64,000 bases of DNA from Xenophilus sp. Marseille-Q4582. GTDB lineage: Bacteria > Pseudomonadota > Gammaproteobacteria > Burkholderiales > Burkholderiaceae_C. Positions within the stretch are counted from its first letter, which is position 1, and each line of letters starts with the position of its first letter. Under the pieces are notes generated by a model. The model saw nothing but the letters and a program-made list of their open reading frames with translations, was not told the origin of the DNA and did no database searches. Position numbers and translations under genes: made by a program. The stretch covers positions 310,001 to 374,000 of the forward strand of contig NZ_CAKAKO010000002.1 of the NCBI RefSeq assembly GCF_916700565.1, written 5' to 3'. Positions 1-64,000 of this stretch are shown piece by piece.

Positions 1-195
1 CCCCGAGCCTTCGCGCAGGAACAGGTCCACCACCGCCAGGTGCCAGACCTCGCGGTGGTCCTGCAGCCATTGCACGGCCTGCGCCTCGGTTTCCGCCACG
101 CCCACCACGGGTGCGTCGGCCAGGTCCGCCAGCGCCGGGATGAGGTTTTCGCGGATGGTGGAGTTGTCCTCCACCAGAAAGGTGATCAGCGCCAT
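1..195 (-). CDS. Response regulator receiver domain protein, N-terminal part (cut by window)
   Basis: The 65 visible residues begin MALITFLVEDNS, a typical receiver-domain first strand with the acidic pair E9-D10. The segment AVVDLF places the phospho-accepting aspartate at D57, at the usual spacing. This is the start of a two-component response regulator. The reading frame runs off the left edge, so the output domain (DNA-binding or other) cannot be seen, nor can a partner kinase. In several residues the start resembles small NarL/FixJ-like or stand-alone receivers, but the sequence does not allow a subfamily call. Confidence 0.8.
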   Translation of the reverse strand, partial: MALITFLVEDNSTIRENLIPALADLADAPVVGVAETEAQAVQWLQDHREVWHLAVVDLFLREGSG

Positions 196-254
196 GCTCT
201 CCTGCAGCCAGCTTCTGTCGGGCATGCAGTCTAGCGGCGCTGCGCCGCCGGCGC

Positions 255-332
255 TCAGAGGATGCCGAACAGGTTCAGCAGGATGATCGCGCTCAGCGGA
301 ACGCCCAGCAGCCACAGCAAAAGAGAAGGCAT
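255..332 (-). CDS. 25-residue hydrophobic membrane microprotein
   Basis: A short frame encodes 25 residues starting MPSLLLWLLGVP and ending LNLFGIL. It is almost entirely hydrophobic with a central proline, enough for one membrane helix. A good ribosome-binding site (GAGGAA, 7-8 bases upstream) precedes the ATG, which is the main reason to believe it is translated. It lies alone between the response regulator and gap. I do not recognise a function. Similar single-helix peptides are usually missed by gene callers. Confidence 0.55.
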   Translation of the reverse strand: MPSLLLWLLGVPLSAIILLNLFGIL

Positions 333-456
333 GGTCGGATTCCTCGTCGTCGAAGTGAAACATGCCCGCGATGCTGCGGCGCCCGGGGATGCCGGCCTGA
401 CAGCCGAGGCGGCCCGCCGATGTAGGACGGCCCGGCGGATGGTGCCGCGCCCAAGC

Positions 457-480
457 AAAAGGCGCCCGAAGGCGCCTTTC
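457..480 (-). terminator. Rho-independent terminator after gap
   Basis: On the minus strand a perfect stem AAAGGCGCC / GGCGCCTTT with a TTCG tetraloop sits about 20 bases after the gap stop codon and runs into TTTTGCTT. The stable UUCG-type loop and the T-rich end make this a convincing terminator for the tkt-gap unit. Confidence 0.85.
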
Positions 481-499
481 GCAGCGACGCGAGGTCCGC

Positions 500-3591
<3,092 letters not shown>

Positions 3592-3767
3592 GGGGTGAGC
3601 TTTCGGGGGAAGGGATAGAGGGGAGAACCCGCGATTTTAGCGAGCGGGGGGTGGCCCGGCCCGTGGCGGCCTTTGCCGGGCCCGCGCAGCGGTTCTTGCG
3701 GAGCCCGCTGATAGAGTGCCGCCATGTCCCGTTTTCCCCTCTCTTTCGCTGGCCGGGAGGCCTGTCC

Positions 3768-4508
3768 ATGAAGGCGCAGGCCATGATCCTGGCCGCCGGC
3801 CGCGGCCAGCGCATGCGGCCGCTGACCGATGCCACGCCCAAGCCCCTGCTGCCCGTGCAGGGCCAGCCGCTGATGCAGTGGCACATGCAGGCACTGGCGC
3901 GCGGCGGCTTCACGCGGCTGGTGGTCAACACGGCCTGGCTGGGCGAGCAGATCGAGGCCCGTTTCGGCGCCCATGCGCCCTGGCCCGCAGGCGGCGCGTC
4001 GGACATCGCGTATTCGCACGAGGGCCGCGACTTCGGCGACGCGCTGGAAACCGCAGGCGGCATCGTGCGCGCGCTGCCGAGCCTGGGCGAGGTGTTCTGG
4101 GCCGTGGCCGGCGACGTGCATGCGCCCGACTTCCGCTTCAGCGCGCCGGTGGTCGAGTCCTTCGCCGCCAGCGGCCTGCTGGCGCAGCTGTGGCTGGTCG
4201 TCAATCCGCCGCACCATCCGCAAGGCGACTTCGGCATCGATGCGGAAGGCCGCGCGCTCGACCTGCCGGCCGACGCGCCGGGGCCGCGCTTCACCTTCTC
4301 GGGCATCGGCCTGTACCGGGCCGAGCTGTTTGGCACGCCCTGGTGCGAGATCGCGCCCGGCAATCCCGAAGGCATCCACGCGCCGCTGGCGCCGCTGCTG
4401 CGCCGCGCGATGGGCGCGGGCCGCGTCGGCGCGCAGCTGCACACCGGCCGCTGGACCGACGTCGGCACGCCCGAGCGGCTGGCGCAGCTCAACGCCGAGG
4501 CGGCCTGA
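3768..4508 (+). CDS. murU: N-acetylmuramate alpha-1-phosphate uridylyltransferase MurU
   Basis: Nucleotidyltransferase of 246 residues. The N-terminal signature AGRGQRMRPLTDATPKPLLP (residues 10-29) is the sugar-1-phosphate nucleotidyltransferase motif with the catalytic Arg and Lys. In MurU this activity joins UTP and MurNAc-1-phosphate to UDP-MurNAc, the last step of the shortcut that recycles peptidoglycan sugars without passing through GlcNAc. The start at 3768 is supported by a GGGAGG site. A kinase that fits the preceding step, AmgK, is encoded at 27183-28271, which favours MurU over glucose- or mannose-1-phosphate transferases. It is divergent from tkt and just upstream of pepP. Confidence 0.85.
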   Translation: MKAQAMILAAGRGQRMRPLTDATPKPLLPVQGQPLMQWHMQALARGGFTRLVVNTAWLGEQIEARFGAHAPWPAGGASDIAYSHEGRDFGDALETAGGIVRALPSLGEVFWAVAGDVHAPDFRFSAPVVESFAASGLLAQLWLVVNPPHHPQGDFGIDAEGRALDLPADAPGPRFTFSGIGLYRAELFGTPWCEIAPGNPEGIHAPLAPLLRRAMGAGRVGAQLHTGRWTDVGTPERLAQLNAEAA

Positions 4509-4605
4509 GGGCCCTTCGCCCGCCTGCAGCGCCAGGGTGGGCCCTGCCGCTTCGGGCCGCCCCCGCCGCGCGCACAGACGGCCGGCGCGGCGCTACGATG
4601 CGCCG

Positions 4606-5988
4606 ATGACCTCGCCCTACGCCTCCCGCCGCGCCGCACTCGCCCGCCAGATCGGGCCCGACGGCATCGCCATCGTTCCCACCGCGCCCGAGCGGCCGCG
4701 CAACCGCGACACGGATTTCCTGTACCGGCACGACAGCTACTTCTACTACCTGACCGGCTTCACCGAGCCCAATGCCTGGCTGGTGCTGACCGGGGACGGC
4801 CGCAGCACGCTGTTCTGCGCGCCCAAGGACCTGGAGCGTGAGATCTGGGACGGCTATCGCCTGGGCCCCGACGCGGCGCCCGGCACGCTGGGCGTCGATG
4901 AGGCCTTCTCGGTCGACCAGCTGGGCAGCCGGCTGCCCAGGATGCTGGAGAACAAGGCCGTGGTCTGGTACCCCTTTGCCACGCACGCGGGGCTGGAGAC
5001 GCGCATCGACGGCTGGCTGCAGCAGGTGCGCGCGCGCGTGCGCTTCGGCGCCCTGTGCCCTGAGCAGCAGCGCGACCTGTGCGGCCTGCTCGACGAGATG
5101 CGGCTGGTCAAGGACGCGCACGAGCTGGACATCATGCGCCGCGCCAGCGCCATCAGCGCGCGCGCCCACATCCGCGCCATGCAGACCAGCGCGCGCATGC
5201 TGCGCGCCGGCGAAGACGTGCGCGAGTACCACCTCGACGCCGAGCTGCTGCACGAGTTCCGCCGCGGCGGCTCGCAGTACCCCGCCTACGGCTCCATCGT
5301 GGCGGCCGGCGCCAACGCCTGCGTGCTGCACTACCGCGCCGACGCGGCGCCCGTGCGCGCGGGCGAGCTGGTGCTGATCGACGCCGGCTGCGAGCTGGAC
5401 GGCTACGCCAGCGACATCACGCGCACCTTCCCGGCCGACGGCCGGTTCACCGGCCCGCAGCGCGCGCTGTACGACCTGGTGCTGGCCAGCCAGGACGCGG
5501 CCGTGGCCGCGACCAAGGCCGGCAACCGCTTCAACGACCCGCACGACGCCACCGTGAAGGTGCTGGCGCAGGGCCTGCTCGACCTGGGCCTGCTCGACGC
5601 CAACAAGGTGGGCTCGGTGCAGGACGTGATCGACAACCGCAGCTACTTCCAGTTCTACATGCACCGCACCGGCCACTGGCTGGGCATGGACGTGCACGAC
5701 TGCGGCAGCTACGTGGAGCCCACGCAGGTGGGCGAAGTCAGCGAGCGGCGTGATCCGCTTTCGGGCGAACTCATCAAGAACCGCCCCAGCCGCATCCTGA
5801 AGCCCGGCATGGTGCTGACCATCGAGCCCGGCCTCTACGTGCGGCCAGCCGAGGGCGTGCCTGCCGAGTTCCACCACATCGGTATCCGCATCGAGGACGA
5901 CGCGGTGGTGACCGCCACCGGCTGCGAGCTGATCACGCGGGGCGTGCCCGTGCACGGTGACGAGATCGAGGCCCTGATGCGCGGCTGA
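4606..5988 (+). CDS. pepP: Xaa-Pro aminopeptidase
   Basis: Dinuclear-manganese peptidase that removes an N-terminal residue preceding proline. The 460-residue product has the aminopeptidase P N-terminal domain (about 1-135, RDTDFLYRHDSYFYYLTGF) followed by the creatinase/pita-bread domain. Metal ligands can be placed in LIDAGCELDGYASDITR, HRTGHWLG, EPGLY and GIRIEDD. The start used (MTSPYASRR) is 97 bases after murU on the same strand. An in-frame upstream extension exists but overlaps murU and reads as GC-rich shadow. No signal peptide is seen, so it should be cytoplasmic. Confidence 0.95.
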   Translation: MTSPYASRRAALARQIGPDGIAIVPTAPERPRNRDTDFLYRHDSYFYYLTGFTEPNAWLVLTGDGRSTLFCAPKDLEREIWDGYRLGPDAAPGTLGVDEAFSVDQLGSRLPRMLENKAVVWYPFATHAGLETRIDGWLQQVRARVRFGALCPEQQRDLCGLLDEMRLVKDAHELDIMRRASAISARAHIRAMQTSARMLRAGEDVREYHLDAELLHEFRRGGSQYPAYGSIVAAGANACVLHYRADAAPVRAGELVLIDAGCELDGYASDITRTFPADGRFTGPQRALYDLVLASQDAAVAATKAGNRFNDPHDATVKVLAQGLLDLGLLDANKVGSVQDVIDNRSYFQFYMHRTGHWLGMDVHDCGSYVEPTQVGEVSERRDPLSGELIKNRPSRILKPGMVLTIEPGLYVRPAEGVPAEFHHIGIRIEDDAVVTATGCELITRGVPVHGDEIEALMRG

Positions 5989-6063
5989 ACTGGGGGGCCG
6001 CCAGGAGCGGCCGGCCATAGGGCCCGTGCATGGCGGCGATGGGCGGATCTCATCATGGTTTCA

Positions 6064-6083
6064 ATTGATAGTAATTATCATTT
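6064..6083. promoter_or_regulatory. Fur-box-like palindrome upstream of the DUF2061 gene
   Basis: The sequence TTGATAGTAATTATCATTT contains the dyad TGATA-N5-TATCA. It resembles the classical Fur box (GATAATGATAATCATTATC) and stands out as an AT-rich tract in a GC-rich region. It lies about 50 bases before the ATG at 6131, a plausible operator position. The call rests on similarity to the consensus only. Confidence 0.55.
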
Positions 6084-6130
6084 GAGGCATGTTGATCGTC
6101 ATCTGGTTCGCTGCCAGACCGGAGTCGCCC

Positions 6131-6409
6131 ATGAGCCGCCTGATCCGCCCCCACCTGCCCGCCCTGCAGAAGACCGCGAGCTACTACGTGCTGCATATCA
6201 CGGTGGCGGCGCTGGTGGCCTATGCGGTCACCGGCAACCTGTGGATGGCACTGACGCTGAGTCTGCTGGAGCCCAGCGTCCAGGCCGTGGCCTTCTTCTT
6301 CCACGAGAAGCTTTGGGAGCGCCGGCGCAACCGCCGGGTGGCGGCCCAAGCCGTCGCGTCGGCCGGCGTGCACGCGCCGCAGCCTGCCGTGCAACCGGTG
6401 GGCGCCTGA
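6131..6409 (+). CDS. DUF2061 family small membrane protein
   Basis: A 92-residue protein that matches the DUF2061 pattern. Two hydrophobic segments are visible (around YYVLHITVAALVAYAVTG and LWMALTLSLLEPSVQAVAFF), followed by the conserved FHEKLWER and a basic/alanine tail. Members are predicted inner-membrane proteins of unknown function. The start MSRLIRP is chosen for its GGAG site; an upstream ATG at 6089 adds 14 residues without a site. The Fur-box-like palindrome upstream suggests iron-responsive expression. It faces the FAD monooxygenase gene convergently, 81 bases away. Confidence 0.75.
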   Translation: MSRLIRPHLPALQKTASYYVLHITVAALVAYAVTGNLWMALTLSLLEPSVQAVAFFFHEKLWERRRNRRVAAQAVASAGVHAPQPAVQPVGA

Positions 6410-6490
6410 ACGCCGGATCCGCGCCAATGCCCAAAGGCCGCATCGTGGCCCTTGTTTGGGGAGCCGTCGCGCTCTTGCCGCTCGGCTGGT

Positions 6491-7780
6491 TCAGCCCCTG
6501 ACGGCGCCTGCCGCCGCTCGCGCCACGGCCGCCGGATCGAAGCCCGCCAGCTGCTTGTAGCGCAGCGCAATCGCCGCCAGTTCGGCATGCGGCACCACCT
6601 TTTCGATGTCGTCGAAGCCCTGCGGCGCACGCTGGTGCGCCAGCTGCATCACCTGCTCGGGGCCGTTCATGCGGTTGCGCAGCACGATGCCCGAAGTGCG
6701 CGGCAGCCGGTCGGCTTCGTACTCGCGCAGCGCCATCGACGGATCCTCGAACTGCACCAGCGCGTCGGTCAGCGCGCGCGCGTCCATGATGGCCTGCGCG
6801 CTGCCGTTCGAGCCGATGGGGTACATCGGGTGCGCGGCGTCGCCCAGCAGGGTCACGCGGCCGCGCGTCCAGCCGGGCAGCGGGTCCTTGTCCACCATCG
6901 GGAACTCGTAGATCGCCTCGGCGCCGTCGATCACGGCCGGAATGTCGATCCAGTCCCAGCGCCAGTCGGCGAAGCTGTCCGCGAACACCGACTTGTCCAC
7001 GCGCTTGTTCCAGTCGCTCTTGGGCGGCGTGTCGTCCTCGGTGCCGGGCACGCGCAGCTCGGCGATCCAGTTGATGCGCGAGCGGCCTTCGCGGCGCAGC
7101 TGTTCGCTGATCGGGTAGCAGACGAACTTCTGGTCTTGGTGGCCGGCCATGAACATGGTGCGGCCGTCCAGGTAGGGCGCCGCATCGGTCACACCGCGCC
7201 ACAGCAGCCGGCGCGAGAAGCGCGGCGCATCGCCCGTGGGGTAGAAGCTGCGGCGCACGGCCGAGTGGATGCCGTCGGCGCCCACCAGCACGTCGGCGCT
7301 GGCTTCCACGAGTGTGTCGTCGCTGCGCCGGCGTAGCGTGAACACGGCCGGCTCGCCGGTCGGGTCCATCAGCGTGGAGCCGGCGCGCGTCACCGATTCG
7401 AGCGCGAGGCCGGTGTGGATGCGCCCGGCGCCCAGGCGCTGCACCGCCGCCTGGTACAGCGCCATCTGGAATTCGCCGCGGTGCACCGAGTACTGCGGCA
7501 CCGGGTAGCCGGCGGCCAGGCCGCGCGGCTCGTGCCAGATCTGCTGGCCGTAGCGGTTGTAGTAGTTCAGTGCGGCGGTCTGCACGCCGATCTGGTCCAG
7601 CGCATCGCCCAGGCCCAGCCCGGTCAGCTCGGCGGCGGCATGCGGCAGCAGGTTGATGCCCACGCCCAGCGGGCGGATTTCTTCGGAGGCCTCGTAGACC
7701 TCGGCGGCGATGCCGGCGCGGTGCAGCGCCAGCGCGAGCGTGAGGCCGCCGATGCCGGCGCCGATGATGGCGACTTTCAT
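6491..7780 (-). CDS. FAD-dependent aromatic-ring monooxygenase-like flavoprotein
   Basis: 429-residue class A flavoprotein monooxygenase, the salicylate/kynurenine hydroxylase fold. It shows the dinucleotide motif IIGAGIGG at residues 5-12, the DG fingerprint (LVGADGIHSAVRR) and the second FAD motif GRVTLLGDAAHPM. Such enzymes use NAD(P)H and oxygen to hydroxylate small aromatic substrates; the substrate here is not evident. The ATG follows a GAGAGA stretch. It is the last gene of a minus-strand set with a Bug receptor and a DUF3237 protein, which suggests catabolism of an imported carboxylate or aromatic compound. Confidence 0.85.
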   Translation of the reverse strand: MKVAIIGAGIGGLTLALALHRAGIAAEVYEASEEIRPLGVGINLLPHAAAELTGLGLGDALDQIGVQTAALNYYNRYGQQIWHEPRGLAAGYPVPQYSVHRGEFQMALYQAAVQRLGAGRIHTGLALESVTRAGSTLMDPTGEPAVFTLRRRSDDTLVEASADVLVGADGIHSAVRRSFYPTGDAPRFSRRLLWRGVTDAAPYLDGRTMFMAGHQDQKFVCYPISEQLRREGRSRINWIAELRVPGTEDDTPPKSDWNKRVDKSVFADSFADWRWDWIDIPAVIDGAEAIYEFPMVDKDPLPGWTRGRVTLLGDAAHPMYPIGSNGSAQAIMDARALTDALVQFEDPSMALREYEADRLPRTSGIVLRNRMNGPEQVMQLAHQRAPQGFDDIEKVVPHAELAAIALRYKQLAGFDPAAVARAAAGAVRG

Positions 7781-7907
7781 GAATTTCTCTCTGGGTGCAG
7801 CAGGTGCCGGGATTGTCATCCCGGTCGGCGTGACGCGGTGGCGGCCCGGCCACGAGGGGAGCCCTTGGGCTGAGGCACCAGGGCAGCCGGCGAGGCCCTT
7901 CCGTGGA

Positions 7908-8915
7908 TCAGTCGGCCTTGAAGCCAGTCGCCGCGACGGCCTTGCCCCAGGTGGCGGTGTCGGTGGCGATGATCTGGGCGAATTCGGACGCGGTGGTGCC
8001 GGTGGGCCGGAAGCCCGCATCGGTGAGCTTCTGCTTGCCGTCGACGGACTGCACCGCGCGCATGACATCGGCGCTGAGCTTGCGCACGACCTCCGAGGGC
8101 GTTTTGGCCGGCGCCACGATGCCGAACCAGGACGAGAAGGCCAGGTCGGGGTAGCCCTGCTCGCGGATGGTGGGCACCTCGGGCAGCGAGGGGCTGCGCG
8201 CCGTGCCGGTGCTGCCCAGGGCCACCAGCTTGCCGCCCTTGACGTTGGGCACGGCCAGCCCGACGCTGGCGAACACGCTGGACACATCGCCGCCGAACAG
8301 GCCGCCCAGCGCATCGGCCGTGTTGCGGTAGTGCACGGGCTCGGGCTTCTGGCCCACGGCCTCGCCGAACAGGTAGGCGCCGAAATGGCCCGGCGTGCCG
8401 GCGCCGAAGGTGGCCATGAACAGGCCCTTCTGTTGCTGAGTCCAGGCCACGTAGTCCTTCACGTTGCGGGCCGGCACCTTCTGCGGGTTGACCAGCAGCA
8501 CGAAGTCGGAACTGGCCACCTGGCTCACGGGCACGAAGTCCTTGGCGGGGTCATAGGGCAGGCGGTTGTAGCTGCTGGGCGCAATGGCGAGCTGGCCGGT
8601 TTCACCGAGCATCAGCGTGTAGCCATCGGGCGCGGCGCGGGCCGCTTCGCTGGCGGCGATCAGGCCGCCGGCGCCGGGCTTGTTGTCCACCACCACACCG
8701 ACGTGGTTCCAGCCTTCCGACAGCTTCTGCGCCAGCAGGCGGGCCACGATGTCGGGGCCCGTGCCTGCCGGGAAGCCGACGATGATGCGCACCGGCTTGT
8801 CGGGGTAGCTGCCCTGGGCGGCGGCCGGCAGGGCCAGGCCGAAGGTGGCCAGCGTGGTCGCGGCCAGGGCGAGTGCGGTGCGGCGGGGCGGGAAGGAACG
8901 ATGGATGGGCGTCAT
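7908..8915 (-). CDS. Bug/TctC family tripartite tricarboxylate transporter substrate-binding protein
   Basis: 335-residue periplasmic receptor. The N-terminus has a signal peptide (MTPIHRSFPPRR followed by an alanine-rich core, cleavage near PAAAQG). The mature part starts with the Bug hallmark YPDKPVRIIVGFPAGTGPD, and GGLIAASEAARAAPDGYTLM follows. These proteins bind carboxylated ligands for TTT transporters, and Bug paralogues are very abundant in Burkholderiales, usually without adjacent membrane genes; none are adjacent here. A GGAGACACC site precedes the ATG. Neighbouring catabolic enzymes suggest its ligand is their substrate, but that is inference. Confidence 0.92.
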   Translation of the reverse strand: MTPIHRSFPPRRTALALAATTLATFGLALPAAAQGSYPDKPVRIIVGFPAGTGPDIVARLLAQKLSEGWNHVGVVVDNKPGAGGLIAASEAARAAPDGYTLMLGETGQLAIAPSSYNRLPYDPAKDFVPVSQVASSDFVLLVNPQKVPARNVKDYVAWTQQQKGLFMATFGAGTPGHFGAYLFGEAVGQKPEPVHYRNTADALGGLFGGDVSSVFASVGLAVPNVKGGKLVALGSTGTARSPSLPEVPTIREQGYPDLAFSSWFGIVAPAKTPSEVVRKLSADVMRAVQSVDGKQKLTDAGFRPTGTTASEFAQIIATDTATWGKAVAATGFKAD

Positions 8916-8986
8916 GGTGTCTCCGTGTTCTGAATCTGTAAGGAAAAGGGCTGGCTGGGCCGCGGCCGGGGCGGGTTCACAGCTTC

Positions 8987-9454
8987 TCAGCCCAGCAGGA
9001 AGAACTGCATCTCCACCTGCTGCGGCCGGCGCGCGCCGGTGCCCACGAACAGGCGGCTGTTGATCCAGCCCAGCGCCTTCGACGCGGTCTCGAAGCGCGG
9101 CAGGCAGCGGAAATAGATCAGCGCCGGGTCCACCGGCTCGCCGCGCGCCAGCCGGGCCAGGGCCTCGGGCGGGCCGGCGCGCAGGGCCGTGTTCTGCACG
9201 TAGATCCAGTCGCCGGCATCGGTTTCCAGCGTGTAGCGCGCGTCCAGGTCCGTGAGGCCGTCCTCGCCGATCAGCTGGAAGTCGGCGCCGCCTTCGCACA
9301 CGCGCGCCTGCCAGTCCACGCCCTGGGCGTGGCCGCCCGTGATCGGGATCAGGCGGCGGCGCCCGCGCGGGGTGGCGCCCACCTCTTGCGGGGCGGCCAC
9401 CTCCACGCAGAGGCTGGCGAAGAAATGCAGCGGCGGCGGTTCGGGCAAGGTCAT
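8987..9454 (-). CDS. DUF3237 domain protein
   Basis: 155-residue protein with the DUF3237 pattern: FASLCVEVAAPQEVG near the start, then RRLIPITGGHAQG, and the closing segment INSRLFVGTGARR. The family forms a small beta-barrel of unknown biochemical role. It often appears beside Bug receptors and aromatic monooxygenases, as here. It is the first gene of the minus-strand set and lies back-to-back with the LuxR-type regulator. Start choice is limited by the short divergent region. Confidence 0.82.
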   Translation of the reverse strand: MTLPEPPPLHFFASLCVEVAAPQEVGATPRGRRRLIPITGGHAQGVDWQARVCEGGADFQLIGEDGLTDLDARYTLETDAGDWIYVQNTALRAGPPEALARLARGEPVDPALIYFRCLPRFETASKALGWINSRLFVGTGARRPQQVEMQFFLLG

Positions 9455-9540
9455 GGCGCTAGCGTATGTCCGGGTGGCAGGGCGCACTGTCATCCGCGAA
9501 GATGACAGCCGCTGTTCGCCCCACCGTTCCCTGTTTTCCC

Positions 9541-10338
9541 ATGAAGACTTGGCCGCTCCATGCGGCGCCCGATGCCGCTCCCCGCCTGCTCGGCGGCCTG
9601 ATCGACGAGATCGGCCAGCCCGGCTTCGGCACTGCTGCGCTGGAAGGCGTGCAGGCCGTGCTGCCCGCCGCGTCCTGGTCGGTGTACCGGCTGGGCACCG
9701 ATCCGGCCTTGCTGCTGTCCGCGAGCTGCGGCGTGCCCGACACCACGCGCGACTGCTGGCGCGCCTACTTGAGCGGCCCGCACCGTGCCGACCGCAGCTT
9801 CGGCCCGATGACGCTGCTGTCGGCCCGCACGCCGCACCTGTGCCACCTGGACGCGCAGGAAGCGCCGGCCGAGCATCGTGCCAAGGTCTACGACGCACAT
9901 GGCATCACGGAGCGGCTGTCGCTGGCCCAGGCGGCCGAAGGCGGCATGTTGGCCATCAACTTCTACCGACACGCCCACCAGCCCGCTTTCGGGCCGACGG
10001 CGCTGGAGCGGCTGGGCGCGCTGGCGCCGGCGCTGCTGGCCATCGTGCGCAAGCATGTGGCGCTGAGCCTTCCGGCGGCCTTGCCGTCCGCCGACCTGCA
10101 GGCGGTGGCTGCCGTGCCGACCGATCTGGAGGCGCGGCTGCTGCGCCTGTGCCCCACGCTCACGGCGCGCGAGCAGGCGGTGTGCGTGCGCCTGCTGCGC
10201 GGCCTGACGCTGGAAGGCATCGCGGCCGACCTGGAACTGGCCTTGCCCACGGTCAAGACCTACCGTCAGCGCGCTTTCGCGCGGCTGGGCATCCACTTTC
10301 GCGACGAGTTGTTCGCACGAGTGCTGCAGGCGAGCTGA
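9541..10338 (+). CDS. LuxR-type transcriptional regulator
   Basis: The C-terminal 65 residues form a LuxR helix-turn-helix (LTAREQAVCVRLLRGLTLEGIA, then LALPTVKTYRQRAFARLG). The N-terminal 190 residues contain no recognisable receiver or autoinducer domain and may be a GAF-like ligand sensor. It is transcribed away from the DUF3237-Bug-monooxygenase genes, the usual arrangement for a local regulator. The start is uncertain: ATGs at 9466, 9502 and 9541 are in frame and none has a strong ribosome-binding site. I use 9541 because it leaves room for a divergent promoter. Confidence 0.8.
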   Translation: MKTWPLHAAPDAAPRLLGGLIDEIGQPGFGTAALEGVQAVLPAASWSVYRLGTDPALLLSASCGVPDTTRDCWRAYLSGPHRADRSFGPMTLLSARTPHLCHLDAQEAPAEHRAKVYDAHGITERLSLAQAAEGGMLAINFYRHAHQPAFGPTALERLGALAPALLAIVRKHVALSLPAALPSADLQAVAAVPTDLEARLLRLCPTLTAREQAVCVRLLRGLTLEGIAADLELALPTVKTYRQRAFARLGIHFRDELFARVLQAS

Positions 10339-10500
10339 TCGGGCTGCGCCTCGTGGGGGTCAGAAAAGTCCATCTGGTGCTGTTCGTGCCACCCAGGAGA
10401 ACTGAACCGGCGCCGCCGCTGCGGCGCCACAACAGTGACATTCCCGAATTACGCAGAGCCGACCATGATGTAACATGGCGTATCAATTGTGGAGGTTGGA

Positions 10501-11133
10501 ATGATTCGTTTGGGACTGGCCGTCGTCGCAGCAGCAACGGTGGTGCATGCGCACGGCCAAAGCATCTCCGGAATCGCTACAGTGCCGGATGCTGAACTCG
10601 CTCGCTGCGCATCATTTGGGACTGATGCCCTGCGCCTGAACTGCTTTGATCAAGCCACTAAGAAACTAAAGCCGGCGAGTGCACCTAAAGCACAAGTGGC
10701 CGTTGCGGGGCAAAAAGGAAAATGGTCAACGTCAAGCGACAAAGACCCATTAACCGACAAGCCGATTTTTTACGCAATGCTTGACGCTGACGAAGGTAAA
10801 GGAAAATATGGTGGCCCCGTCTCATTGATCGTGCGATGCAAGAACAATAGTACTGAGGCTTATGTAAACTGGAATTCTTTCTTGGGTTCTGATGGAATTG
10901 CCGTCACCTATAGGGTTGATAAGGACGCCGCCGTAAAGGTGAAGTGGTCAATCTCGACAGACCACAAAGCATCGTTCATCAGGAATCCCATCCCACTCCT
11001 CAAGCAAATTGGGGACAGTTCGTCATTCGTTGTTAGCCTGACTCCTTACAGCGAGAGCCCAGTCACAGCAATATTCAACACCTCTGGCGGGGTCGCGGCA
11101 CTCGCCGACATTCGCTCGGCATGTCAATGGTGA
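10501..11133 (+). CDS. TagO/VasI-like type VI secretion-associated protein, orphan
   Basis: 210 residues with a signal peptide (MIRLGLAVVAAATVVHAHGQ). The mature pattern matches the VasI/TagO family: CASFGTDALRLNCFDQ near the N-terminus, then KWSTSSDKDPLTD, LIVRCKNNSTEAYVNW, STDHKASF, LTPYSESPVTAIF and the terminal ACQW. In type VI loci this protein is periplasmic and accessory. No other type VI gene is in the window, and the base composition is distinctly AT-richer than its neighbours, so it looks like a stray acquired gene. A strong GGAGG site fixes the start at 10501. Confidence 0.75.
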   Translation: MIRLGLAVVAAATVVHAHGQSISGIATVPDAELARCASFGTDALRLNCFDQATKKLKPASAPKAQVAVAGQKGKWSTSSDKDPLTDKPIFYAMLDADEGKGKYGGPVSLIVRCKNNSTEAYVNWNSFLGSDGIAVTYRVDKDAAVKVKWSISTDHKASFIRNPIPLLKQIGDSSSFVVSLTPYSESPVTAIFNTSGGVAALADIRSACQW

Positions 11134-11290
11134 GGTAGGCAAGAGAATAAGTCCAGATAAAATATATGGGTGTTGCACTCGGGATTAAATGCGCCCTACC
11201 GAAGTGCATACGAGCGCCGTGCAAATGCGGGTGGAATTTTGTGTTATCAACGGGAATTGGAGCGAGAGCTAAATTGGTTGGAGGATAGCC

Positions 11291-11710
11291 ATGACTGAAA
11301 TAAGAAGGAATTGTGTAATGCGTACCCCTCTCTTCTGGGTTTTAGCTCTTACCTTACTCGGTACTGCCGGATGCACAAAATCCCCTGCTGAGCAGTGCCT
11401 TGAGTCCTTTAGGAAGGACCTAGTTTCCCCAAACTCTGGGAAAGTTTTCGACTACAGCGACGGAAAATTGACCTATTTGGCAAAGAACAGAAGCGGCGTA
11501 GAGATTCAAGGTAGAGCTATCTGCACCGAAATCGATAAAAAATGGATGCGAGACACGGCGCGCGAGCATATTGAAGTTCTTAACTTAGCAGGAAAGAGCC
11601 TTGAAGCCAACAACAACTGTAGAAAAAGTGGAGAGCCAAAATCTTTGTGTGACTCACTACATAAGGTGATTTCAATTGAGGCGGCTCGTTATGAGTTGGG
11701 TTACAACTAA
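11291..11710 (+). CDS. Small lipoprotein of unknown function
   Basis: 139 residues with a lipobox LGTAGC (Cys at residue 28) after a hydrophobic segment, so it should be membrane-anchored. The mature part has four more cysteines (QCLES, AICTE, NNCRKS, SLCDS), which could form two disulphides. I do not recognise a family. The GGAGG site six bases before 11291 favours this start; an internal ATG at 11318 gives a more classic signal peptide and is the alternative. Sequence is AT-rich like the TagO-like gene upstream, suggesting joint acquisition. Confidence 0.65.
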   Translation: MTEIRRNCVMRTPLFWVLALTLLGTAGCTKSPAEQCLESFRKDLVSPNSGKVFDYSDGKLTYLAKNRSGVEIQGRAICTEIDKKWMRDTAREHIEVLNLAGKSLEANNNCRKSGEPKSLCDSLHKVISIEAARYELGYN

Positions 11711-11754
11711 ATCAGAAATAGAACGCGTCGTGGACGGGACGCAGGCCAGAGAAA

Positions 11755-13359
11755 TTAAAGCAAGCTCGCCGCCGCCAAGTGTCCGCGCGTGAAGGCTTCC
11801 TCGAAGATTGAATAGCCGGACCAATCGGCATGTGCGAAGGCCAGCCGGCCAGCATGTAGGACGCCCACTCGCGGCAGCTGCTGGCGCAGGCCGGGCGTCG
11901 GAATGGCCATGGCATGGCCGTAGCGCATGATGTCGATGCGCGTGATCTGCTGCGCCAGGTCAGGGTGTGGCACGCCAAGTTCGCCCAGCATCTGGTCGCG
12001 CCAGTGGGTCCATGGGGCGTCCAGCAGCTGCTGCCGGCCTTCGCGTGCGCTGGCGCCGTCCCAGCGGCTGGGGCCCAGCGGGCGGTACCAGCTCAGCACG
12101 GTGGCCTGCGGCGTCGGGTCCAGCCGCTGGTGGCCGGCATCCACATAGCCCAGGCCCTGGGTGCCGAAGACCACGTTGTCCCAGCTGGGCGCGGCGCCGG
12201 GCCGGTCCTTCAAGGGCGCGCGCAGGTGGGCGTTGGCCACCAGCCAGGGCGCGTACGGCAGCTGGCGCGCGGCGGTTGCCAGCCAGCCGGGCGCGCCTTC
12301 GACCACGCGCGCGGCGACGAAGGCCGGCAGCGCGACGATGCAGCGCTCGGCCTGCCAGCGCACGGTCTGCTGCGTGCGCGCGTCCCAGGCGTCGACTTCC
12401 ACGCCATGCCGCCCGTCGGCGATCCGCGTGACGGCATGGCCGCTGCGCAGCCGCTCGCCCAGCGGCGCCGCCAGTTTCGCGCTGAGCCAGCCGTTGCCCT
12501 CGGGCCAGGTGAAGACGGCTTCGCGCTCGCCGTCGTCGTCCTCCGCCTCGCCCGGCGCATGGAAGCCGTGGCGGCTCGCGAAGTAGTGGATGCCGGCCCA
12601 GGCCGACACATGCTCGATGCCGGCGCCGTAGTCGTCGCGGCAGCAGTAGTCCAGGTACCAGCGCAGCTGCGGATCATGAAGGCCCTGGGCGTCGAGCCAC
12701 GTGGCGAAGGGCTGTGCATCGAGCGCGGCGAGCGTCGGTGTCCACGGCGCACGAAAGGCGGGGATGGCGAAGCGCTCCCGCTGCCGCAGCTCGGCGATTT
12801 CTTGCGCCAGCCGCCGGTACTGGGCGAGCGTGCGGTCGCCCACGCCGTGCACGGGCAGCAGGCCCTCCTGCCATTCGCCTTGAAAGTACAGCCGCTCCTG
12901 CGGGCTGTGGCACAGGTGGCGCTCGTCGAGCACCCAGCGCCCGGCCACGCGCTGGCGCAGGCCCAGTTCTTCGAGCAGGTCCTGCACCTCGTGCGCGTCG
13001 GGCCCGGGCACCGGCAGGTAATGCGCGCCCAGCGGACAGGCGATGCCGTTGACCTGGCCGCCGCGTGCGTTGCCGCCGGCAACGTCTTCGAGCTCCAGCA
13101 GCGCGAAATCCTCGATGCCCTGCAGCCGCAGCGCGCGCGCCGCCGCCAGGCCGGCCACGCCGCCCCCCGCGATCAGCACCCGGCAGCGTTCGGTGCGGGC
13201 GGGCGCTGCGCGGCGGCCCGCGCCATCGCGCCAGGCATGGCCGCGCGCCAGGTCGATGCCGGTGAAGCCGCCGTCGATGGCCGGCACATCGGCTTCGCAG
13301 CCGGCCAGGGCCAGCGCGCTGGCCGCGGCCGTGGCGCCGATGAAGGTCCGGCGCTTCAT
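11755..13359 (-). CDS. Tat-exported FAD-dependent amine-oxidase-like protein
   Basis: 534-residue flavoprotein. The N-terminus MKRRTFIG is a twin-arginine motif followed by an alanine-rich core and Cys21, so it is probably exported folded by Tat and may be lipidated. The FAD motif LIAGGGVAGLAAARAL is at 62-77. The C-terminal segment HAGRLAFAHADWSGYSIFEEAF is the amine-oxidase-type FAD-contact region. Substrate unknown. It is the last gene of the five-gene unit and starts 10 bases after the aminopropyltransferase stop, so translation is closely linked. The neighbour suggests oxidation of a polyamine or polyamine-modified product outside the cytoplasm. Confidence 0.82.
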   Translation of the reverse strand: MKRRTFIGATAAASALALAGCEADVPAIDGGFTGIDLARGHAWRDGAGRRAAPARTERCRVLIAGGGVAGLAAARALRLQGIEDFALLELEDVAGGNARGGQVNGIACPLGAHYLPVPGPDAHEVQDLLEELGLRQRVAGRWVLDERHLCHSPQERLYFQGEWQEGLLPVHGVGDRTLAQYRRLAQEIAELRQRERFAIPAFRAPWTPTLAALDAQPFATWLDAQGLHDPQLRWYLDYCCRDDYGAGIEHVSAWAGIHYFASRHGFHAPGEAEDDDGEREAVFTWPEGNGWLSAKLAAPLGERLRSGHAVTRIADGRHGVEVDAWDARTQQTVRWQAERCIVALPAFVAARVVEGAPGWLATAARQLPYAPWLVANAHLRAPLKDRPGAAPSWDNVVFGTQGLGYVDAGHQRLDPTPQATVLSWYRPLGPSRWDGASAREGRQQLLDAPWTHWRDQMLGELGVPHPDLAQQITRIDIMRYGHAMAIPTPGLRQQLPRVGVLHAGRLAFAHADWSGYSIFEEAFTRGHLAAASLL

Positions 13360-13369
13360 GGCCGGGCGC

Positions 13370-14932
13370 TCAATGTTTTCCCCATTCGCGCTCGTAGGTG
13401 TTGACCAGCACCTGGTTCGACAGGCGGTTCACCTGCGCGGGCAGGCGCGCCATGTCCTTCGGGAAGTCGAACAGCAGCGGCAGCGTGGCGGGCGTGAGGA
13501 AGCGCAGGCCCTCGGGCAGCTGTTCCGGCAGGCGCCAGGGCCGCCGGCTCGCGATGACGAAGCCCCACTCACCGAAGCTGGGCACATGCGCGTGGTACGG
13601 CGTGGCCGTGAGCCCCACCGACTCCACCGTCTGCACCACGGTCCAGTAGCTCTGGCGCGCGATCAGCGGCGAGGTGGTCTGGATCACCGCATAGCCGCCA
13701 GCCGACAGGCGCTTGTCCAGCAGCGCGTAGAAGGACTCGGTGTAGAGCTTGCCGATGGCGAAGTTGGTCGGGTCCGGGAAGTCCACGACGATCACGTCAT
13801 AAAACGCTTCCGTCTGCTTGAACAGCCACTGGAAGGCATCGGTGTTCACCACCTTCAGCTTGGGCGAGCGCAGCGAGCCGCCGTTGAGCGCCGCGAGCTG
13901 CGCGTCGTCGCGGAAGAGCCGCGTCATGTTCGGGTCCAGCTCCACCAGCGTGACCTGTTCGACCGAAGGGTACTTGAGCACCTCGCGCACCACCATGCCG
14001 TCGCCGCCGCCCAGCACCGCCACGCGCCTGGGTGCGCCGTGCGCGGCCATCACGGGGTGCACGAGCGCCTCGTGGTAGCGGTATTCGTCGCGCTCGGCGA
14101 ACTGCAGGTTGCCGTTCAGGTACAGCCGGTGGCCCGCGCTGCCTCGGGTGACCACGATGCGCTGATACGGGGAGGTGGCGCTGACGACGATGCGGTCCTG
14201 GTAGAACTTGTCCTCGGCCAGCGAGGTGAGGGCGTCGGCGCCCACAAAGGCGGCCAGCAATGTGCCGATGGTGATGACGCAGGCCAGCGCATGCGCGCCC
14301 ACGTGGCGCAGCTCGTGCCGGAACAGCCACAGCGCCCACACGCCCACGAAGGCGTTGAGCAGGCCGAAGAAGAGACCCGTGCGGATCATGCCCAGCTGCG
14401 GCACCATCAAGAGCGGAAAGGCCACCGACACCGCGAGCGCGCCCAGGTAGTCGAAGGTCAGCACCTGCGAGACCAGGTCCTTGAGCCCGATGTCGCGCCG
14501 CAGGATGCGCATCACCAGCGGAATCTCCAGCCCCGCCAGCATGCCCACGATCATCACCAGTCCGTACAGCAGCAGCCGGAAGGCGCCCGGCACATAGGCG
14601 TGCGCGAGAAAGAGGATGGCCGGCAGCAGCCCGCCGACCAGCGCCACCAGCAGTTCCACGCGCAGGAAATGCGCGGGCAGCTGTCGGTCGAAATAGCGCG
14701 ACAGCCACGAGCCCACGCCCATGGCGAACAGGTAGGTGCCGATGATGGTGCTGAACTGCAGCACCGAATCGCCGAGCAGGTAGGAGCTGAGCGCCGCCGC
14801 GCTCAGTTCGTAGACCAGCCCGCAGGCCGCGACCACGAAGACGCTGGTCAGCAGCACCAGCGCGGTGGGCGACACGCGCGCCCGGGCGCCGTCGTCGGGC
14901 GCCTCGGCCGTCGCAAGAACGTCAGAACTCAT
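13370..14932 (-). CDS. Membrane-fused polyamine aminopropyltransferase (SpeE-like)
   Basis: 520 residues in two parts. Residues 20-230 hold about seven membrane helices. The C-terminal half is a spermidine-synthase-like Rossmann domain, with VAVLGGGDGMVVRE at 304-317 for decarboxylated-AdoMet binding, acidic E331 (VELDP) and the active-site loop VVDFPDPTNF at 382-391. The canonical enzyme transfers an aminopropyl group to putrescine. The membrane part and the altered loop mean the acceptor may be different and membrane-associated. It is in an operon with SPFH, DUF4178, DUF350 and FAD-oxidase genes. No AdoMet decarboxylase gene is present nearby. Confidence 0.85.
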   Translation of the reverse strand: MSSDVLATAEAPDDGARARVSPTALVLLTSVFVVAACGLVYELSAAALSSYLLGDSVLQFSTIIGTYLFAMGVGSWLSRYFDRQLPAHFLRVELLVALVGGLLPAILFLAHAYVPGAFRLLLYGLVMIVGMLAGLEIPLVMRILRRDIGLKDLVSQVLTFDYLGALAVSVAFPLLMVPQLGMIRTGLFFGLLNAFVGVWALWLFRHELRHVGAHALACVITIGTLLAAFVGADALTSLAEDKFYQDRIVVSATSPYQRIVVTRGSAGHRLYLNGNLQFAERDEYRYHEALVHPVMAAHGAPRRVAVLGGGDGMVVREVLKYPSVEQVTLVELDPNMTRLFRDDAQLAALNGGSLRSPKLKVVNTDAFQWLFKQTEAFYDVIVVDFPDPTNFAIGKLYTESFYALLDKRLSAGGYAVIQTTSPLIARQSYWTVVQTVESVGLTATPYHAHVPSFGEWGFVIASRRPWRLPEQLPEGLRFLTPATLPLLFDFPKDMARLPAQVNRLSNQVLVNTYEREWGKH

Positions 14933-15091
14933 GGAGAAGGGGCGCGCTCAGGGCCCGTGGCGGTGGGTTGCGGGGACGCGCGCGGCGAAGCCTATAGTGG
15001 CCACCCGTGGAGCCGGTCGAGCCGGGCCGCCACCTGTGTCCCCGGCGGGGAAGCGGGCAGCACGGGGTGCACGAGAAACGGAAGAGGGGGG

Positions 15092-15319
15092 TCAGCCGCC
15101 GTGAATGGCCGCGGCCACGATCAGGCTGATGCCCAGGCTCATCGACGCCACCACCAGGCCCAGGGCCACGTTCTGCTTCTCGACGATCTCGCGCCACATG
15201 TCCACCGGCGTGATCTTGTCGATGATGACGAAGCAGATCCAGAACACCAGCACGCCGATGAGCGCGAACAGGATGGAGCCGAGGAAGGCGGCGGGCCGAA
15301 GCCATTCAATTCCCAGCAT
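15092..15319 (-). CDS. DUF350 family membrane protein
   Basis: 75 residues with two predicted helices (about 10-33 and 50-72) and the typical central stretch DKITPVDMWREIVEKQN, which matches the DUF350/YjfL family. A GGAGG site precedes the ATG. Function is unknown; homologues sit in operons with PspA or SPFH proteins and polyamine enzymes. It lies 36 bases after the DUF4178 gene and 159 bases before the aminopropyltransferase gene, all on the minus strand. Confidence 0.85.
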   Translation of the reverse strand: MLGIEWLRPAAFLGSILFALIGVLVFWICFVIIDKITPVDMWREIVEKQNVALGLVVASMSLGISLIVAAAIHGG

Positions 15320-15355
15320 GAGAACCTCCGGGGGTGAGTGAGAGAGAAGAAAAGG

Positions 15356-16873
15356 TCATTTGTGGCTGCCGCCGCTGCTGTAGCCGCCGTAGGAGCCGCC
15401 CGAACTGCGGTAGCCGCCGCCGCTGCCCGAGCCGCCGGAGCAGGTGCTCAGCAGCGACAGCAGCACCAGGATCACGACGACGATCACGATGATGGTGCCG
15501 ATGCTCAGCGAGGGCGCGGCCGTGAAGGGCTGCACCTCGTCGCGCTTGAACTGCGCCTTGCGCGCGTCCATGCCGAAGGCCTGCGCGACGGCGGCGCTGT
15601 CCAGCCGGTCGCCGCTGGACCAGGTCAGCTCCTGCGGCGTGCTTTCGGACGACAGCAGCGCCTTGCCGAGCGCGAAGTCGCGGTTGAAGCTCTTCTGCCC
15701 GCGCGCCACCTGCCAGTAGAACTCGCCGGCCACGTAGGTGGTCTCGGCGTTGTACGCGTAGAGCTTGTGGTAGGTCTTGCCCAGGTAGCTGGCGCTGCTG
15801 CCGTTGCCGGCCATTTGGGGCGCGCCGGTGGTGGGCGCCACCAGGCTCCAGCCGTCCGAGGCATCGACCAGGAAGCTGAAGCCCTTCTGGCGGTTGAACA
15901 GCAGGTACTCGTTCCAGCCGAACTGCTCGTCGTCGCCGGGCTCCTGCCCCACGCGGTGCTGAAAGCCCACCACCTGCCAGGTGGCGCCGTTGAACTGGCC
16001 GCGGCTGCCCAGCGGGATCAGCGGGCGCACGGGTTCGTCCTGCAGCGCGTACTTCAGTTCGGCGCCGATGCCCTGGCTGAGGTCGATGATGCTGCGGCAG
16101 TTGCCGCAGGTCACGGCCTTGCTGCTCTCCAGGTCCACATGCACGGGCGAGCCGCAGTTCGGGCAGTTGAAGTCGCGCCCGCCCTGCTCTTGCTTGTCGC
16201 TGGAGGCGCGCAGGCCCGCCAGCTGCAGGTCGGCCAGCTGCACCGAGCGGCCCAGCGAAGCCGTGGGCGGCGCGCTGCCGTAGTCCAGGCTCAGCACCAG
16301 GCCCTGGTCGTTGCGCAGCTCCACCATGCGGAAGCGCTCGCCCAGCTTGGGCAGGTGCGACAGTTCGCCCTGCGCCGACGCCAGCCACACTTCCTGGTTC
16401 GCGCTGACGGTGAAGGGCCGGCCGTCGATGGCCGTGGTCATGCCCACGCGCAGGCTGTCGGCCTCGGGCGCCGGCCGCTGGAGCGCATACGGCAGCGAGA
16501 AGACGTAGGCGCCGTTGTCCTCGCTCAGCGCGCCGATGCGGTCCTCGGCCTGTTCTCCGGTGGCGCCCGCGCCGTCGAGCTGCGCCGTCCACTCCGTCCA
16601 TCGGCCCTCGGCATAGGCGTACTGCAGCCGGCCGACCAGCGTGAAGGGCCGGCCCTGGATGCGGCCGGTGGCGAAGAGCTGCAGCGGGCTGAAGTCCTCG
16701 AACAGCTCGGCCATCTTGCCGATGCGCGCGAGCTGCTCGCCCTGGCGCACCACCGTGCTCTGGCAGTAGGCGCAGACGGCGTGCGTGGACTGGGCCGAGC
16801 GGAACTCGACCGGCGCGCCGCAGCCCGGGCAGGGCGCGCGGTAGGTGCGCTGGGCGGTGCCGGGCTCAGCCAC
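15356..16873 (-). CDS. Two zinc ribbons, double DUF4178, tail-anchored protein
   Basis: 505 residues. There are two zinc-ribbon-like motifs, CPGC 15-18/CAYC 34-37 and CPNC 237-240/CGNC 256-259, each followed by a DUF4178-like beta domain (about 60-200 and 275-440). A single hydrophobic helix spans 457-477, and the tail after it is almost only Gly, Ser and Tyr. The layout suggests a cytoplasmic protein anchored at its C-terminus, with the tail across the membrane. The start is GTG at 16873; no strong ribosome-binding site is visible. It sits between the SPFH and DUF350 genes. Biochemical role unknown. Confidence 0.83.
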   Translation of the reverse strand: MAEPGTAQRTYRAPCPGCGAPVEFRSAQSTHAVCAYCQSTVVRQGEQLARIGKMAELFEDFSPLQLFATGRIQGRPFTLVGRLQYAYAEGRWTEWTAQLDGAGATGEQAEDRIGALSEDNGAYVFSLPYALQRPAPEADSLRVGMTTAIDGRPFTVSANQEVWLASAQGELSHLPKLGERFRMVELRNDQGLVLSLDYGSAPPTASLGRSVQLADLQLAGLRASSDKQEQGGRDFNCPNCGSPVHVDLESSKAVTCGNCRSIIDLSQGIGAELKYALQDEPVRPLIPLGSRGQFNGATWQVVGFQHRVGQEPGDDEQFGWNEYLLFNRQKGFSFLVDASDGWSLVAPTTGAPQMAGNGSSASYLGKTYHKLYAYNAETTYVAGEFYWQVARGQKSFNRDFALGKALLSSESTPQELTWSSGDRLDSAAVAQAFGMDARKAQFKRDEVQPFTAAPSLSIGTIIVIVVVILVLLSLLSTCSGGSGSGGGYRSSGGSYGGYSSGGSHK

Positions 16874-16957
16874 GGGCCGCCCCGCCCGCGCGGGCGTTCA
16901 GCGTCGACGAAGCGCCGCCCTCACCGGCGCATCGTGCCATCCAGCGCATGGACCGCT

Positions 16958-18004
16958 TCAGACCAGCTTCTTGAGCAGTTCGGCCTTCTTGCTGTCGAAC
17001 TCTTCCTGCGTGAGGATGCCCTTGGCCTTGAGCTCGCCCAGCTTTTCGAGGGTGGCGATCACCTCGTCGGCGCTCACGGTGGCCGCCGGCGCCGTGGCCA
17101 CCACGGCGGCCTGCGCCGCCGCGTTGGGGTTCAGGCCCTGGGCCAGGTTCTGCGCGAGCACCTGGCCCAGCGCCACGCCGGCGCCCAGGCCCATGGCGTC
17201 GCCGGCCACCCCGCTGCCGCTGCCCGAGGCTTCGGCGAACTTGGGGATCGCCTGCGCGGTCTGGTACTGCATGAACTTGCCCATGTCGTTGCCGACCATG
17301 CCCATGCCGATCTTCTGATCGAGGATCTTCTGCAGCTCTTCGGGCAGCGAGACATTCTGGACCGTGAGGGTCTCGAGCTTGATGCCGATCTTGGCGAACT
17401 CGGGCGCCAGCTGGTTCGACAGCGCCTGCGCGAACTGGATCTGGTTGGCCGCCAGGTCCAGGAAGGGCACGCCGCTGGCGGCGATGGCGTTGCTGATGTT
17501 CTGCAGCACCAGCCCGCGCAGCTGGCCGTCGAGGTCGGCCACGCCATAGCTCTCGCGCGTGCCCGAAATCTCGGTGTGGAAGAGCTTCGGGTCGGCGATG
17601 CGGAAGGCGTAGTTGCCGAAGGCGCGCAGCCGCACCGCGCCGAAGTCCTTGTCGCGGATGGTGATGGGCTGCGGCGTGCCCCACTTCTGGTCGACCTGCT
17701 GGCGCGTGCTGAAGAAGTAGACGTCGCTCTTGAAGGGGGACTCGAAGAGCTTGTCCCAGTTCTTGAGGTAGGTGAGGACGGGCAGCGTCTGCGTCGTCAG
17801 CTTGTACATGCCCGGGCCGAAGACGTCGGCCACCTGGCCTTCGTTGACGAAGACGGCCATCTGCGATTCGCGCACGGTGAGCGAGGCGCCGTTCTGGATC
17901 TCCATCTCCTGCATCGGGAAACGCCAGGCCAGCGTGCCGTCGCCCGTCTCGGTCCACTGGATGATGTCGATGAACTGCTTCTTGATGAAATCCATCAGGG
18001 CCAT
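16958..18004 (-). CDS. SPFH-domain protein with C-terminal SHOCT motif
   Basis: 348 residues. Residues 1-260 form an SPFH/Band-7 domain of the virion-core-like type (FIKKQFIDIIQWTE, ESQMAVFVNEGQVADVFGPG, SGVPFLDLAANQ). A Gly/Ala-rich stretch follows, and the last 30 residues match a SHOCT oligomerisation motif (KLGELKAKGILTQEEFDSKK). There is no transmembrane helix, so it would act as a peripheral membrane scaffold. The GAGGAG site supports MALMDF as the start. It is the first gene of the five-gene unit and is divergent from maeB across about 180 bases that must hold both promoters. Confidence 0.88.
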   Translation of the reverse strand: MALMDFIKKQFIDIIQWTETGDGTLAWRFPMQEMEIQNGASLTVRESQMAVFVNEGQVADVFGPGMYKLTTQTLPVLTYLKNWDKLFESPFKSDVYFFSTRQQVDQKWGTPQPITIRDKDFGAVRLRAFGNYAFRIADPKLFHTEISGTRESYGVADLDGQLRGLVLQNISNAIAASGVPFLDLAANQIQFAQALSNQLAPEFAKIGIKLETLTVQNVSLPEELQKILDQKIGMGMVGNDMGKFMQYQTAQAIPKFAEASGSGSGVAGDAMGLGAGVALGQVLAQNLAQGLNPNAAAQAAVVATAPAATVSADEVIATLEKLGELKAKGILTQEEFDSKKAELLKKLV

Positions 18005-18182
18005 GCGGTTCTCCTCGGTCGGGATGAAGTTGGGGGCGGATGTTGCCACAAGGGCATGGCCGATTGCCGGTTGTGCATGGCCGATATGCCAAAGGGCAGG
18101 CCTCGGTCAAGGGCGCCCTCCTACAATCAGCGCCCCTCAGAACAAGCGAGCGTCGCCTTCGCGACGCCAGGAGCCAGCCCTG

Positions 18183-20528
18183 ATGTCCGAATCCACCGCC
18201 ACGACGCCTCAAGCCTCGCCCGAAGACAAACGCGCCCTGCTGCGCCGTGCCGCGCTCGACTACCACGCCCTGCCCACCCCGGGGAAGGTGGCGATTTCGG
18301 CGACCAAGCAGATGGTGAACCAGCGCGACCTGTCCCTGGCCTACTCCCCCGGCGTGGCGGCGCCCTGCGAGGAAATCGTCAAGGACCCGGCCAACGCCTT
18401 CAAGTACACCTCGCGCGGCAACCTGGTGGCGGTGATCAGCAACGGCACCGCCGTGCTGGGCCTGGGCGACATCGGGCCGCTGGCTTCCAAGCCGGTGATG
18501 GAAGGCAAGGGCGTGCTGTTCAAGAAGTTCGCCGGCGTGGACGTGTTCGACATCGAGATCGACGAGAAGGACCCTACGAGACTGGTCGAGGTGATCGCCG
18601 CGCTGGAGCCGACCTTCGGCGCCATCAACCTCGAGGACATCAAGGCGCCGGACTGCTTCTACGTCGAGCGCGAGCTGCGCAAGCGCATGAAGATCCCGGT
18701 CTTCCACGACGACCAGCACGGCACGGCCATCACGGTGGCGGCCGCCATGCTCAACGGCCTGAAGGTGGCGGGCAAGAAGATCGAGGACGTGACGCTGGTC
18801 GCCTCGGGCGCGGGCGCGGCGGCGCTGGCCTGCCTGAACCTGCTGCTCAAGGTGGGCCTCAAGCGCGAGAACGTGTTCGTCACCGACCTGGCTGGCGTGG
18901 TCTACGAGGGCCGCACCGAGCTCATGGACGAGGACAAGGCGCTGTTCGCGCGCAAGACCGACGCGCGCACGCTGGGCGAGGTGATCGAGGGCGCGGACGT
19001 GTTCCTGGGCCTGTCGGCCGCCAACGTGCTCAAGCCCGAGATGGTGGCGAAGATGGCGCCGCGCCCGGTGATCTTCGCGCTGGCCAACCCGAACCCGGAA
19101 ATCCTGCCCGAAGTGGCGCATGGCGTGCGCGACGACGTCATCATGGCCACGGGCCGCACGGACTACCCGAACCAGGTCAACAACGTCCTGTGCTTCCCGT
19201 ACATCTTCCGCGGCGCGCTGGACTGCGGCGCCACCACCATCACGGACGAGATGGAAATCGCCGCCGTGCACGCCATCGCCGAACTGGCGCAGGCCGAGCA
19301 GAGCGAGCGCGTGGCCGCGGCCTACGTGGGCGAGAAGCTGAGCTTCGGGCCGGAGTACCTCATTCCCAAGCCCTTCGATCCGCGGCTGATGATGAAGATC
19401 GCGCCCGCGGTCGCCAAGGCGGCCGAGGAAAGCGGCGTGGCCGCGCGCCCGATCCAGGACCTGGACGCCTACCGCGACAAGCTGCAGACCTTCGTCTATG
19501 CCTCCGGCACGACGATGAAGCCCATCTTCGACGCCGCCAAGCGCGCCGCAAAGAAGCGCGTGGCCTATGCCGAGGGCGAGGAAGAGCGCGTGCTGCGCGC
19601 CTGCCAGATCGTGGTCGACGAAGGCATCGCGCGCCCCACGCTGATCGGCCGCCCGGCCATCATCGCCCAGCGCATCCAGAAGTTCGGCCTGCGCCTGCGC
19701 GAGGAGCTGGACTACGACGTGGTCAACACCGACTTCGACCACCGTTACCGCGACTTCTGGCAGACCTACCACCGCATGACCGAACGCAAGGGCATCACCG
19801 CCCAGGTCGCCAAGATCGAGATGCGCCGCCGCCTGACGCTGATCGGTTCCATGATGCTGCACAAGGGCGAGGTGGATGGCCTGATCTGCGGCACCTGGGG
19901 CACCACGCTGCAGCACCTGAACCACATCGACCAGGTCATCGGCAAGCGTGCGGGCGGCTGCGCCAGCACGCCGCAGGACGTGCCTGTCTACGCCTGCATG
20001 AACGGCCTGATGCTGCCCGAGCGCCAGGTCTTCCTGGTCGACACGCACGTCAACTACGACCCGAGCGCCGAGGAGCTGGCCGAGATCACGACCATGGCGG
20101 CCGAGGAAATGATGCGCTTCGGCCTCAAGCCCAAGGCCGCGCTGCTGAGCCATTCCAACTTCGGCACCAGCAACCACCCGAGCGCCGTGAAGATGCGCCA
20201 GACGCTGGAGCTGCTGCGCGTACAGGCACCCTGGCTGGAAGTGGATGGCGAAATGCACGGCGACGTGGCCCTGGACGGCAAGCAGCGCACGGCCATCATG
20301 CCGCACAGCGCGCTGGCCGGCGACGCCAACCTGCTGGTGTTCCCGAACATCGATTCGGCCAACATCGCCTACAACCTGCTCAAGACGGCCGCGGGCGGCA
20401 ACATCGCCATCGGCCCGGTGCTGCTCGGCGCGGCCAAACCTGTGCACATTCTCACGGCCAGCGCCACGGTGCGCCGCATCGTGAACATGACGGCGCTGAC
20501 GGTGGCGGACGCGAACGCCGACCGCTGA
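18183..20528 (+). CDS. maeB: NADP-dependent malic enzyme with phosphotransacetylase-like domain
   Basis: 781 residues, the long MaeB form. Residues 1-430 are the malic enzyme part ([12 protein letters not shown], the catalytic [10 protein letters not shown] segment, nucleotide motif [12 protein letters not shown]). Residues about 450-781 are a phosphate acetyl/butyryltransferase-like domain thought to be regulatory (acetyl-CoA sensing) in E. coli MaeB. It converts malate and NADP+ to pyruvate, CO2 and NADPH. An AGGAG site precedes the ATG. It is followed by two perfect palindromes before the RNase gene. Confidence 0.96.
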
Positions 20529-20583
20529 ACGGATTGCATAAGAGTGGGCGCTCACATGACGTGGGTGCCCATCGCCCGTCCTG

Positions 20584-20666
20584 CTGCCTAACAATTAGGC
20601 AGAAGCTTGCTATTTGTGCAGCTCTGGTGCACACTGGCGGGCTTGAATCTGCGGGTTAACCCGCAG
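20584..20666. repeat. Two perfect palindromes between maeB and the RNase gene
   Basis: CTGCCTAACAATTAGGCAG (20584-20602, 8-bp arms) and CTGCGGGTTAACCCGCAG (20649-20666, 18-bp perfect dyad) flank a short AT-richer stretch. The decamer GCAGCTCTGG occurs just after the first (20618-20627) and overlaps the end of the second (20663-20672). Neither palindrome has a T-run, so operator sites are at least as likely as terminators. Confidence 0.5.
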
Positions 20667-20702
20667 CTCTGGATCGCGCCAAACCGCGCTCAAAAGTTCT
20701 CG

Positions 20703-21155
20703 ATGCCCTTCATGGCGGCACCTGCCCCGCTCTTTACCTCGGCTTCCAGATTCGCGTCCAAGTTCGTACTGACGGGCGCAGTGCTGGCAGCCTTGTGGGG
20801 CGGCGGTGAGGCCGGCTGGGCCCGGGAATCGCGCGAGGCCCGGCCGTCCGATGGGGCGGATCGTGTGGAAAACGTCATTGCGCTGCGGGATCTGCCGGCG
20901 CAAGGGCGGCGAACCTACCAGCTCATCCTCGACGGCGGCCCCTTCCGCTACGACAAGGACGGCTCGGTGTTCGGCAACCGGGAACGCCTCTTGCCGCGCG
21001 AGCGGCGGGGCCACTACCGCGAATACACGGTCGACACCCCCGGCGCACGCAACCGCGGCGCCCGCCGCATCGTGTGCGGCGGCCCGCCCCGCACGCCCGA
21101 GGCCTGTTGGTACACCGCAGATCACTACGCCAGTTTCAAAAGGATCCTGCCGTGA
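20703..21155 (+). CDS. Secreted guanyl-specific ribonuclease (RNase Sa/barnase superfamily)
   Basis: 150 residues with a signal peptide (hydrophobic core FVLTGAVLAALWGG, cleavage near GWA-RES). The mature part carries the microbial RNase pattern: YQLILDGGPFRYDKDGSVFGNRE, YREYTV with catalytic E107, RGARRIV with R121/R122, and TADHYASF with H141. All catalytic positions are present. The gene overlaps the barstar-family gene by four bases, so toxin and inhibitor are translationally coupled. Expected role: cleavage of RNA outside the cytoplasm, for defence or nutrient use; the inhibitor protects the producer. Start ATG 20703 is one of two close ATGs. Confidence 0.88.
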   Translation: MPFMAAPAPLFTSASRFASKFVLTGAVLAALWGGGEAGWARESREARPSDGADRVENVIALRDLPAQGRRTYQLILDGGPFRYDKDGSVFGNRERLLPRERRGHYREYTVDTPGARNRGARRIVCGGPPRTPEACWYTADHYASFKRILP

Positions 21156-21637
21156 ACTGTGAGCGCGACGTGAGCAATGACGCACCCCTGTGCTTGGGAG
21201 AAGCCTTGACCACCATGGAAGAAAGAAGCCCGGAGACGAATCAGCCCCTGCGTGGCGTTCGCCCGAACATTGTCCAGTCGATCCGCGCCTTCCGCGTGCA
21301 TGACCTGCAGGAAGCCGCCCATGCGGCCGGCCAGCACTTCCTCTACGCCAACCTGTCGCAGGCGCAGAGCAAGCAGGACGTGCTGGACCTGATCGCGCAG
21401 CAGTTCACCTTCCCGGCGCATTTCGGCAAGAACTTCGACGCGCTGTACGACTGCATGACGGACCCGCTGCACAAGTCGGGCCCGCAGCCCGGCTTCGTCG
21501 TGGTGCTGGAGCAGATTCCGGCCAATGCCAAGTTCGACAAGGAGGCGCGCGAGCAGCTGCTCGACATCTTCCGCGACGCCGCCGACTACTGGGGCGACCG
21601 CAAGGTGCCCTTCCGCTGCTTCTATTCTTTTCTGTAG
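21152..21637 (+). CDS. Barstar-family ribonuclease inhibitor
   Basis: 161 residues from the GTG that overlaps the RNase stop (GTGA); an ATG at 21215 gives 140 residues and is an alternative. The barstar core covers about the last 110 residues (AFRVHDLQEAAHAAGQHFLYANL, FPAHFGKNFDALYDCMTD, VVVLEQIP, FRDAADYWGDR). It would bind the RNase active site. The frame stops at TAG right after FRCFYSFL. Coding-like sequence continues in the next frame for 72 codons, so the natural protein may be longer (see the separate entry). Confidence 0.88.
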   Translation: MNCERDVSNDAPLCLGEALTTMEERSPETNQPLRGVRPNIVQSIRAFRVHDLQEAAHAAGQHFLYANLSQAQSKQDVLDLIAQQFTFPAHFGKNFDALYDCMTDPLHKSGPQPGFVVVLEQIPANAKFDKEAREQLLDIFRDAADYWGDRKVPFRCFYSFL

Positions 21638-21855
21638 CCCGTTCTGCAACCACCGGCCAAGCAGAACGGGCCAATCCGGCCCCCGCCGCAGGCGAAGCCG
21701 CTGCGGCACCCGCGGTGAGCGGCATCTCGCTCGAAGCCGCCGCCGCTGAAGAAGCGGGCGAGAAGATGCCGACCGACAAGATCGTCGACGTCTCGCCGCT
21801 GGCGCTGCGCATGAGCAGCCCCTTCAACAGCAGCTACTGGCTGTCTGCGGCGTAA
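21638..21855 (+). pseudogene. Out-of-frame continuation of the barstar gene
   Basis: After the barstar TAG, frame 1 stays open to TAA at 21853-21855. It reads through an Ala/Glu-rich linker to EKMPTDKIVDVSPLALRMSS and ends PFNSSYWLSAA, which looks like real protein with ordinary GC3 codon choice. It has no good start of its own. One extra T in the TTTT run at 21628-21631 would join it to the barstar frame. Either a one-base loss (biological or sequencing) removed the C-terminal extension, or a -1 slip at this site produces it. The stem GCCCGTTCTGC/GCAGAACGGGC at 21637-21671 lies just downstream of the slip site. Confidence 0.5.
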
Positions 21856-21873
21856 CAAGAGGCACCCCCCAGG

Positions 21874-22020
21874 CCGCTTCGCGGCTCCCCCTCTCTCGCC
21901 TTCGGCGGGAGGGGGGCTGAGCCCGTACACAAAAGGTCCAGTGGACCTTTGGTGACTGGCGAAGAGCGAGGCCACTGGCCTCGCGCGGTCTGCAAGACCT
22001 CCCCAGAGGCCTGGCAGAGC
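21874..22020. repeat. Intergenic cluster of short palindromes
   Basis: This non-coding stretch holds an imperfect hairpin in a C/G-run segment (CCCCCTCTCTCGCC against GGCGGGAGGGGGG), then GGTCCAGTGGACC, CGAGGCCACTGGCCTCG and GGTCTGCAAGACC in close succession. The C-run/G-run part resembles the repeat upstream of azlC at 48480-48715 in style. It looks like a dispersed intergenic repeat of this lineage. No coding function seen. Confidence 0.45.
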
Positions 22021-22051
22021 CAGTTCCTCGGGGGCTTCGCTTCGCTCGCCG

Positions 22052-22078
22052 GCCCGCGCATTGCGCGGGCTTTGTTTT
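22052..22078 (+). terminator. Rho-independent terminator after the RNase-barstar unit
   Basis: A perfect 8-bp stem GCCCGCGC/GCGCGGGC with an ATT loop is followed by TTTGTTTT on the plus strand. It is oriented for the barstar gene and lies about 85 bases before the convergent rsmA stop. Confidence 0.85.
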
Positions 22079-22162
22079 GGGCGTGCGGAGTCGGGACCTA
22101 TGGCGCAACCGGTGCGCTCGCGTCATGCGCGCACGTCTGCGCAGCAGCGGTCGCGCTGAGGA

Positions 22163-22945
22163 TCAGCGCACCACCGGACCGACTTCCTGCGCCAGGGCGA
22201 CGTATTCGTCGACCGGCACTTCCTCGGCGCGGCGCTGGGTGTCGAAACGGCCGCCGAAGCCGTGCGCGTCCAGCCAGCGGCCCAGCGTATGGCGCAGCAG
22301 CTTGCGGCGCTGGCTGAAGGCCAGCTGCACCAGGGCTTCCAGCCGCGCGGCATCCACCTGGGGCGGCTGGGCCAGCGGCTGCATGCGCACCACGGCGCTG
22401 TCCACCCGCGGCGGCGGCTCGAAGCTCCCGGGCGGCACGAAGAGGATGTTCTCCATCGCATAACGCCACTGCAGCATCACCGACAGGCGCCCGTAGTCGG
22501 CCGTGGCCGGGCGCGCCACCATGCGGTCGATGACTTCCTTTTGCAGCATGAAGTGCTGGTCGCGCACGCGGCCGGCAAAACGCAGCAGATGAAAAAGGAT
22601 GGGCGTGGAAATGTTGTAGGGCAAGTTGCCCACCACGCGCAGCCCGCCGTGGCCGGCGCCCACCAGCCGGTCGGCCAGCGCGTCGAAATCCACCGCCAGC
22701 ACGTCGCTTTCGATCACGTCCAGCTGCGCATGCTGGCGCAGGCGCACGGCCAGATCGCGGTCCAGCTCGATCACGCTGAGGCGTCCCAGGCGTTCGACCA
22801 GCGGCTGGGTCAGCGCCGCCAGGCCGGGGCCGATCTCGACCATCGGCTCGCCCGCCTGGGGCGCGATCGCCCGCACGATGGCGTCGATGATGGCGTGGTC
22901 GGACAGGAAATGCTGGCCGAAGCGCTTGCGCGCGATGTGCTTCAT
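22163..22945 (-). CDS. rsmA: 16S rRNA dimethyladenosine transferase
   Basis: Methylates the two adjacent adenosines near the 3' end of 16S rRNA (A1518/A1519 in E. coli) late in 30S assembly. 260 residues. It begins with [10 protein letters not shown]. The AdoMet motif is [11 protein letters not shown], and the catalytic NLPYNIS segment is at about 110. The C-terminal domain ends [19 protein letters not shown]. It is downstream of surA (43-base gap) and lptD, the classical lptD-surA-rsmA order without pdxA. Confidence 0.96.
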
Positions 22946-22988
22946 GGGGTCGTCAGGGCGGCGCGGATGCGGTGCGCGCGTTCGGCGT

Positions 22989-24413
22989 TCAGGAGGTCGG
23001 CGGCTCGCGCATTTCCACGTACGCGCGGTGGCGCACTTCCTGCGCCCAGGCCTCGTAGGCCTGCTCCATCTTGCGGTCGCGCAGCACGTTGCGCGCGGCG
23101 TCGCGGGCTTCGCGCGGGTCCAGCTTGGCCTCGCGCCGGCCTTGCACCTGGATCAGGTGCACGCCGAACCGCGACACGATCGGGTCGCTGATCTGGCCCG
23201 GCTGCAGGCGGTTCATGGCCTCTTCGAACTCGGGCACGAAGCTGCCCGGCACGGTCCAGCCCAGGTCGCCGCCGTTGCGCGCGCTGCCGGTGTCCTGCGA
23301 GTGGTCGCGGGCCAGGGCGGCGAAGTCGGCGCTGCCGCTTTGCACGCGGCGCTTGTATTCGGCCAGCTGGGCGGCGATCTGCTCGGCCGTGCGCTTGTCG
23401 TCGGGGCGGATGAGGATGTGGCGCACCTGCGTCTGGGTGATGGTCGCGTCGGCGGCACTGGCGCCGCGCTCGCGTGCCAGCAGCTTGAGCACGTGGAAGC
23501 CGGCGCCCGAGCGCAGCGGCCCGGCCACGCCGCCGACGGCCGTGTTCTGCGTGGCCTCGACGAACAGCGTGGGATAGCGGTCGGCCGCGCGCAGGCCCAG
23601 GGCGCCGCCGGCGCCGCGCGCTTCGGGCGCCTGGGAGAACTCGGCCGCCAGCTTGGCGAAATCCTCGCCGTTGCGCGCGCGCGCCGCGATGTCCTGCGCC
23701 TGCTTCTGCACCGCCGCGACCTGCGCCGGGGTGGCGTTCTCGGGCAGGGGCAGCAGCACCTGCGCGATGTTGATCTGCTCGGCCGGCGCGCCGGCGCCGC
23801 CGCGCTGCTCGGCCAGGAAGTCGTCGATCTCGCGCTCGCTCACGCGCACGCGCGATTCCAGCTCGCGCTCGCGCAGGCGCGTGAGCAGCAGCTGGTCGCG
23901 GATGTTGTTGCGGAACTCCTCGCGCGAGATGCCGGCCTGGCTCAGGCGCTGGTACAGCGCCGTCAGCGTGAGCTCGTTCTGGCGGGCGACCGATTGCTCG
24001 CCCTGCTCGATGGCCATCTGGTCCACGCGGATGTTCTGCTCCTTGGCCAGTTGCAGCTGGGCGCGCTCGCTGATGAGCTGTTCCAGCACATCGCGCGTGA
24101 GCACGTCGCGCGGCACGCCCGCCGCCCGCGGGCCGGCTTCTTCCAGCACGCGCTGCAAGCGCTTTTGCACCTGCGTGTTGGTGATCGGCTCGGAATTGAC
24201 CAGCGCCACGATGTACTCGGCGGCGCGTTGCGCGGGCTGGGCGGCCGCCCGCGCGGCAGGCGCCGGCACGGCGACCGAAGGACCGGCCCGCATGATGTCG
24301 GTGATGCCCGAGCGTTGCGGCGCGGCGGTGCGCGGCGCGGGCGTTTGCGCGCTCGCGGCCAGGGCCGTCAGGGCCAGCAGAGCCAGCAAGAGTGTGGAGC
24401 GCAAGGCGTTCAT
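22989..24413 (-). CDS. surA: Periplasmic peptidyl-prolyl isomerase/chaperone SurA
   Basis: 474 residues with a signal peptide ([24 protein letters not shown]). The SurA N-terminal chaperone domain ([20 protein letters not shown]) is followed by two parvulin domains (around 205-300 and 330-430; the second contains [11 protein letters not shown] and NGGDLGW). It escorts outer-membrane proteins, including LptD, through the periplasm. It lies 55 bases downstream of lptD and upstream of rsmA. The start is the ATG with AAAGG ahead; an upstream ATG adds 14 non-conserved residues. Confidence 0.95.
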
Positions 24414-24468
24414 GGCAAGGCCTTTCTTTCTCGGTGCGTGAGCGAAGCGGTGCAAAACGGAAGCCCGC

Positions 24469-27045
24469 TCAGTCGTAGTTGCTGAAGCGGCTGGGGGCCA
24501 GCTGCGGCAGGCGCAGCGGCTGGTAGCGCGGCACGTTCATCTGCAGGGTGCGCATGGGGCTGGCACCGATGCTGGTGAAGCCCAGGAATTCGATCTGGAA
24601 CATGATGCGCTTGGTGGAGGTGGCCAAGCCGGTGCTGACCTTCTCGAGCACCACGCGGCCGATGTAGCAGCAGCCGTCGTATTCCACGCCGATCACGGCA
24701 TCGGTCAGGCCCGGCTTGTCGCTGGCGCTGGTGTACTGGGGAATCCCCAGGCTGTCGTACTTCGCAGGCTTGTCGCGCAGGCTGTAGTTGAGCCGGCCCA
24801 CGGCGTACCAGCGGCCGCCGCCCTGGCCGCGGCCCGGGCCCAGGTCCTGGCCCTTGTCGCCCCACAGGTCGTTGAGCGGCCACTGCCAGCCGATGTCGAT
24901 GGACTCGTTGCCGTTGCCGCCGGTCGAGATGCGGTCGGCCTGGTAGCGGTACGAGGCCGACAGCGTGCGGTAGGGGCCGGGCGTGTAGCGCGCCGTGATG
25001 GTGCTGCGGTTCGAGCGCCGGTCGTCCGGGTTGTACTGCACCGTTGTGTCCACGCTCCACTTGCGGCTGAGCGTGACCTGCGCGCCCAGCAGCAGGTCGC
25101 TGGCGCGGTCGGTGACGGCCGAGGTGCCCGGAATGGTGATGCGCTGGTCGTCGAAGCGGCGGCGCTGCGCGATGCCGAAGCGCGCGCGTTCGGCGCCGGT
25201 TTCCGCGTCCAGGAAGCGCGAGGTCAGGCCCACGGTCAGCGAATGGGTGGACGACACGCGGTCGTAGCCCGAGAACTCGTTCTCGGTGAACAGCGTGGCG
25301 AAGCTGAAATCGTTGGCCGCCGTGTCGTAGATGGGCAGGTGGTTCTGAGCGCGGTACGGCGTGTAGACGTACATCGCACGCGGCTCCAGTGTCTGCCGGT
25401 AGGCCTTGCCGAACAGCGAGGTGTCGCGCTCGAAGGTCATGCCGCTGTCGAGGCTGAAGGTGGGCACCGTGCTGGTGGCCGAGGTGCGGCCGTCGGTTCT
25501 CAGCGGGGCCGAGAACGAGTAGTTGACGGACTGCAGCTGCACCTTGGGCGTGATGTACGCGCCGGGCCACACGAAAGGCCGGCTCAGCTGCAGCCGTGCC
25601 AGTGCGCGGTCGGCATCGGGCTGGCATTCTTCGCGCGAATCGGTGAGCGTGCATTGCACGCCCAGGCCGGAACGACGGAAGCGCGTGAAGTCCGTGTTGA
25701 GCGAGAAGTCGAAGCCGCGCCAGTCGTACAGCGTGTAGTCGGCCGTCAGCTGCGGCAGGCGGTCGTAGGGCGGCAGGATGCGGTTGTCCGGGTCCTGCAG
25801 CGTCTGGTAGGACAGGGCGCGCACGCGGCCGCTCCAGTTGCCCTTGCCCCAGTTGAGCGAGGCATCGTTGGGCAGCAGGCGCGTCACGCGCGTGGGCGTG
25901 CGGTCGAAGTCCTTCCAGTAGTTGTCGTCGCTCACGCGGTTGATCTGCAGGTCCGCGCTCAGCGAATCCAGCCCGATGTCGCGTGCATTGAAGCTGTGCT
26001 GGTGCTTGGCCCACAGGCCCCAGCGCGCGCTGCTGTGGCGCGAGCTTTCGGCGGCCAGCTGGTTGGCCAGCGCCGGGTTGTCGCTGTTGATGGCCTGCGT
26101 GATCGCCTCGCTGCGGCGGCTGCTGGGCAGCGAATCGCTGGGCATGTAGTCCAGCCGCACCTCGCCCTGGTACTTGGGCTCCAGGTAGCGGAACTCGCCC
26201 GACAGGTTGATGCCGCGCTTGGCCATCACGGTGGGCGTCAGCGTGGCGTCGCGGTTGGGCGCGATGTTCCAGTAGTACGGCAGCGCCAGCTCCAGGCCGT
26301 TGACGCTGTCCACGCCCAGGGTCGGCGGCAGCAGGCCGCTCTTGCGCTCGTTGTTGAGCGGGAAGCTCACGCGCGGGATGGGCGGGGTGGGCACGCCGAA
26401 CACGTGCAGCTGCACGTTCTCGGCCACGCCCACGTTCTCCTCGCTGTCGGTGCGCAGCGATTCGGCCGTCAGGAACCAGGCCGGCGTGTAGCGCTCGGTG
26501 TCGTCGCGCCGGCAGGTGGTGTAGGTGGCGCGGCGCGCCACGGCGCGGTCGGCGTCGATGAAGTCCACGCGCTCGGCTTCGCCATGCGCGCCGGTGGCCA
26601 GCAGGCGGTAGCGCACGTTGTCGAAGAAGCCCTCGAAGCGTTCCACCTTCAGCTCCAGCCGCGGGCCTTCGTAGACGTTGCCGGCGCGGTTCACGCGCAC
26701 GTTGCCGGTGGCCGTGGCCAGGTCGTCGGGCTGGTAGTACTCCAGCCGGTCGGCGCGGATCACCGTGTCGGCGCGGCGCAGCTCGGCATTGCCTTCGACG
26801 ATGGTTTCGAGGTTGGGGCGGCCCGAGATGCGGTCGCCTTCCACGATGCTGGGCCGCCCGCCGCGCTCGGCCTGGGGAATGGTCTCCAGCAGCATGGGGG
26901 TGCGCTGCAGGCGCAGGGGCGTTTCGGCTTCCCAGGCCGACTGCTGGGCCCAGGCGGCCTGCGCCTGCAGCAGGGCCAGCGACAACAGGGCCAGCCGCAC
27001 GGGCGGCCGCTGCCGGGGCCGTTCGGCGCGGGTCAGTTCAGGCAT
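24469..27045 (-). CDS. lptD: LPS-assembly outer-membrane protein LptD
   Basis: 858 residues. Signal peptide up to about AQAAWAQ. An OstA-type periplasmic domain follows (IVEGNAELRRADTVIRADRLEYYQPDD), and then the long LptD beta-barrel. Cysteines that could form the required disulphides are seen in TTCRRDD, VQCTL, EECQPD and the pair in DGCCYIGR near the end, as in E. coli. It inserts LPS into the outer leaflet together with LptE. The start MPELTRAERP is chosen because it begins a normal signal peptide; an in-frame extension of 59 residues is not supported. Divergent from amgK. Confidence 0.96.
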   Translation of the reverse strand: MPELTRAERPRQRPPVRLALLSLALLQAQAAWAQQSAWEAETPLRLQRTPMLLETIPQAERGGRPSIVEGDRISGRPNLETIVEGNAELRRADTVIRADRLEYYQPDDLATATGNVRVNRAGNVYEGPRLELKVERFEGFFDNVRYRLLATGAHGEAERVDFIDADRAVARRATYTTCRRDDTERYTPAWFLTAESLRTDSEENVGVAENVQLHVFGVPTPPIPRVSFPLNNERKSGLLPPTLGVDSVNGLELALPYYWNIAPNRDATLTPTVMAKRGINLSGEFRYLEPKYQGEVRLDYMPSDSLPSSRRSEAITQAINSDNPALANQLAAESSRHSSARWGLWAKHQHSFNARDIGLDSLSADLQINRVSDDNYWKDFDRTPTRVTRLLPNDASLNWGKGNWSGRVRALSYQTLQDPDNRILPPYDRLPQLTADYTLYDWRGFDFSLNTDFTRFRRSGLGVQCTLTDSREECQPDADRALARLQLSRPFVWPGAYITPKVQLQSVNYSFSAPLRTDGRTSATSTVPTFSLDSGMTFERDTSLFGKAYRQTLEPRAMYVYTPYRAQNHLPIYDTAANDFSFATLFTENEFSGYDRVSSTHSLTVGLTSRFLDAETGAERARFGIAQRRRFDDQRITIPGTSAVTDRASDLLLGAQVTLSRKWSVDTTVQYNPDDRRSNRSTITARYTPGPYRTLSASYRYQADRISTGGNGNESIDIGWQWPLNDLWGDKGQDLGPGRGQGGGRWYAVGRLNYSLRDKPAKYDSLGIPQYTSASDKPGLTDAVIGVEYDGCCYIGRVVLEKVSTGLATSTKRIMFQIEFLGFTSIGASPMRTLQMNVPRYQPLRLPQLAPSRFSNYD

Positions 27046-27182
27046 CGAGAAGCTTGCAGCGTACAACGCGGAAGGTGGGCGATGGGGCGGCGCAGTCAGG
27101 AACCGGACGACGGCACAGCGCCGGCGCAGGGCCCCTGTCGCGCGGGGCAGCGCAGGGCGGATTTGTAGAATTCGGATTATCC

Positions 27183-28271
27183 ATGACCGCTTTCCCGCCC
27201 CCGGCCGCCGGCCTTTCCTCACCGTCCGTGGCCTGGTCCGACCCGGCGCGCGCCGCGTCCTTTTCCCGCTGGATCGAGGCCATTGCCGCCGAGCACCGGC
27301 TGCGCCCCGAAACCCTGCGCCTGGCCTCGGCCGACGCGAGCTTTCGCCGCTACCTGCGCATCGACACGCATACCGACGGGCTGGCCCGCATCGTCATGGA
27401 CGCGCCGCCCGACAAGGAGGACAGCCGCCCCTTCGTGCAGGTGGCCGGCCTGATGCAGGGCGCCGGCGTGCGCGCGCCGCAGGTGCTGGCCTGGAACGAG
27501 GCCGAGGGCTTCCTGCTGCTGGACGACCTGGGGGCTCGCACCCTGCTCGACGGCATCCAGCCCGACGATCCCGCGGCCAACCTGCCGCGCTACCAGCAGG
27601 CCATCGACGCGCTCGTGCGCTGGCAAATGGCTTCCCGCCCCGGCGTGCTGCCCCCTTATGACGCCGCGCTGCTGCGGCGCGAACTGCAGCTCTTCCCCGA
27701 CTGGTACCTGGGCCGCCATCGCGGCGTGCAGTTGGGCGACAAGCAGCGCGCCGTGATCGACCGGGCCTTCGCCGTCATCGTCGAGAACAACCTGTCATCG
27801 GCGAGCGTGTTCGTCCACCGCGACTTCATGCCGCGCAACCTCATGTTGACGGACGAGGCCACGCTGGGCGTGCTCGACTTCCAGGACGCGGTCTACGGCC
27901 CCATCACCTACGACATCGCCAGCCTGATGCGCGACGCCTTCCTGAGCTGGGACGAGTCTTTCGTCCTCGACGTCACGGTGCGCTACTGGCAGGCCGCGCG
28001 CAAGGCCGGCCTGCCCGTGCACGAGGACTTCGGCGACTTCTACCGCGCCGTGGAATGGATGGGCCTGCAGCGGCACCTGAAGGTGGCCGGCATCTTCGCG
28101 CGCCTGACCCTGCGCGACGGCAAGCCCAGGTACCTGGCCGACACGCCGCGCTTCATTGCCTACATCCGCGCCACGGCCGGCCGCTACCGCGAGCTGATGC
28201 CGCTGCTGCGCCTGATCGACGAGATCGAGGGCACCACGCCGCAGGTGGGCTTCGCCTACGGCCGCGTCTGA
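27183..28271 (+). CDS. amgK: N-acetylmuramate/N-acetylglucosamine kinase AmgK
   Basis: 362-residue aminoglycoside-phosphotransferase-fold kinase. The catalytic loop VHRDFMPRNLM and metal site LDFQDAVYGP are intact, and the N-terminal half includes SADASFRRYLRI. AmgK phosphorylates the anomeric hydroxyl of MurNAc or GlcNAc to feed MurU. Position next to lptD on the opposite strand is the conserved location of this gene. The partner murU, adjacent to amgK in Pseudomonas, is here at 3768. Next gene rsmE follows after 19 bases on the same strand. Confidence 0.88.
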   Translation: MTAFPPPAAGLSSPSVAWSDPARAASFSRWIEAIAAEHRLRPETLRLASADASFRRYLRIDTHTDGLARIVMDAPPDKEDSRPFVQVAGLMQGAGVRAPQVLAWNEAEGFLLLDDLGARTLLDGIQPDDPAANLPRYQQAIDALVRWQMASRPGVLPPYDAALLRRELQLFPDWYLGRHRGVQLGDKQRAVIDRAFAVIVENNLSSASVFVHRDFMPRNLMLTDEATLGVLDFQDAVYGPITYDIASLMRDAFLSWDESFVLDVTVRYWQAARKAGLPVHEDFGDFYRAVEWMGLQRHLKVAGIFARLTLRDGKPRYLADTPRFIAYIRATAGRYRELMPLLRLIDEIEGTTPQVGFAYGRV

Positions 28272-28290
28272 TCCGGTTTTCCTGTCCGCC

Positions 28291-29052
28291 ATGCCGCGCA
28301 TCCACTGCTCCGAGCCGCTGGCGCCGGGCCGGTCGCTGGCCCTGCCCGCCGGCGCCGCGCGCCATGTCCAGGTGCTGCGCCTGCAGCCCGGCGACGCGCT
28401 GACGCTCTTCGACGGGCGAGGCGGCGAATACGCGGCCACCGTGCAGCGCATGGGCCGCAGCGAGGTCGAGGTGCAGGTGGGCGCGCACGACCCGGTCGAG
28501 CGCGAGGCCGCCCTGGCCGTGCACCTGGCCATCGGCATGCCGGCCAACGAGCGCATGGACTGGCTGGTGGAAAAGGCGGTGGAGATGGGCGTGGCCAGCC
28601 TCCAGCCGCTGGTCACGGCGCATGGCGTGCTGCGCCTGGCCGGCGAGCGCGCGCAGAAGAAGCAGGCGCACTGGCAGGCCGTGGCTGTCGCGGCCTGCGA
28701 GCAGTGCGGCCGCAACCGCGTGCCGCCGGTGCATGCGGTGCTGCCGCTGGCGGCCTGGCTGGACGCTCTGCCGGCCGCGGCGCAGGCCCGGCTGCTGCTG
28801 GCCTTCGCGCCCGATGCCCGGCCGCTTTCTGTGCTGGCCACGGCGGCGGGGCTCGCCGGACAAGGCGTGCTCGTGCTGGGCGGCCCCGAGGGCGGCTTGA
28901 ATGTGCAGGAAGAAGCTGCGGCGCGTGCGCGCGGCTTTCAGCCTGTCAGCCTGGGCCCGCGCGTGCTGCGGTCCGAAACGGCGCAGCTCACGGCGCTGGC
29001 CGGTCTGCTGGCGCTGGGCGAATCCCGCGCATCGGTGGCGCCGGCCGTCTGA
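28291..29052 (+). CDS. rsmE: 16S rRNA (uracil-1498-N3)-methyltransferase
   Basis: 253 residues with the SPOUT-class RsmE layout. The N-terminal PUA-like part (PRIHCSEPL, HVQVLRLQPGDALTLFDG) is followed by MDWLVEKAVEMGV and the knotted AdoMet site with LVLGGPEGGLNVQEE and SLGPRVLRSETA. It methylates N3 of U1498 in 16S rRNA. Likely co-transcribed with amgK. Confidence 0.94.
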   Translation: MPRIHCSEPLAPGRSLALPAGAARHVQVLRLQPGDALTLFDGRGGEYAATVQRMGRSEVEVQVGAHDPVEREAALAVHLAIGMPANERMDWLVEKAVEMGVASLQPLVTAHGVLRLAGERAQKKQAHWQAVAVAACEQCGRNRVPPVHAVLPLAAWLDALPAAAQARLLLAFAPDARPLSVLATAAGLAGQGVLVLGGPEGGLNVQEEAAARARGFQPVSLGPRVLRSETAQLTALAGLLALGESRASVAPAV

Positions 29053-29118
29053 AGCCGCCGCGGGGCGGCCGGTTGCAGGGCCGGGGGGCGATGAGCGTGC
29101 AGGCGCGGCCGGCGCCGC

Positions 29119-29943
29119 TCAGCCCTTGGCCGCTTCCAGCAAGTCGCGCGTGCGCAGCGCCTCGCGGCGCGCGGCGGCGGCGAAGTCGTCGCCCGAGGAG
29201 GCGTACAGGATCGCGCGCGACGAATTCACCGCGATTGGCGCGCCGGTGCGCCAGCCGGCGCGCACTGTGGCCACCGCGTCGCCGCCCTGCGCGCCCACGC
29301 CCGGGATCAGCAGCGGCACCGTCGGCGCCAGCGCGCGCACGCGCTCGATCTCGTGCGGGTAGGTCGCGCCCACCACCAGGCCCAGCTGGCCGTTGAGGTT
29401 CCACGGGCCCTGCGCAAGCGCGGCCACGTGCTCGTACAGCAGCGGTTCGCCCGGCACGCTGGCCAGGCGCTGGCCCTGCAGGTCGCTGCCGCCCGGGTTG
29501 CTGGTGCGGCACAGCAGGAAGGCGCCCTTGCCTTCGTACTTGAGGTACGGCGCCACCGAGTCGAAGCCCATGAAGGGCGACAGCGTCACGGCGTCGGCGT
29601 CGTAGCGTTCGAAGGCCTCGCGCGCGTACTGCTCGGCCGTGGAGCCGATGTCGCCGCGCTTGGCGTCCAGGATCACGGGCACGCCCGGCGCGTTGGCATG
29701 GATGTGGGCGATCAGCTTCTCGAGCTGGTCTTCGGCGCGGTGCGCGGCGAAGTAGGCGATCTGCGGCTTGAAGGCGATGGCGCAGTCGGCCGTGGCGTCG
29801 ACGATCTGGGCGCAGAAGTCGTAGATCCGGCTCGCGTCGCCCTGGAGCCCCGCCGGAAAGCGCGCGGGCTCCGGATCGAGGCCCACGCACAGCATCGAGC
29901 TGTTGCGCTGCTGCGCGGCCTGGAGCTGGTCGATGAAGTTCAT
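29119..29943 (-). CDS. pyrF: Orotidine 5'-phosphate decarboxylase (type 2)
   Basis: 274 residues. It begins [12 protein letters not shown], and [13 protein letters not shown] binds the substrate. The catalytic [16 protein letters not shown] segment carries the essential Lys/Asp pair; the longer length and this motif fit the type 2 PyrF. It makes UMP from OMP in the last de novo pyrimidine step. Convergent with rsmE and divergent from the merR-type gene, so it is probably monocistronic. Confidence 0.95.
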
Positions 29944-30050
29944 GGGGCGGGATTCTAGGTGGCGCCCTCGCGCCGCCCCGGCGGCAGTCGCGCGGGCGAC
30001 GGCCGGCGCGACCTTCGCACAGTGCGAGCCTTGCTACGCTGCCGCTCACC

Positions 30051-30479
30051 ATGAACATCTCGCAACTGGCGCAGCGCACCGGCGTGTCGGTGCACCGCCT
30101 GCGGCGCTACGAAGCCGCGGGCCTGATCCACGCCGAGCGCAGCGCGGCCGGCTACCGGGATTTTGCCGACCGGGTGGTGCGCGAAGTGACCTTCATCGCC
30201 ATGGGCCGTGCGCTGGACGTGCCGCTGCCGGTGCTGGCCGAGCTGCTGCCGCGCTACCGCGCCGGCACGCTGCGGCTGGACCAGCTGGCCGACCGCCTGC
30301 GCGAGCGCGTGGCCCAGGTGGATGCGGCCATCGCGGCGCAGCGCGCCCTGCGCCGCCGGCTGGTGGAACACATCGCCTGGTGCGAACGGCGCCAGCGCGC
30401 CGCGGCGCCCGGCCGCTCCCCTTCCTCATCTTCCTCTTCTTCTCCCTCTTCCTCCTCGCGAAAGGACCGCACACCATGA
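30051..30479 (+). CDS. MerR-family transcriptional regulator
   Basis: 142 residues. The N-terminal winged helix matches MerR (ISQLAQRTGVSVHRLRRYEAAGLI, then GYRDFADRVVREVTFIAMGR), and a dimerisation helix follows to about 115. There are no metal-binding cysteines in the usual places. The last 20 residues are a serine run encoded by a TTC/TCC/CTC tract, probably not part of the fold. The stop overlaps the thioesterase start (ATGA), so the pair is co-translated and the regulator may control it. Confidence 0.88.
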   Translation: MNISQLAQRTGVSVHRLRRYEAAGLIHAERSAAGYRDFADRVVREVTFIAMGRALDVPLPVLAELLPRYRAGTLRLDQLADRLRERVAQVDAAIAAQRALRRRLVEHIAWCERRQRAAAPGRSPSSSSSSSPSSSSRKDRTP

Positions 30480-30907
30480 CCCCCTCCATGCCCGAGCAGG
30501 TGCGCCGCGCCGTGCTCGCCATGCCCATGGCTCAGACGCTGGGCCTGCGCTTCACGCACATCGACGCTGGCGTGGCCGAGCTCGAGCTGCCCGTGCAGCC
30601 GGGCTTCTGCTTCCGCCCCGGCCAGCTGCAGGCCACGGCCGTGTTCGCGGCGGCCGATTTCGCCGCCGTCTCGGCCGCCGGCACGCGGCTGCCCGAGGGC
30701 TGGATCAACGCCACCATCGACGGCACGCTCAAGCTGCTGGCGCCCGCGCGCGGCAGCCACCTGCGCGCCCGCGGCCGCGTGGTGGATGCCGGGCGGCTGC
30801 TGACCGTGTGCGCAGCCGAGGTCTTCGCGGTGGAGGACGGGCAGGAAACCCTGTGCGCCACGCTGCTGGGCACGGCGCGCAACATCGATCCGGCGCGCCG
30901 CGCCTGA
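30476..30907 (+). CDS. PaaI-type hotdog thioesterase
   Basis: 143 residues with the hotdog thioesterase pattern (LGLRFTHIDAGVAELELPV, then FRPGQLQATAVFAAADFAA, INATIDGTLKLLAPARG). Such enzymes hydrolyse acyl-CoA thioesters; the usual catalytic Asp/Asn-Gly pair is not obvious here (PGQLQ in its place), so the substrate is open. An AAAGGA site lies just upstream, inside the end of the MerR gene. Convergent with the gene at 30924. Confidence 0.8.
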   Translation: MTPSMPEQVRRAVLAMPMAQTLGLRFTHIDAGVAELELPVQPGFCFRPGQLQATAVFAAADFAAVSAAGTRLPEGWINATIDGTLKLLAPARGSHLRARGRVVDAGRLLTVCAAEVFAVEDGQETLCATLLGTARNIDPARRA

Positions 30908-30923
30908 GCCCGGGGCGCGCCTT

Positions 30924-31718
30924 TCAGGCCGCGCGCTCGAGGCGCTCGGCGGCCAGGCACAGGTCCACCCAGGCGCGGCCCTTGCAGTCGCCGTTGCGCA
31001 GCAGGTAGGCCGGGTGGTAGCTGGCGACGACGGCGCATTCCGCACCCGCCAGCGCCGCCTGGTGCACGCAGCCGCGCAGCCGGCCCAGGGGCGCCTGCTG
31101 GCCCAGCAGCCGCTGCGCCGCCAGCGGGCCCAGCGCCAGCACCAGTTGCGGCGCCAGCGGCGCCACGGCGCCGGCGAAGGCGGCCTCGAAATCGAGCGCG
31201 CCCTCGGTGTCCGGCTGGCCGGGGGAGGCGCGCCACAGGCGCATCGCATGCACCGGCGCCGTGCCCGCGGGCAGGCGCAGGGCGCGCAGCATCTGGTCGA
31301 GCAGCCGGCCGGCCTCGCCGTCGAGCAGGCCGTCGTGGCGGCCGTCGGCGTGGGGCGGCGTTTCGACCACCACCAGCCAGCCGCCGGTGGCGGATTGGCC
31401 CTCGCTGGCATAGAGCCGTTGCGGGGCCGTGATGAGCAGCGGCGCGGCGGTGGCGGCAGCAGGCGCCGGCACGGGTGCCGCCGCGGGCAATGCGCTGCGC
31501 GGGGCCGGGGCGAGGGCCGGTGGGGGCACCGTGGGCGACGACGGCACCTCGGCCGGATCTGCCAAGGCCTGCGGCCCGGACGGGGGCGCTGGCAGGTGCG
31601 CGCGGGGCGCGGGCGGCACGGCCGCTTCGGCAGTCTGGGCCGGCGGCTGCGGCAGCCAGACCTTGATGCCCATCTCTTCCAGCATGGCGCGCTGCCGCGC
31701 GTCGAGTTGCAGCGTCAT
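30924..31718 (-). CDS. UDG-fold protein with psi-like N-terminus; candidate DNA polymerase III psi subunit
   Basis: 264 residues. The C-terminal 160 residues match the uracil-DNA-glycosylase fold (AGRLLDQMLRAL, then SYHPAYLLRNGDCKGRAWVD). The catalytic GEAPG motif is replaced by VETPP, and the N-terminal CxxC of iron-sulphur family 4 enzymes is missing. Residues 8-23 (RQRAMLEEMGIKVWLP) resemble the E. coli HolD start (QLQQLGITQW), and a Pro/Ala linker follows. The gene overlaps rimI by four bases; holD also overlaps rimI in E. coli. I therefore favour a divergent psi (HolD) over a repair enzyme. Automatic annotation would probably read uracil-DNA glycosylase. Confidence 0.6.
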   Translation of the reverse strand: MTLQLDARQRAMLEEMGIKVWLPQPPAQTAEAAVPPAPRAHLPAPPSGPQALADPAEVPSSPTVPPPALAPAPRSALPAAAPVPAPAAATAAPLLITAPQRLYASEGQSATGGWLVVVETPPHADGRHDGLLDGEAGRLLDQMLRALRLPAGTAPVHAMRLWRASPGQPDTEGALDFEAAFAGAVAPLAPQLVLALGPLAAQRLLGQQAPLGRLRGCVHQAALAGAECAVVASYHPAYLLRNGDCKGRAWVDLCLAAERLERAA

Positions 31719-32269
31719 CGCGCCAGGCCTCCCCAGGCGCTGGGCGATTCGTCCAGCCGCAGGCTCATGACGATCGCGTCCTCGCGCCCCCGGGCCGCCG
31801 GGTAGTAGGCCTTGCGAACTCCCACGCGCCGGAAGCCCTGGTGTTCATAGACCTCCTGCGCGCGCGCGTTGCTCACGCGCACTTCCAGCCACAGCCAGTG
31901 CGCCCGCTGCGCGCGGGCCCAGCCCGTCAGCGCCGCCAGCATCAGCGAGGCCCAGCCCTGGCGCTGGAAGGCCGGCGCCACCGTGATGTTGAGCAGATGC
32001 ACTTCGTCCACGCCTTTCATGGCGACGAAGTAGCCGATCAGCGCGTCGCCCGCGCCGAAGCGCACGGGCTGCGAGAGCGTGGCCGGGCTGCCGCCCGGCG
32101 CCGGCCCGACCAGGCACTGGCAGTGGTAGCCCACGCGCATCGAGTCGATGAAGTTGCCGCGCGTCCACGGATGGCTGTAGGCCACCTGTTCCACGGCCAG
32201 CACCGCGTCCAGGTGCTCCGCGGTCATGGCTTCGAGGCGGGCCTCCTGCGAAGACTGCACGGCGCTCAT
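31715..32269 (-). CDS. rimI: Ribosomal protein bS18-alanine N-acetyltransferase RimI
   Basis: 184 residues, slightly longer than E. coli RimI. GNAT fold: MTAEHLDAVLAVEQVAYSHPW near the N-terminus, the acetyl-CoA loop VAPAFQRQGWASLML and the C-terminal NARAQEVYEHQGFRRVGVRKAYY. It acetylates the N-terminus of protein S18. It overlaps tsaB upstream and the psi-like gene downstream by four bases each, so the three are translationally coupled. Confidence 0.92.
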   Translation of the reverse strand: MSAVQSSQEARLEAMTAEHLDAVLAVEQVAYSHPWTRGNFIDSMRVGYHCQCLVGPAPGGSPATLSQPVRFGAGDALIGYFVAMKGVDEVHLLNITVAPAFQRQGWASLMLAALTGWARAQRAHWLWLEVRVSNARAQEVYEHQGFRRVGVRKAYYPAARGREDAIVMSLRLDESPSAWGGLAR

Positions 32270-32985
32270 GCCGCCGCTCCGGCCTTGGCCGCCAGGCGCT
32301 CGGCCGTGGTCTGCGCCACCTTGTCGCGCACGTAGAGCGGCCAGGCCGCCTCGGGTGGCACGGCGCCGCCGGCCGCCAGCAGCGCCGGCGCCAGCCGCAG
32401 CAGCGCGGCGGCCGTGGGCAGGGCCGGCTGGCGCGGCAGGCCGGCGGGCAGGCGCTCGCCGTAGGCGGCGAAGGCGTTGCCGGCCAGCGTCCAGCCCGTG
32501 GCGTCGGGCGAGGACGGGGCCTGCACCTGCTCGGGCGCCATCAGCCGCGGCTCGCCGGCTTCGCCCGCGGCCCGCTGCCACAGGCCCTGGCCGTCGCGCC
32601 AGAAGGCCTGGGCGTAGACCTCGTCCATGCGCGCGTCCAGCAGCGCCAGCACGCGCGTGGCGCCGCTGCGGGCATGGGCTTCCTCGGCCACGGCCTGCAG
32701 CGTGTCGATGGGCAGCACGGGCCGGCCGCTGCCGAAGCCCAGGCCCTGTGCCACGGCGCAGGCCGTGCGCAGGCCCGTGAAGGCGCCCGGTCCGCGGCCG
32801 AAGCAGATGGCATCGAGCGCCGACAGCGCCAGCCCGGCTTCGGCCAGCAACTGCTGCACCGCGGGGATCAGCGTGGCGGAGGCCTGCGCGCCGCCGGCCT
32901 CGGTGCGGGCCAGTACGGCATCGCCGCGCTGCACGGCCAGGGACAGCACCTCGGTGCTGGTGTCGAAAGCCAGCAGATCAGGCAC
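32266..32985 (-). CDS. tsaB: tRNA t6A synthesis protein TsaB
   Basis: 239 residues of the ASKHA fold, starting PDLLAFDTSTEVLSLAV after a GTG start at 32985 with a GGAG site. The conserved FGRGPGAFTGLRTACAVAQGL follows. TsaB is the scaffold partner of TsaD/TsaE in attaching threonylcarbamoyl to A37 of tRNA. Sua5, which makes the activated intermediate, is also in this window (37561). First gene of the tsaB-rimI-psi-like operon and divergent from dacB. Confidence 0.92.
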   Translation of the reverse strand: MPDLLAFDTSTEVLSLAVQRGDAVLARTEAGGAQASATLIPAVQQLLAEAGLALSALDAICFGRGPGAFTGLRTACAVAQGLGFGSGRPVLPIDTLQAVAEEAHARSGATRVLALLDARMDEVYAQAFWRDGQGLWQRAAGEAGEPRLMAPEQVQAPSSPDATGWTLAGNAFAAYGERLPAGLPRQPALPTAAALLRLAPALLAAGGAVPPEAAWPLYVRDKVAQTTAERLAAKAGAAA

Positions 32986-33229
32986 GGCAGCGCTCCACGG
33001 CAGAACAATGAAAAGGAAGCGGCGCGGCGCGCCCGGGGGCCGATGGCGGCGCCGGGGCCGCCGCCGCGCCCAGGCCCACGGCGCGCGGGGGCAGCAGCGG
33101 CGGGCGCGGGACGGCGGACGGATCGGGCATCGGGCGATTATCGAGCGCTGGCCGGGGCGCCGCCGTGGCCCGGGCGGCCGGCCCCGTCCGACGCAGGGCG
33201 GCCGCCGGCGCTTTGGATAATTCCGCGCC

Positions 33230-34759
33230 ATGTCCGCGACCCGCCCGGCGCTGCGCCGCCCCCGTCCCCTTGCCTTCCTCCGTTCGCTGCCGGCCGCCGC
33301 CGGCGCTGCCCTGGCCGCGGCCGCCGTGCTGGGCCTGCCGCCGGCCGCCTGCGCGCAGGCCGCCTCGGCGGCCCCGGCCGCACCCGCCGGTCGCCTGCAG
33401 GCCCTGCCGCCCGAAGTCGAAGCCGCCCTCGCCCGCGCCAAGGTGCCCCGCGAGGCGGTGACCCTGCTGGTGGCCGACGCCGAAGGCCTGCGCCCGCCGC
33501 GCCTGGCCTGGCGCACGCAGGAGCCGGTGAACCCGGCCTCCATCATGAAGGTGGTCACCACCTACGCGGCGCTGGACCTGCTGGGCCCGGCCTACACCTG
33601 GAGCACGCCGGTCTACGTGGACGGCCCGGTCGTCGACGGCACCCTGCGCGGCAATCTCTACATCCAGGGCCGCGGCGATCCGGCACTGGTGATCGAGCGC
33701 CTGTGGCTGCTGCTGCGCCGCGTGCAGGGCATGGGCATCCGCCAGATCGCAGGCGACATCGTGCTGGACCGCAGCGCCTTCGACGCCAGCGTGGAGAACG
33801 ACCCCGCCGCCTTCGACGGCGAGCCGCTGCGCCCCTACAACGCCGCGCCCGACGCGCTGCTGCTGAACTTCCGCTCGGTGGCCATCCACTTCATGCCCGA
33901 CCGCCACAACCAGGTGGCGCACCTGCGCTTCGAGCCGCCGCTGGCCGGCGTGGCGGTGCAGCCGTCGGTGCCGCTCACGGCTGGCGAATGCAACGCGGGC
34001 GGCGACTGGCGCACGAACCTGCGGCCGGACTTCAGCGACCCGCAGCGCATGGTCTTTGCCGGCGGCCTGCCGGCCAGTTGCGGCGAGCGCAGCTGGTCCG
34101 TGGCCTACCCCGATCCGCGCAGCTACGCCCTGCGCGCCGTGGGCGGCCTGTGGGCCGAGATGGGCGGCCGCGTGGGCGGCCAGATGCGCCACGGCACCGT
34201 GCCCGCGGGCCTGAAGCCGGCCTTCGAGGTGCAGTCGCCGCCGTTGGCCGAGGTGATCCGCGACATCAACAAGTACAGCAACAACGTGATGGCGCAGCAG
34301 GTCTTCCTCACCCTGGCGCTGCAGCAGCAGCCGCGCCAGCCGGTGGGCTTCGACGATGCGCGCCGCGCCATCCGCCAGTGGTGGAACGAGCGCATCGGCA
34401 CCGGCGAGGGCCAGCCGACCTTCGACAACGGCGCCGGCCTGTCGCGCGACGAGCGCCTCACGGCCGCCGGCCTGGGCAGGATGCTGCAGGTGGCCTGGCG
34501 CTCGCCGGCCATGTCGGAGCTGATGGCCTCGCTGCCCGCCATCGGCGTGGACGGCACCCTGCGCCGGCGCCAGCTGCGCTCGGGCGGTTCGGCCCACCTC
34601 AAGACCGGCACCCTGCGCGACAGCAGCGGCATCGCCGGCTACGTGGACGGCGCCAGCGGCCGGCGCTGGGTGCTGGTGGCCATCGCCAACGACCCGAACG
34701 CGGCCGCCGCGCGCCCGGCCTTCGACGCGCTGGTGGACTGGGCCACGCGCGACCAATGA
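33230..34759 (+). CDS. dacB: D-alanyl-D-alanine carboxypeptidase/endopeptidase (PBP4)
   Basis: 509 residues with a signal peptide (cleavage near ACAQA). The three penicillin-binding motifs are in order: S104-I-M-K (PASIMK), SNN (KYSNNVMAQQ) and KTG (HLKTGTLRD). Length and the large insert between the first and second motifs fit class C PBP4. It trims or cleaves peptidoglycan cross-links in the periplasm. Upstream is the divergent GC-rich tsaB promoter region. Confidence 0.94.
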   Translation: MSATRPALRRPRPLAFLRSLPAAAGAALAAAAVLGLPPAACAQAASAAPAAPAGRLQALPPEVEAALARAKVPREAVTLLVADAEGLRPPRLAWRTQEPVNPASIMKVVTTYAALDLLGPAYTWSTPVYVDGPVVDGTLRGNLYIQGRGDPALVIERLWLLLRRVQGMGIRQIAGDIVLDRSAFDASVENDPAAFDGEPLRPYNAAPDALLLNFRSVAIHFMPDRHNQVAHLRFEPPLAGVAVQPSVPLTAGECNAGGDWRTNLRPDFSDPQRMVFAGGLPASCGERSWSVAYPDPRSYALRAVGGLWAEMGGRVGGQMRHGTVPAGLKPAFEVQSPPLAEVIRDINKYSNNVMAQQVFLTLALQQQPRQPVGFDDARRAIRQWWNERIGTGEGQPTFDNGAGLSRDERLTAAGLGRMLQVAWRSPAMSELMASLPAIGVDGTLRRRQLRSGGSAHLKTGTLRDSSGIAGYVDGASGRRWVLVAIANDPNAAAARPAFDALVDWATRDQ

Positions 34760-34984
34760 ACACAATGAACCCATGGAAAGAAGATGGCGGTGATGCGGCG
34801 CCGCCGGCCGGGCGCAGCGTCCGGCCCGACGCCACCCCGCCGCGTGCCCGCGCCGCGGCGACGGGCCAGTGACTGTTACTGATTGCGTCGCGCCCGGCAC
34901 GTCTCCAGAATGGCGCGGCACCGGCCGTTTCCTCGCTTCGCCGCGGCCCGGCGCCCCATCCATCCAACCGAAGGAGACCCCCTG

Positions 34985-36605
34985 ATGCCCCGCCAGCCGC
35001 TGCCCCCTGCCCGCCGCCCCGCACGCCCGCCCAGCCGTGGGCCCGGCGGGCCCGCACCACCGCAGCGCTGCTGGCCACCGCCGTGCTTGCCGCCTGCGGT
35101 GGCGGCGGGAGCGGTCCGGTCTTCATCCCCCCGATCGTCAACCCCCGCCGCCGCCCCCGCCGCCCGGGCGCGGCACGCTGGTCGAGCCCGCGAAGCCCGT
35201 CGCGCGCCTGTCGGCCGACCAGTTCACCGCCCTGCTGCGCCTGGACGACAAGGGCCGTGCGCTGGAGCAGATCGCCGGCAAGCCCAGGTGCGGCTTCGAA
35301 CTGCAGGCCATCCACTACCGCACTGTGGGCGGACACGACGAAGAAACCACCGCCAGCGGCGCGCTGATGGTGCCCGCCGGCACCGACCCCGCCTGCAATG
35401 GCAAGCGCCCCGTCGTGGTGTACGCGCACGGCACCACCACCGACCGCGCCTACGACCTGGCGCGCTGGATGGAGCCCGGCCAGGCCTCGGCCGCCGAGGG
35501 CGTGATCATTGCCGCCATGTTCGCGGCGCAGGGCTACATCGTGGTCGCGCCCAACTATGCGGGCTACGACAAGTCCACCCTGCCCTACCACCCCTACCTC
35601 AACGGCACGCAGCAGGCGCGCGACGTGGTGGACTCGCTCACCGCCGCGCGCAGCGTGCTGCCGGTGGCCGGCGTCGGCGACAGCGGCGCGCTGCTGCTCA
35701 CTGGCTATTCGCAGGGCGGCTACGTGGCGCTGGCCGCGCACCGCGAACTGCAGGCGCTGGGCGAGAAAGTCACCGCCTCGGCCCCGCTGTCGGCGCCCTC
35801 GGCCATCAGCCTGCTGACCGACTACAACTTCCTGGGCTGGCCGGCGCTGGGCTCCACCGTCTTCGTGCCGCTGCTGTCCACCAGCTGGCAGCAGCAGTTC
35901 GGCAACGTGTACGCCAAGACCGAAGACATCTACGAAAGCCGCTACGCGCCGGGCATCGACACCCTGCTGCCCAGCCTGACGCCCATCAACGACCTCTTCG
36001 CCGCCGGCAAGCTGCCGCTCACCGCGCTGTACCCGGCCAACGCCGTGCCCGGCCCGGTGGCGCCCGAACTGCGCGTCTTCTACGGCCCCGACAACCTCGT
36101 GCGCCAGAGCTACCTGACCCAGGCCGCCGGTGACGTGATGGCGCGCCCCTGCCCGGGCAACGCGCTGCCTGCCACGGCCGGCTCGCTGGGCAATGCCGCG
36201 GCGCTGGACTGCAAGCCCGACAACGGCTTCCGCAAGGCGGCGGTCGCCAACGACCTGCGCAACTGGCTGCCCACGCGTCCGGTCTTCTTCTGCGGCGGTG
36301 CCGACGATCCCACGGTCAACTTCCTGAGCACCCGCGCCACGGCCGGCTACTTCGCCGCGCGCGGCATGCCGGCGTCGATCCTGCAGGTGCTGGACCTGGA
36401 GGCGGCGGGCGGCGCGAACGACCCGTATGCCGCCGCCCGCGCCGGCTTCGCCCAGGCCAAGGCCCAGCGGTATGAAAGCACCGAAGGCGACGCCGCCGTG
36501 AAGGCCGAAGCCGTGCTGCGCGCCTACCACGGCACGCTGGTGCCGCCCTTCTGCGTCGCGTCGGCGCGCGGCTTTTTCCAGGGGGTGCTGGCGAGCGGCG
36601 GGTGA
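34985..36605 (+). CDS. Secreted lipoprotein-type alpha/beta hydrolase, N-terminus apparently frameshifted
   Basis: The enzyme domain reads in one frame from about 35150 to 36605: VVVYAHGTTT, nucleophile elbow TGYSQGGYVAL, APLSAPSA, CGGADDPTV and a C-terminal YHGTLVPPF. This is a lipase/esterase-like alpha/beta hydrolase. The natural start appears to be ATG 34985 with GGAG, in a different frame. A clear lipobox (LLATAVLAAC-GGGG) lies in a third frame at 35059-35103. Two single-base losses in G/C runs (near 35040 and 35120-35160) would explain this. Either the gene is damaged or the sequence has errors; the catalytic part is intact. Confidence 0.7.
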
Positions 36606-36780
36606 GGCGCGGCCCTTGAGGGATGCCTGCGCTGCGCGCAGGTTCGCCGCACCGTGGCTGCCCGCATGCGGGCAGCATTCGCCAGGCCCGGCATAACCAC
36701 TACGATGCAAGCCCCCAGGGTTCCCGATCGAAATGCGACGAAACCTGGGGGCCGTGCACATTGCCCCACCAGAGACATAC

Positions 36781-37182
36781 ATGTTCAGCCACATCATGGT
36801 CGGTTCCAACGACCTCCAACGTTCCAAACGCTTCTACGACGCCGTGCTCGGCGTCCTCGGGGCCGGAGAGCCCTTCCAGAACCAGGCCGGTTCGGGCCAC
36901 AACCGGCTGTTCTATCGGCACGACGGCGCGTCCTTCTGCGTGAGCGAGCCCATCAATGGCGAGCCGGCCACGCAGGCCAATGGCGGCACCATCGGCTTCA
37001 AGTGCAACTCGCCCGAGCAGGTGCAGCAGTTCCATGACGTGGCCGTGGCCCATGGCGGCACGTCCATCGAAGAGCCGCCGGGGCTGCGCGAAGGCAAGAT
37101 GGGAGCGATGTACCTGGCCTATGTGCGCGACCCGGATGGCAACAAGCTGTGCGCGATCCATCGGCCGCCCAAGGCGGCCTGA
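36781..37182 (+). CDS. VOC (glyoxalase/bleomycin-resistance fold) family protein
   Basis: 133 residues. One VOC module: FSHIMVGSNDLQRSKRFYDAVLG at the start, FYRHDGASFCV in the middle and AYVRDPDGNKLCAIHRP at the end. These proteins bind a metal and small substrates; the substrate is unknown, and only the N-terminal His is clearly a possible metal ligand. The start is the second ATG with AGAGA upstream; an earlier ATG at 36733 adds 16 residues. Confidence 0.85.
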   Translation: MFSHIMVGSNDLQRSKRFYDAVLGVLGAGEPFQNQAGSGHNRLFYRHDGASFCVSEPINGEPATQANGGTIGFKCNSPEQVQQFHDVAVAHGGTSIEEPPGLREGKMGAMYLAYVRDPDGNKLCAIHRPPKAA

Positions 37183-37209
37183 GCGGCGCCGGATTCAGGC
37201 CGCCCCGCG

Positions 37210-37470
37210 ATGACGGCCGGCGTACAGCCCAACAACCCCTTGCACGGCCTCACGCTGGAGGCCATCGTGGTGCGGCTGGCCGAGCACCATGGGTGGGACG
37301 GGCTGGCGCGCAAGATCCCTCTCAACTGTTTCAAGAACGATCCGTCGGTGAAGTCCAGCCTGACCTTCCTGCGCAAGACGCCCTGGGCGCGCGAGCAGGT
37401 GGAGCGCCTGTACGTTCTGACCTTCGCACCGCGCGAGGCGCGGGGCGATGCGAAGCGGAAGCCGCACTGA
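37210..37470 (+). CDS. VF530 family (DUF2132) DNA-binding-like protein
   Basis: 86 residues that match the VF530 family along most of their length: [45 protein letters not shown] and VERLYV. A family structure from Vibrio was described as possibly DNA-binding; its cellular role is unknown. It follows the VOC gene by 27 bases on the same strand. Confidence 0.88.
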
Positions 37471-37560
37471 ACCGAGGCCGGCCGCGGCGGCGCTCGGGCA
37501 TCCGCGCGTTGCTGAAGACGCAGAACCAGCGAGCTCCCTCGCCGCCTGCCCCTGCCCGGC

Positions 37561-38562
37561 TCAGGCCGCGGCCGCGCGCTGCAGCCGGTCGCGCACGCCT
37601 TCCCATTCGGGCGTGGCGGGCGGCGTTTCGATCCAGATCAGTTTCACGCCCTCGTCGTCGAATTGGCGCAGCACGGCGAAAAGCTGGCGTGCCGTGTCCT
37701 CGGCGTCGTCGGGCATGCGGCGCATCAGCAGGCGCTGCGAGGCGCTGCGCAGCGGCGCGCGGGACCACACGGCGATGTGCGCCGCCTGCGCGCCCAGCAC
37801 GTCCAGGCCGGCCTGCAGGGCCTTGGCGTCCATCAGGCGCACCTTGGCCGTGGGCGCGTAGTGCGCCTCCAGCGTGCCCGAGGCGCGCGGGTCGGGCGCC
37901 TGCAGCGCCTCGCGTTCGCGCAGCGGCTGGCCGGCTGCCTGCTCGATCTGCGTGCGCGTGAGCTTGCCGGGGCGCAGCAGCACGGGCGCCCCGCGGCTGC
38001 AGTCGACGATGGTGGATTCGATGCCGACCTCGCAGGGGCCGCCATCCAGCACCCGCAGATCGTCGGGGAACTCACCGGCCACATGTGCGGCCGTGGTGGG
38101 GCTCACGCGGCCGAAGCGGTTGGCGCTCGGGCCGGCCAGGCCCATCACGCCGCGTTCTGCGCAGGCGATCAGCAGGGCCTGCGCGACCGGGTGGTCGGGG
38201 CAGCGCAGGCCGATGGTGTCCTGCCCGCCCGCGGCCACGGCCCCCACGCCGGGCTGCCGCGCCACGATCAGGGTCAGCGGCCCGGGCCAGAAGGCGCGCG
38301 CCAGGGCCTGCGCGAAGGGCGGCAGCGGCTGGGCGAAATGCGCAACCGCCGCGGTGCCGGCGGCGCCCGCGGCCACGTGCACGATCAGCGGATGGTCGGC
38401 CGGCCGGCCCTTGGCCGCGAAGATGCCGCGCACGGCGTCGTCGTTGCCGGCGTCGGCCCCCAGGCCGTAGACCGTCTCCGTCGGGAAGGCGACGAGCTGC
38501 CCGGCCTGCAGCGCGTCGGCGGCCTGCTGGAGGGCGGCGGGGTCGCGGCCGTCGAGGATCAT
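37561..38562 (-). CDS. L-threonylcarbamoyladenylate synthase (Sua5 type)
   Basis: 333 residues. The YrdC domain occupies about 1-205 (VAFPTETVYGLGADA, KGRPADHPLIVHV, FWPGPLTLIV, GLAGPSANRFGRVSPTTA). A Sua5 linker follows (SGTLEAHYAPTAKVRL), then a Rossmann-like C-terminal domain. It makes threonylcarbamoyl-AMP from Thr, bicarbonate and ATP for tRNA t6A. It is downstream of purK by 16 bases, an arrangement typical of Burkholderiales. Confidence 0.93.
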   Translation of the reverse strand: MILDGRDPAALQQAADALQAGQLVAFPTETVYGLGADAGNDDAVRGIFAAKGRPADHPLIVHVAAGAAGTAAVAHFAQPLPPFAQALARAFWPGPLTLIVARQPGVGAVAAGGQDTIGLRCPDHPVAQALLIACAERGVMGLAGPSANRFGRVSPTTAAHVAGEFPDDLRVLDGGPCEVGIESTIVDCSRGAPVLLRPGKLTRTQIEQAAGQPLREREALQAPDPRASGTLEAHYAPTAKVRLMDAKALQAGLDVLGAQAAHIAVWSRAPLRSASQRLLMRRMPDDAEDTARQLFAVLRQFDDEGVKLIWIETPPATPEWEGVRDRLQRAAAA

Positions 38563-38578
38563 GGCAAGGGCGGCGGGT

Positions 38579-39775
38579 TCAGGCGGTCGAGTCCGCCAGG
38601 CCCAGCAGGCGAGCGGCCTGGGCGGCGGTGGCGCGCACCTGCGCCACGTCGGTGCCGGTGATGTTGAGGTGGCCCATCTTGCGGCCGCGGCGCGCCTCGG
38701 TCTTGCCGTACAGGTGCAGGTGGGTGCCGGGCAGGGCCAGCACGCGGTCCCAGGGCGGCTCGGTCTGCTGGGGGGAGCCCGGTGCGAACCACAGGTCGCC
38801 CAGCAGGTTGAGCATGAGGGCCGGGCTGTGCAGGCGCGGCGCCACCAGCGGCAGCCCGGCCAGCGTGCGCACCTGCAGGTCGAACTGCGAGACGTCGCAG
38901 GCGTCCAGCGTGTAGTGGCCGCTGTTGTGTGGGCGTGGGGCCATCTCGTTGACGACCAGCGAGCCGTCCTCCAGCGCGAAGAACTCGACGCACAGCACGC
39001 CCACGTAGTCCAGCCCGTCGGCCACCGACACGGCGGCGGCCACGGCCTGCTGCGCCAGCGCGGGCGGCAGCACCTGCTCATGCACTTCGGTCACGGCCAG
39101 GATGCCGTCCCGGTGCAGGTTGCGCTGCACCGGAAAGTGCACGCTGCGGCCGTCGGCGCTGCGCGCCACGATCACCGAGCACTCGGCGGCCAGCGGCAGG
39201 CGCTTTTCCAGCACGCAGGGCACGCCGCCCGTGGCTTCCCAGGCGCGGGCCAGTTCCTCGGCCGTGTGCACGGTCTGCTGGCCCTTGCCGTCGTAGCCCA
39301 GGCGCGCGGTCTTCAGGATGCCGGGCAACAGCGTGGCGGGCACGGCGGCCAGGTGCGCAGCGCTTTCGATCACGGCATAGGGCGCGCAGCCCACGCCGCT
39401 CGTGGCGGCGCAGCGCGTGAAATGCGCCTTTTCGAGGATGCGGTCCTGCGCGATGCCGACCGCATGGGCGGCCGGCGCCACGGGGCGGTCGCCGGCCAGC
39501 GAGGCCAGGGCCTGGGCCGGCACGTTCTCGAATTCGGTGGTGATGGCGTCGGCCAGCTTCGACAGGCGGGCCAGGCCGTCTTCGTCCAGGTAGTCGGCGT
39601 GGATGTGGTGGTGGCTCACGCGGCCGGCCGGGCTGTCCGCGTCGGGGTCGAGCACGGCGGTGAAGTAGCCCATGGCTTGCGCGGCATGCACGAACATGCG
39701 GCCCAGCTGGCCGCCGCCCATCACGCCCAGCGTGCTGCCGGGCAGCAGGGGCGAGGTGACGGTGGCAGGGCTCAC
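38579..39775 (-). CDS. purK: N5-carboxyaminoimidazole ribonucleotide synthase
   Basis: 398 residues, ATP-grasp fold. [21 protein letters not shown] starts the N-domain, and the grasp region includes [30 protein letters not shown] and [21 protein letters not shown]. It converts AIR, bicarbonate and ATP to N5-CAIR. The start is a GTG overlapping the purE stop by four bases (GTGA), so the two are translationally coupled. Confidence 0.95.
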
Positions 39776-40314
39776 AGCGCGCCTCCGCCCTGCGGCGAGA
39801 AGGGTGACACCGCTTCGGCGGCCACGGGCGGCAGCGTCATGGCGGTGGCGGCTTCGGTCTGCTCCGCGCGGAAAGCGTCGAGCCGAGCGCGCAGCGCCGG
39901 GTCGTTCACCGCCAGCATGGCCACGGCGAACAGCGCCGCATTGGACGCGCCGGCAGCGCCGATGGCAAAAGTGGCCACGGGCACGCCCTTGGGCATCTGC
40001 ACGATGCTGTAGAGCGAATCGACGCCTTGCAGGTGCTTGCTGGCCACCGGCACGCCCAGCACGGGCACCGTCGTCTTGGCGGCCAGCATGCCCGGCAGGT
40101 GGGCCGCGCCGCCGGCGCCGGCGATGATGGCCGCCAGCCCGCGCGAAGCGGCGCTTTCGGCATAGGCAAAGAGGGCGTCGGGCATGCGGTGGGCCGACAC
40201 CACCTTCGCTTCGTGGGCAATGCCGAATTGGGTCAGAATCTCGGCCGCATTGCGCATCGTCTCCCAATCGGAGTTCGAGCCCATGACGACGCCGACCTGG
40301 ATGGTTTCGCTCAT
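39772..40314 (-). CDS. purE: N5-CAIR mutase
   Basis: 180 residues. Conserved [57 protein letters not shown] and [12 protein letters not shown]. It shifts the carboxyl group of N5-CAIR to CAIR in purine synthesis. The last 20 residues are a non-conserved tail. First of the purE-purK-Sua5 set; divergent from the thioredoxin gene. Confidence 0.96.
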
Positions 40315-40410
40315 AGGTTGGAATTCTACGTTTGGCCCCCAGCTTCACGGATGGCGCGGCCCCTTGGCCTTCCGGCCGGCGCCGCCTCTTCCCATCGCCC
40401 TGCCGCCACC

Positions 40411-41331
40411 ATGATCGACATCACCCTCGACAACTTCCAGACCGAACTGGTCGAAGCCTCGCTCACCACGCCCGTGCTGCTGGACATCTGGGCCGAATGG
40501 TGCGGCCCCTGCAAGCAGCTGGGCCCCGTGCTGGAGAAGCTGGAGATCGAGTACGAGGGCCGCTTCAAGCTGGCCAAGCTGGACGCTGACAAGGTGCCGC
40601 AGCTGTCCAGCCAGCTCTCGCAGATGTTCGGCGTGCGCAGCATTCCCTTCTGCGTGATGTTCGTCGGCGGCCAGCCGGTGGACGGTTTCGTGGGCGCGAT
40701 CCCGGCCGAGCAGATCCGCGAATTCCTCGACAAGCACGTGCCGGGGGCCGAGGAACTCGAAGCCCAGCAGCAGGAAGAGGAAGCCCAGGAAGCCCTGGCC
40801 GAGGGCGACACCGACGCCGCGCTCGAAAAGCTCCAGCATGCCGTGGCCACCGACCCGGCCAACGACGATGCACGTTTCGACTACGTCAAGCTGCTGCTGC
40901 AGCTGGGCCGCGAGGACGACGCCAAGGTGGCCTTCGCACCCGTCATCGACCGCCGCGCGCTGGTGCGCCGCTTCGATTCGCTGCAGCGCTGGATGGACGC
41001 CATCGACGCCGCCGGCGACCCCAGCCAGTGGGCGCAGCGCCTGGCCGAGGCCGACGCGAAGATCGCCGCGGCCAAGCGTGACTTCGACGCGCGCTTTGCG
41101 CGTGCGCAGCTGCTGATGGCGCAGCAGCAATGGACGGCGGCCATGGACGAGCTGCTTGAGATCCTGATGCGCGACAAGGCCTGGAACGAGGACCTGGCGC
41201 GCAAGACCTACATCGCGATCCTGGACGTGATCGAGCCGCCCAAGCCCAAGGTGGCCGAAGGCCAGATTCCGCCGGACGATCCGACGGTGGCGACCTACCG
41301 CCGCCGCCTGTCCAGCGTCGTGCTCAGCTGA
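40411..41331 (+). CDS. cnoX: Thioredoxin-TPR chaperone of the YbbN/CnoX type
   Basis: 306 residues. Residues 1-110 are a thioredoxin domain with the intact WCGPC motif (IWAEWCGPCKQLGPVLEKL) and cis-Pro segment RSIPFCVMF. Residues 115-300 are TPR-like helical repeats rich in Glu/Ala/Gln. CnoX protects unfolded proteins under oxidative stress and hands them to GroEL in E. coli, where the motif lacks one cysteine; here both are present, so it may be redox-active. Divergent from purE. Confidence 0.85.
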   Translation: MIDITLDNFQTELVEASLTTPVLLDIWAEWCGPCKQLGPVLEKLEIEYEGRFKLAKLDADKVPQLSSQLSQMFGVRSIPFCVMFVGGQPVDGFVGAIPAEQIREFLDKHVPGAEELEAQQQEEEAQEALAEGDTDAALEKLQHAVATDPANDDARFDYVKLLLQLGREDDAKVAFAPVIDRRALVRRFDSLQRWMDAIDAAGDPSQWAQRLAEADAKIAAAKRDFDARFARAQLLMAQQQWTAAMDELLEILMRDKAWNEDLARKTYIAILDVIEPPKPKVAEGQIPPDDPTVATYRRRLSSVVLS

Positions 41332-41455
41332 GCGCCGGCCCATCCGCCCCGGATGGGCCGGCCGTCCTGCCGGTCTTGGGGCCGGGCGCGCGGAGGGCGA
41401 CGTTAGGATGCAGGCTCTGTCACATCCTGACGCATCCACCGACCTTTTCGCCGCC

Positions 41456-41926
41456 ATGCGCCTGCTTCTTCGCCTCTTCCAAGAACGTCGTGTCGCCGCG
41501 CCCGCGGCCTGCGTGCTGACCCTGGCGGCCCTGCTGGCCGGTTGCAGCAGCGGCATCAGCCTGGACGAGCCCATCGAGGGCCCGCTGTGGCGGCTCGTGC
41601 AGGTGGGCGACATCCGGCCGGTGCCCGGGCCGGACGCCAGCCGCGATCCGCACGTGCAGTTCGACCTGCAGGGGCGGGTGACGGGCTCGGGCGGTTGCAA
41701 CCGCCTGTCGGGCGGCTTCACGCGCAGCGGTGCGCAGCTGCGGCTGAGCCAGCTGGGCGCCACACGCATGGCCTGCGCCGACGCCACCCGCACGGCCACC
41801 GAGACCGCCTTCTTCCAGGCGCTGCAGACCACCGCCAGCTACCGGCTGGCCGGGCCGGGGCAGCTGGCGCTGCTCGACGCGGGCGGGCGCACCCTCGCGC
41901 GGCTGGAGTCCGCGACCGGGCGCTGA
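41456..41926 (+). CDS. META-domain lipoprotein (HslJ-like)
   Basis: 156 residues with a lipobox LLAGC (Cys30) after an alanine-rich signal. The rest is a single META domain (GPLWRLVQVGD, GRVTGSGGCNRLSGGF, LGATRMACADATRTATETAFFQAL). Related HslJ of E. coli is heat-inducible and linked to novobiocin tolerance. An upstream in-frame ATG at 41408 would bury the signal peptide, so 41456 is preferred. Convergent with purC. Confidence 0.87.
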   Translation: MRLLLRLFQERRVAAPAACVLTLAALLAGCSSGISLDEPIEGPLWRLVQVGDIRPVPGPDASRDPHVQFDLQGRVTGSGGCNRLSGGFTRSGAQLRLSQLGATRMACADATRTATETAFFQALQTTASYRLAGPGQLALLDAGGRTLARLESATGR

Positions 41927-41966
41927 GTCGCCGAGGCGCGCTGCACCTCTCCTGAGGCCCAGGCAC

Positions 41967-42001
41967 AAAAAAAGGGCGCCCCACCTCGCGGTGCGGCGCC
42001 C
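41967..42001 (-). terminator. Rho-independent terminator after purC
   Basis: On the minus strand GGGCGCC and GGCGCCC close a stem with an inner CACC/GGTG pairing, followed by seven Ts (41967-41973 on the plus strand are As). It lies 40 bases past the purC stop. Confidence 0.85.
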
Positions 42002-42039
42002 GGTTGGCATTCGGGACGGTGACGGGGCCCGCTGGCGGT

Positions 42040-42948
42040 TCAAGCCGTCAGCCGCTCCAGCGCCTCGCGGTACTTGGCGGCGGTCTTCTCGATCACCTCG
42101 CGCGGCAGGCGCGGCGCGGGCGGGGTCTTGTCCCAGGGCTTGCCATGGATGCGCACGGCCTCCAGCCAGTCGCGCACGAACTGCTTGTCGTAGCTGGGCG
42201 GATTGGCGCCGCTGGCCAGCGCTTCCTCATAGCCTTCCACCGGCCAGTAGCGCGAGCTGTCGGGCGTGAGCACCTCGTCCATCAGCACCAGCCGGTCCTG
42301 GTCGTCCAGGCCGAATTCGAACTTGGTGTCGGCAATGATCATGCCCTTGGTGAGCGCAATGGCGGCCGCGGCTTCGTAGATGGCGATGCTGGTCTCGCGG
42401 ATCTGCTGGGCCAGGGCGGGGCCGATCATCTGGACCACGCGCTCGTAGGAGATGTTCTCGTCATGCTCGCCCGCGGCGGCCTTGGCCGCCGGCGTGAAGA
42501 TGGCCTGCGGCAGCTTCTGCGAATTGCGCAGGCCCTCGGGCAGCGGCACGCCGCAGACGGCGCGGCCTTCCTGGTATTCCTTCCAGCCGCTGCCGGCCAG
42601 GTAGCCGCGCACCACGGCTTCGACCGGGATCGGGCGCAGGCGCTTGACCAGCATCGAGCGGCCGGTGACCTGGGCCACTTCACCGGGCTGCACCACGCTT
42701 TCGGGCGCGTCGCCGGTCAGGTGGTTGGGGCACAGATGGCCCAGGCGATCGAACCACCACAGCGCCATCTGGGTCAGGATCTCGCCCTTGCCCGGAATGG
42801 GCTCGCCCATGATGACGTCGAAAGCCGACAGGCGGTCGCTGGCCACCATCAGGATGCGGTCGGTGCCCACGGCATAGTTGTCGCGCACCTTGCCGCGCGC
42901 GAGCAGGGGCAGGCTCTGGATGGAGGAGGTGTGGACGGTGGTCGTCAT
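42040..42948 (-). CDS. purC: SAICAR synthase
   Basis: 302 residues, the longer form common in beta-proteobacteria. [28 protein letters not shown] is at the N-terminus, and [27 protein letters not shown] and [13 protein letters not shown] follow. It joins CAIR and aspartate with ATP in purine synthesis. It is downstream of the class I aldolase, but a terminator lies between them, so it likely has its own promoter in the short gap. Confidence 0.96.
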
Positions 42949-42990
42949 GGCAGTTCGGCAAGGGCGGGGCAGCGCGCATTGTGCGCGCAG

Positions 42991-43014
42991 AAAAAAGCCA
43001 CCGCAGCGGGTGGC
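42991..43014 (-). terminator. Rho-independent terminator after the aldolase gene
   Basis: On the minus strand GCCACC-CGCTGC-GGTGGC is followed directly by TTTTTT (plus-strand As 42991-42996). It lies about 40 bases past the aldolase stop and ahead of purC. Confidence 0.85.
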
Positions 43015-43053
43015 CGGTGCGCAGGCCGGGGCAGGCCCCGGCCACGCCTTTTC

Positions 43054-43941
43054 TCAGGCGATGGAGGCCTGGTAGATCGACTCGACGGCCTTGTCCAGCG
43101 CGGCGTTGAACTCGGCATCGCTCTGCTGGGCCGACAGGCCTTCGGTCAGCGCGCGGCTGAAGCTGGCGATCACGCCGGGGTTCTTCGCCAGCATGGCGTT
43201 CGATTCTTCACGGCTGTAGCCGCCCGACAGGGCCACCACGCGCACGACCTTGGGGTGCTTCACCAGCTCGGTGTAGAAGCCGTCCACGCTCGGGATGGTG
43301 AGCTTGAGCATCACCTTCTGGTCGGCGCCCAGCGCGTCCAGTTCCTTGAGCAGGGCCGCCTTCAGCAGGGCTTCGGCTTCCTTCTTGTCGGTCGCCTTGA
43401 TGTTCACCTCGGGCTCGATGATGGGCATCAGGCCGGCCGCCAGGATCTGCTTGCCCACGGCGAACTGCTGCGCCACCACGGCGTCGATGCCCTTGGCATT
43501 GGCCGCGTGGACCACCGAACGCATCTTGGTGCCGAAGATGCCCTTCTTCACGGCGCGCGCCAGCAGCGCATCCAGCTGCGGCATGGGCTTCATCACCTGC
43601 ACGCCGTCGGCTTCGTCGGCCAGGCCCTTGTCCACCTTCAGGAAGGGCACGACCTGCTTCTTTTCCCACAGGTACTGGGCCGCGTCCTGGCCCTCGAACT
43701 GGCGGTCCATGGTCATTTCGAACAGGATCGCGCCCAGCACGCGCTCGCCGGTGAAGGCCGGGCTGCTGACGATGCGTGCGCGCATGGCATGCACCAGGTC
43801 GAACATCTGTGCTTCGTCCTTGTACGCCGACTCCTCGACGCCGTAGAGCTTGAGCGCCTTGGGCGTGCTGCCGCCGCTCTGGTCCAGCGCCGCGATGAAG
43901 CCCTTGCCCGTGGAAACCTTCTTGAGTTGATCCTGATTCAC
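43054..43941 (-). CDS. Class I fructose-bisphosphate aldolase
   Basis: 295 residues. The sequence shows the bacterial class I pattern: [57 protein letters not shown], the Schiff-base lysine in VMLKLTIP, and [14 protein letters not shown]. No metal-ligand motifs of class II enzymes are present. It cleaves fructose 1,6-bisphosphate in glycolysis. The start is GTG (43941), with a purine-rich GAGAG stretch upstream. It lies between pyk and purC, where related genomes usually carry a class II aldolase. Confidence 0.93.
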
Positions 43942-44055
43942 TGTGTCGCTCTCTGGTGGGGGTGGATGCCGCCGCGGCGGCACGAGGTCAACCGGCGATT
44001 GTAGAAGGACCGCCCGTCGACGGGCTCCCAGAGCCCGCGAACTGACTGCCGCGTC

Positions 44056-45501
44056 CTACGCCGCGCGACAGATCTTGAGCATGTTGGTGCCGCCGGGCGC
44101 GCCCATCGGCTCGCCGCAGGTGATGGCGTACACGTCGCCGCTTTGCACGATGCCGCGCTTCTTCAGATGCGCCTCGGCGCGCTCCAGTGCGGTGTCGCGG
44201 TCGGTTTCCGAATCCATCAGCAGCGGGCGCACGTTGCGGTACAGCGCCATCTTGCGCTGCGTGGCCAGCCGCGAGGTGAGGGCGTAGACCGGAATGTGCG
44301 CCGCATGCCGGCTCATCCACAGCGGCGTGGAGCCCGATTCGGTCAGTGCCACGATGGCCTTGGCGCCCAGGTGGTGCGCCGTGAACAGCGCGCCCATGGC
44401 GATGGACTGGTCGATGCGCGTGTAGTGGCCGCGGAAGTCCAGGTCCAGCGACGGGTCCTCGGCCTGCTCGGCGGCTTCGCAGATGCGGCTCATCTCCTGC
44501 ACCGTCTCCAGCGGGTAGCGGCCCGAGGCGGTTTCCGCGCTCAGCATCACGGCGTCTGTGCCGTCCAGCACGGCATTGGCCACGTCGCTGACCTCCGCGC
44601 GCGTGGGCACCGGGTTGGCGATCATCGACTCCATCATCTGCGTGGCGGTGATGACGACCTTGTCCATCTCGCGCGCCAGGCGAATCATCTTCTTCTGCAG
44701 CGCCGGCACGGCGGCGTTGCCCACTTCCACCGCCAGGTCGCCACGCGCGACCATGATGCCGTCGCTCGCTCGCAGGATTTCCTCGAGCTTCGGGATCGCC
44801 TCGGCGCGCTCGATCTTGGCGATCATGCTCGGCTTGTGGCCCCATTCCGCGCCCGCCACGTTGCACAGCTGGCGCGCCATTTCCATGTCGGTGGCGTTCT
44901 TGGGGAAGCTCACGGCCACGTAGTCGGCCTGGAAGCTCATGGCGGTCTTGATGTCCTCCATGTCCTTGGCCGTCAGCGCCGGGGCCGTGAGGCCGCCGCC
45001 CTGGCGGTTGATGCCCTTGTTGTTCGACAGCTCGCCGCCGAGCTTGACGGTGGTGTGCACCTGCTCGCCGCGCACCGCATCCACCGTGAGCACGATCAGG
45101 CCGTCGTTGAGCAGCAGGCGGTCGCCGGGCTTCACGTCGCGCGGCAGGTCCTTGTAGTCCAGGCCCACCGCGTCGACGTCGCCGGGCTCGGTGCGCGAGG
45201 CGTCCAGCGTGAACTTGGCGCCCGGCTCCAGCCAGACCTTGCCTTCGCCGAACTTGCCGACACGGATCTTGGGACCTTGCAGGTCGGCCATGATGGCCAC
45301 TTCGCGGCCGGCGACGCGGGCGGCCTCGCGCACCATGGCGGCGCGGGCGATGTGGTCCTGCGCGGTGCCGTGGCTGAAGTTCAGGCGCACCACGCTGACC
45401 TTGTGCGTGATCATCGCCTCCAGCATCTGGGGCGTGCTGGACGCCGGGCCCAGCGTGGCGACGATCTTGGTGGCGTGGCGGGGCAGGCGGTCGGGATTCA
45501 T
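44056..45501 (-). CDS. pyk: Pyruvate kinase
   Basis: 481 residues. ATKIVATLGPASS begins the barrel, VVRLNFSHG and MADLQGPKIRVG follow, and the catalytic region is KIERAEAI...DGIMVARGDLAVEVG. The C-terminal domain ends GGTNMLKICRAA. It makes pyruvate and ATP from phosphoenolpyruvate. A GAGGAG site supports the ATG. It lies between pgk and aldolase on the same strand. Confidence 0.96.
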   Translation of the reverse strand: MNPDRLPRHATKIVATLGPASSTPQMLEAMITHKVSVVRLNFSHGTAQDHIARAAMVREAARVAGREVAIMADLQGPKIRVGKFGEGKVWLEPGAKFTLDASRTEPGDVDAVGLDYKDLPRDVKPGDRLLLNDGLIVLTVDAVRGEQVHTTVKLGGELSNNKGINRQGGGLTAPALTAKDMEDIKTAMSFQADYVAVSFPKNATDMEMARQLCNVAGAEWGHKPSMIAKIERAEAIPKLEEILRASDGIMVARGDLAVEVGNAAVPALQKKMIRLAREMDKVVITATQMMESMIANPVPTRAEVSDVANAVLDGTDAVMLSAETASGRYPLETVQEMSRICEAAEQAEDPSLDLDFRGHYTRIDQSIAMGALFTAHHLGAKAIVALTESGSTPLWMSRHAAHIPVYALTSRLATQRKMALYRNVRPLLMDSETDRDTALERAEAHLKKRGIVQSGDVYAITCGEPMGAPGGTNMLKICRAA

Positions 45502-45661
45502 CGGGCTTGTCTCCTCTGGCTCGGCCCGTCCTCCCATGACGACAGCAGCCGGCGCACGGCCATTTTCACATGCAGCAATGACAAATCACGATACGGCCGC
45601 GCGGATCAGGGCCATGCGGGCAAGTGGCCGCCATCCGGGCATCGCCAGACCGGCCAGGCGC

Positions 45662-45685
45662 AAAAAAGCCCGCACACGGCGGGCT
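45662..45685 (-). terminator. Rho-independent terminator after pgk
   Basis: On the minus strand AGCCCGC-CGTGT-GCGGGCT is followed by TTTTT (plus-strand As 45662-45666). It lies about 25 bases after the pgk stop and separates pgk from pyk. Confidence 0.85.
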
Positions 45686-45707
45686 CGCATCGGGAGCGCG
45701 GCGGTGA

Positions 45708-46901
45708 TCAGCCGGCGGCGCGCTTGGACAGGATCTCGAAAGCCGGCAGGGTCTTGCCCTCCAGCACTTCGAGGAAGGCGCCGCCGCCCGTGGAGATGTA
45801 GCCCACGTCCTTCTCGATGCCGTACTTGGCGATCGCGGCCAGCGTGTCACCGCCGCCGGCGATGCTGAAGGCGCTGCTCTCGGCGACGGCGCGCGCGATG
45901 GCCTCCGTGCCCTTGGCGAAGGCGTCGAACTCGAACACGCCGACCGGGCCGTTCCAGACGATGGTGCCGGCCGCCTTGAGCTGGGCCGCCAGGCGGGCTG
46001 CGGTCTTGGGGCCGATGTCCAGGATCAGGTCGTCCGCCGCCACATCGGCCGCGGCCTTGACGGTGGCTGGCGCGTCGGCCGCGAAGGCCTTGGCCGTGAC
46101 CACGTCCTCGGGGATCGGCACCTCGGCGCCGCGCGCCTTCATGGCCTCGATCACGGCTTTGGCCTCGCCGACCAGGTCGGGCTCGGCCAGGCTCTTGCCG
46201 ATCGGCAGGCCGGCGGCCAACAGGAAGGTGTTGGCAATGCCGCCGCCGACGATGAGGCCGTCCACATTCTTGGCCAGCGATTGCAGGATGGTCAGCTTGG
46301 TGCTGACCTTGGAGCCGGCCACGATGGCGATCAGCGGGCGCTTGGGCTGGGCCAGCGCCTGGGTGATGGCGTCGATCTCGGCGGCCAGCAGCGGGCCCGC
46401 GCTGGCGGTCTTGGCGAACTGGGCGATGCCGTAGGTCGTGGCCTCGGCGCGGTGGGCGGTGCCGAAAGCGTCGTTGACGTAGATGTCGCACAGCGCGGCG
46501 AGCTTCCTGGCCAGCGCCTCGTCGTTCTTCTTCTCGCCCTTGTTGACGCGGCAGTTCTCCAGCAGCACGACCTGGCCGGGCTGCACCTGCACACCGTCGA
46601 CCCAGTTCGAGACCAGCGGCACCTCGCGGCCCAGCAGCTCACCCAGGCGCTTGGCCACCGGGGCCAGCGAGTCCTCGGGCTTGAACGCACCCTCGGTCGG
46701 GCGGCCCAGGTGCGAGGTCACCATCACGGCCGCGCCGGCGTCCAGCGCCATGCGGATGCAGGGCACGGAGGCGCGCACGCGCGTGTCTTCGGTGATGTGG
46801 CCGGCGTCGTCCTGCGGCACGTTGAGGTCGGCGCGGATGAAGACGCGCTGGCCGGCGGCCTTGCCTTGGGCACACAGGTCGGAGAAGCGGAGAACGTTCA
46901 T
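45708..46901 (-). CDS. pgk: Phosphoglycerate kinase
   Basis: 397 residues. [14 protein letters not shown] at the N-terminus, [29 protein letters not shown] and the C-terminal ATP site ([28 protein letters not shown]). It transfers phosphate from 1,3-bisphosphoglycerate to ADP. The segment upstream contains the MITE-like element at 47009-47340, so promoter changes are possible. Confidence 0.97.
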
Positions 46902-47008
46902 GAATGAGGGGCCTGGAAATGAAAAAGCCGTGACGGCGCGCCGCGCCGCGATGGCGGGCATTGTAAAAAGCCCGCCGGCGTGGCCCGTCCGCCACAGGAC
47001 AGCATTCA

Positions 47009-47340
47009 GAACGTGTTCAAGGTCTCGCAGGGGTCGCGTTGGAGCGCAATCGGGATGAGTTCGCAGGCCGGTCGCGCCGCATGGACTTGTGTCCATGCAA
47101 GCGAACGGCCGAAGAAATCGCCCGCCCGCACAGCCGGTCGGCTGTGCGGCCGTGCCGGCCCTGTCAAGGGACGCCCACGCGAATGCGTGGGCGGCGCTCC
47201 AACCCGTAGGGCAGCCGCCTTGCCGGGCGTCCTGCGGCGTTGCGCTGCTTGCTCGTAGATCACTACGAGCGGCGCTGCGCGCCTTGCAGGCCCACCCGGC
47301 AAGGGGGCTGCGCGGCCCCTGGGAAACCTTGAACACGTTC
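47009..47340. mobile_element. MITE-like element, 332 bp, with terminal inverted repeats
   Basis: The ends GAACGTGTTCAAGG and CCTTGAACACGTTC are perfect inverted repeats, and similarity continues inward for about 28 bases with two mismatches. TCA flanks both sides, as a 3-bp target duplication would. Inside are several strong dyads: GCATGGACTTGTGTCCATGC (47079-47098), CCGCACAGCC/GGCTGTGCGG, GCCCACGCGAATGCGTGGGC and GCTCGTAGATCACTACGAGC. No open frame of note is present. It fills most of the 490-base gap between azlD and pgk; the rest holds nothing else I can identify. Confidence 0.65.
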
Positions 47341-47391
47341 TCAGAGCCCCTGCGTGTCAGCTTTCGGCGCACGCGCTGCGCCCCGGCGCTG

Positions 47392-47745
47392 CTACCAGCC
47401 CAGCCCCAGGTGCAGCGGCAGGTACACGGCCATGCCCACCAGCATGGTGCCCAGCACGCCGCCGCGCCAGAAGTACCAGGCGGCGCCCACGGCCGCGGCA
47501 TACGGGCGCGCGTCCTGCCAGGTGCGGATCAGCTCGCCCTGGGTCATCACGATCTCGGGCGCGATCACCGCGGCCAACGCCGCGACCGGCGCGTAGTGCA
47601 GCGCGCGGTGCGCCCATTCGGGCAGGCCCCAGGGCCGGTCCATGATGAAGAAAAAGCAGCGCGTGAGCACCGTGACGGCCGTCAGGCCGCCGATCACGGC
47701 CAGGGTCCACAGGTCGGTGACGCCGGCGGTGGCGGCCGCGCTCAT
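47392..47745 (-). CDS. azlD: Branched-chain amino acid exporter small subunit, AzlD type
   Basis: 117 residues with about four membrane segments. Typical features are [43 protein letters not shown] and a final [11 protein letters not shown]. It forms the export complex with AzlC, and its ATG overlaps the azlC stop by four bases. Confidence 0.88.
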
Positions 47746-48482
47746 TTCGCGTCCTCCGCGTCGGCGTCCAGGCCCCGCTGTTTTTCGAGCCAGAAGCACA
47801 GCAGCACCGCCACGCCGATGCCGGCCACGATGTTGAGCTTGAGCGGCAGGGAGAAGGCCGCCACGGCCGTCGCCGCGGCGATCAGGGCCGCCAGCATGCG
47901 CAGCCGCGTCGTGGCCATGGAGCACACGATGGCCACCAGGCTCAGCACCCCCGCGAAGCCCAGACCCCATTCCATGGGGATGAAGTTGGCCAGCGCGATG
48001 CCCGCGAGGCTCATGCCCATCCAGGTGAGCCAGTTGATGGCGTAGCCGCCGGTCAGGTAGGCCTCCTGCTCCTCGTGCTGCGAAGGCAGCACGCCGGGCG
48101 TGGGATAGCGGCGCGTGAACATGGCGTAGCTCATGTCGGCCGTCAGGTAGCCATGCAGCAGGCGCCGCCAGCGCGGCATGTGCATGAGGTAGGGCCGCAG
48201 GTGCAGGCTGAACACCACGAAGCGCAGGTTCACGCAAAAGCCCGTGGCCAGGATCACCCAGGCGGGCGCGCCGGCAATGAGCAGCGGGATGGCCGCCAGC
48301 TGCGAACTGCCCGCGAACACGAACAGCGTCATCGCCACGGCCTCGACCACGCTCATGCCCGACTTGAGCATGGCCACACCCGTCATCAGCCCCCAGGCGC
48401 CGATGCCCAGGGCCACGGCCGCCATCTCGCGCCAGCCCTCGCGGAACGCCGGGTGGCGCCGGATGGAAGGGGAGAGGAACAT
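47742..48482 (-). CDS. azlC: Branched-chain amino acid exporter large subunit, AzlC type
   Basis: 246 residues with several membrane helices. Conserved AzlC features: FREGWREMAAVALGIGAWG, LFVFAGSSQLAAI, GFCVNLRFVVFSLHL and YLTADMSYAMF. It works with AzlD to export leucine-type amino acids. The ATG abuts the first copy of a 91-bp tandem repeat, and no clear ribosome-binding site is visible, so expression signals may have been altered by the repeat. Confidence 0.9.
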   Translation of the reverse strand: MFLSPSIRRHPAFREGWREMAAVALGIGAWGLMTGVAMLKSGMSVVEAVAMTLFVFAGSSQLAAIPLLIAGAPAWVILATGFCVNLRFVVFSLHLRPYLMHMPRWRRLLHGYLTADMSYAMFTRRYPTPGVLPSQHEEQEAYLTGGYAINWLTWMGMSLAGIALANFIPMEWGLGFAGVLSLVAIVCSMATTRLRMLAALIAAATAVAAFSLPLKLNIVAGIGVAVLLCFWLEKQRGLDADAEDAK

Positions 48483-48715
48483 GTCAGCGCCGCCCGGCCG
48501 CCCGCAGGCGCTGACGCGCCCCCGTGGGGGGCAGCGGACCTCGCGAAGCGGGGGAGCGTGGGGGTGGTGCCATGTCAGCGCCGCCCGGCCGCCCGCAGGC
48601 GCTGACGCGCCCCCGCGGGGGGCAGCGGACCTTGCAAAGCGGGGGAGCGTGGGGGTGGTGCCATGTCAGCGCCGCCCGGCCGCCCGCCCGCAGGCGCTGC
48701 AATGCAAGAGAGGGC
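48480..48715. repeat. 91-bp tandem repeat, about 2.5 copies
   Basis: CATGTCAGCGCCGCCCGGCC recurs at 48480, 48571 and 48662, exactly 91 bases apart. The first two units are nearly identical, differing for example in CCCGTGGGG versus CCCGCGGGG and CTCGCGAAG versus TTGCAAAG; the third is partial. On the minus strand each unit ends GCGCTGACATG, so copies repeat the sequence at the azlC start. The whole fmt-azlC gap is made of this repeat. Confidence 0.85.
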
Positions 48716-48728
48716 GAGGGCCAGGCAT

Positions 48729-49700
48729 TCAGGCTTCCGGCCGGCCGAACACCTGCCCCGCCTTCACGTCGAAGCCGCGCAGGAAGTCCGCTGCGGACAG
48801 GCGTTTGCCGCCCGCGCGCTGCAACTGCGTGAGCCGCAGCACGCCGTCACCGGTCGCCACGTCGATGCCCTGCGGGCCGGCGGCCAGCACGTGGCCCGGC
48901 GCGGTGCCGGGCGCGGCCATCGACGGCGGCAGTGCCTGCGCGGCCCAGAGTTTCAGGGTCTCGCCGTCCACCGCGGCCAGGGCGCCGGGGAAGGGGTCGA
49001 AGGCCCGGATGCGCCGCGCCAGCACTGCGGCCGGCTGCGTCCAGTCGAGGGCCGCCTCGGCCTTCTCGATCTTGTGGGCGTAGGTGATGCCCTGTTCGGG
49101 TTGCGCCACGGGTTTCAGCACCCCGGTCTCGGCGTCGCGCAGCGCCTGCACGATCAGCCGGCCGCCCTGCGCAGCCAGGCGGTCGTGCAGCTGCGCCGTG
49201 CTGTCCTCGCCGATGGCGAGCGATTCGGCCAGCAGCATGTCGCCGGTGTCCAGCCCTTCGTCCATCTGCATGATGGTGACACCGGTTTCCGCGTCACCGG
49301 CCTCGATCGCGCGGTGGATGGGCGCGGCGCCGCGCCAGCGCGGCAGCAGGCTGGCGTGGATGTTCAGGCAGCCGAGGCGGGGCATTTGCAGCACCCACTG
49401 GGGCAGGATCAGCCCGTAGGCGGCCACCACCATCACGTCGGCGTGCGCGGCTTGCAGCGCCTCGCGCGCGGCGCGGGCCTCGTCGGGGTACTTGCCGTCC
49501 AAGCGCAGGCTGCGCGGCTGGGCCACGGGCCAGCCCTGGCCCACGGCGTACTGCTTGACGGGCGAGGCCTGCAGCTTCATGCCGCGGCCGGCCGGCCGGT
49601 CGGGCTGGGTCAGGACCAGGGGAATCTGGAAACCGGCCTCGTGCACGGCCTGCAGCGCGACACGCGCGAATTCGGGCGTGCCCGCAAAAACAACTCTCAC
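48729..49700 (-). CDS. fmt: Methionyl-tRNA formyltransferase
   Basis: 323 residues with a GTG start. [18 protein letters not shown] begins the Rossmann domain, and the catalytic [21 protein letters not shown] and EGLDTGDML segments are intact. The C-terminal tRNA-binding domain begins near LKLWAAQ. It formylates initiator Met-tRNA. It normally sits in one operon with def; here an IS5-family element lies 26 bases upstream. Confidence 0.96.
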
Positions 49701-49726
49701 AGCCAGGTTCGCCGGTTTTCTTCTAG

Positions 49727-51047
49727 CAGGCCGTTGAAAAAATGCTCATCGAACGCGCCAGGGTCGTGGATTTCGAAGAAACGGATCGCCCAAACTGGCC
49801 TGCGCAGCGATTGGAGCGGCCATTTCGGCCTGTTTGCAGGCCGTTTTGCCCGTTCCGGGCGCACGTATCCCATGGTTCACGCATGATGCGCGTCCCACCA
49901 GCCGCCCAGACTGCCCATGCGCACCAGGTTGTAGGTGGCAAAGCACAGCAGCGCCTGGCCCGCGAGCTTGGCCTGACCGATCAATTTGGTCTTGGCCAGA
50001 CCACCCACTGTCTTGATCCAGCCAAAGGCCTCCTCGATGCGCTTGCGCACTTTGAGGCTGGTCTTGTAGCCCTCGTGGCGCCGGATGCGGCCATCGACCG
50101 CCGAGTGCTTGTCCTTGGCCGCCACGTGTGGCGTGACTTTGAGCTTTCGGCAGCCCTTGATGAAGGCCTGGCTGTCGTAACCTTTGTCGGCCCCGACCGT
50201 GGCCCGCTTGTTCTTGTTTCCCCGGCGTTTGAGCATCGCCAGCGCCGCCTCGCGCTCGGCGGTGCCACTGGCATGTGTGATCTCCACATCCACGATCAGC
50301 CCGTTGCGGTTCTCCATGAGGATGTGCCCCATGTGGCACAGGCGAGATTTGTCGCCCGCGCTCTTCTTGAACAGCCGGGCATCGGCATCGGTGGTGCTGG
50401 CGTGGGTGTCGTTGCAGCGCTCCTGCCCTTTGAAGTTCACCTCGGGGTTGCGTCCGGGTGGCGTGCCGCTGTCGTCGTCTTTGCGTTTGAAACTCTTGTG
50501 CGAGGCCCAGGCCTCAATCAGCGTGCCGTCCACGCTGAAGTGTTCGTCGCTGGCAAGCCGGCCCCACTGGGCGCTGAGCTTGACGCGCTCGAAGAAGGCG
50601 CGCGCCAGGTCTTCGTTGAAGAGGCGTTCGCGGTTGGCGCTGAAGGTGGAGTGGTCCCAGACCTTGTCTTCAATGTTCAGGCCCACGAACCAGCGGTACA
50701 GCAGGTTGTAGTTGACCGCCTCGACCAGCTGGCGTTCGCTGCGGATGGAGAACAGGATTTGCAGCAGCAAGGCCTTGAGCAGCATCTCCGGCGGCACCGA
50801 GGGGCGGCCACGGCGGGCGTACACCGCTTCGAACTCGCTGTTCATGCTCGACAGCAGCGCATCCACCACGGCGCGCAACTTGCGCAGCGGGTGTGCCGCT
50901 GGCACTCTTTCTTCAAGGCTGATGTAGCTAAACATCGCCCCCTGGAAGTCTTGGTTGCCTCTCATCTTTCTTGTCGCAGTTGTTCCGGGATGGCTTCAGA
51001 TCGTAGCGGCCGACGCGGACGCTCGCAGGGGATTTTTCAACGGCCTG
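49727..51047 (-). mobile_element. Complete IS5-family insertion sequence, about 1.32 kb
   Basis: Terminal inverted repeats CAGGCCGTTGAAAAA (left) and TTTTTCAACGGCCTG (right) bound one transposase gene. The tetranucleotide CTAG is duplicated at 49723-49726 and 51048-51051, matching the IS5 preference for a YTAR/CTAG-like 4-bp target. Ends and transposase are intact, so it may be active. It is inserted between the BamE-like lipoprotein gene and fmt. Confidence 0.92.
49877..50965 (-). CDS. IS5-family DDE transposase
   Basis: 362 residues. N-terminal FSYISLEERVPAAHPLRKLRAVVD is the IS5-type start. The DDE residues fall in FSVDGTLIEAW, VGADKGYDSQAF and RIEEAFGWIKT. No frameshift or stop is present. 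It reads in the same direction as fmt, so its promoter could supply transcription to that gene. Confidence 0.94.
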   Translation of the reverse strand: MRGNQDFQGAMFSYISLEERVPAAHPLRKLRAVVDALLSSMNSEFEAVYARRGRPSVPPEMLLKALLLQILFSIRSERQLVEAVNYNLLYRWFVGLNIEDKVWDHSTFSANRERLFNEDLARAFFERVKLSAQWGRLASDEHFSVDGTLIEAWASHKSFKRKDDDSGTPPGRNPEVNFKGQERCNDTHASTTDADARLFKKSAGDKSRLCHMGHILMENRNGLIVDVEITHASGTAEREAALAMLKRRGNKNKRATVGADKGYDSQAFIKGCRKLKVTPHVAAKDKHSAVDGRIRRHEGYKTSLKVRKRIEEAFGWIKTVGGLAKTKLIGQAKLAGQALLCFATYNLVRMGSLGGWWDAHHA

Positions 51048-51542
51048 CTAGGGTCGGCCGCCGTTGGGCGGCACGAAACGCAGGTCGTCGCCCACGTGGT
51101 AGCGCCGCACCACGCCCTGCGGGTCGAGGTAGATGAACAGCAGCCGCGGGTTGTTCAGCTGCTTGTAGCGCCACTGCCAGACCGTGCCTTCGAAGGAACT
51201 CACCTGCGAAACCTCCTCGGGCCGGCCGTAGGTGCGCAGCACATCGGGCACGCGCCATTCATCCACACGGATGTCGTGCGCGAAGCGCCCTTCGTCCAGC
51301 ACCTGGGTCACGGCGGCCACGCGGCCCTGCGCGTCCAGGTCGACATTGCTGACCTCGAAGCCCATGGGCTGGCGCGAATACTGCAGCCGCTCGCCGCCCT
51401 GGGCCAGCGGGTAGCGGGCCGTCGGGGGGCCCAGCTTCTGCAGGGCTTCCTCGCGCGAGCTGCCCGGCGCCAGCCAGGTGGGCTCGGAAATGCAGCCGGC
51501 CAGCAGCAGGCCGAGGGCGGCGGTGGCGAAGAGGGCTTTCAT
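51048..51542 (-). CDS. BamE/SmpA-like outer-membrane lipoprotein
   Basis: 164 residues with a lipobox LLAGC (Cys17). The mature part has two related halves (PGSSREEALQKLGPPTARY, then VPDVLRTYGRPEEVSQVSSF with VWQWRYK), the BLIP/BamE-like fold pattern. Function is unassigned; it is not the main BamE. The stop codon TAG lies inside the CTAG target duplication of the adjacent IS element. It starts 27 bases after def and belonged to a def-lipoprotein-fmt operon. Confidence 0.82.
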   Translation of the reverse strand: MKALFATAALGLLLAGCISEPTWLAPGSSREEALQKLGPPTARYPLAQGGERLQYSRQPMGFEVSNVDLDAQGRVAAVTQVLDEGRFAHDIRVDEWRVPDVLRTYGRPEEVSQVSSFEGTVWQWRYKQLNNPRLLFIYLDPQGVVRRYHVGDDLRFVPPNGGRP

Positions 51543-51569
51543 GAGACGGCGGTTCGGACTGAGGGGTCG

Positions 51570-52103
51570 TCAGGCTTCGGCCCGGCGCCGCGCCTGGCGT
51601 TCGTCGTCGCGCTGCTGCTTGAGCAGCTTAGTCTTGATGCGGTTGCGCTTGAGCGGCGAGAGGTATTCGACGAACACCTTGCCCAGCAGGTGGTCCAGCT
51701 CATGCTGGACGCAGACGGCCAGCAGGCCCTCGGCTTCGATCGTGCGCGAGTGCCCCTGGGCGTCCAGCGCCCGCACCTTCACGGCGGTGGAGCGCTCCAC
51801 GCCATCGTAGATGCCGGGCACCGACAGGCAGCCTTCCTCGTTGACCACCTTCTCGGGGCTGGCCCAGGTGATCTCCGGATTGATCAGCACCAGCGGCTCG
51901 TTGCGCTCTTCCGACACGTCGATCACGACCACGCGCTCGTGCACGTCGATCTGCGTGGCGGCCAGGCCGATGCCGTTGGCGTCATACATGGTCTCGATCA
52001 TGTCGGCCACCAGGGTCCGGATGCGCGCGTCCACTTCCTGCACGGGGCGGGCCACCGTGTGCAGGCGCGGGTCGGGGTAACTCAAAATGGTTCGCAGGGC
52101 CAT
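51570..52103 (-). CDS. def: Peptide deformylase
   Basis: 177 residues. The three metal motifs are intact: [13 protein letters not shown] and QHELDHLLG. It removes the formyl group from new proteins. The start [15 protein letters not shown] is standard; a 20-residue extension is not conserved. The basic C-terminal tail is normal. Divergent from the LysM gene over 162 bases. Confidence 0.96.
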
Positions 52104-52265
52104 GAATACGGACGAAGTTGTGGCTATTTTCGCCAAATCCAGCCCCGTCATGCCGTCGGACACGCGATTGACGTTGCCGTGCGCGGGGCTTCAGCGCAAA
52201 ATCGTTGCAAATTGTGAGTATTTGTTCACCTCTCGAATCGCGCAGGCGTTGCGCGGTGAGCAACC

Positions 52266-53510
52266 ATGCGATCCATGAAAAAAGTCTGCCTTCGCTTCTC
52301 CGTTCGCCCGCAATCCGCCTTGACCGGCATCGCCCTGGCCTCGGCGCTCGGGGGGCTGGTTGCCGCCGGCCCGGCGCAGGCGCAGAACTATCCGATCACG
52401 CCTGCGCAGCGCGCCATGGCCCAGCAGACGGCGCAGCAGGGCGTGCCGCTGTCTGAACTGGCGCCCAACGCGCCCGACGAATACACGGTCAAGCGCGGCG
52501 ACACGCTCTGGGCCATTTCGAAGATGTTCCTGAAGAGCCCCTGGCGCTGGCCCGAGCTGTGGGGCATGAACCTGCAGGACATCGCCAACCCTCACCGCAT
52601 CTACCCCGGGCAAATGCTGTACCTGGACAAGAGCAACGGCCGCGCGCGGCTGGGCCTGCGCCGCGGCGACGGCGCGACGGGCAGCGGCGGCACCATCAAG
52701 CTCACGCCGCGCACGCGCTACGAGTCGGCCTCCGACCTGGCGCTGCCCGCCATCAACCCGAACCTGATCGAAGCCTTCCTCACGGAGCCGGAGATCCTGG
52801 ACGACGAAGCCACGCTGGCGGCGGCGCCGCGCATCGTCGGCGCCAACGACAACCGGGTGCTGCTCACGCGCGGCGACCGTGCCTATGCGCGCGGCACGCC
52901 CGCCGCGCCGCTGCTGCTGGCCGAGGACGGCCCGCTGCCGCAGCTGCGCGTGTTCCGCTCGGCCACGCCGCTCAAGGACCCGGGCACGGGCGAAATCCTG
53001 GGCTACGAGGCCCAGTATCTGGGCAAGGTGCGGCTGGAGCGCGGCGAATCGAGCGAGACGCTGCAGCAGGACGGCAAGAGCAGCACGATGGCAGTGCCCG
53101 CCACCGTGGACGTGGTGGCCGCGCGCGAGGAAATCCGCGCCGGCGACCGGCTGCTGCCCGAACCACCGCGCCAGCTGGTGAGCTACGTGCCGCGCGCGCC
53201 GCAGCAGGCCATCGAAGGCGGCCGCATCGTGTCGGTCTACGGCAACGCCGTGAGCTACATCGGCCAGAACCAGATCGTCAGCATCAACAAGGGCCGGCGC
53301 GACGGCATCGAGAGCGGCCACGTGCTGGCCATCCTCAAGAACGGCGAAACCATCATCGACCGCACCGGCGGCACCCGGGAAACGCTGAAGCTGCCCAACG
53401 AGCGCGCCGGGCTGCTGATGGTCTTCCGCACCTTCGAAAAGGCGTCCTACGCGCTGGTGCTGGAAATCAACGACAACCCGCGCGCCGGCGACCTGCTGGC
53501 CAATCCCTGA
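52266..53510 (+). CDS. LysM-domain peptidoglycan-binding protein
   Basis: 414 residues with a signal peptide (cleavage near AGPAQA-Q). One LysM domain at about 70-125 (YTVKRGDTLWAISKMFLKSPW, then NPHRIYPGQML). The remaining part has no known enzyme motif. It probably binds peptidoglycan in the periplasm. The ATG at 52266 is preferred; one at 52275 is close. It is next to dprA on the same strand, a conserved Burkholderiales pair. Confidence 0.9.
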   Translation: MRSMKKVCLRFSVRPQSALTGIALASALGGLVAAGPAQAQNYPITPAQRAMAQQTAQQGVPLSELAPNAPDEYTVKRGDTLWAISKMFLKSPWRWPELWGMNLQDIANPHRIYPGQMLYLDKSNGRARLGLRRGDGATGSGGTIKLTPRTRYESASDLALPAINPNLIEAFLTEPEILDDEATLAAAPRIVGANDNRVLLTRGDRAYARGTPAAPLLLAEDGPLPQLRVFRSATPLKDPGTGEILGYEAQYLGKVRLERGESSETLQQDGKSSTMAVPATVDVVAAREEIRAGDRLLPEPPRQLVSYVPRAPQQAIEGGRIVSVYGNAVSYIGQNQIVSINKGRRDGIESGHVLAILKNGETIIDRTGGTRETLKLPNERAGLLMVFRTFEKASYALVLEINDNPRAGDLLANP

Positions 53511-53560
53511 CCCCGCGCCGCGGGAGCACGGCTTCTTCGCGCGGGGCCGGAGGGCGGCGC

Positions 53561-54730
53561 ATGGACCTGGACGAACTCGCCGGCTGGCTGCGGCTGGCGC
53601 TGAGCCCGGGCGTCGGCCCGGGCAGCGCGCGCCGGCTGCTGGCCGCCTTCGGCCTGCCGGAGCGGATCTTCGCGCAGCCGGCCGACGCGCTGGAGGCGGT
53701 GCTGGGCCCCGCGCAGGTGCGCGCCGTGGCCGAGATGCCGGAGGGCTTCGACGCGATGCTGGCCACCACCTGGGCGTGGCTGCAGGGCACGGAAGGCGCC
53801 GGGCCGACGCCGGCGGTGCGGCGCATCCTCACGCTGGCCGACCCGGCCTATCCCGCGGCCCTGCTGCAGACGGCCGATCCGCCGCTGCTGCTTTACACGC
53901 TCGGCCCCGCGCGCCTGTCGCTGGGCGGCGTGGCGGCCACGCGCGCGCTGGCCGTCGTGGGCAGCCGCAATCCCAGCCCGCAGGGCGCCAGCGATGCGCG
54001 GCTGTTCGCGCGGCATCTGGCGCAGGCGGGGCTGACCATCGTCTCGGGGCTGGCGCTGGGCATCGACGGCGCGGCGCACGAAGGCGCCCTGGAGGGCATG
54101 GCCGAGGACCCGGATGCGCCGGCGGCCACGGTGGCGGTGGTCGGCACCGGGCTGGATCGCGTCTACCCCGCGCGGCACCGCGGCCTGGCGCACCGCATTG
54201 CGTCGCGCGGCCTGATCGTCAGCGAATTCCCGCTCGGCACGCCGCCGCTCACGCCCAACTTCCCGCGCCGCAACCGCGTGATCTCGGGCCTGGCGCAAGG
54301 CACGCTGGTGGTGGAGGCGGCGCTGGCGTCGGGCTCGCTGATCACGGCGCGGATGGCCGCGGAGCAGGGTCGCGAGGTGTTCGCGATTCCGGGCTCCATC
54401 CATTCGCCGCAATCGCGTGGCTGCCATGCGCTGATCCGCCAGGGCGCCAAGCTCGTGGAATCGGCGCAGGACATCCTGGAAGAGTTGCCGGGCTTCGTGG
54501 CGCAGGGCCGGGCAGCGGCCCCGCCTGATGCGGGGGCCGAGACCGCGGCCCCCCAGGACGAAGAGGGCCTGCTGGCCCAGATGGGCCATGCCCCCGTGAG
54601 CCTGGACGCGCTGTGCGCGCGCACTGGCCATGACGTGGCGCGGCTGCAGGTGATGCTGCTGGAGCTGGAGCTCGCCGGCCAGGTGGGTCGCCTGCCGGGC
54701 GGGCTGTTCCAGCGCATCGCCAGCGCCTGA
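53561..54730 (+). CDS. dprA: DNA-processing protein DprA
   Basis: 389 residues. A SAM-like N-domain is followed by the Rossmann core (ALAVVGSRNPSPQG, VSGLALGIDGAAHEGAL, FPRRNRVISGLAQGTLVVEA, AIPGSIHSPQSRGCH) and a C-terminal winged-helix domain. It loads RecA on incoming single-stranded DNA during natural transformation. A GGAGGG site supports the ATG. Confidence 0.95.
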   Translation: MDLDELAGWLRLALSPGVGPGSARRLLAAFGLPERIFAQPADALEAVLGPAQVRAVAEMPEGFDAMLATTWAWLQGTEGAGPTPAVRRILTLADPAYPAALLQTADPPLLLYTLGPARLSLGGVAATRALAVVGSRNPSPQGASDARLFARHLAQAGLTIVSGLALGIDGAAHEGALEGMAEDPDAPAATVAVVGTGLDRVYPARHRGLAHRIASRGLIVSEFPLGTPPLTPNFPRRNRVISGLAQGTLVVEAALASGSLITARMAAEQGREVFAIPGSIHSPQSRGCHALIRQGAKLVESAQDILEELPGFVAQGRAAAPPDAGAETAAPQDEEGLLAQMGHAPVSLDALCARTGHDVARLQVMLLELELAGQVGRLPGGLFQRIASA

Positions 54731-54769
54731 GCGGCGGCGCCCGCCCGGTGCTTGTGCGGCCCCGGTCGC

Positions 54770-57220
54770 TCAGTGGAGCAGGCGCTCCGGGTTGGCGTCC
54801 AGCTTGGCCAGCGCCTCGCGCGTGGCGCGGGCGGTGAGCGTTTCTTCCTCGGCCGGCACCAGCAGGCCCGCCTGCAGGTAGGCCGCCAGCCTTCCGACCT
54901 GGATCATGAACTTGCGGCCGTCGGCGGCGGCGAACAGGTACAGGCGCTTGCGCTCGCTGCGCCAGACGAACTGCACCTGGCTCGCGCGGCCGTTGTGGTC
55001 CAGCAGGAACCAGTTGCCCACCTGCAGCTCATGCGCCCAGGCCAGCATGTCCTCGCTGACCTTGGCGCCACTGCTGGGCAGCACCTCGATGGAGGCGGCG
55101 TCCACGCCCAGCAGCAGCTCCACGCTGGCCGCGTCCATGGGCATTTCCTCGCCGCCTTCCTCGCCCATGTAGTCCTCCAGATTGGCCAGCCGCGAGGCCA
55201 TGGCGTCGATCTGCTCGACGCTGATGGTGGCGGTCTTGGACATGAAGGCGTCCGACAGGGTTTTGCCGATGGTCTTGATGTGCTCTTCCTGTTCCGGCCC
55301 GGTCACGCCCAGCAGCTCCATGCCCTGGCGCAGGCGCTGCAGCAGCTGCGGCAGCTCCTGGATCACGCGCGTGCGGTCGGCGCGGTTGGGCTTGGCGCTG
55401 GCGGCCCACACCAGCTCGGAGGCCGCGCGCTTGAACACCACCGTCTGCTCGCCCTGCCCACCGTACTTGAGCGCGGCCATGGCCAGCACCTCGGCCCAGA
55501 CCTTGAACAGGAAGGCCCGGATCTCCTCGCGCACCGGCATGTCGTTGAGCATCTTGCGCAGCTCGATGGTGTACTGGATCGCCATCGTCTCCTTCTGCTC
55601 CACCTGCTGCGCCACGCTCATCACGCGCTGCGTGGTGTCGTTCTGGGTCAGGTACTTGGACAGGAAGGCCACGAACTCGTCGTACACCAGCTTGAACACG
55701 CGCTGGCCGGTCTCGGGGTACTGCTCGATCACCTGCACCACGCGGCGGATCTCGTTCTCCAGCGCGCTGCCCGAAATGGCGGCGGCGTCGAAGCCCATCA
55801 CCACCGAACCCATGCGGTCGATCAGCATGCGCGCGGGGTGCTGCAGGGTGGCGAAGAACTCGGGCTCGGCGATGGCCACGCGCAGCACGGGCATCTGCAG
55901 GCGCGCGAACCACACGCGCGCCGAAAAGGGAATGCGTTCCTCGGCCAGGATGGCCTGGAACATCAGGGCGACGATCTCCACCGTCGCCTTGTCGGCCGTG
56001 GTGGGCGCCTGCCGCTTGAGCTCGTTCGAATGCCGGCGCAGCTCGGCCGCGCTGCGCTGCACGGCGGCCGCACCGCCGCCCGGGTCGTCCGTCAGCACGT
56101 AGGTGGCGGCGCCCGCCTGGTACGCGGCGCCCGCATTGGCAATCGCGGCCACGAAGGCCGGGGCGGCGCCGCCGCCCGCGCCGCCGGCCGGCACCATCGG
56201 GATGCTGCCCTCCGTGCCCGTGGTGGCGTCGGTCCAGCCCACTGCGCCGCCCACGGAGCCGATCAGGCGCCGCAGGCTCACCAGCATGCCCTGGGCGCGC
56301 TGGCGCGCCTGCGCGAAGGGCGTGACCAGGGTCGGCACCATCGCCTCGGCGCCGGCGGGTGCCGCCCCCGCCGGCTGCTGCGGCTGCACGCCGATGGCGG
56401 CCGGCGCGAAGCCCATCATGCCGGCCTGCTGCGCGCCCGGCACGGCGCCGCCGGCGCCTTGCCAGCTGGCGGCCGATGCCGCCGCGCCCGGCTGTGGCGT
56501 CGGCGTATAAGGAGCGCCCCCCGCACCGCCGCCCAGGGTGCCGGGCTGGCTGCCCGGTCCGGCAATGGGACGGCGCACCAGGCGCTTGAGGTCGATCTCG
56601 GGCATCACGCCCTGGCTCACGAGGAAGGCGTTCGCATCCTTGTAGGCGGCGGTGGCGGCCTCGGCCACCTTCGCATGCAGCAGGTCGCGCACGGCGGTCC
56701 ACAGCTCCCGGCTCATGCCCGCCGCCTGCCATTGCTCGACCAGCAGCTTGGACAGCGTCTCGGGCTTGAACACGTCCTTGGCGTCCAGGTCGTCCTTGCG
56801 CTCCAGGTACTGGATGCGCAGGCGCAGGTCGTTGAGGTCGAAGTTGGCCTTGTCCTGGATGGCCAGCGCCAGCCGCGAAGACAGGATGTTGTTCTCCACC
56901 ACCTCGTCGCCCACCAGCTCCAGCCGCAGCGACAGGCCGCCTGCGGCCGTGGTCGCGCCGGCCTGGCTGTCGGCCAGCGCCTTGCGCCACTGCAGGCGAG
57001 CGAGCGACACCCAGCTCGTCTCGGCGCCCCGGTAGGCGATCAGGTGGTCCCGCAGCGCCTGCATCTCGCGCGCGGTCTTCGTCTCGGCGGACTGCTGCGT
57101 CAGGCGCTCCCGGATGGCCAGGGCCACGGCTTCGAGGGCGGTCTCCGTCGTGGCCACGAAACGCTCGCGCGTCTGGCGGGCGATCTGCAAGGCGGGTTCG
57201 TCGAAGCGCGGGGAAGTCAT
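54770..57220 (-). CDS. DUF1631 family protein
   Basis: 816 residues, largely helical, with the DUF1631 layout: N-terminal domain (LIAYRGAETSWVSLARLQWRKAL), a low-complexity Gly/Ala/Pro linker around 215-330, and a long conserved C-terminal half (VKLSA-free, with YPETGQRVFKLVYDEFVAFL and EMPMDA). The last 120 residues include a small beta domain that resembles a PilZ-like or SH3-type module (VGNWFLLDHNGRASQVQF). The family is found in beta- and gamma-proteobacteria; function not established. Convergent with dprA. Confidence 0.85.
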   Translation of the reverse strand: MTSPRFDEPALQIARQTRERFVATTETALEAVALAIRERLTQQSAETKTAREMQALRDHLIAYRGAETSWVSLARLQWRKALADSQAGATTAAGGLSLRLELVGDEVVENNILSSRLALAIQDKANFDLNDLRLRIQYLERKDDLDAKDVFKPETLSKLLVEQWQAAGMSRELWTAVRDLLHAKVAEAATAAYKDANAFLVSQGVMPEIDLKRLVRRPIAGPGSQPGTLGGGAGGAPYTPTPQPGAAASAASWQGAGGAVPGAQQAGMMGFAPAAIGVQPQQPAGAAPAGAEAMVPTLVTPFAQARQRAQGMLVSLRRLIGSVGGAVGWTDATTGTEGSIPMVPAGGAGGGAAPAFVAAIANAGAAYQAGAATYVLTDDPGGGAAAVQRSAAELRRHSNELKRQAPTTADKATVEIVALMFQAILAEERIPFSARVWFARLQMPVLRVAIAEPEFFATLQHPARMLIDRMGSVVMGFDAAAISGSALENEIRRVVQVIEQYPETGQRVFKLVYDEFVAFLSKYLTQNDTTQRVMSVAQQVEQKETMAIQYTIELRKMLNDMPVREEIRAFLFKVWAEVLAMAALKYGGQGEQTVVFKRAASELVWAASAKPNRADRTRVIQELPQLLQRLRQGMELLGVTGPEQEEHIKTIGKTLSDAFMSKTATISVEQIDAMASRLANLEDYMGEEGGEEMPMDAASVELLLGVDAASIEVLPSSGAKVSEDMLAWAHELQVGNWFLLDHNGRASQVQFVWRSERKRLYLFAAADGRKFMIQVGRLAAYLQAGLLVPAEEETLTARATREALAKLDANPERLLH

Positions 57221-57304
57221 GGGCGTGTGCGGGGATTCCTGAGCTTATCTCAGCCCATCGCCTTGCGGCAGCGGGCAGACCGCCCGCCCGAACGGGCAGG
57301 GACG

Positions 57305-57330
57305 AAAAAATGGCGCCACCCGGGCGCCAT
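57305..57330 (-). terminator. Rho-independent terminator after secF
   Basis: On the minus strand ATGGCGCC-CGGGT-GGCGCCAT is followed by TTTTTT (plus-strand As 57305-57310), about 25 bases past the secF stop. It closes the yajC-secD-secF operon. Confidence 0.88.
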
Positions 57331-57353
57331 CTCGAAGGGGGCGGCGCGCCGGT

Positions 57354-58307
57354 TCAGACCGTGGCGCCCGCATTGGGATCGTTCGGGTCGTCCTTCCTGG
57401 ACGGCTGGGCCTTGATCAGGTCCTCGCGCTTCACGCCCAGCCACATGGCGACCGAGGCCGCCACGAAGCAGGACGAGTAGATGCCGAAGCAGATGCCGAT
57501 GGTCAGCGCCAGCGCGAAGTAGTGCAGCGTGGGGCCGCCGAAGAAGAACATCGACAGCACCACCAGCTGCGTGGAGCCATGGGTGATGATGGTGCGGCTG
57601 ATGGTGGAGGTGATGGCGTAGTTCATCACCTCGGGCGTGTCCAGCTTGCGCTGGCGCCTGAAGGTCTCGCGCACGCGGTCGAAGATCACCACCGACTCGT
57701 TCACCGAATAGCCCAGCACCGCGAGCACCGCCGCCAGCACCGCCAGCGAGAACTCCCACTGGAAGAAGGCGAAGAAGCCCAGGATGATCACCACGTCATG
57801 CAGGTTGGCGATCACGGTGGCCAGCGCGAACTTCCATTCGAAGCGGAAGGCCAGGTAGATCATGATGCCCACGACCACCATGGCCAGCGCCTTCAGGCCG
57901 TTGCTGGTCAGTTCGTCGCCCACCTGCGGGCCCACGAATTCGCTGCGGCGCAGCTGCACGTCGGGCGCGTCGGCGCGCAGCGCGCCCATCAGCTGCTCGC
58001 TCTGCTGCGTGGAACTGAGGCCCTTTTGCGGCGGCACGCGGATCAGCACGTCGCGCGAGCTGCCGAAGTTCTGGACCATCACTTCCTGGTAGCCCAGCTT
58101 GCCGATGGCGCTGCGCACCTTTTCCAGGTCCGCGCTTTGGGAATAGCTCACCTCCATCACGGTGCCGCCCGTGAATTCCACCGACAGGTGCAGCCCCTTG
58201 TGGAACAGGAAGAAGACCGCCAGGATGAAGGTGATGACCGAGACCGCATTCAGCGCCAGGGCATGGCGCATGAACGGGATGGTGCGATGGATGCGGAAGA
58301 ACTCCAT
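57354..58307 (-). CDS. secF: Protein translocase subunit SecF
   Basis: 317 residues with six membrane helices. The family features FTGGTVMEVSYSQS, VGIMIYLAFRFEWKFA, ILGFFAFFQWEF, YSVNESVVIFDRVRE and TSTISRTIITHGSTQLVVLSM are present. It forms with SecD the proton-driven accessory that assists Sec export. The last gene of the operon, 12 bases after secD. Confidence 0.96.
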   Translation of the reverse strand: MEFFRIHRTIPFMRHALALNAVSVITFILAVFFLFHKGLHLSVEFTGGTVMEVSYSQSADLEKVRSAIGKLGYQEVMVQNFGSSRDVLIRVPPQKGLSSTQQSEQLMGALRADAPDVQLRRSEFVGPQVGDELTSNGLKALAMVVVGIMIYLAFRFEWKFALATVIANLHDVVIILGFFAFFQWEFSLAVLAAVLAVLGYSVNESVVIFDRVRETFRRQRKLDTPEVMNYAITSTISRTIITHGSTQLVVLSMFFFGGPTLHYFALALTIGICFGIYSSCFVAASVAMWLGVKREDLIKAQPSRKDDPNDPNAGATV

Positions 58308-58319
58308 GGCTGATCCTTC

Positions 58320-60224
58320 TTACTTCGTCGACAGCGACTTGCCGGACAGCTGGGCCTGGGGTTCCGCATCGACGGGCGGCTTCCAGACGGTGCCGATCGA
58401 CACGCTCTTGAGCTTCTTCTGGCGGCCGTACCAGAGATTCGTCAGGCCGCGCGCGAAGAACACGGCCGAGAACATCGACGTGACGATGCCGATGCAGTGC
58501 ACCACGGCAAAGCCGCGCACCGGCCCCGAGCCGAAGGCCAGCAGTGCGATGCCCGCGATCAGTGTCGTGACGTTGGAGTCCAGGATGGTGGCCCAGGCGC
58601 GCTCATAGCCGGCATGGATGGCCGCCTGCGGCGCGGCGCCATTGCGCAGCTCCTCGCGGATGCGCTCGTTGATCAGCACGTTTGAGTCGATGGCCACGCC
58701 GATCGCCAGCGCCATGGCCGCGATGCCGGGCAAGGTGAGCGTCGCCTGCAGCATCGACAGGATGGCCACCAGCAGCAGCAGGTTCAGCGCCAGCGCGATG
58801 GACGAGAACACGCCGAACATCGCGTAGTAGGCGCACATGAAGACCATGATCGCCAGGAAGCCGTAGGCCACGCTCTTGAAGCCCATCTCGATGTTGTCGG
58901 CGCCCAGGCTCGGGCCGATGGTGCTTTCCTCGATGATTTCCATCGGCGCGGCCAGCGAACCGGCGCGCAGCAGCAGCGCGAGGTCGTTGGCTTCCACCAC
59001 GCCCATCGAGCCCGAGATCTGGAAGCGCGTGCCCAGCTCGCCATTGATCGACGGCGCCGTGATGACCTCGCCCTTGCCCTTCTCGAACAGCACGATGGCC
59101 AGGCGCTTGCGGTAGTTCTCGCGGCTGACGTCGCGCATGATGCGCCCGCCCTTGGCGTCCACCGTCAGGTCGACCTTGGGCTGCTGCGTCTGCGAGTCGA
59201 AGCCCGGCTGCGCGTCGGTCAGGTTCTCGCCCGTGATGATGACCTGCTTGCGCACGATGACCGGGCGGCCTTCGCGGTCCATGAAGCGCTCGGAACCGAA
59301 GGGCACGGGACCGGTCCCGGCCTCGGCCGCGCGGCCTTCCGTGCTTTCGTCCACCAGGCGCAGCTCCAGCGTGGCGGTGCGGCCCAGGATGTCCTTGGCC
59401 TTGGCCGTGTCCTGCACACCGGGCAGCTGCACCACGATGCGGTCCAGGCCCTGCTGCTGGATCACGGGCTCGGCCACGCCGAGCTCGTTGATCCGGTTGT
59501 GCAGCGTGGTGATGTTCTGCTTGAGGGCCGTGTCCTGCAGGCGGCGCGCCGCCTCGGGCTTGATGGTGACGGCCAGGCGCGTCTCGGCGCCTTCCTGCGT
59601 GCGCACCGCCGTCAGGTCGGCGAACTGGTCCTGCAGCAGGCGCTGCGTGGCGTCGGCGGCGGCCGCGTCGCGGAAACGCACGTCCAGCGCCTGGCCGTTG
59701 CGGGTGACCACGCCGCCGCGGATGTTCTTGTCGCGCATCGCGGTGCGCAGGTCGCTGGCGAAGTTCTCGGCCCGCTTGTCCAGCGCACCCTGCATGTCCA
59801 CCTGCAGCATGAAGTGCACGCCGCCGCGCAGGTCCAGGCCCAGGTACATGGGGAAGGCGTGCAGCGCGCTGAGCCAGGCCGGCGAGCGCGAGACCAGGTT
59901 CAGGGCCACCACATAGGGCGGGTCGCTCGGGTCGGGCACCAGGGCGCGCTGCAGCACGTCGCGGGCCTTGAGCTGCTCGTCGGGCGTGGTGAAGCGCGCG
60001 CGCACCGAGGTGCCGTCCAGCGTGAGCATGTCCGGCGTCAGCCCGCCGGCCTTGAGCGCATCGGCCACGCGGGCCTCGGTGCTGGCGTCCACCTTGACGG
60101 TGGATTTGGCGGCCGAGACCTGCACGGCCGGCGCCTCGCCATAGAAATTGGGCAGGGCGTACAGCAGCCCCACCAGGGTCACGATCACGATGATCGCGTA
60201 CTTCCAGATCGGATAACGGTTCAT
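58320..60224 (-). CDS. secD: Protein translocase subunit SecD
   Basis: 634 residues. One N-terminal helix, a large periplasmic domain (LGLDLRGGVHFMLQVD, VGVIQLPGV-like VQLPGVQDTAKAKDILGRTATLELRLVD) and five C-terminal helices (IGVAIDSNVLINERIREELRNG). It works with SecF and YajC. The gap to yajC is 191 bases and holds a hairpin at 60296-60323, unusually long for this operon. Confidence 0.96.
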   Translation of the reverse strand: MNRYPIWKYAIIVIVTLVGLLYALPNFYGEAPAVQVSAAKSTVKVDASTEARVADALKAGGLTPDMLTLDGTSVRARFTTPDEQLKARDVLQRALVPDPSDPPYVVALNLVSRSPAWLSALHAFPMYLGLDLRGGVHFMLQVDMQGALDKRAENFASDLRTAMRDKNIRGGVVTRNGQALDVRFRDAAAADATQRLLQDQFADLTAVRTQEGAETRLAVTIKPEAARRLQDTALKQNITTLHNRINELGVAEPVIQQQGLDRIVVQLPGVQDTAKAKDILGRTATLELRLVDESTEGRAAEAGTGPVPFGSERFMDREGRPVIVRKQVIITGENLTDAQPGFDSQTQQPKVDLTVDAKGGRIMRDVSRENYRKRLAIVLFEKGKGEVITAPSINGELGTRFQISGSMGVVEANDLALLLRAGSLAAPMEIIEESTIGPSLGADNIEMGFKSVAYGFLAIMVFMCAYYAMFGVFSSIALALNLLLLVAILSMLQATLTLPGIAAMALAIGVAIDSNVLINERIREELRNGAAPQAAIHAGYERAWATILDSNVTTLIAGIALLAFGSGPVRGFAVVHCIGIVTSMFSAVFFARGLTNLWYGRQKKLKSVSIGTVWKPPVDAEPQAQLSGKSLSTK

Positions 60225-60295
60225 GGCCCGAACCTCTCAAGACCGGCCCGGGTTGCCCGCGGGCCGACGGCCCCCGATGACGGGGCCTGAAACAG

Positions 60296-60323
60296 GACAC
60301 GCGGCGCCGGGGCGTCGCGTGTC
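60296..60323 (-). other. Long hairpin in the yajC-secD intergenic gap
   Basis: GACACGCGGCGCC and GGCGTCGCGTGTC pair over 13 positions with one mismatch (in the minus-strand RNA a C-A pair). No T-run follows, so it is not a standard terminator; an RNA-processing, stability or attenuation element is possible. Confidence 0.45.
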
Positions 60324-60415
60324 ATCAGGGCGCTGCGGCCGCCTGGCGCTGCCGGCCCCGGTGGGCAGGGACAGCGGCGCGGCGGCCATGGCGCGTGTAC
60401 GGCAGCAGGGCCCGC

Positions 60416-60745
60416 TTACTTGTAGCTGCCCTTGGGCAGCACTTGCACCACGGCACTGCGCTGCACCTTGATCTCGACGTTGTTGGCGATCTCGATCGTC
60501 AGGAACTGGTCGCCCAGCACCGTGATGCGGCCCAGCAGGCCGCCGGCCGTCGCCACTTCGTCGCCCTTTTGCAGCGCGTCGAGCATGGCGCGCATTTCCT
60601 TCTGGCGCTTCATCTGCGGACGAATCATCACGAAGTACAGCACCACGAACATCAGCAGCAGCGGCAGCATGCTGGCGAGCGAGGACATCATGTCGCCACC
60701 CCCGGCAGCGGGCGCGGACTGGGCAAAAGCGTTGGAAATGAACAA
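60416..60745 (-). CDS. yajC: Sec translocon accessory protein YajC
   Basis: 109 residues with one membrane helix (MLPLLLMFVVLYFVMI), then RPQMKRQKEMRAML and the conserved KGDEVATAGGLLGRITVLGD. It is the first gene of yajC-secD-secF. The 239-base gap upstream, to the indolepyruvate oxidoreductase gene, has no further coding sequence that I can support. Confidence 0.95.
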   Translation of the reverse strand: MFISNAFAQSAPAAGGGDMMSSLASMLPLLLMFVVLYFVMIRPQMKRQKEMRAMLDALQKGDEVATAGGLLGRITVLGDQFLTIEIANNVEIKVQRSAVVQVLPKGSYK

Positions 60746-60984
60746 GAGAAGTCTCCAGCGGAGGGGGAGTCAAGGGCGCGCGGGCCAGGCCACGCGGTTC
60801 CGGCGTCACCCCGCGGGGCGCCGGCCGCCGGACCGCGCAGGCCCGGCACAACCGGCGGATTGTATGCGGCGCCCGCGGGCGCTTCCGGGGCCAAATCCGG
60901 GGCCCGGTCCGGTCATTTCGGCGGCGTGGCGGACGCCGGCCGCGGTGGCCGGGCCGCGCGGCGCGCCGGCCCGAAGGCCCTGCT

Positions 60985-63900
60985 TCAGGCCGCGGCGCGA
61001 TCGCCCGTGCGCGGCTGGCCCCACTGCTGCTGCAGCGCCGCCCAGCGCGTGCGCACCGCGGCCAGGTTGCGCTCCTTCACGTGGCCGTAGCCGCGGATCT
61101 GCTCGGGCAGGGCCGCGATTTCCAGCGCCAGCGCGTGGTTGTCGACGCTCAGGCCACGCAGCAGCTCCTCGACGGTGGCGCGGTACTCGCCGATCAGGGC
61201 CCGCTCGGTCCTGCGCTCCTCGGTGCGGCCGAAGGGGTCGAACGCGGTGCCGCGCAGGCCCTTGAGCTTGGCCAGCAGCTTGAAGCCGGTCAGCATTGAC
61301 GGGCCGTACTTCTTCTTGATCAGCTCGCCCTTGGCGTTCTTCTTCGCCGTCGCCGGCGGCGCCAGGTGGTAGTTGAGCTTGAAGTCGCCCTCGAACATGC
61401 CGTTCACGCGCGCCAGGAAGGCGGGGTCGCTGTGCAGCCGCGCGACCTCGTACTCGTCCTTGTAGGCCATCAGCTTGAACAGGTAGCGCGCCACCGCCTC
61501 GGCCAGCGAGGTCTTGCCCAGGGCGTTCTCGGCCTGCTGCACCCTCTGCACGAAGGCGCGGTACTGCTCGGCGTACGCGGCGTTCTGGTAGGCGGTGAGG
61601 AACTCCACGCGGCGTGCCACCAGCGATTCCACCGTCTCGCGCTTCTTGAACTCGATGACCTGGCCGGGGTTCAGGCGCTTGGCCATCTCGGCCGGGCGGT
61701 GCGCCGCCTGGCGGCCCCATTCGAAGGCCGCCTTGTTGGCCTCGATGGCGACGCCGTTGAGCTCGATGGCGCGCATCAGCGATTCGTGGCCCAGCGGAAT
61801 CCAGCCCTTCTGCCAGGCGTAGCCCAGGATCATCGGGTTGACGAAGATCGTGTCGCCCATCAGCTGCGTGGCGGCCGCGTCGGCGTCGAAGGCCCCCAGG
61901 CCCGACTCGCCGACGGCCTTGGCGATCTGTGCCGCGCAGGCGTCCTGCGGGTTCTGCCAGTTGGCGTTCTTCACGAAGCTGGCCGTGGGCGCGCTGTGGC
62001 TGTTCAGCGCCACGTGCGTGCGGCCCTCGCGCATGCGCGCCAGCGTCTCGTAGTTGACGGTGACGATCGGGTCGCACGCCAGGATCAGGTCGGCCGCGGC
62101 CGTGCCCACGCGCGTGGTGCGGATGTCCTGCTGCGTGTCGCCGATGAGCACGTGGCTCCAGGTCGCGCCGCCCTTCTGCGCCAGGCCCGCCGCGTCCTGC
62201 GTGACGATGCCCTTGCCCTCGATGTGCGCCGCCACGCCCAGCAGCTGGCCGATAGTGATGACGCCCGTGCCGCCGACGCCGGCCACCACGATGCCCCACA
62301 CCTGGCCGCCGTGCAGCGAGGGCAGCGCCGGCTCGGGCAGCGCGCCCATCTCGGCGGGCGTTGCGGCCTTCTCGGCCTTGGCCTTCTTCTTAAGCTGCCC
62401 GCCCTCGACGGTGATGAAGCTGGGGCAGAAACCCTTCACGCAGCTCACGTCCTTGTTGCAGGTGCTCTGGTTGATGGTGCGCTTGCGGCCGAACTCGGTC
62501 TCCAGCGGCTCCACGCTCATGCAGTTGCTCTTCACGCTGCAGTCGCCGCAGCCTTCGCACACCAGCTCGTTGATGACCACGCGCACGGCCGGGTCCACGG
62601 CCTTGCCGCGCTTGCGGCGGCGGCGCTTCTCGGTGGCGCAGGTCTGGTCGTAGATGATGGCCGTGGTGCCGGCGATCTCGCGGAATTCGCGCTGGATCTC
62701 GTCGAGCTGGTCGCGGTGGCGCACCTGCACCTTCTCGCCGCCGTAGGTGCCGGGGATCTGCACGCCCTCGTACTTCTGCGGCTCATCGGTGACGATCACC
62801 ACCTTCTTCGCGCCTTCGGCGTGCAGGCTCTCGGCGATCTGCAGCACGCTGTGGCCTTCGGGCCGCTCGCCCACCTGCTGGCCGCCGGTCATGGCCACGG
62901 CGTCGTTGTAGAGGATCTTGTAGGTGATGTTCACGCCCGCCGCGATGCTCTGGCGGATGGCCAGCAGGCCGCTGTGGAAGTAGGTGCCGTCGCCCAGGTT
63001 GGCGAAGATGTGCTGCTCGTTCGAGAACGGCGCCTGGCCCACCCATGGCACGCCTTCGCCGCCCATCTGCGTGAAGCCGTAGGTGGCGCGGTCCATCCAG
63101 TTGGCCATGTAGTGGCAGCCGATGCCAGCCATCGCACGCGAGCCCTCGGGCACCACCGTGCTGGTGTTGTGCGGGCAGCCCGAGCAGAACCATGGCACCC
63201 GGTCGGCGCCCTGCACGCCGTCGGCCTGCAGCACCTGCATGGAGCGCTCCTTGGCCTCCAGGATCGCCATCTGCGCGTCCACGCGCGCCACCATGTCGGC
63301 GCCGCCCGATTCGAGGATGCCGGTCTTCTTGAGCCGCTGCACCAGCGCCTTGGCGATCAGCGCCGGGTTCAGGTCGGCGTTGGCGCGCAGCAGGGTGTTG
63401 GCCGTCGGGTTGGGCATCGACCATTCGCCGCCCGAGTGGTCGTTGCCCAGCTCGTTGAACTTGCCCAGCACGTTGGGCCGCACGTCGGGGCGCCAGTTGT
63501 AGAGCTCTTCTTTCAGCTGGTACTCGATGACCTGGCGCTTCTCCTCGACCACAAGGATCTCCTGCAGGCCGGTGGCGAAGTCGCGCGTGAGCTGCGCCTC
63601 CAGTGGCCACACCACGTTGACCTTGTGCAGCCGGATGCCCAGCTGGCGGCAAGCCGCGTCGTCCAGACCCAGGTCGATCAGCGCCTGGCGCGTGTCGTTG
63701 AAGGCCTTGCCGCTGGCCATGATGCCGTAGCGATCATTCGGGCCTTCGATGACGTTGTGGTTGAGCCGGTTGGCGCGGATGTAGGCCAGCGCGGCGTACC
63801 ACTTGTAGTGCATGAGGCGCGCCTCCTGCTCCAGCGGCGCGTCGGGCCAGCGGATGTGCAGGCCGCCGGCCGGCATCTCGAAATCGGTGGGGATGACGAT

Positions 63901-64000
63901 GTCGACGCGCTCGGGGTCGATCATGGCCGTGGCGCTGGATTCGACGATCTCCTGGATCGTCTTCATGCCCGACCACACGCCCGAGAAGCGGCTCATCGCG
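60985..64000 (-). CDS. Indolepyruvate ferredoxin oxidoreductase, fused subunits (cut by window)
   Basis: The 1,005 visible residues lack the true N-terminus, which lies beyond 64000; complete proteins are about 1,150-1,200 residues. Seen are the thiamine-diphosphate domain (CSGCPHNTST, GIGCHYMANW, NLGDGTYFHSG), a [4Fe-4S] ferredoxin-like cluster region (CEGCGDCSVKSNC and later CNKDVSCVKGFC), the gamma-type domain (VAGVGGTGVITIGQLLG) and a C-terminal DUF6537-like part. It oxidatively decarboxylates arylpyruvates, from aromatic amino acids, to acyl-CoA with ferredoxin. No partner genes are seen. The adjacency to yajC is unusual. Confidence 0.93.
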   Translation of the reverse strand, partial: AMSRFSGVWSGMKTIQEIVESSATAMIDPERVDIVIPTDFEMPAGGLHIRWPDAPLEQEARLMHYKWYAALAYIRANRLNHNVIEGPNDRYGIMASGKAFNDTRQALIDLGLDDAACRQLGIRLHKVNVVWPLEAQLTRDFATGLQEILVVEEKRQVIEYQLKEELYNWRPDVRPNVLGKFNELGNDHSGGEWSMPNPTANTLLRANADLNPALIAKALVQRLKKTGILESGGADMVARVDAQMAILEAKERSMQVLQADGVQGADRVPWFCSGCPHNTSTVVPEGSRAMAGIGCHYMANWMDRATYGFTQMGGEGVPWVGQAPFSNEQHIFANLGDGTYFHSGLLAIRQSIAAGVNITYKILYNDAVAMTGGQQVGERPEGHSVLQIAESLHAEGAKKVVIVTDEPQKYEGVQIPGTYGGEKVQVRHRDQLDEIQREFREIAGTTAIIYDQTCATEKRRRRKRGKAVDPAVRVVINELVCEGCGDCSVKSNCMSVEPLETEFGRKRTINQSTCNKDVSCVKGFCPSFITVEGGQLKKKAKAEKAATPAEMGALPEPALPSLHGGQVWGIVVAGVGGTGVITIGQLLGVAAHIEGKGIVTQDAAGLAQKGGATWSHVLIGDTQQDIRTTRVGTAAADLILACDPIVTVNYETLARMREGRTHVALNSHSAPTASFVKNANWQNPQDACAAQIAKAVGESGLGAFDADAAATQLMGDTIFVNPMILGYAWQKGWIPLGHESLMRAIELNGVAIEANKAAFEWGRQAAHRPAEMAKRLNPGQVIEFKKRETVESLVARRVEFLTAYQNAAYAEQYRAFVQRVQQAENALGKTSLAEAVARYLFKLMAYKDEYEVARLHSDPAFLARVNGMFEGDFKLNYHLAPPATAKKNAKGELIKKKYGPSMLTGFKLLAKLKGLRGTAFDPFGRTEERRTERALIGEYRATVEELLRGLSVDNHALALEIAALPEQIRGYGHVKERNLAAVRTRWAALQQQWGQPRTGDRAAA

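What the first reader, a model, noticed from the sequence alone, without database searches (positions are those of the whole stretch)
11755..18004. Five-gene unit: SPFH-SHOCT, zinc-ribbon/DUF4178, DUF350, membrane aminopropyltransferase, Tat-FAD oxidase
Five minus-strand genes with short gaps (84, 36, 159 and 10 bases) combine a membrane scaffold, a tail-anchored protein with two zinc ribbons, a small DUF350 membrane protein, a spermidine-synthase domain fused to about seven helices, and an exported flavin oxidase. SPFH and DUF350 proteins are known from membrane-stress contexts, and polyamine enzymes recur with them. Inference: a membrane-sited system that makes an aminopropylated compound or lipid and oxidises a product outside the cytoplasm, possibly an envelope-stress or defence response. 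The acceptor substrate and AdoMet decarboxylase source are unknown.
Basis: partly seen in the sequence, partly recalled or inferred. Interest (0 to 1): 0.8.

Follow-up and report, generated by a model that had tools for sequence, protein, structure and literature searches.

The report
Conserved membrane aminopropyl-transfer gene unit
Five neighbouring bacterial genes form a real, widely kept unit that pairs a membrane scaffold with a spermidine-synthase-like enzyme, probably facing outwards, and an exported flavin enzyme; the gene set has been described once in print, but what it makes is still unknown.

Summary
In detail: five minus-strand genes, coordinates and gaps exact. The unit is conserved. 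In 200 genomes of the order, DUF4178 and the membrane SpeE occur in the same 32; the oxidase and AdoMet decarboxylase (SpeD) are each in 31 of these. SpeD is kept in 27 of 27 genomes whose only strong SpeE is the membrane one, against 2 of 132 with neither SpeE, so the donor is most likely dcAdoMet. The window's genome has one unlinked SpeD and no other SpeE. Relatives break the unit mainly at the 159-base gap, giving two modules: SPFH/zinc-ribbon-DUF4178/DUF350 and SpeE/oxidase. The SpeE keeps the donor site and catalytic aspartates, but its acceptor side differs from soluble SpeE at nearly invariant positions. Loop charges across 115 homologues put its catalytic domain outside the cytoplasm, where its partner, a Tat-signal lipoprotein that seems to lack the amine-oxidase lysine, also lies. 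A fungal 7TM enzyme of like architecture acts on secreted proteins. The gene set is described briefly by Ravi et al. 2024, so this is a new member of a known kind; the outward-facing aminopropyltransferase is the novel, untested reading. A defence role found no support.

The parts
16958..18004 (-). SPFH/Band_7_1 protein with C-terminal SHOCT (residues 318-344), 348 aa; looks peripheral, no clear TM helix
   Evidence: in the locus in 23 of 32 order genomes (read), a Band_7_1 gene elsewhere in the other 9 of 32
15356..16873 (-). Protein with two zinc ribbons and two DUF4178 stretches, one TM helix (about residues 458-476) and a Gly/Ser/aromatic C-terminal tail ending HK (about 15359-15406)
15092..15319 (-). 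Short DUF350 protein, 75 aa, two helices (half the size of the 128-164 aa form of divergent-type loci)
14933..15091 (.). 159-base spacer: the module boundary, where relatives carry inserts or switch strand
   Evidence: opposite strands in 15 of 99 loci; more than 1 kb between DUF350 and SpeE in 15 of 84 same-strand loci (in one, L178, because SPFH and DUF4178 lie between)
14228..14932 (-). Membrane domain of SpeE (residues 1-235), about seven helices, polar residues Y41 E42 E136 R142 D161 Y162 N193 invariant in A1
13370..14227 (-). Catalytic spermidine-synthase-like domain of SpeE (residues 236-520); GGGDG 308-312, D365, D384 and D387 kept; predicted extracytoplasmic by loop charge
13297..13359 (-). 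Tat-type signal peptide with lipobox (LALAGC) of the oxidase
11755..13359 (-). FAD-dependent amine-oxidase-superfamily lipoprotein, 534 aa

Best explanation
A two-module envelope system. Module 1 (SPFH-SHOCT, zinc-ribbon/DUF4178, DUF350) is a membrane-attached scaffold that works like the B. subtilis YdjG-YdjI partners of PspA. Module 2 is a membrane aminopropyltransferase plus an exported flavoenzyme. SpeD, encoded elsewhere in this genome, makes dcAdoMet in the cytosol. The seven-helix SpeE transfers its aminopropyl group to an amine that is not putrescine. By loop charge its catalytic domain lies on the periplasmic face, so the acceptor would be an extracytoplasmic amine (exported protein, lipid head group or other envelope amine). 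The Tat-signal lipoprotein flavoenzyme then oxidises the product, or a compound derived from it, in the same compartment. Shown by computation: gene content, co-occurrence, SpeD retention, kept donor site, changed acceptor side, export signal. Inferred: outward topology, passage of dcAdoMet through the membrane domain, the acceptor's nature, the oxidase's substrate, and the stress role.
For: The same 32 of 200 order genomes carry DUF4178 and the membrane SpeE. Oxidase family in 31 of those 32, in G336 (a congener of the one without it, 86% complete), and as one weak partial hit in G171. SpeD in 31 of 32; in 27 of 27 with membrane SpeE and no soluble SpeE match of 130 bits or more, against 2 of 132 with neither. 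Own genome: one SpeD, one Spermine_synth gene. Donor and catalytic residues are shared by 115 of 115 membrane SpeE (114 distinct) and at least 18 of 20 soluble SpeE, while N273, N350, Q418, G440 and F453 (each in 113-115 of 115) replace residues kept in 18-20 of 20 soluble ones, and H447, W430, K395 and a C-terminal segment are specific. K+R means: loops 2-3, 4-5, 6-7 = 2.80, 3.90, 2.69; loops 1-2, 3-4, 5-6 = 0.01, 0.01, 0.19; 99 of 115 proteins (5 ties; 98 of 114 distinct) favour N-in, hence catalytic domain outside; five further class-level homologues show the same pattern. Lipobox-position Cys in 31 of 31 oxidase rows that include the N-terminus. Precedent: fungal NHMT, 7TM plus spermidine-synthase-like domain, ER-located, modifies secreted proteins (PMC10349129, abstract and passages). 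YdjI is needed to bring PspA to the membrane (PMC8581546, passages).
Against: dcAdoMet is made in the cytosol and no route to the periplasm is known to me. Of the double-length homologues, a simple count gave 13 helices in two (L226, L228) and 12 in four (L224, L225, L229, L230); that these four also have an odd number is my inference from long loops. 11 of 115 proteins favour the opposite side by charge. Cysteine depletion of the catalytic domain is not clean evidence: the SPFH family is as Cys-poor and the exported oxidase is not. The acceptor and the oxidase substrate are unidentified. In the wider class, membrane SpeE also occurs beside PspA with no oxidase found in the stretches taken.
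Confidence: 0.4

Rival explanations
1. The membrane SpeE is simply the cell's spermidine (or related polyamine) synthase, held at the membrane; the product is exported and the lipoprotein is a polyamine oxidase that limits it.
For: It is the only strong SpeE in 27 of 32 genomes and SpeD is kept for it; the catalytic residues are intact; the oxidase profile's best solved match is a putrescine oxidase, 48 bits; the 2024 paper speaks of a polyamine oxidase.
Against: Acceptor-side residues kept in 18-20 of 20 soluble SpeE are replaced by other residues in 113-115 of 115 membrane SpeE. It coexists with a soluble SpeE in 5 of 32 genomes. The oxidase has no conserved Lys where MAO/PAO enzymes have theirs (that position is recalled). 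Li et al. 2019, cited in PMC11237479 but not held, reported as I recall that such fusions do not replace SpdSyn.
Confidence: 0.25
2. The catalytic domain faces the cytosol and aminopropylates an inner-leaflet lipid or membrane protein; the product is flipped and the oxidase works on it outside.
For: dcAdoMet is cytosolic (own knowledge); the membrane domain has invariant charged residues; the PspA/YdjI partners act at the membrane from the cytosolic side.
Against: Loop charge and the helix count argue for an outside catalytic domain; it needs an extra transport step.
Confidence: 0.2
3. The SpeE-like domain is a methyltransferase using AdoMet, like fungal NHMT.
For: Like NHMT, which methylates, it has seven helices followed by a SpdS-like domain.
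Against: GGGDG is kept in 115 of 115, the acidic residue whose loss marks NHMT; SpeD is retained with it in 27 of 27.
Confidence: 0.07
4. The unit is an anti-phage defence system.
For: Restriction-modification genes sit inside the unit in 3 relatives.
Against: PADLOC: the one strong match, mad2 on the SpeE domain (62 bits), is matched as well by 3 of 3 soluble SpeE; the two other hits are weak, 15 and 14 bits. Mobility of the unit was not tested.
Confidence: 0.04

Closest known systems
Band-7/SHOCT polyamine operon variant of Ravi et al. 2024 (PMC11237479; section 19 read)
   Same: Band-7+SHOCT protein in place of the PspA/CesT-Tir dyad, with AdoMet decarboxylase and polyamine oxidase; the same section describes 7TM-SpeE with DUF350 and DUF4178.
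   Different: The section gives no counts, active-site or topology analysis. Here there is no ATP-grasp ligase of the GSP_synth family in the genome, SpeD is unlinked, and the 2TM part of the band-7 protein is not evident.
PspA/CesT-Tir/7TM-SpeE/DUF350/DUF4178 operons (AAN56744.1 type, same section)
   Same: 7TM-SpeE, DUF350, DUF4178-like protein; seen here in G052 (Pfam: DUF2170, PspA; DUF4178 and RHH below cut-off) and, mostly by likeness, in G075, G077, G139 and, without a DUF350 call, G056.
   Different: PspA and DUF2170-type genes instead of SPFH and oxidase; DUF350 of about 300 aa.
Fungal NHMT AN4663 (PMC10349129, abstract and passages)
   Same: Seven helices followed by a spermidine-synthase-like domain; acts on secreted proteins.
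   Different: Lacks the acidic residue of GxG(D/E)G and methylates; the bacterial family keeps GGGDG and co-occurs with SpeD. Homology of the two 7TM parts was not tested.
B. subtilis PspA-YdjGHI (PMC8581546, passages)
   Same: An SPFH protein and membrane partners encoded together; per PMC11237479, YdjG also has two zinc ribbons and a TM segment.
   Different: No SpeE or oxidase is described there; PspA is not in the window's unit (own PspA on another contig).

Membership tests
Ravi 2024 band-7/SHOCT polyamine operon variant | Band-7 protein with SHOCT in place of PspA/CesT-Tir | tested here: met
   PspA is elsewhere in the genome
Ravi 2024 band-7/SHOCT polyamine operon variant | Two TM segments between band-7 and SHOCT | tested here: inconclusive
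   two weak segments, maximum 1.36; 0 of 79 homologues reach 1.6
Ravi 2024 band-7/SHOCT polyamine operon variant | AdoMet decarboxylase and polyamine oxidase in the operon | tested here: inconclusive
   oxidase adjacent in 28 of 32; SpeD in the genome in 31 of 32 but within the fetched locus in 18 of 32, and unlinked in the window's genome
Ravi 2024 band-7/SHOCT polyamine operon variant | ATP-grasp glutathionylspermidine-synthetase relative (third group; whether required in this variant is unclear from the text) | tested here: not met
   PF03738: 0 matches in the own genome; rings in E. coli and Caulobacter controls
Spermidine synthase (aminopropyltransferase) | GxG(D/E)G donor motif and catalytic Asp pair | tested here: met
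   115 of 115
Spermidine synthase (aminopropyltransferase) | Makes spermidine from putrescine | not testable with these tools
   acceptor-side residues differ
Polyamine oxidase / MAO family | FAD-binding amine-oxidase family by profile | tested here: met
   PF01593 74 bits; best PDB profile match 2yg6, 48 bits
Polyamine oxidase / MAO family | Lys near the flavin N5 (position recalled) | tested here: not met
   no column with Lys in more than 39% of 36 rows; the likely position is V/A/N; the alignment there is weak
PspA-Ydj type system | PspA in the unit | tested here: not met
   own PspA is on another contig; no PspA among the unit's five genes
Known defence systems (PADLOC 2.0.0) | Specific model match | tested here: not met
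NHMT (fungal 7TM methyltransferase) | Loss of the acidic residue in GxG(D/E)G | tested here: not met
   GGGDG kept in 115 of 115

The most novel reading that the evidence does not exclude
The SpeE of this unit is an extracytoplasmic aminopropyltransferase: its seven-helix domain lets dcAdoMet through to a catalytic domain on the periplasmic face, which adds aminopropyl groups to an exported protein or outer-leaflet component, and a dedicated lipoprotein flavoenzyme oxidises the adduct there. This would be a bacterial counterpart, with aminopropyl instead of methyl, of the fungal 7TM enzyme NHMT.
Probability: 0.33. Interest if true: 0.88.

Novelty: new member of a known kind. Interest (0 to 1): 0.62.

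Why it matters
The gene set is known in print, as far as my searches show, only from comparative genomics, and its chemistry is open. The data here turn that question into a few direct tests. The donor is settled with fair confidence, because in the sampled order SpeD is almost confined to genomes with a SpeE that needs it. The acceptor is probably not putrescine. The transferase and its oxidase may share the periplasm. If the outward topology is right, polyamine-type chemistry with dcAdoMet takes place outside the cytoplasm, which as far as I know has not been described (own knowledge; the listing, 25 of 52 papers shown, has nothing of the kind). It would also suggest that many genes annotated 'polyamine aminopropyltransferase' under NF002956 are misnamed and should not be used to infer spermidine synthesis.

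Tried and rejected
Defence reading: PADLOC gave one strong match, mad2 on the SpeE domain (62 bits), and three soluble SpeE gave 57-92 bits to the same model, so it is not specific; weak hits were Cas10a 15 bits on P0002 and a desaturase model 14 bits on P0005.

Oxidase crosslinking the DUF4178 tail: the tail ending ..GG.HK (65 of 102 loci) is kept also where the oxidase was not called, and absent in lineages that have the oxidase, so the idea was dropped. The oxidase calls were later shown to be incomplete, which weakens this test.

Cysteine depletion as proof of export: dropped after the control.

The first neighbourhood annotation missed oxidases and DUF350 genes whose first-start ORF overlapped SpeE; it was replaced by the six-frame domain annotation, and counts are from there. 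A permissive twin-arginine pattern gave 97 of 97 and also fits the FAD motif, so it is not used. In one search the twin-arginine count (31 of 31) is biased, because most rows from L106-L185 had been trimmed at a twin arginine by script; the cysteine count is not.

Structure prediction was tried once and is switched off. Promoter scan: 0 sigma-70-like sites, uninformative. The first family search used a wrong accession that I recalled, PF14023.
Full report
Observation. Families by Pfam and NCBIfam are as named. The host is a Burkholderiales close to Xenophilus: the nearest named SpeE is from Xenophilus arseniciresistens, 95% identical.

Conservation across genomes. In 200 genomes drawn from the order, DUF4178 occurs in 32 and the membrane SpeE (NF002956 over its cut-off) in 32, and these are the same 32. 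The oxidase profile A3 (P0005 plus 35 of the 76 oxidases listed, 9 of them from these order genomes) finds 33 of 200 genomes: 31 of those 32, G336 (704 bits; 86% complete, same genus as G300, the one without it) and G171 (76 bits, partial). From, the oxidase is directly after SpeE in 28 of 32, elsewhere in the genome in 3 (G174, G218, and G252 about 18 kb away), and not found in 1 (G300, about 680 contigs). DUF350 is in the fetched loci of 31 of 32 and SPFH in 23 of 32 (read); in the other 9 genomes a Band_7_1 protein is encoded elsewhere, 9 of 9. Of the 57 with at least 6 kb upstream and 5 kb downstream: 54, 54, 50, 54 and 23, with all five unit genes in the fetched stretch in 48. One named locus, L173, has the same SpeE as G300. 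In a class sample the link is looser: membrane SpeE in 9 of 143, DUF4178 in 4 of 143, one of them below cut-off, all four among the nine. Of the five others, G052, G075 and G077 show a PspA-like/DUF350/DUF4178-like arrangement by likeness (Pfam-tested for G052, where DUF4178 is below cut-off), G056 the same without a DUF350 call, and G001 none of these in the stretch taken.

Two modules. Two layouts exist: colinear SPFH>DUF4178>DUF350>SpeE>oxidase, with DUF350 of 70-77 aa mostly, and divergent (SpeD)<DUF4178<SPFH<DUF350 | SpeE>oxidase, with DUF350 of 128-164 aa. The main break lies between DUF350 and SpeE: 15 of 99 pairs are on opposite strands, and 15 of 84 same-strand pairs are more than 1 kb apart (one of them, L178, because SPFH and DUF4178 lie between). 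The others: SpeE-oxidase more than 1 kb apart in 4 of 98; SPFH-DUF4178 in 6 of 79, with one in another order; DUF4178-DUF350 in 6 of 98, with 15 in the other order, 14 of them the divergent layout, and one on opposite strands. In the window the main break corresponds to the 159-base gap, so a second promoter there is plausible but untested (one search found no consensus site).

Donor. The own genome has one AdoMet decarboxylase gene, unlinked, next to a gene that looks LysR-type by eye, with the usual ESH/HTWPE motifs (recalled), and one Spermine_synth gene, the one in the window. In the 200 genomes SpeD is found in 69. It is present in 27 of 27 genomes with the membrane SpeE and no soluble SpeE match of 130 bits or more, in 40 of 41 with such a soluble SpeE, and in 2 of 132 with neither. 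Weaker SpeE-like matches were not counted: G299, one of the 27, has one of 92 bits, and the match list is cut at about E 4e-10. The Fisher value ignores relatedness; the 32 genomes fall in 23 of 109 genera. The simplest reading is that SpeD is kept to feed the membrane enzyme. Some SpeD relatives have become ornithine or arginine decarboxylases (PMC10407285, title, abstract start and passages), so the activity should be checked.

Acceptor. Across 115 membrane SpeE (over 450 aa, one per locus; 114 distinct) and 20 soluble SpeE (chosen by me from 41 genomes; not experimentally characterised), Q257, E283, Y286, H287, G308-G310, G312, D333, D365, D384 and D387 are shared in all rows; D311 is E in 2 soluble rows. 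On the acceptor side the membrane set is fixed differently: N273 (115 of 115) for D (20 of 20 soluble), N350 (114) for H (20), Q418 (115) for H (18), G440 (113) for F (20), F453 (115) for Y (18); and H447, W430, K395, E455 and a C-terminal segment 490-517 are specific. Placing these residues at the acceptor side rests on known SpdSyn structures as I recall them. This argues against putrescine as acceptor. It fits my recollection of Li et al. 2019 (Biochem J 476:2579; cited in PMC11237479, not held) that such fusions with AdoMetDC and DUF350 neighbours do not make spermidine.

Topology. Hydropathy gives seven helices, the second weak. Mean K+R is 2.80, 3.90 and 2.69 in loops 2-3, 4-5 and 6-7, and 0.01, 0.01 and 0.19 in loops 1-2, 3-4 and 5-6; the 15 residues after helix 7 are net negative. 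In 99 of 115 proteins (5 ties, 11 against; 98 of 114 distinct) the charge favours loops 2-3, 4-5, 6-7 inside. With seven helices the catalytic domain is then outside. Eight class-level genes were looked at: L071, L072 and L207 are genes already in the 115 (L207 is that of L070), and the five new ones (L209, L210, L212, L213, L214) show the same pattern; the PspA-type ones with long N-termini have basic N-termini. Nine longer or divergent relatives: a count gives 13 helices in L226 and L228, 12 in L224, L225, L229 and L230, 18 in L227, and 7 in L231 and L232; in all nine the last loop carries 2-4 K/R. This agrees with a C-out domain but is not proof. The control on cysteine content was negative as evidence. 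The outward reading has a precedent: fungal AN4663/NHMT has a 7TM part and a spermidine-synthase-like domain, is in the ER, and methylates the N-terminus of secreted LPMOs; its authors note that it lacks the acidic residue needed to bind dcAdoMet (abstract and passages). Our family keeps that residue.

Oxidase. The protein is in the FAD amine-oxidase superfamily; the best profile matches in the PDB are putrescine oxidase, protoporphyrinogen oxidase and MAO-B, all at most 48 bits and mostly over the N-terminal part. All 31 rows of A3 that include the N-terminus (5 rows lost it in trimming) have the lipobox-position cysteine and a twin arginine; the latter count is biased by the trimming. Invariant motifs include AHYxPxP, CRD, HxM and AHxD. 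No column has Lys in more than 39% of the 36 rows, so the lysine of MAO/PAO enzymes (recalled) seems absent. 'Polyamine oxidase' is therefore a superfamily label, not a demonstrated substrate.

Scaffold. In B. subtilis the SPFH protein YdjI is required to bring PspA to the membrane, and deletion of ydjG or ydjH abolishes this (PMC8581546, passages). PMC11237479 (section 19) describes YdjG as having two zinc ribbons and a TM segment, like the DUF4178 protein here. This is a likeness of layout; I did not test homology.

Prior art and verdict. PMC11237479 section 19 already lists 7TM-SpeE with DUF350 and DUF4178, and a variant in which a band-7-SHOCT protein replaces the PspA dyad, with AdoMet decarboxylase and polyamine oxidase. 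DUF4178 appears in one paper of the library, and DUF350 with 'spermidine synthase' in three. So the unit is a new member of a described, uncharacterised kind. What is added here: the strict co-occurrence in the order, SpeD retention, two modules, a changed acceptor side, a lipoprotein oxidase without the usual lysine, and an outward-facing catalytic domain as the boldest reading. In the passages and sections that I read I saw no statement on the orientation of the bacterial enzyme; (52 papers, 25 shown as titles and abstract starts) showed none in its listing.

Noticed in passing
L077:6271-13460, L138:3657-9959, L168:4556-9968: Restriction-modification genes sit between DUF350 and SpeE: type I (HsdR, S, M with DUF3800) in L077, and type III-like Mod/Res with a Schlafen AlbA_2 protein in L138 or a DUF3800 protein in L168 (Mod and Res of L168 by likeness only). 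A possible insertion hot spot inside a conserved unit.
   Followed up: partly
window 15359-15406: C-terminal tail of the DUF4178 protein, about SSGGS[YFW]GG[YFW]SSGG[GS]HK, ends in ..GG.HK in 65 of 102 loci. Other lineages have acidic tails or two hydrophobic stretches instead.
   Followed up: partly
window 10001-12000: GC drops to 55.8% against 65-77% in the other 2-kb steps, over two plus-strand genes beside the unit: a VasI-like protein at 10489-11133 (PF11319, 33 bits) and a lipoprotein-like ORF at 11291-11710 without a Pfam match. Perhaps acquired separately.
   Followed up: no
window 18177-20528: Malic enzyme domains fused to a phosphotransacetylase domain, divergent from the unit.
   Followed up: no
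L071:4332-6417: In G043 a TelA protein (PF05816) and a Halogen_Hydrol protein (PF10112) lie between SpeE and SPFH, another envelope-stress-like pair.
   Followed up: partly
L089:9173-11527: Divergent-type loci L089 and L091 carry small extra genes in the unit, among them a GFA-like zinc protein and a bactofilin-like repeat protein (by eye).
   Followed up: no
L137: Contig labelled Akkermansia muciniphila MAG encodes a copy of the unit 73% identical in SpeE to the window's; probably mis-binned.
   Followed up: no
PADLOC model PDLC04134 (mad2): This defence model matches three of three soluble SpeE with 57-92 bits, so it may cause false calls of a MADS component.
   Followed up: yes
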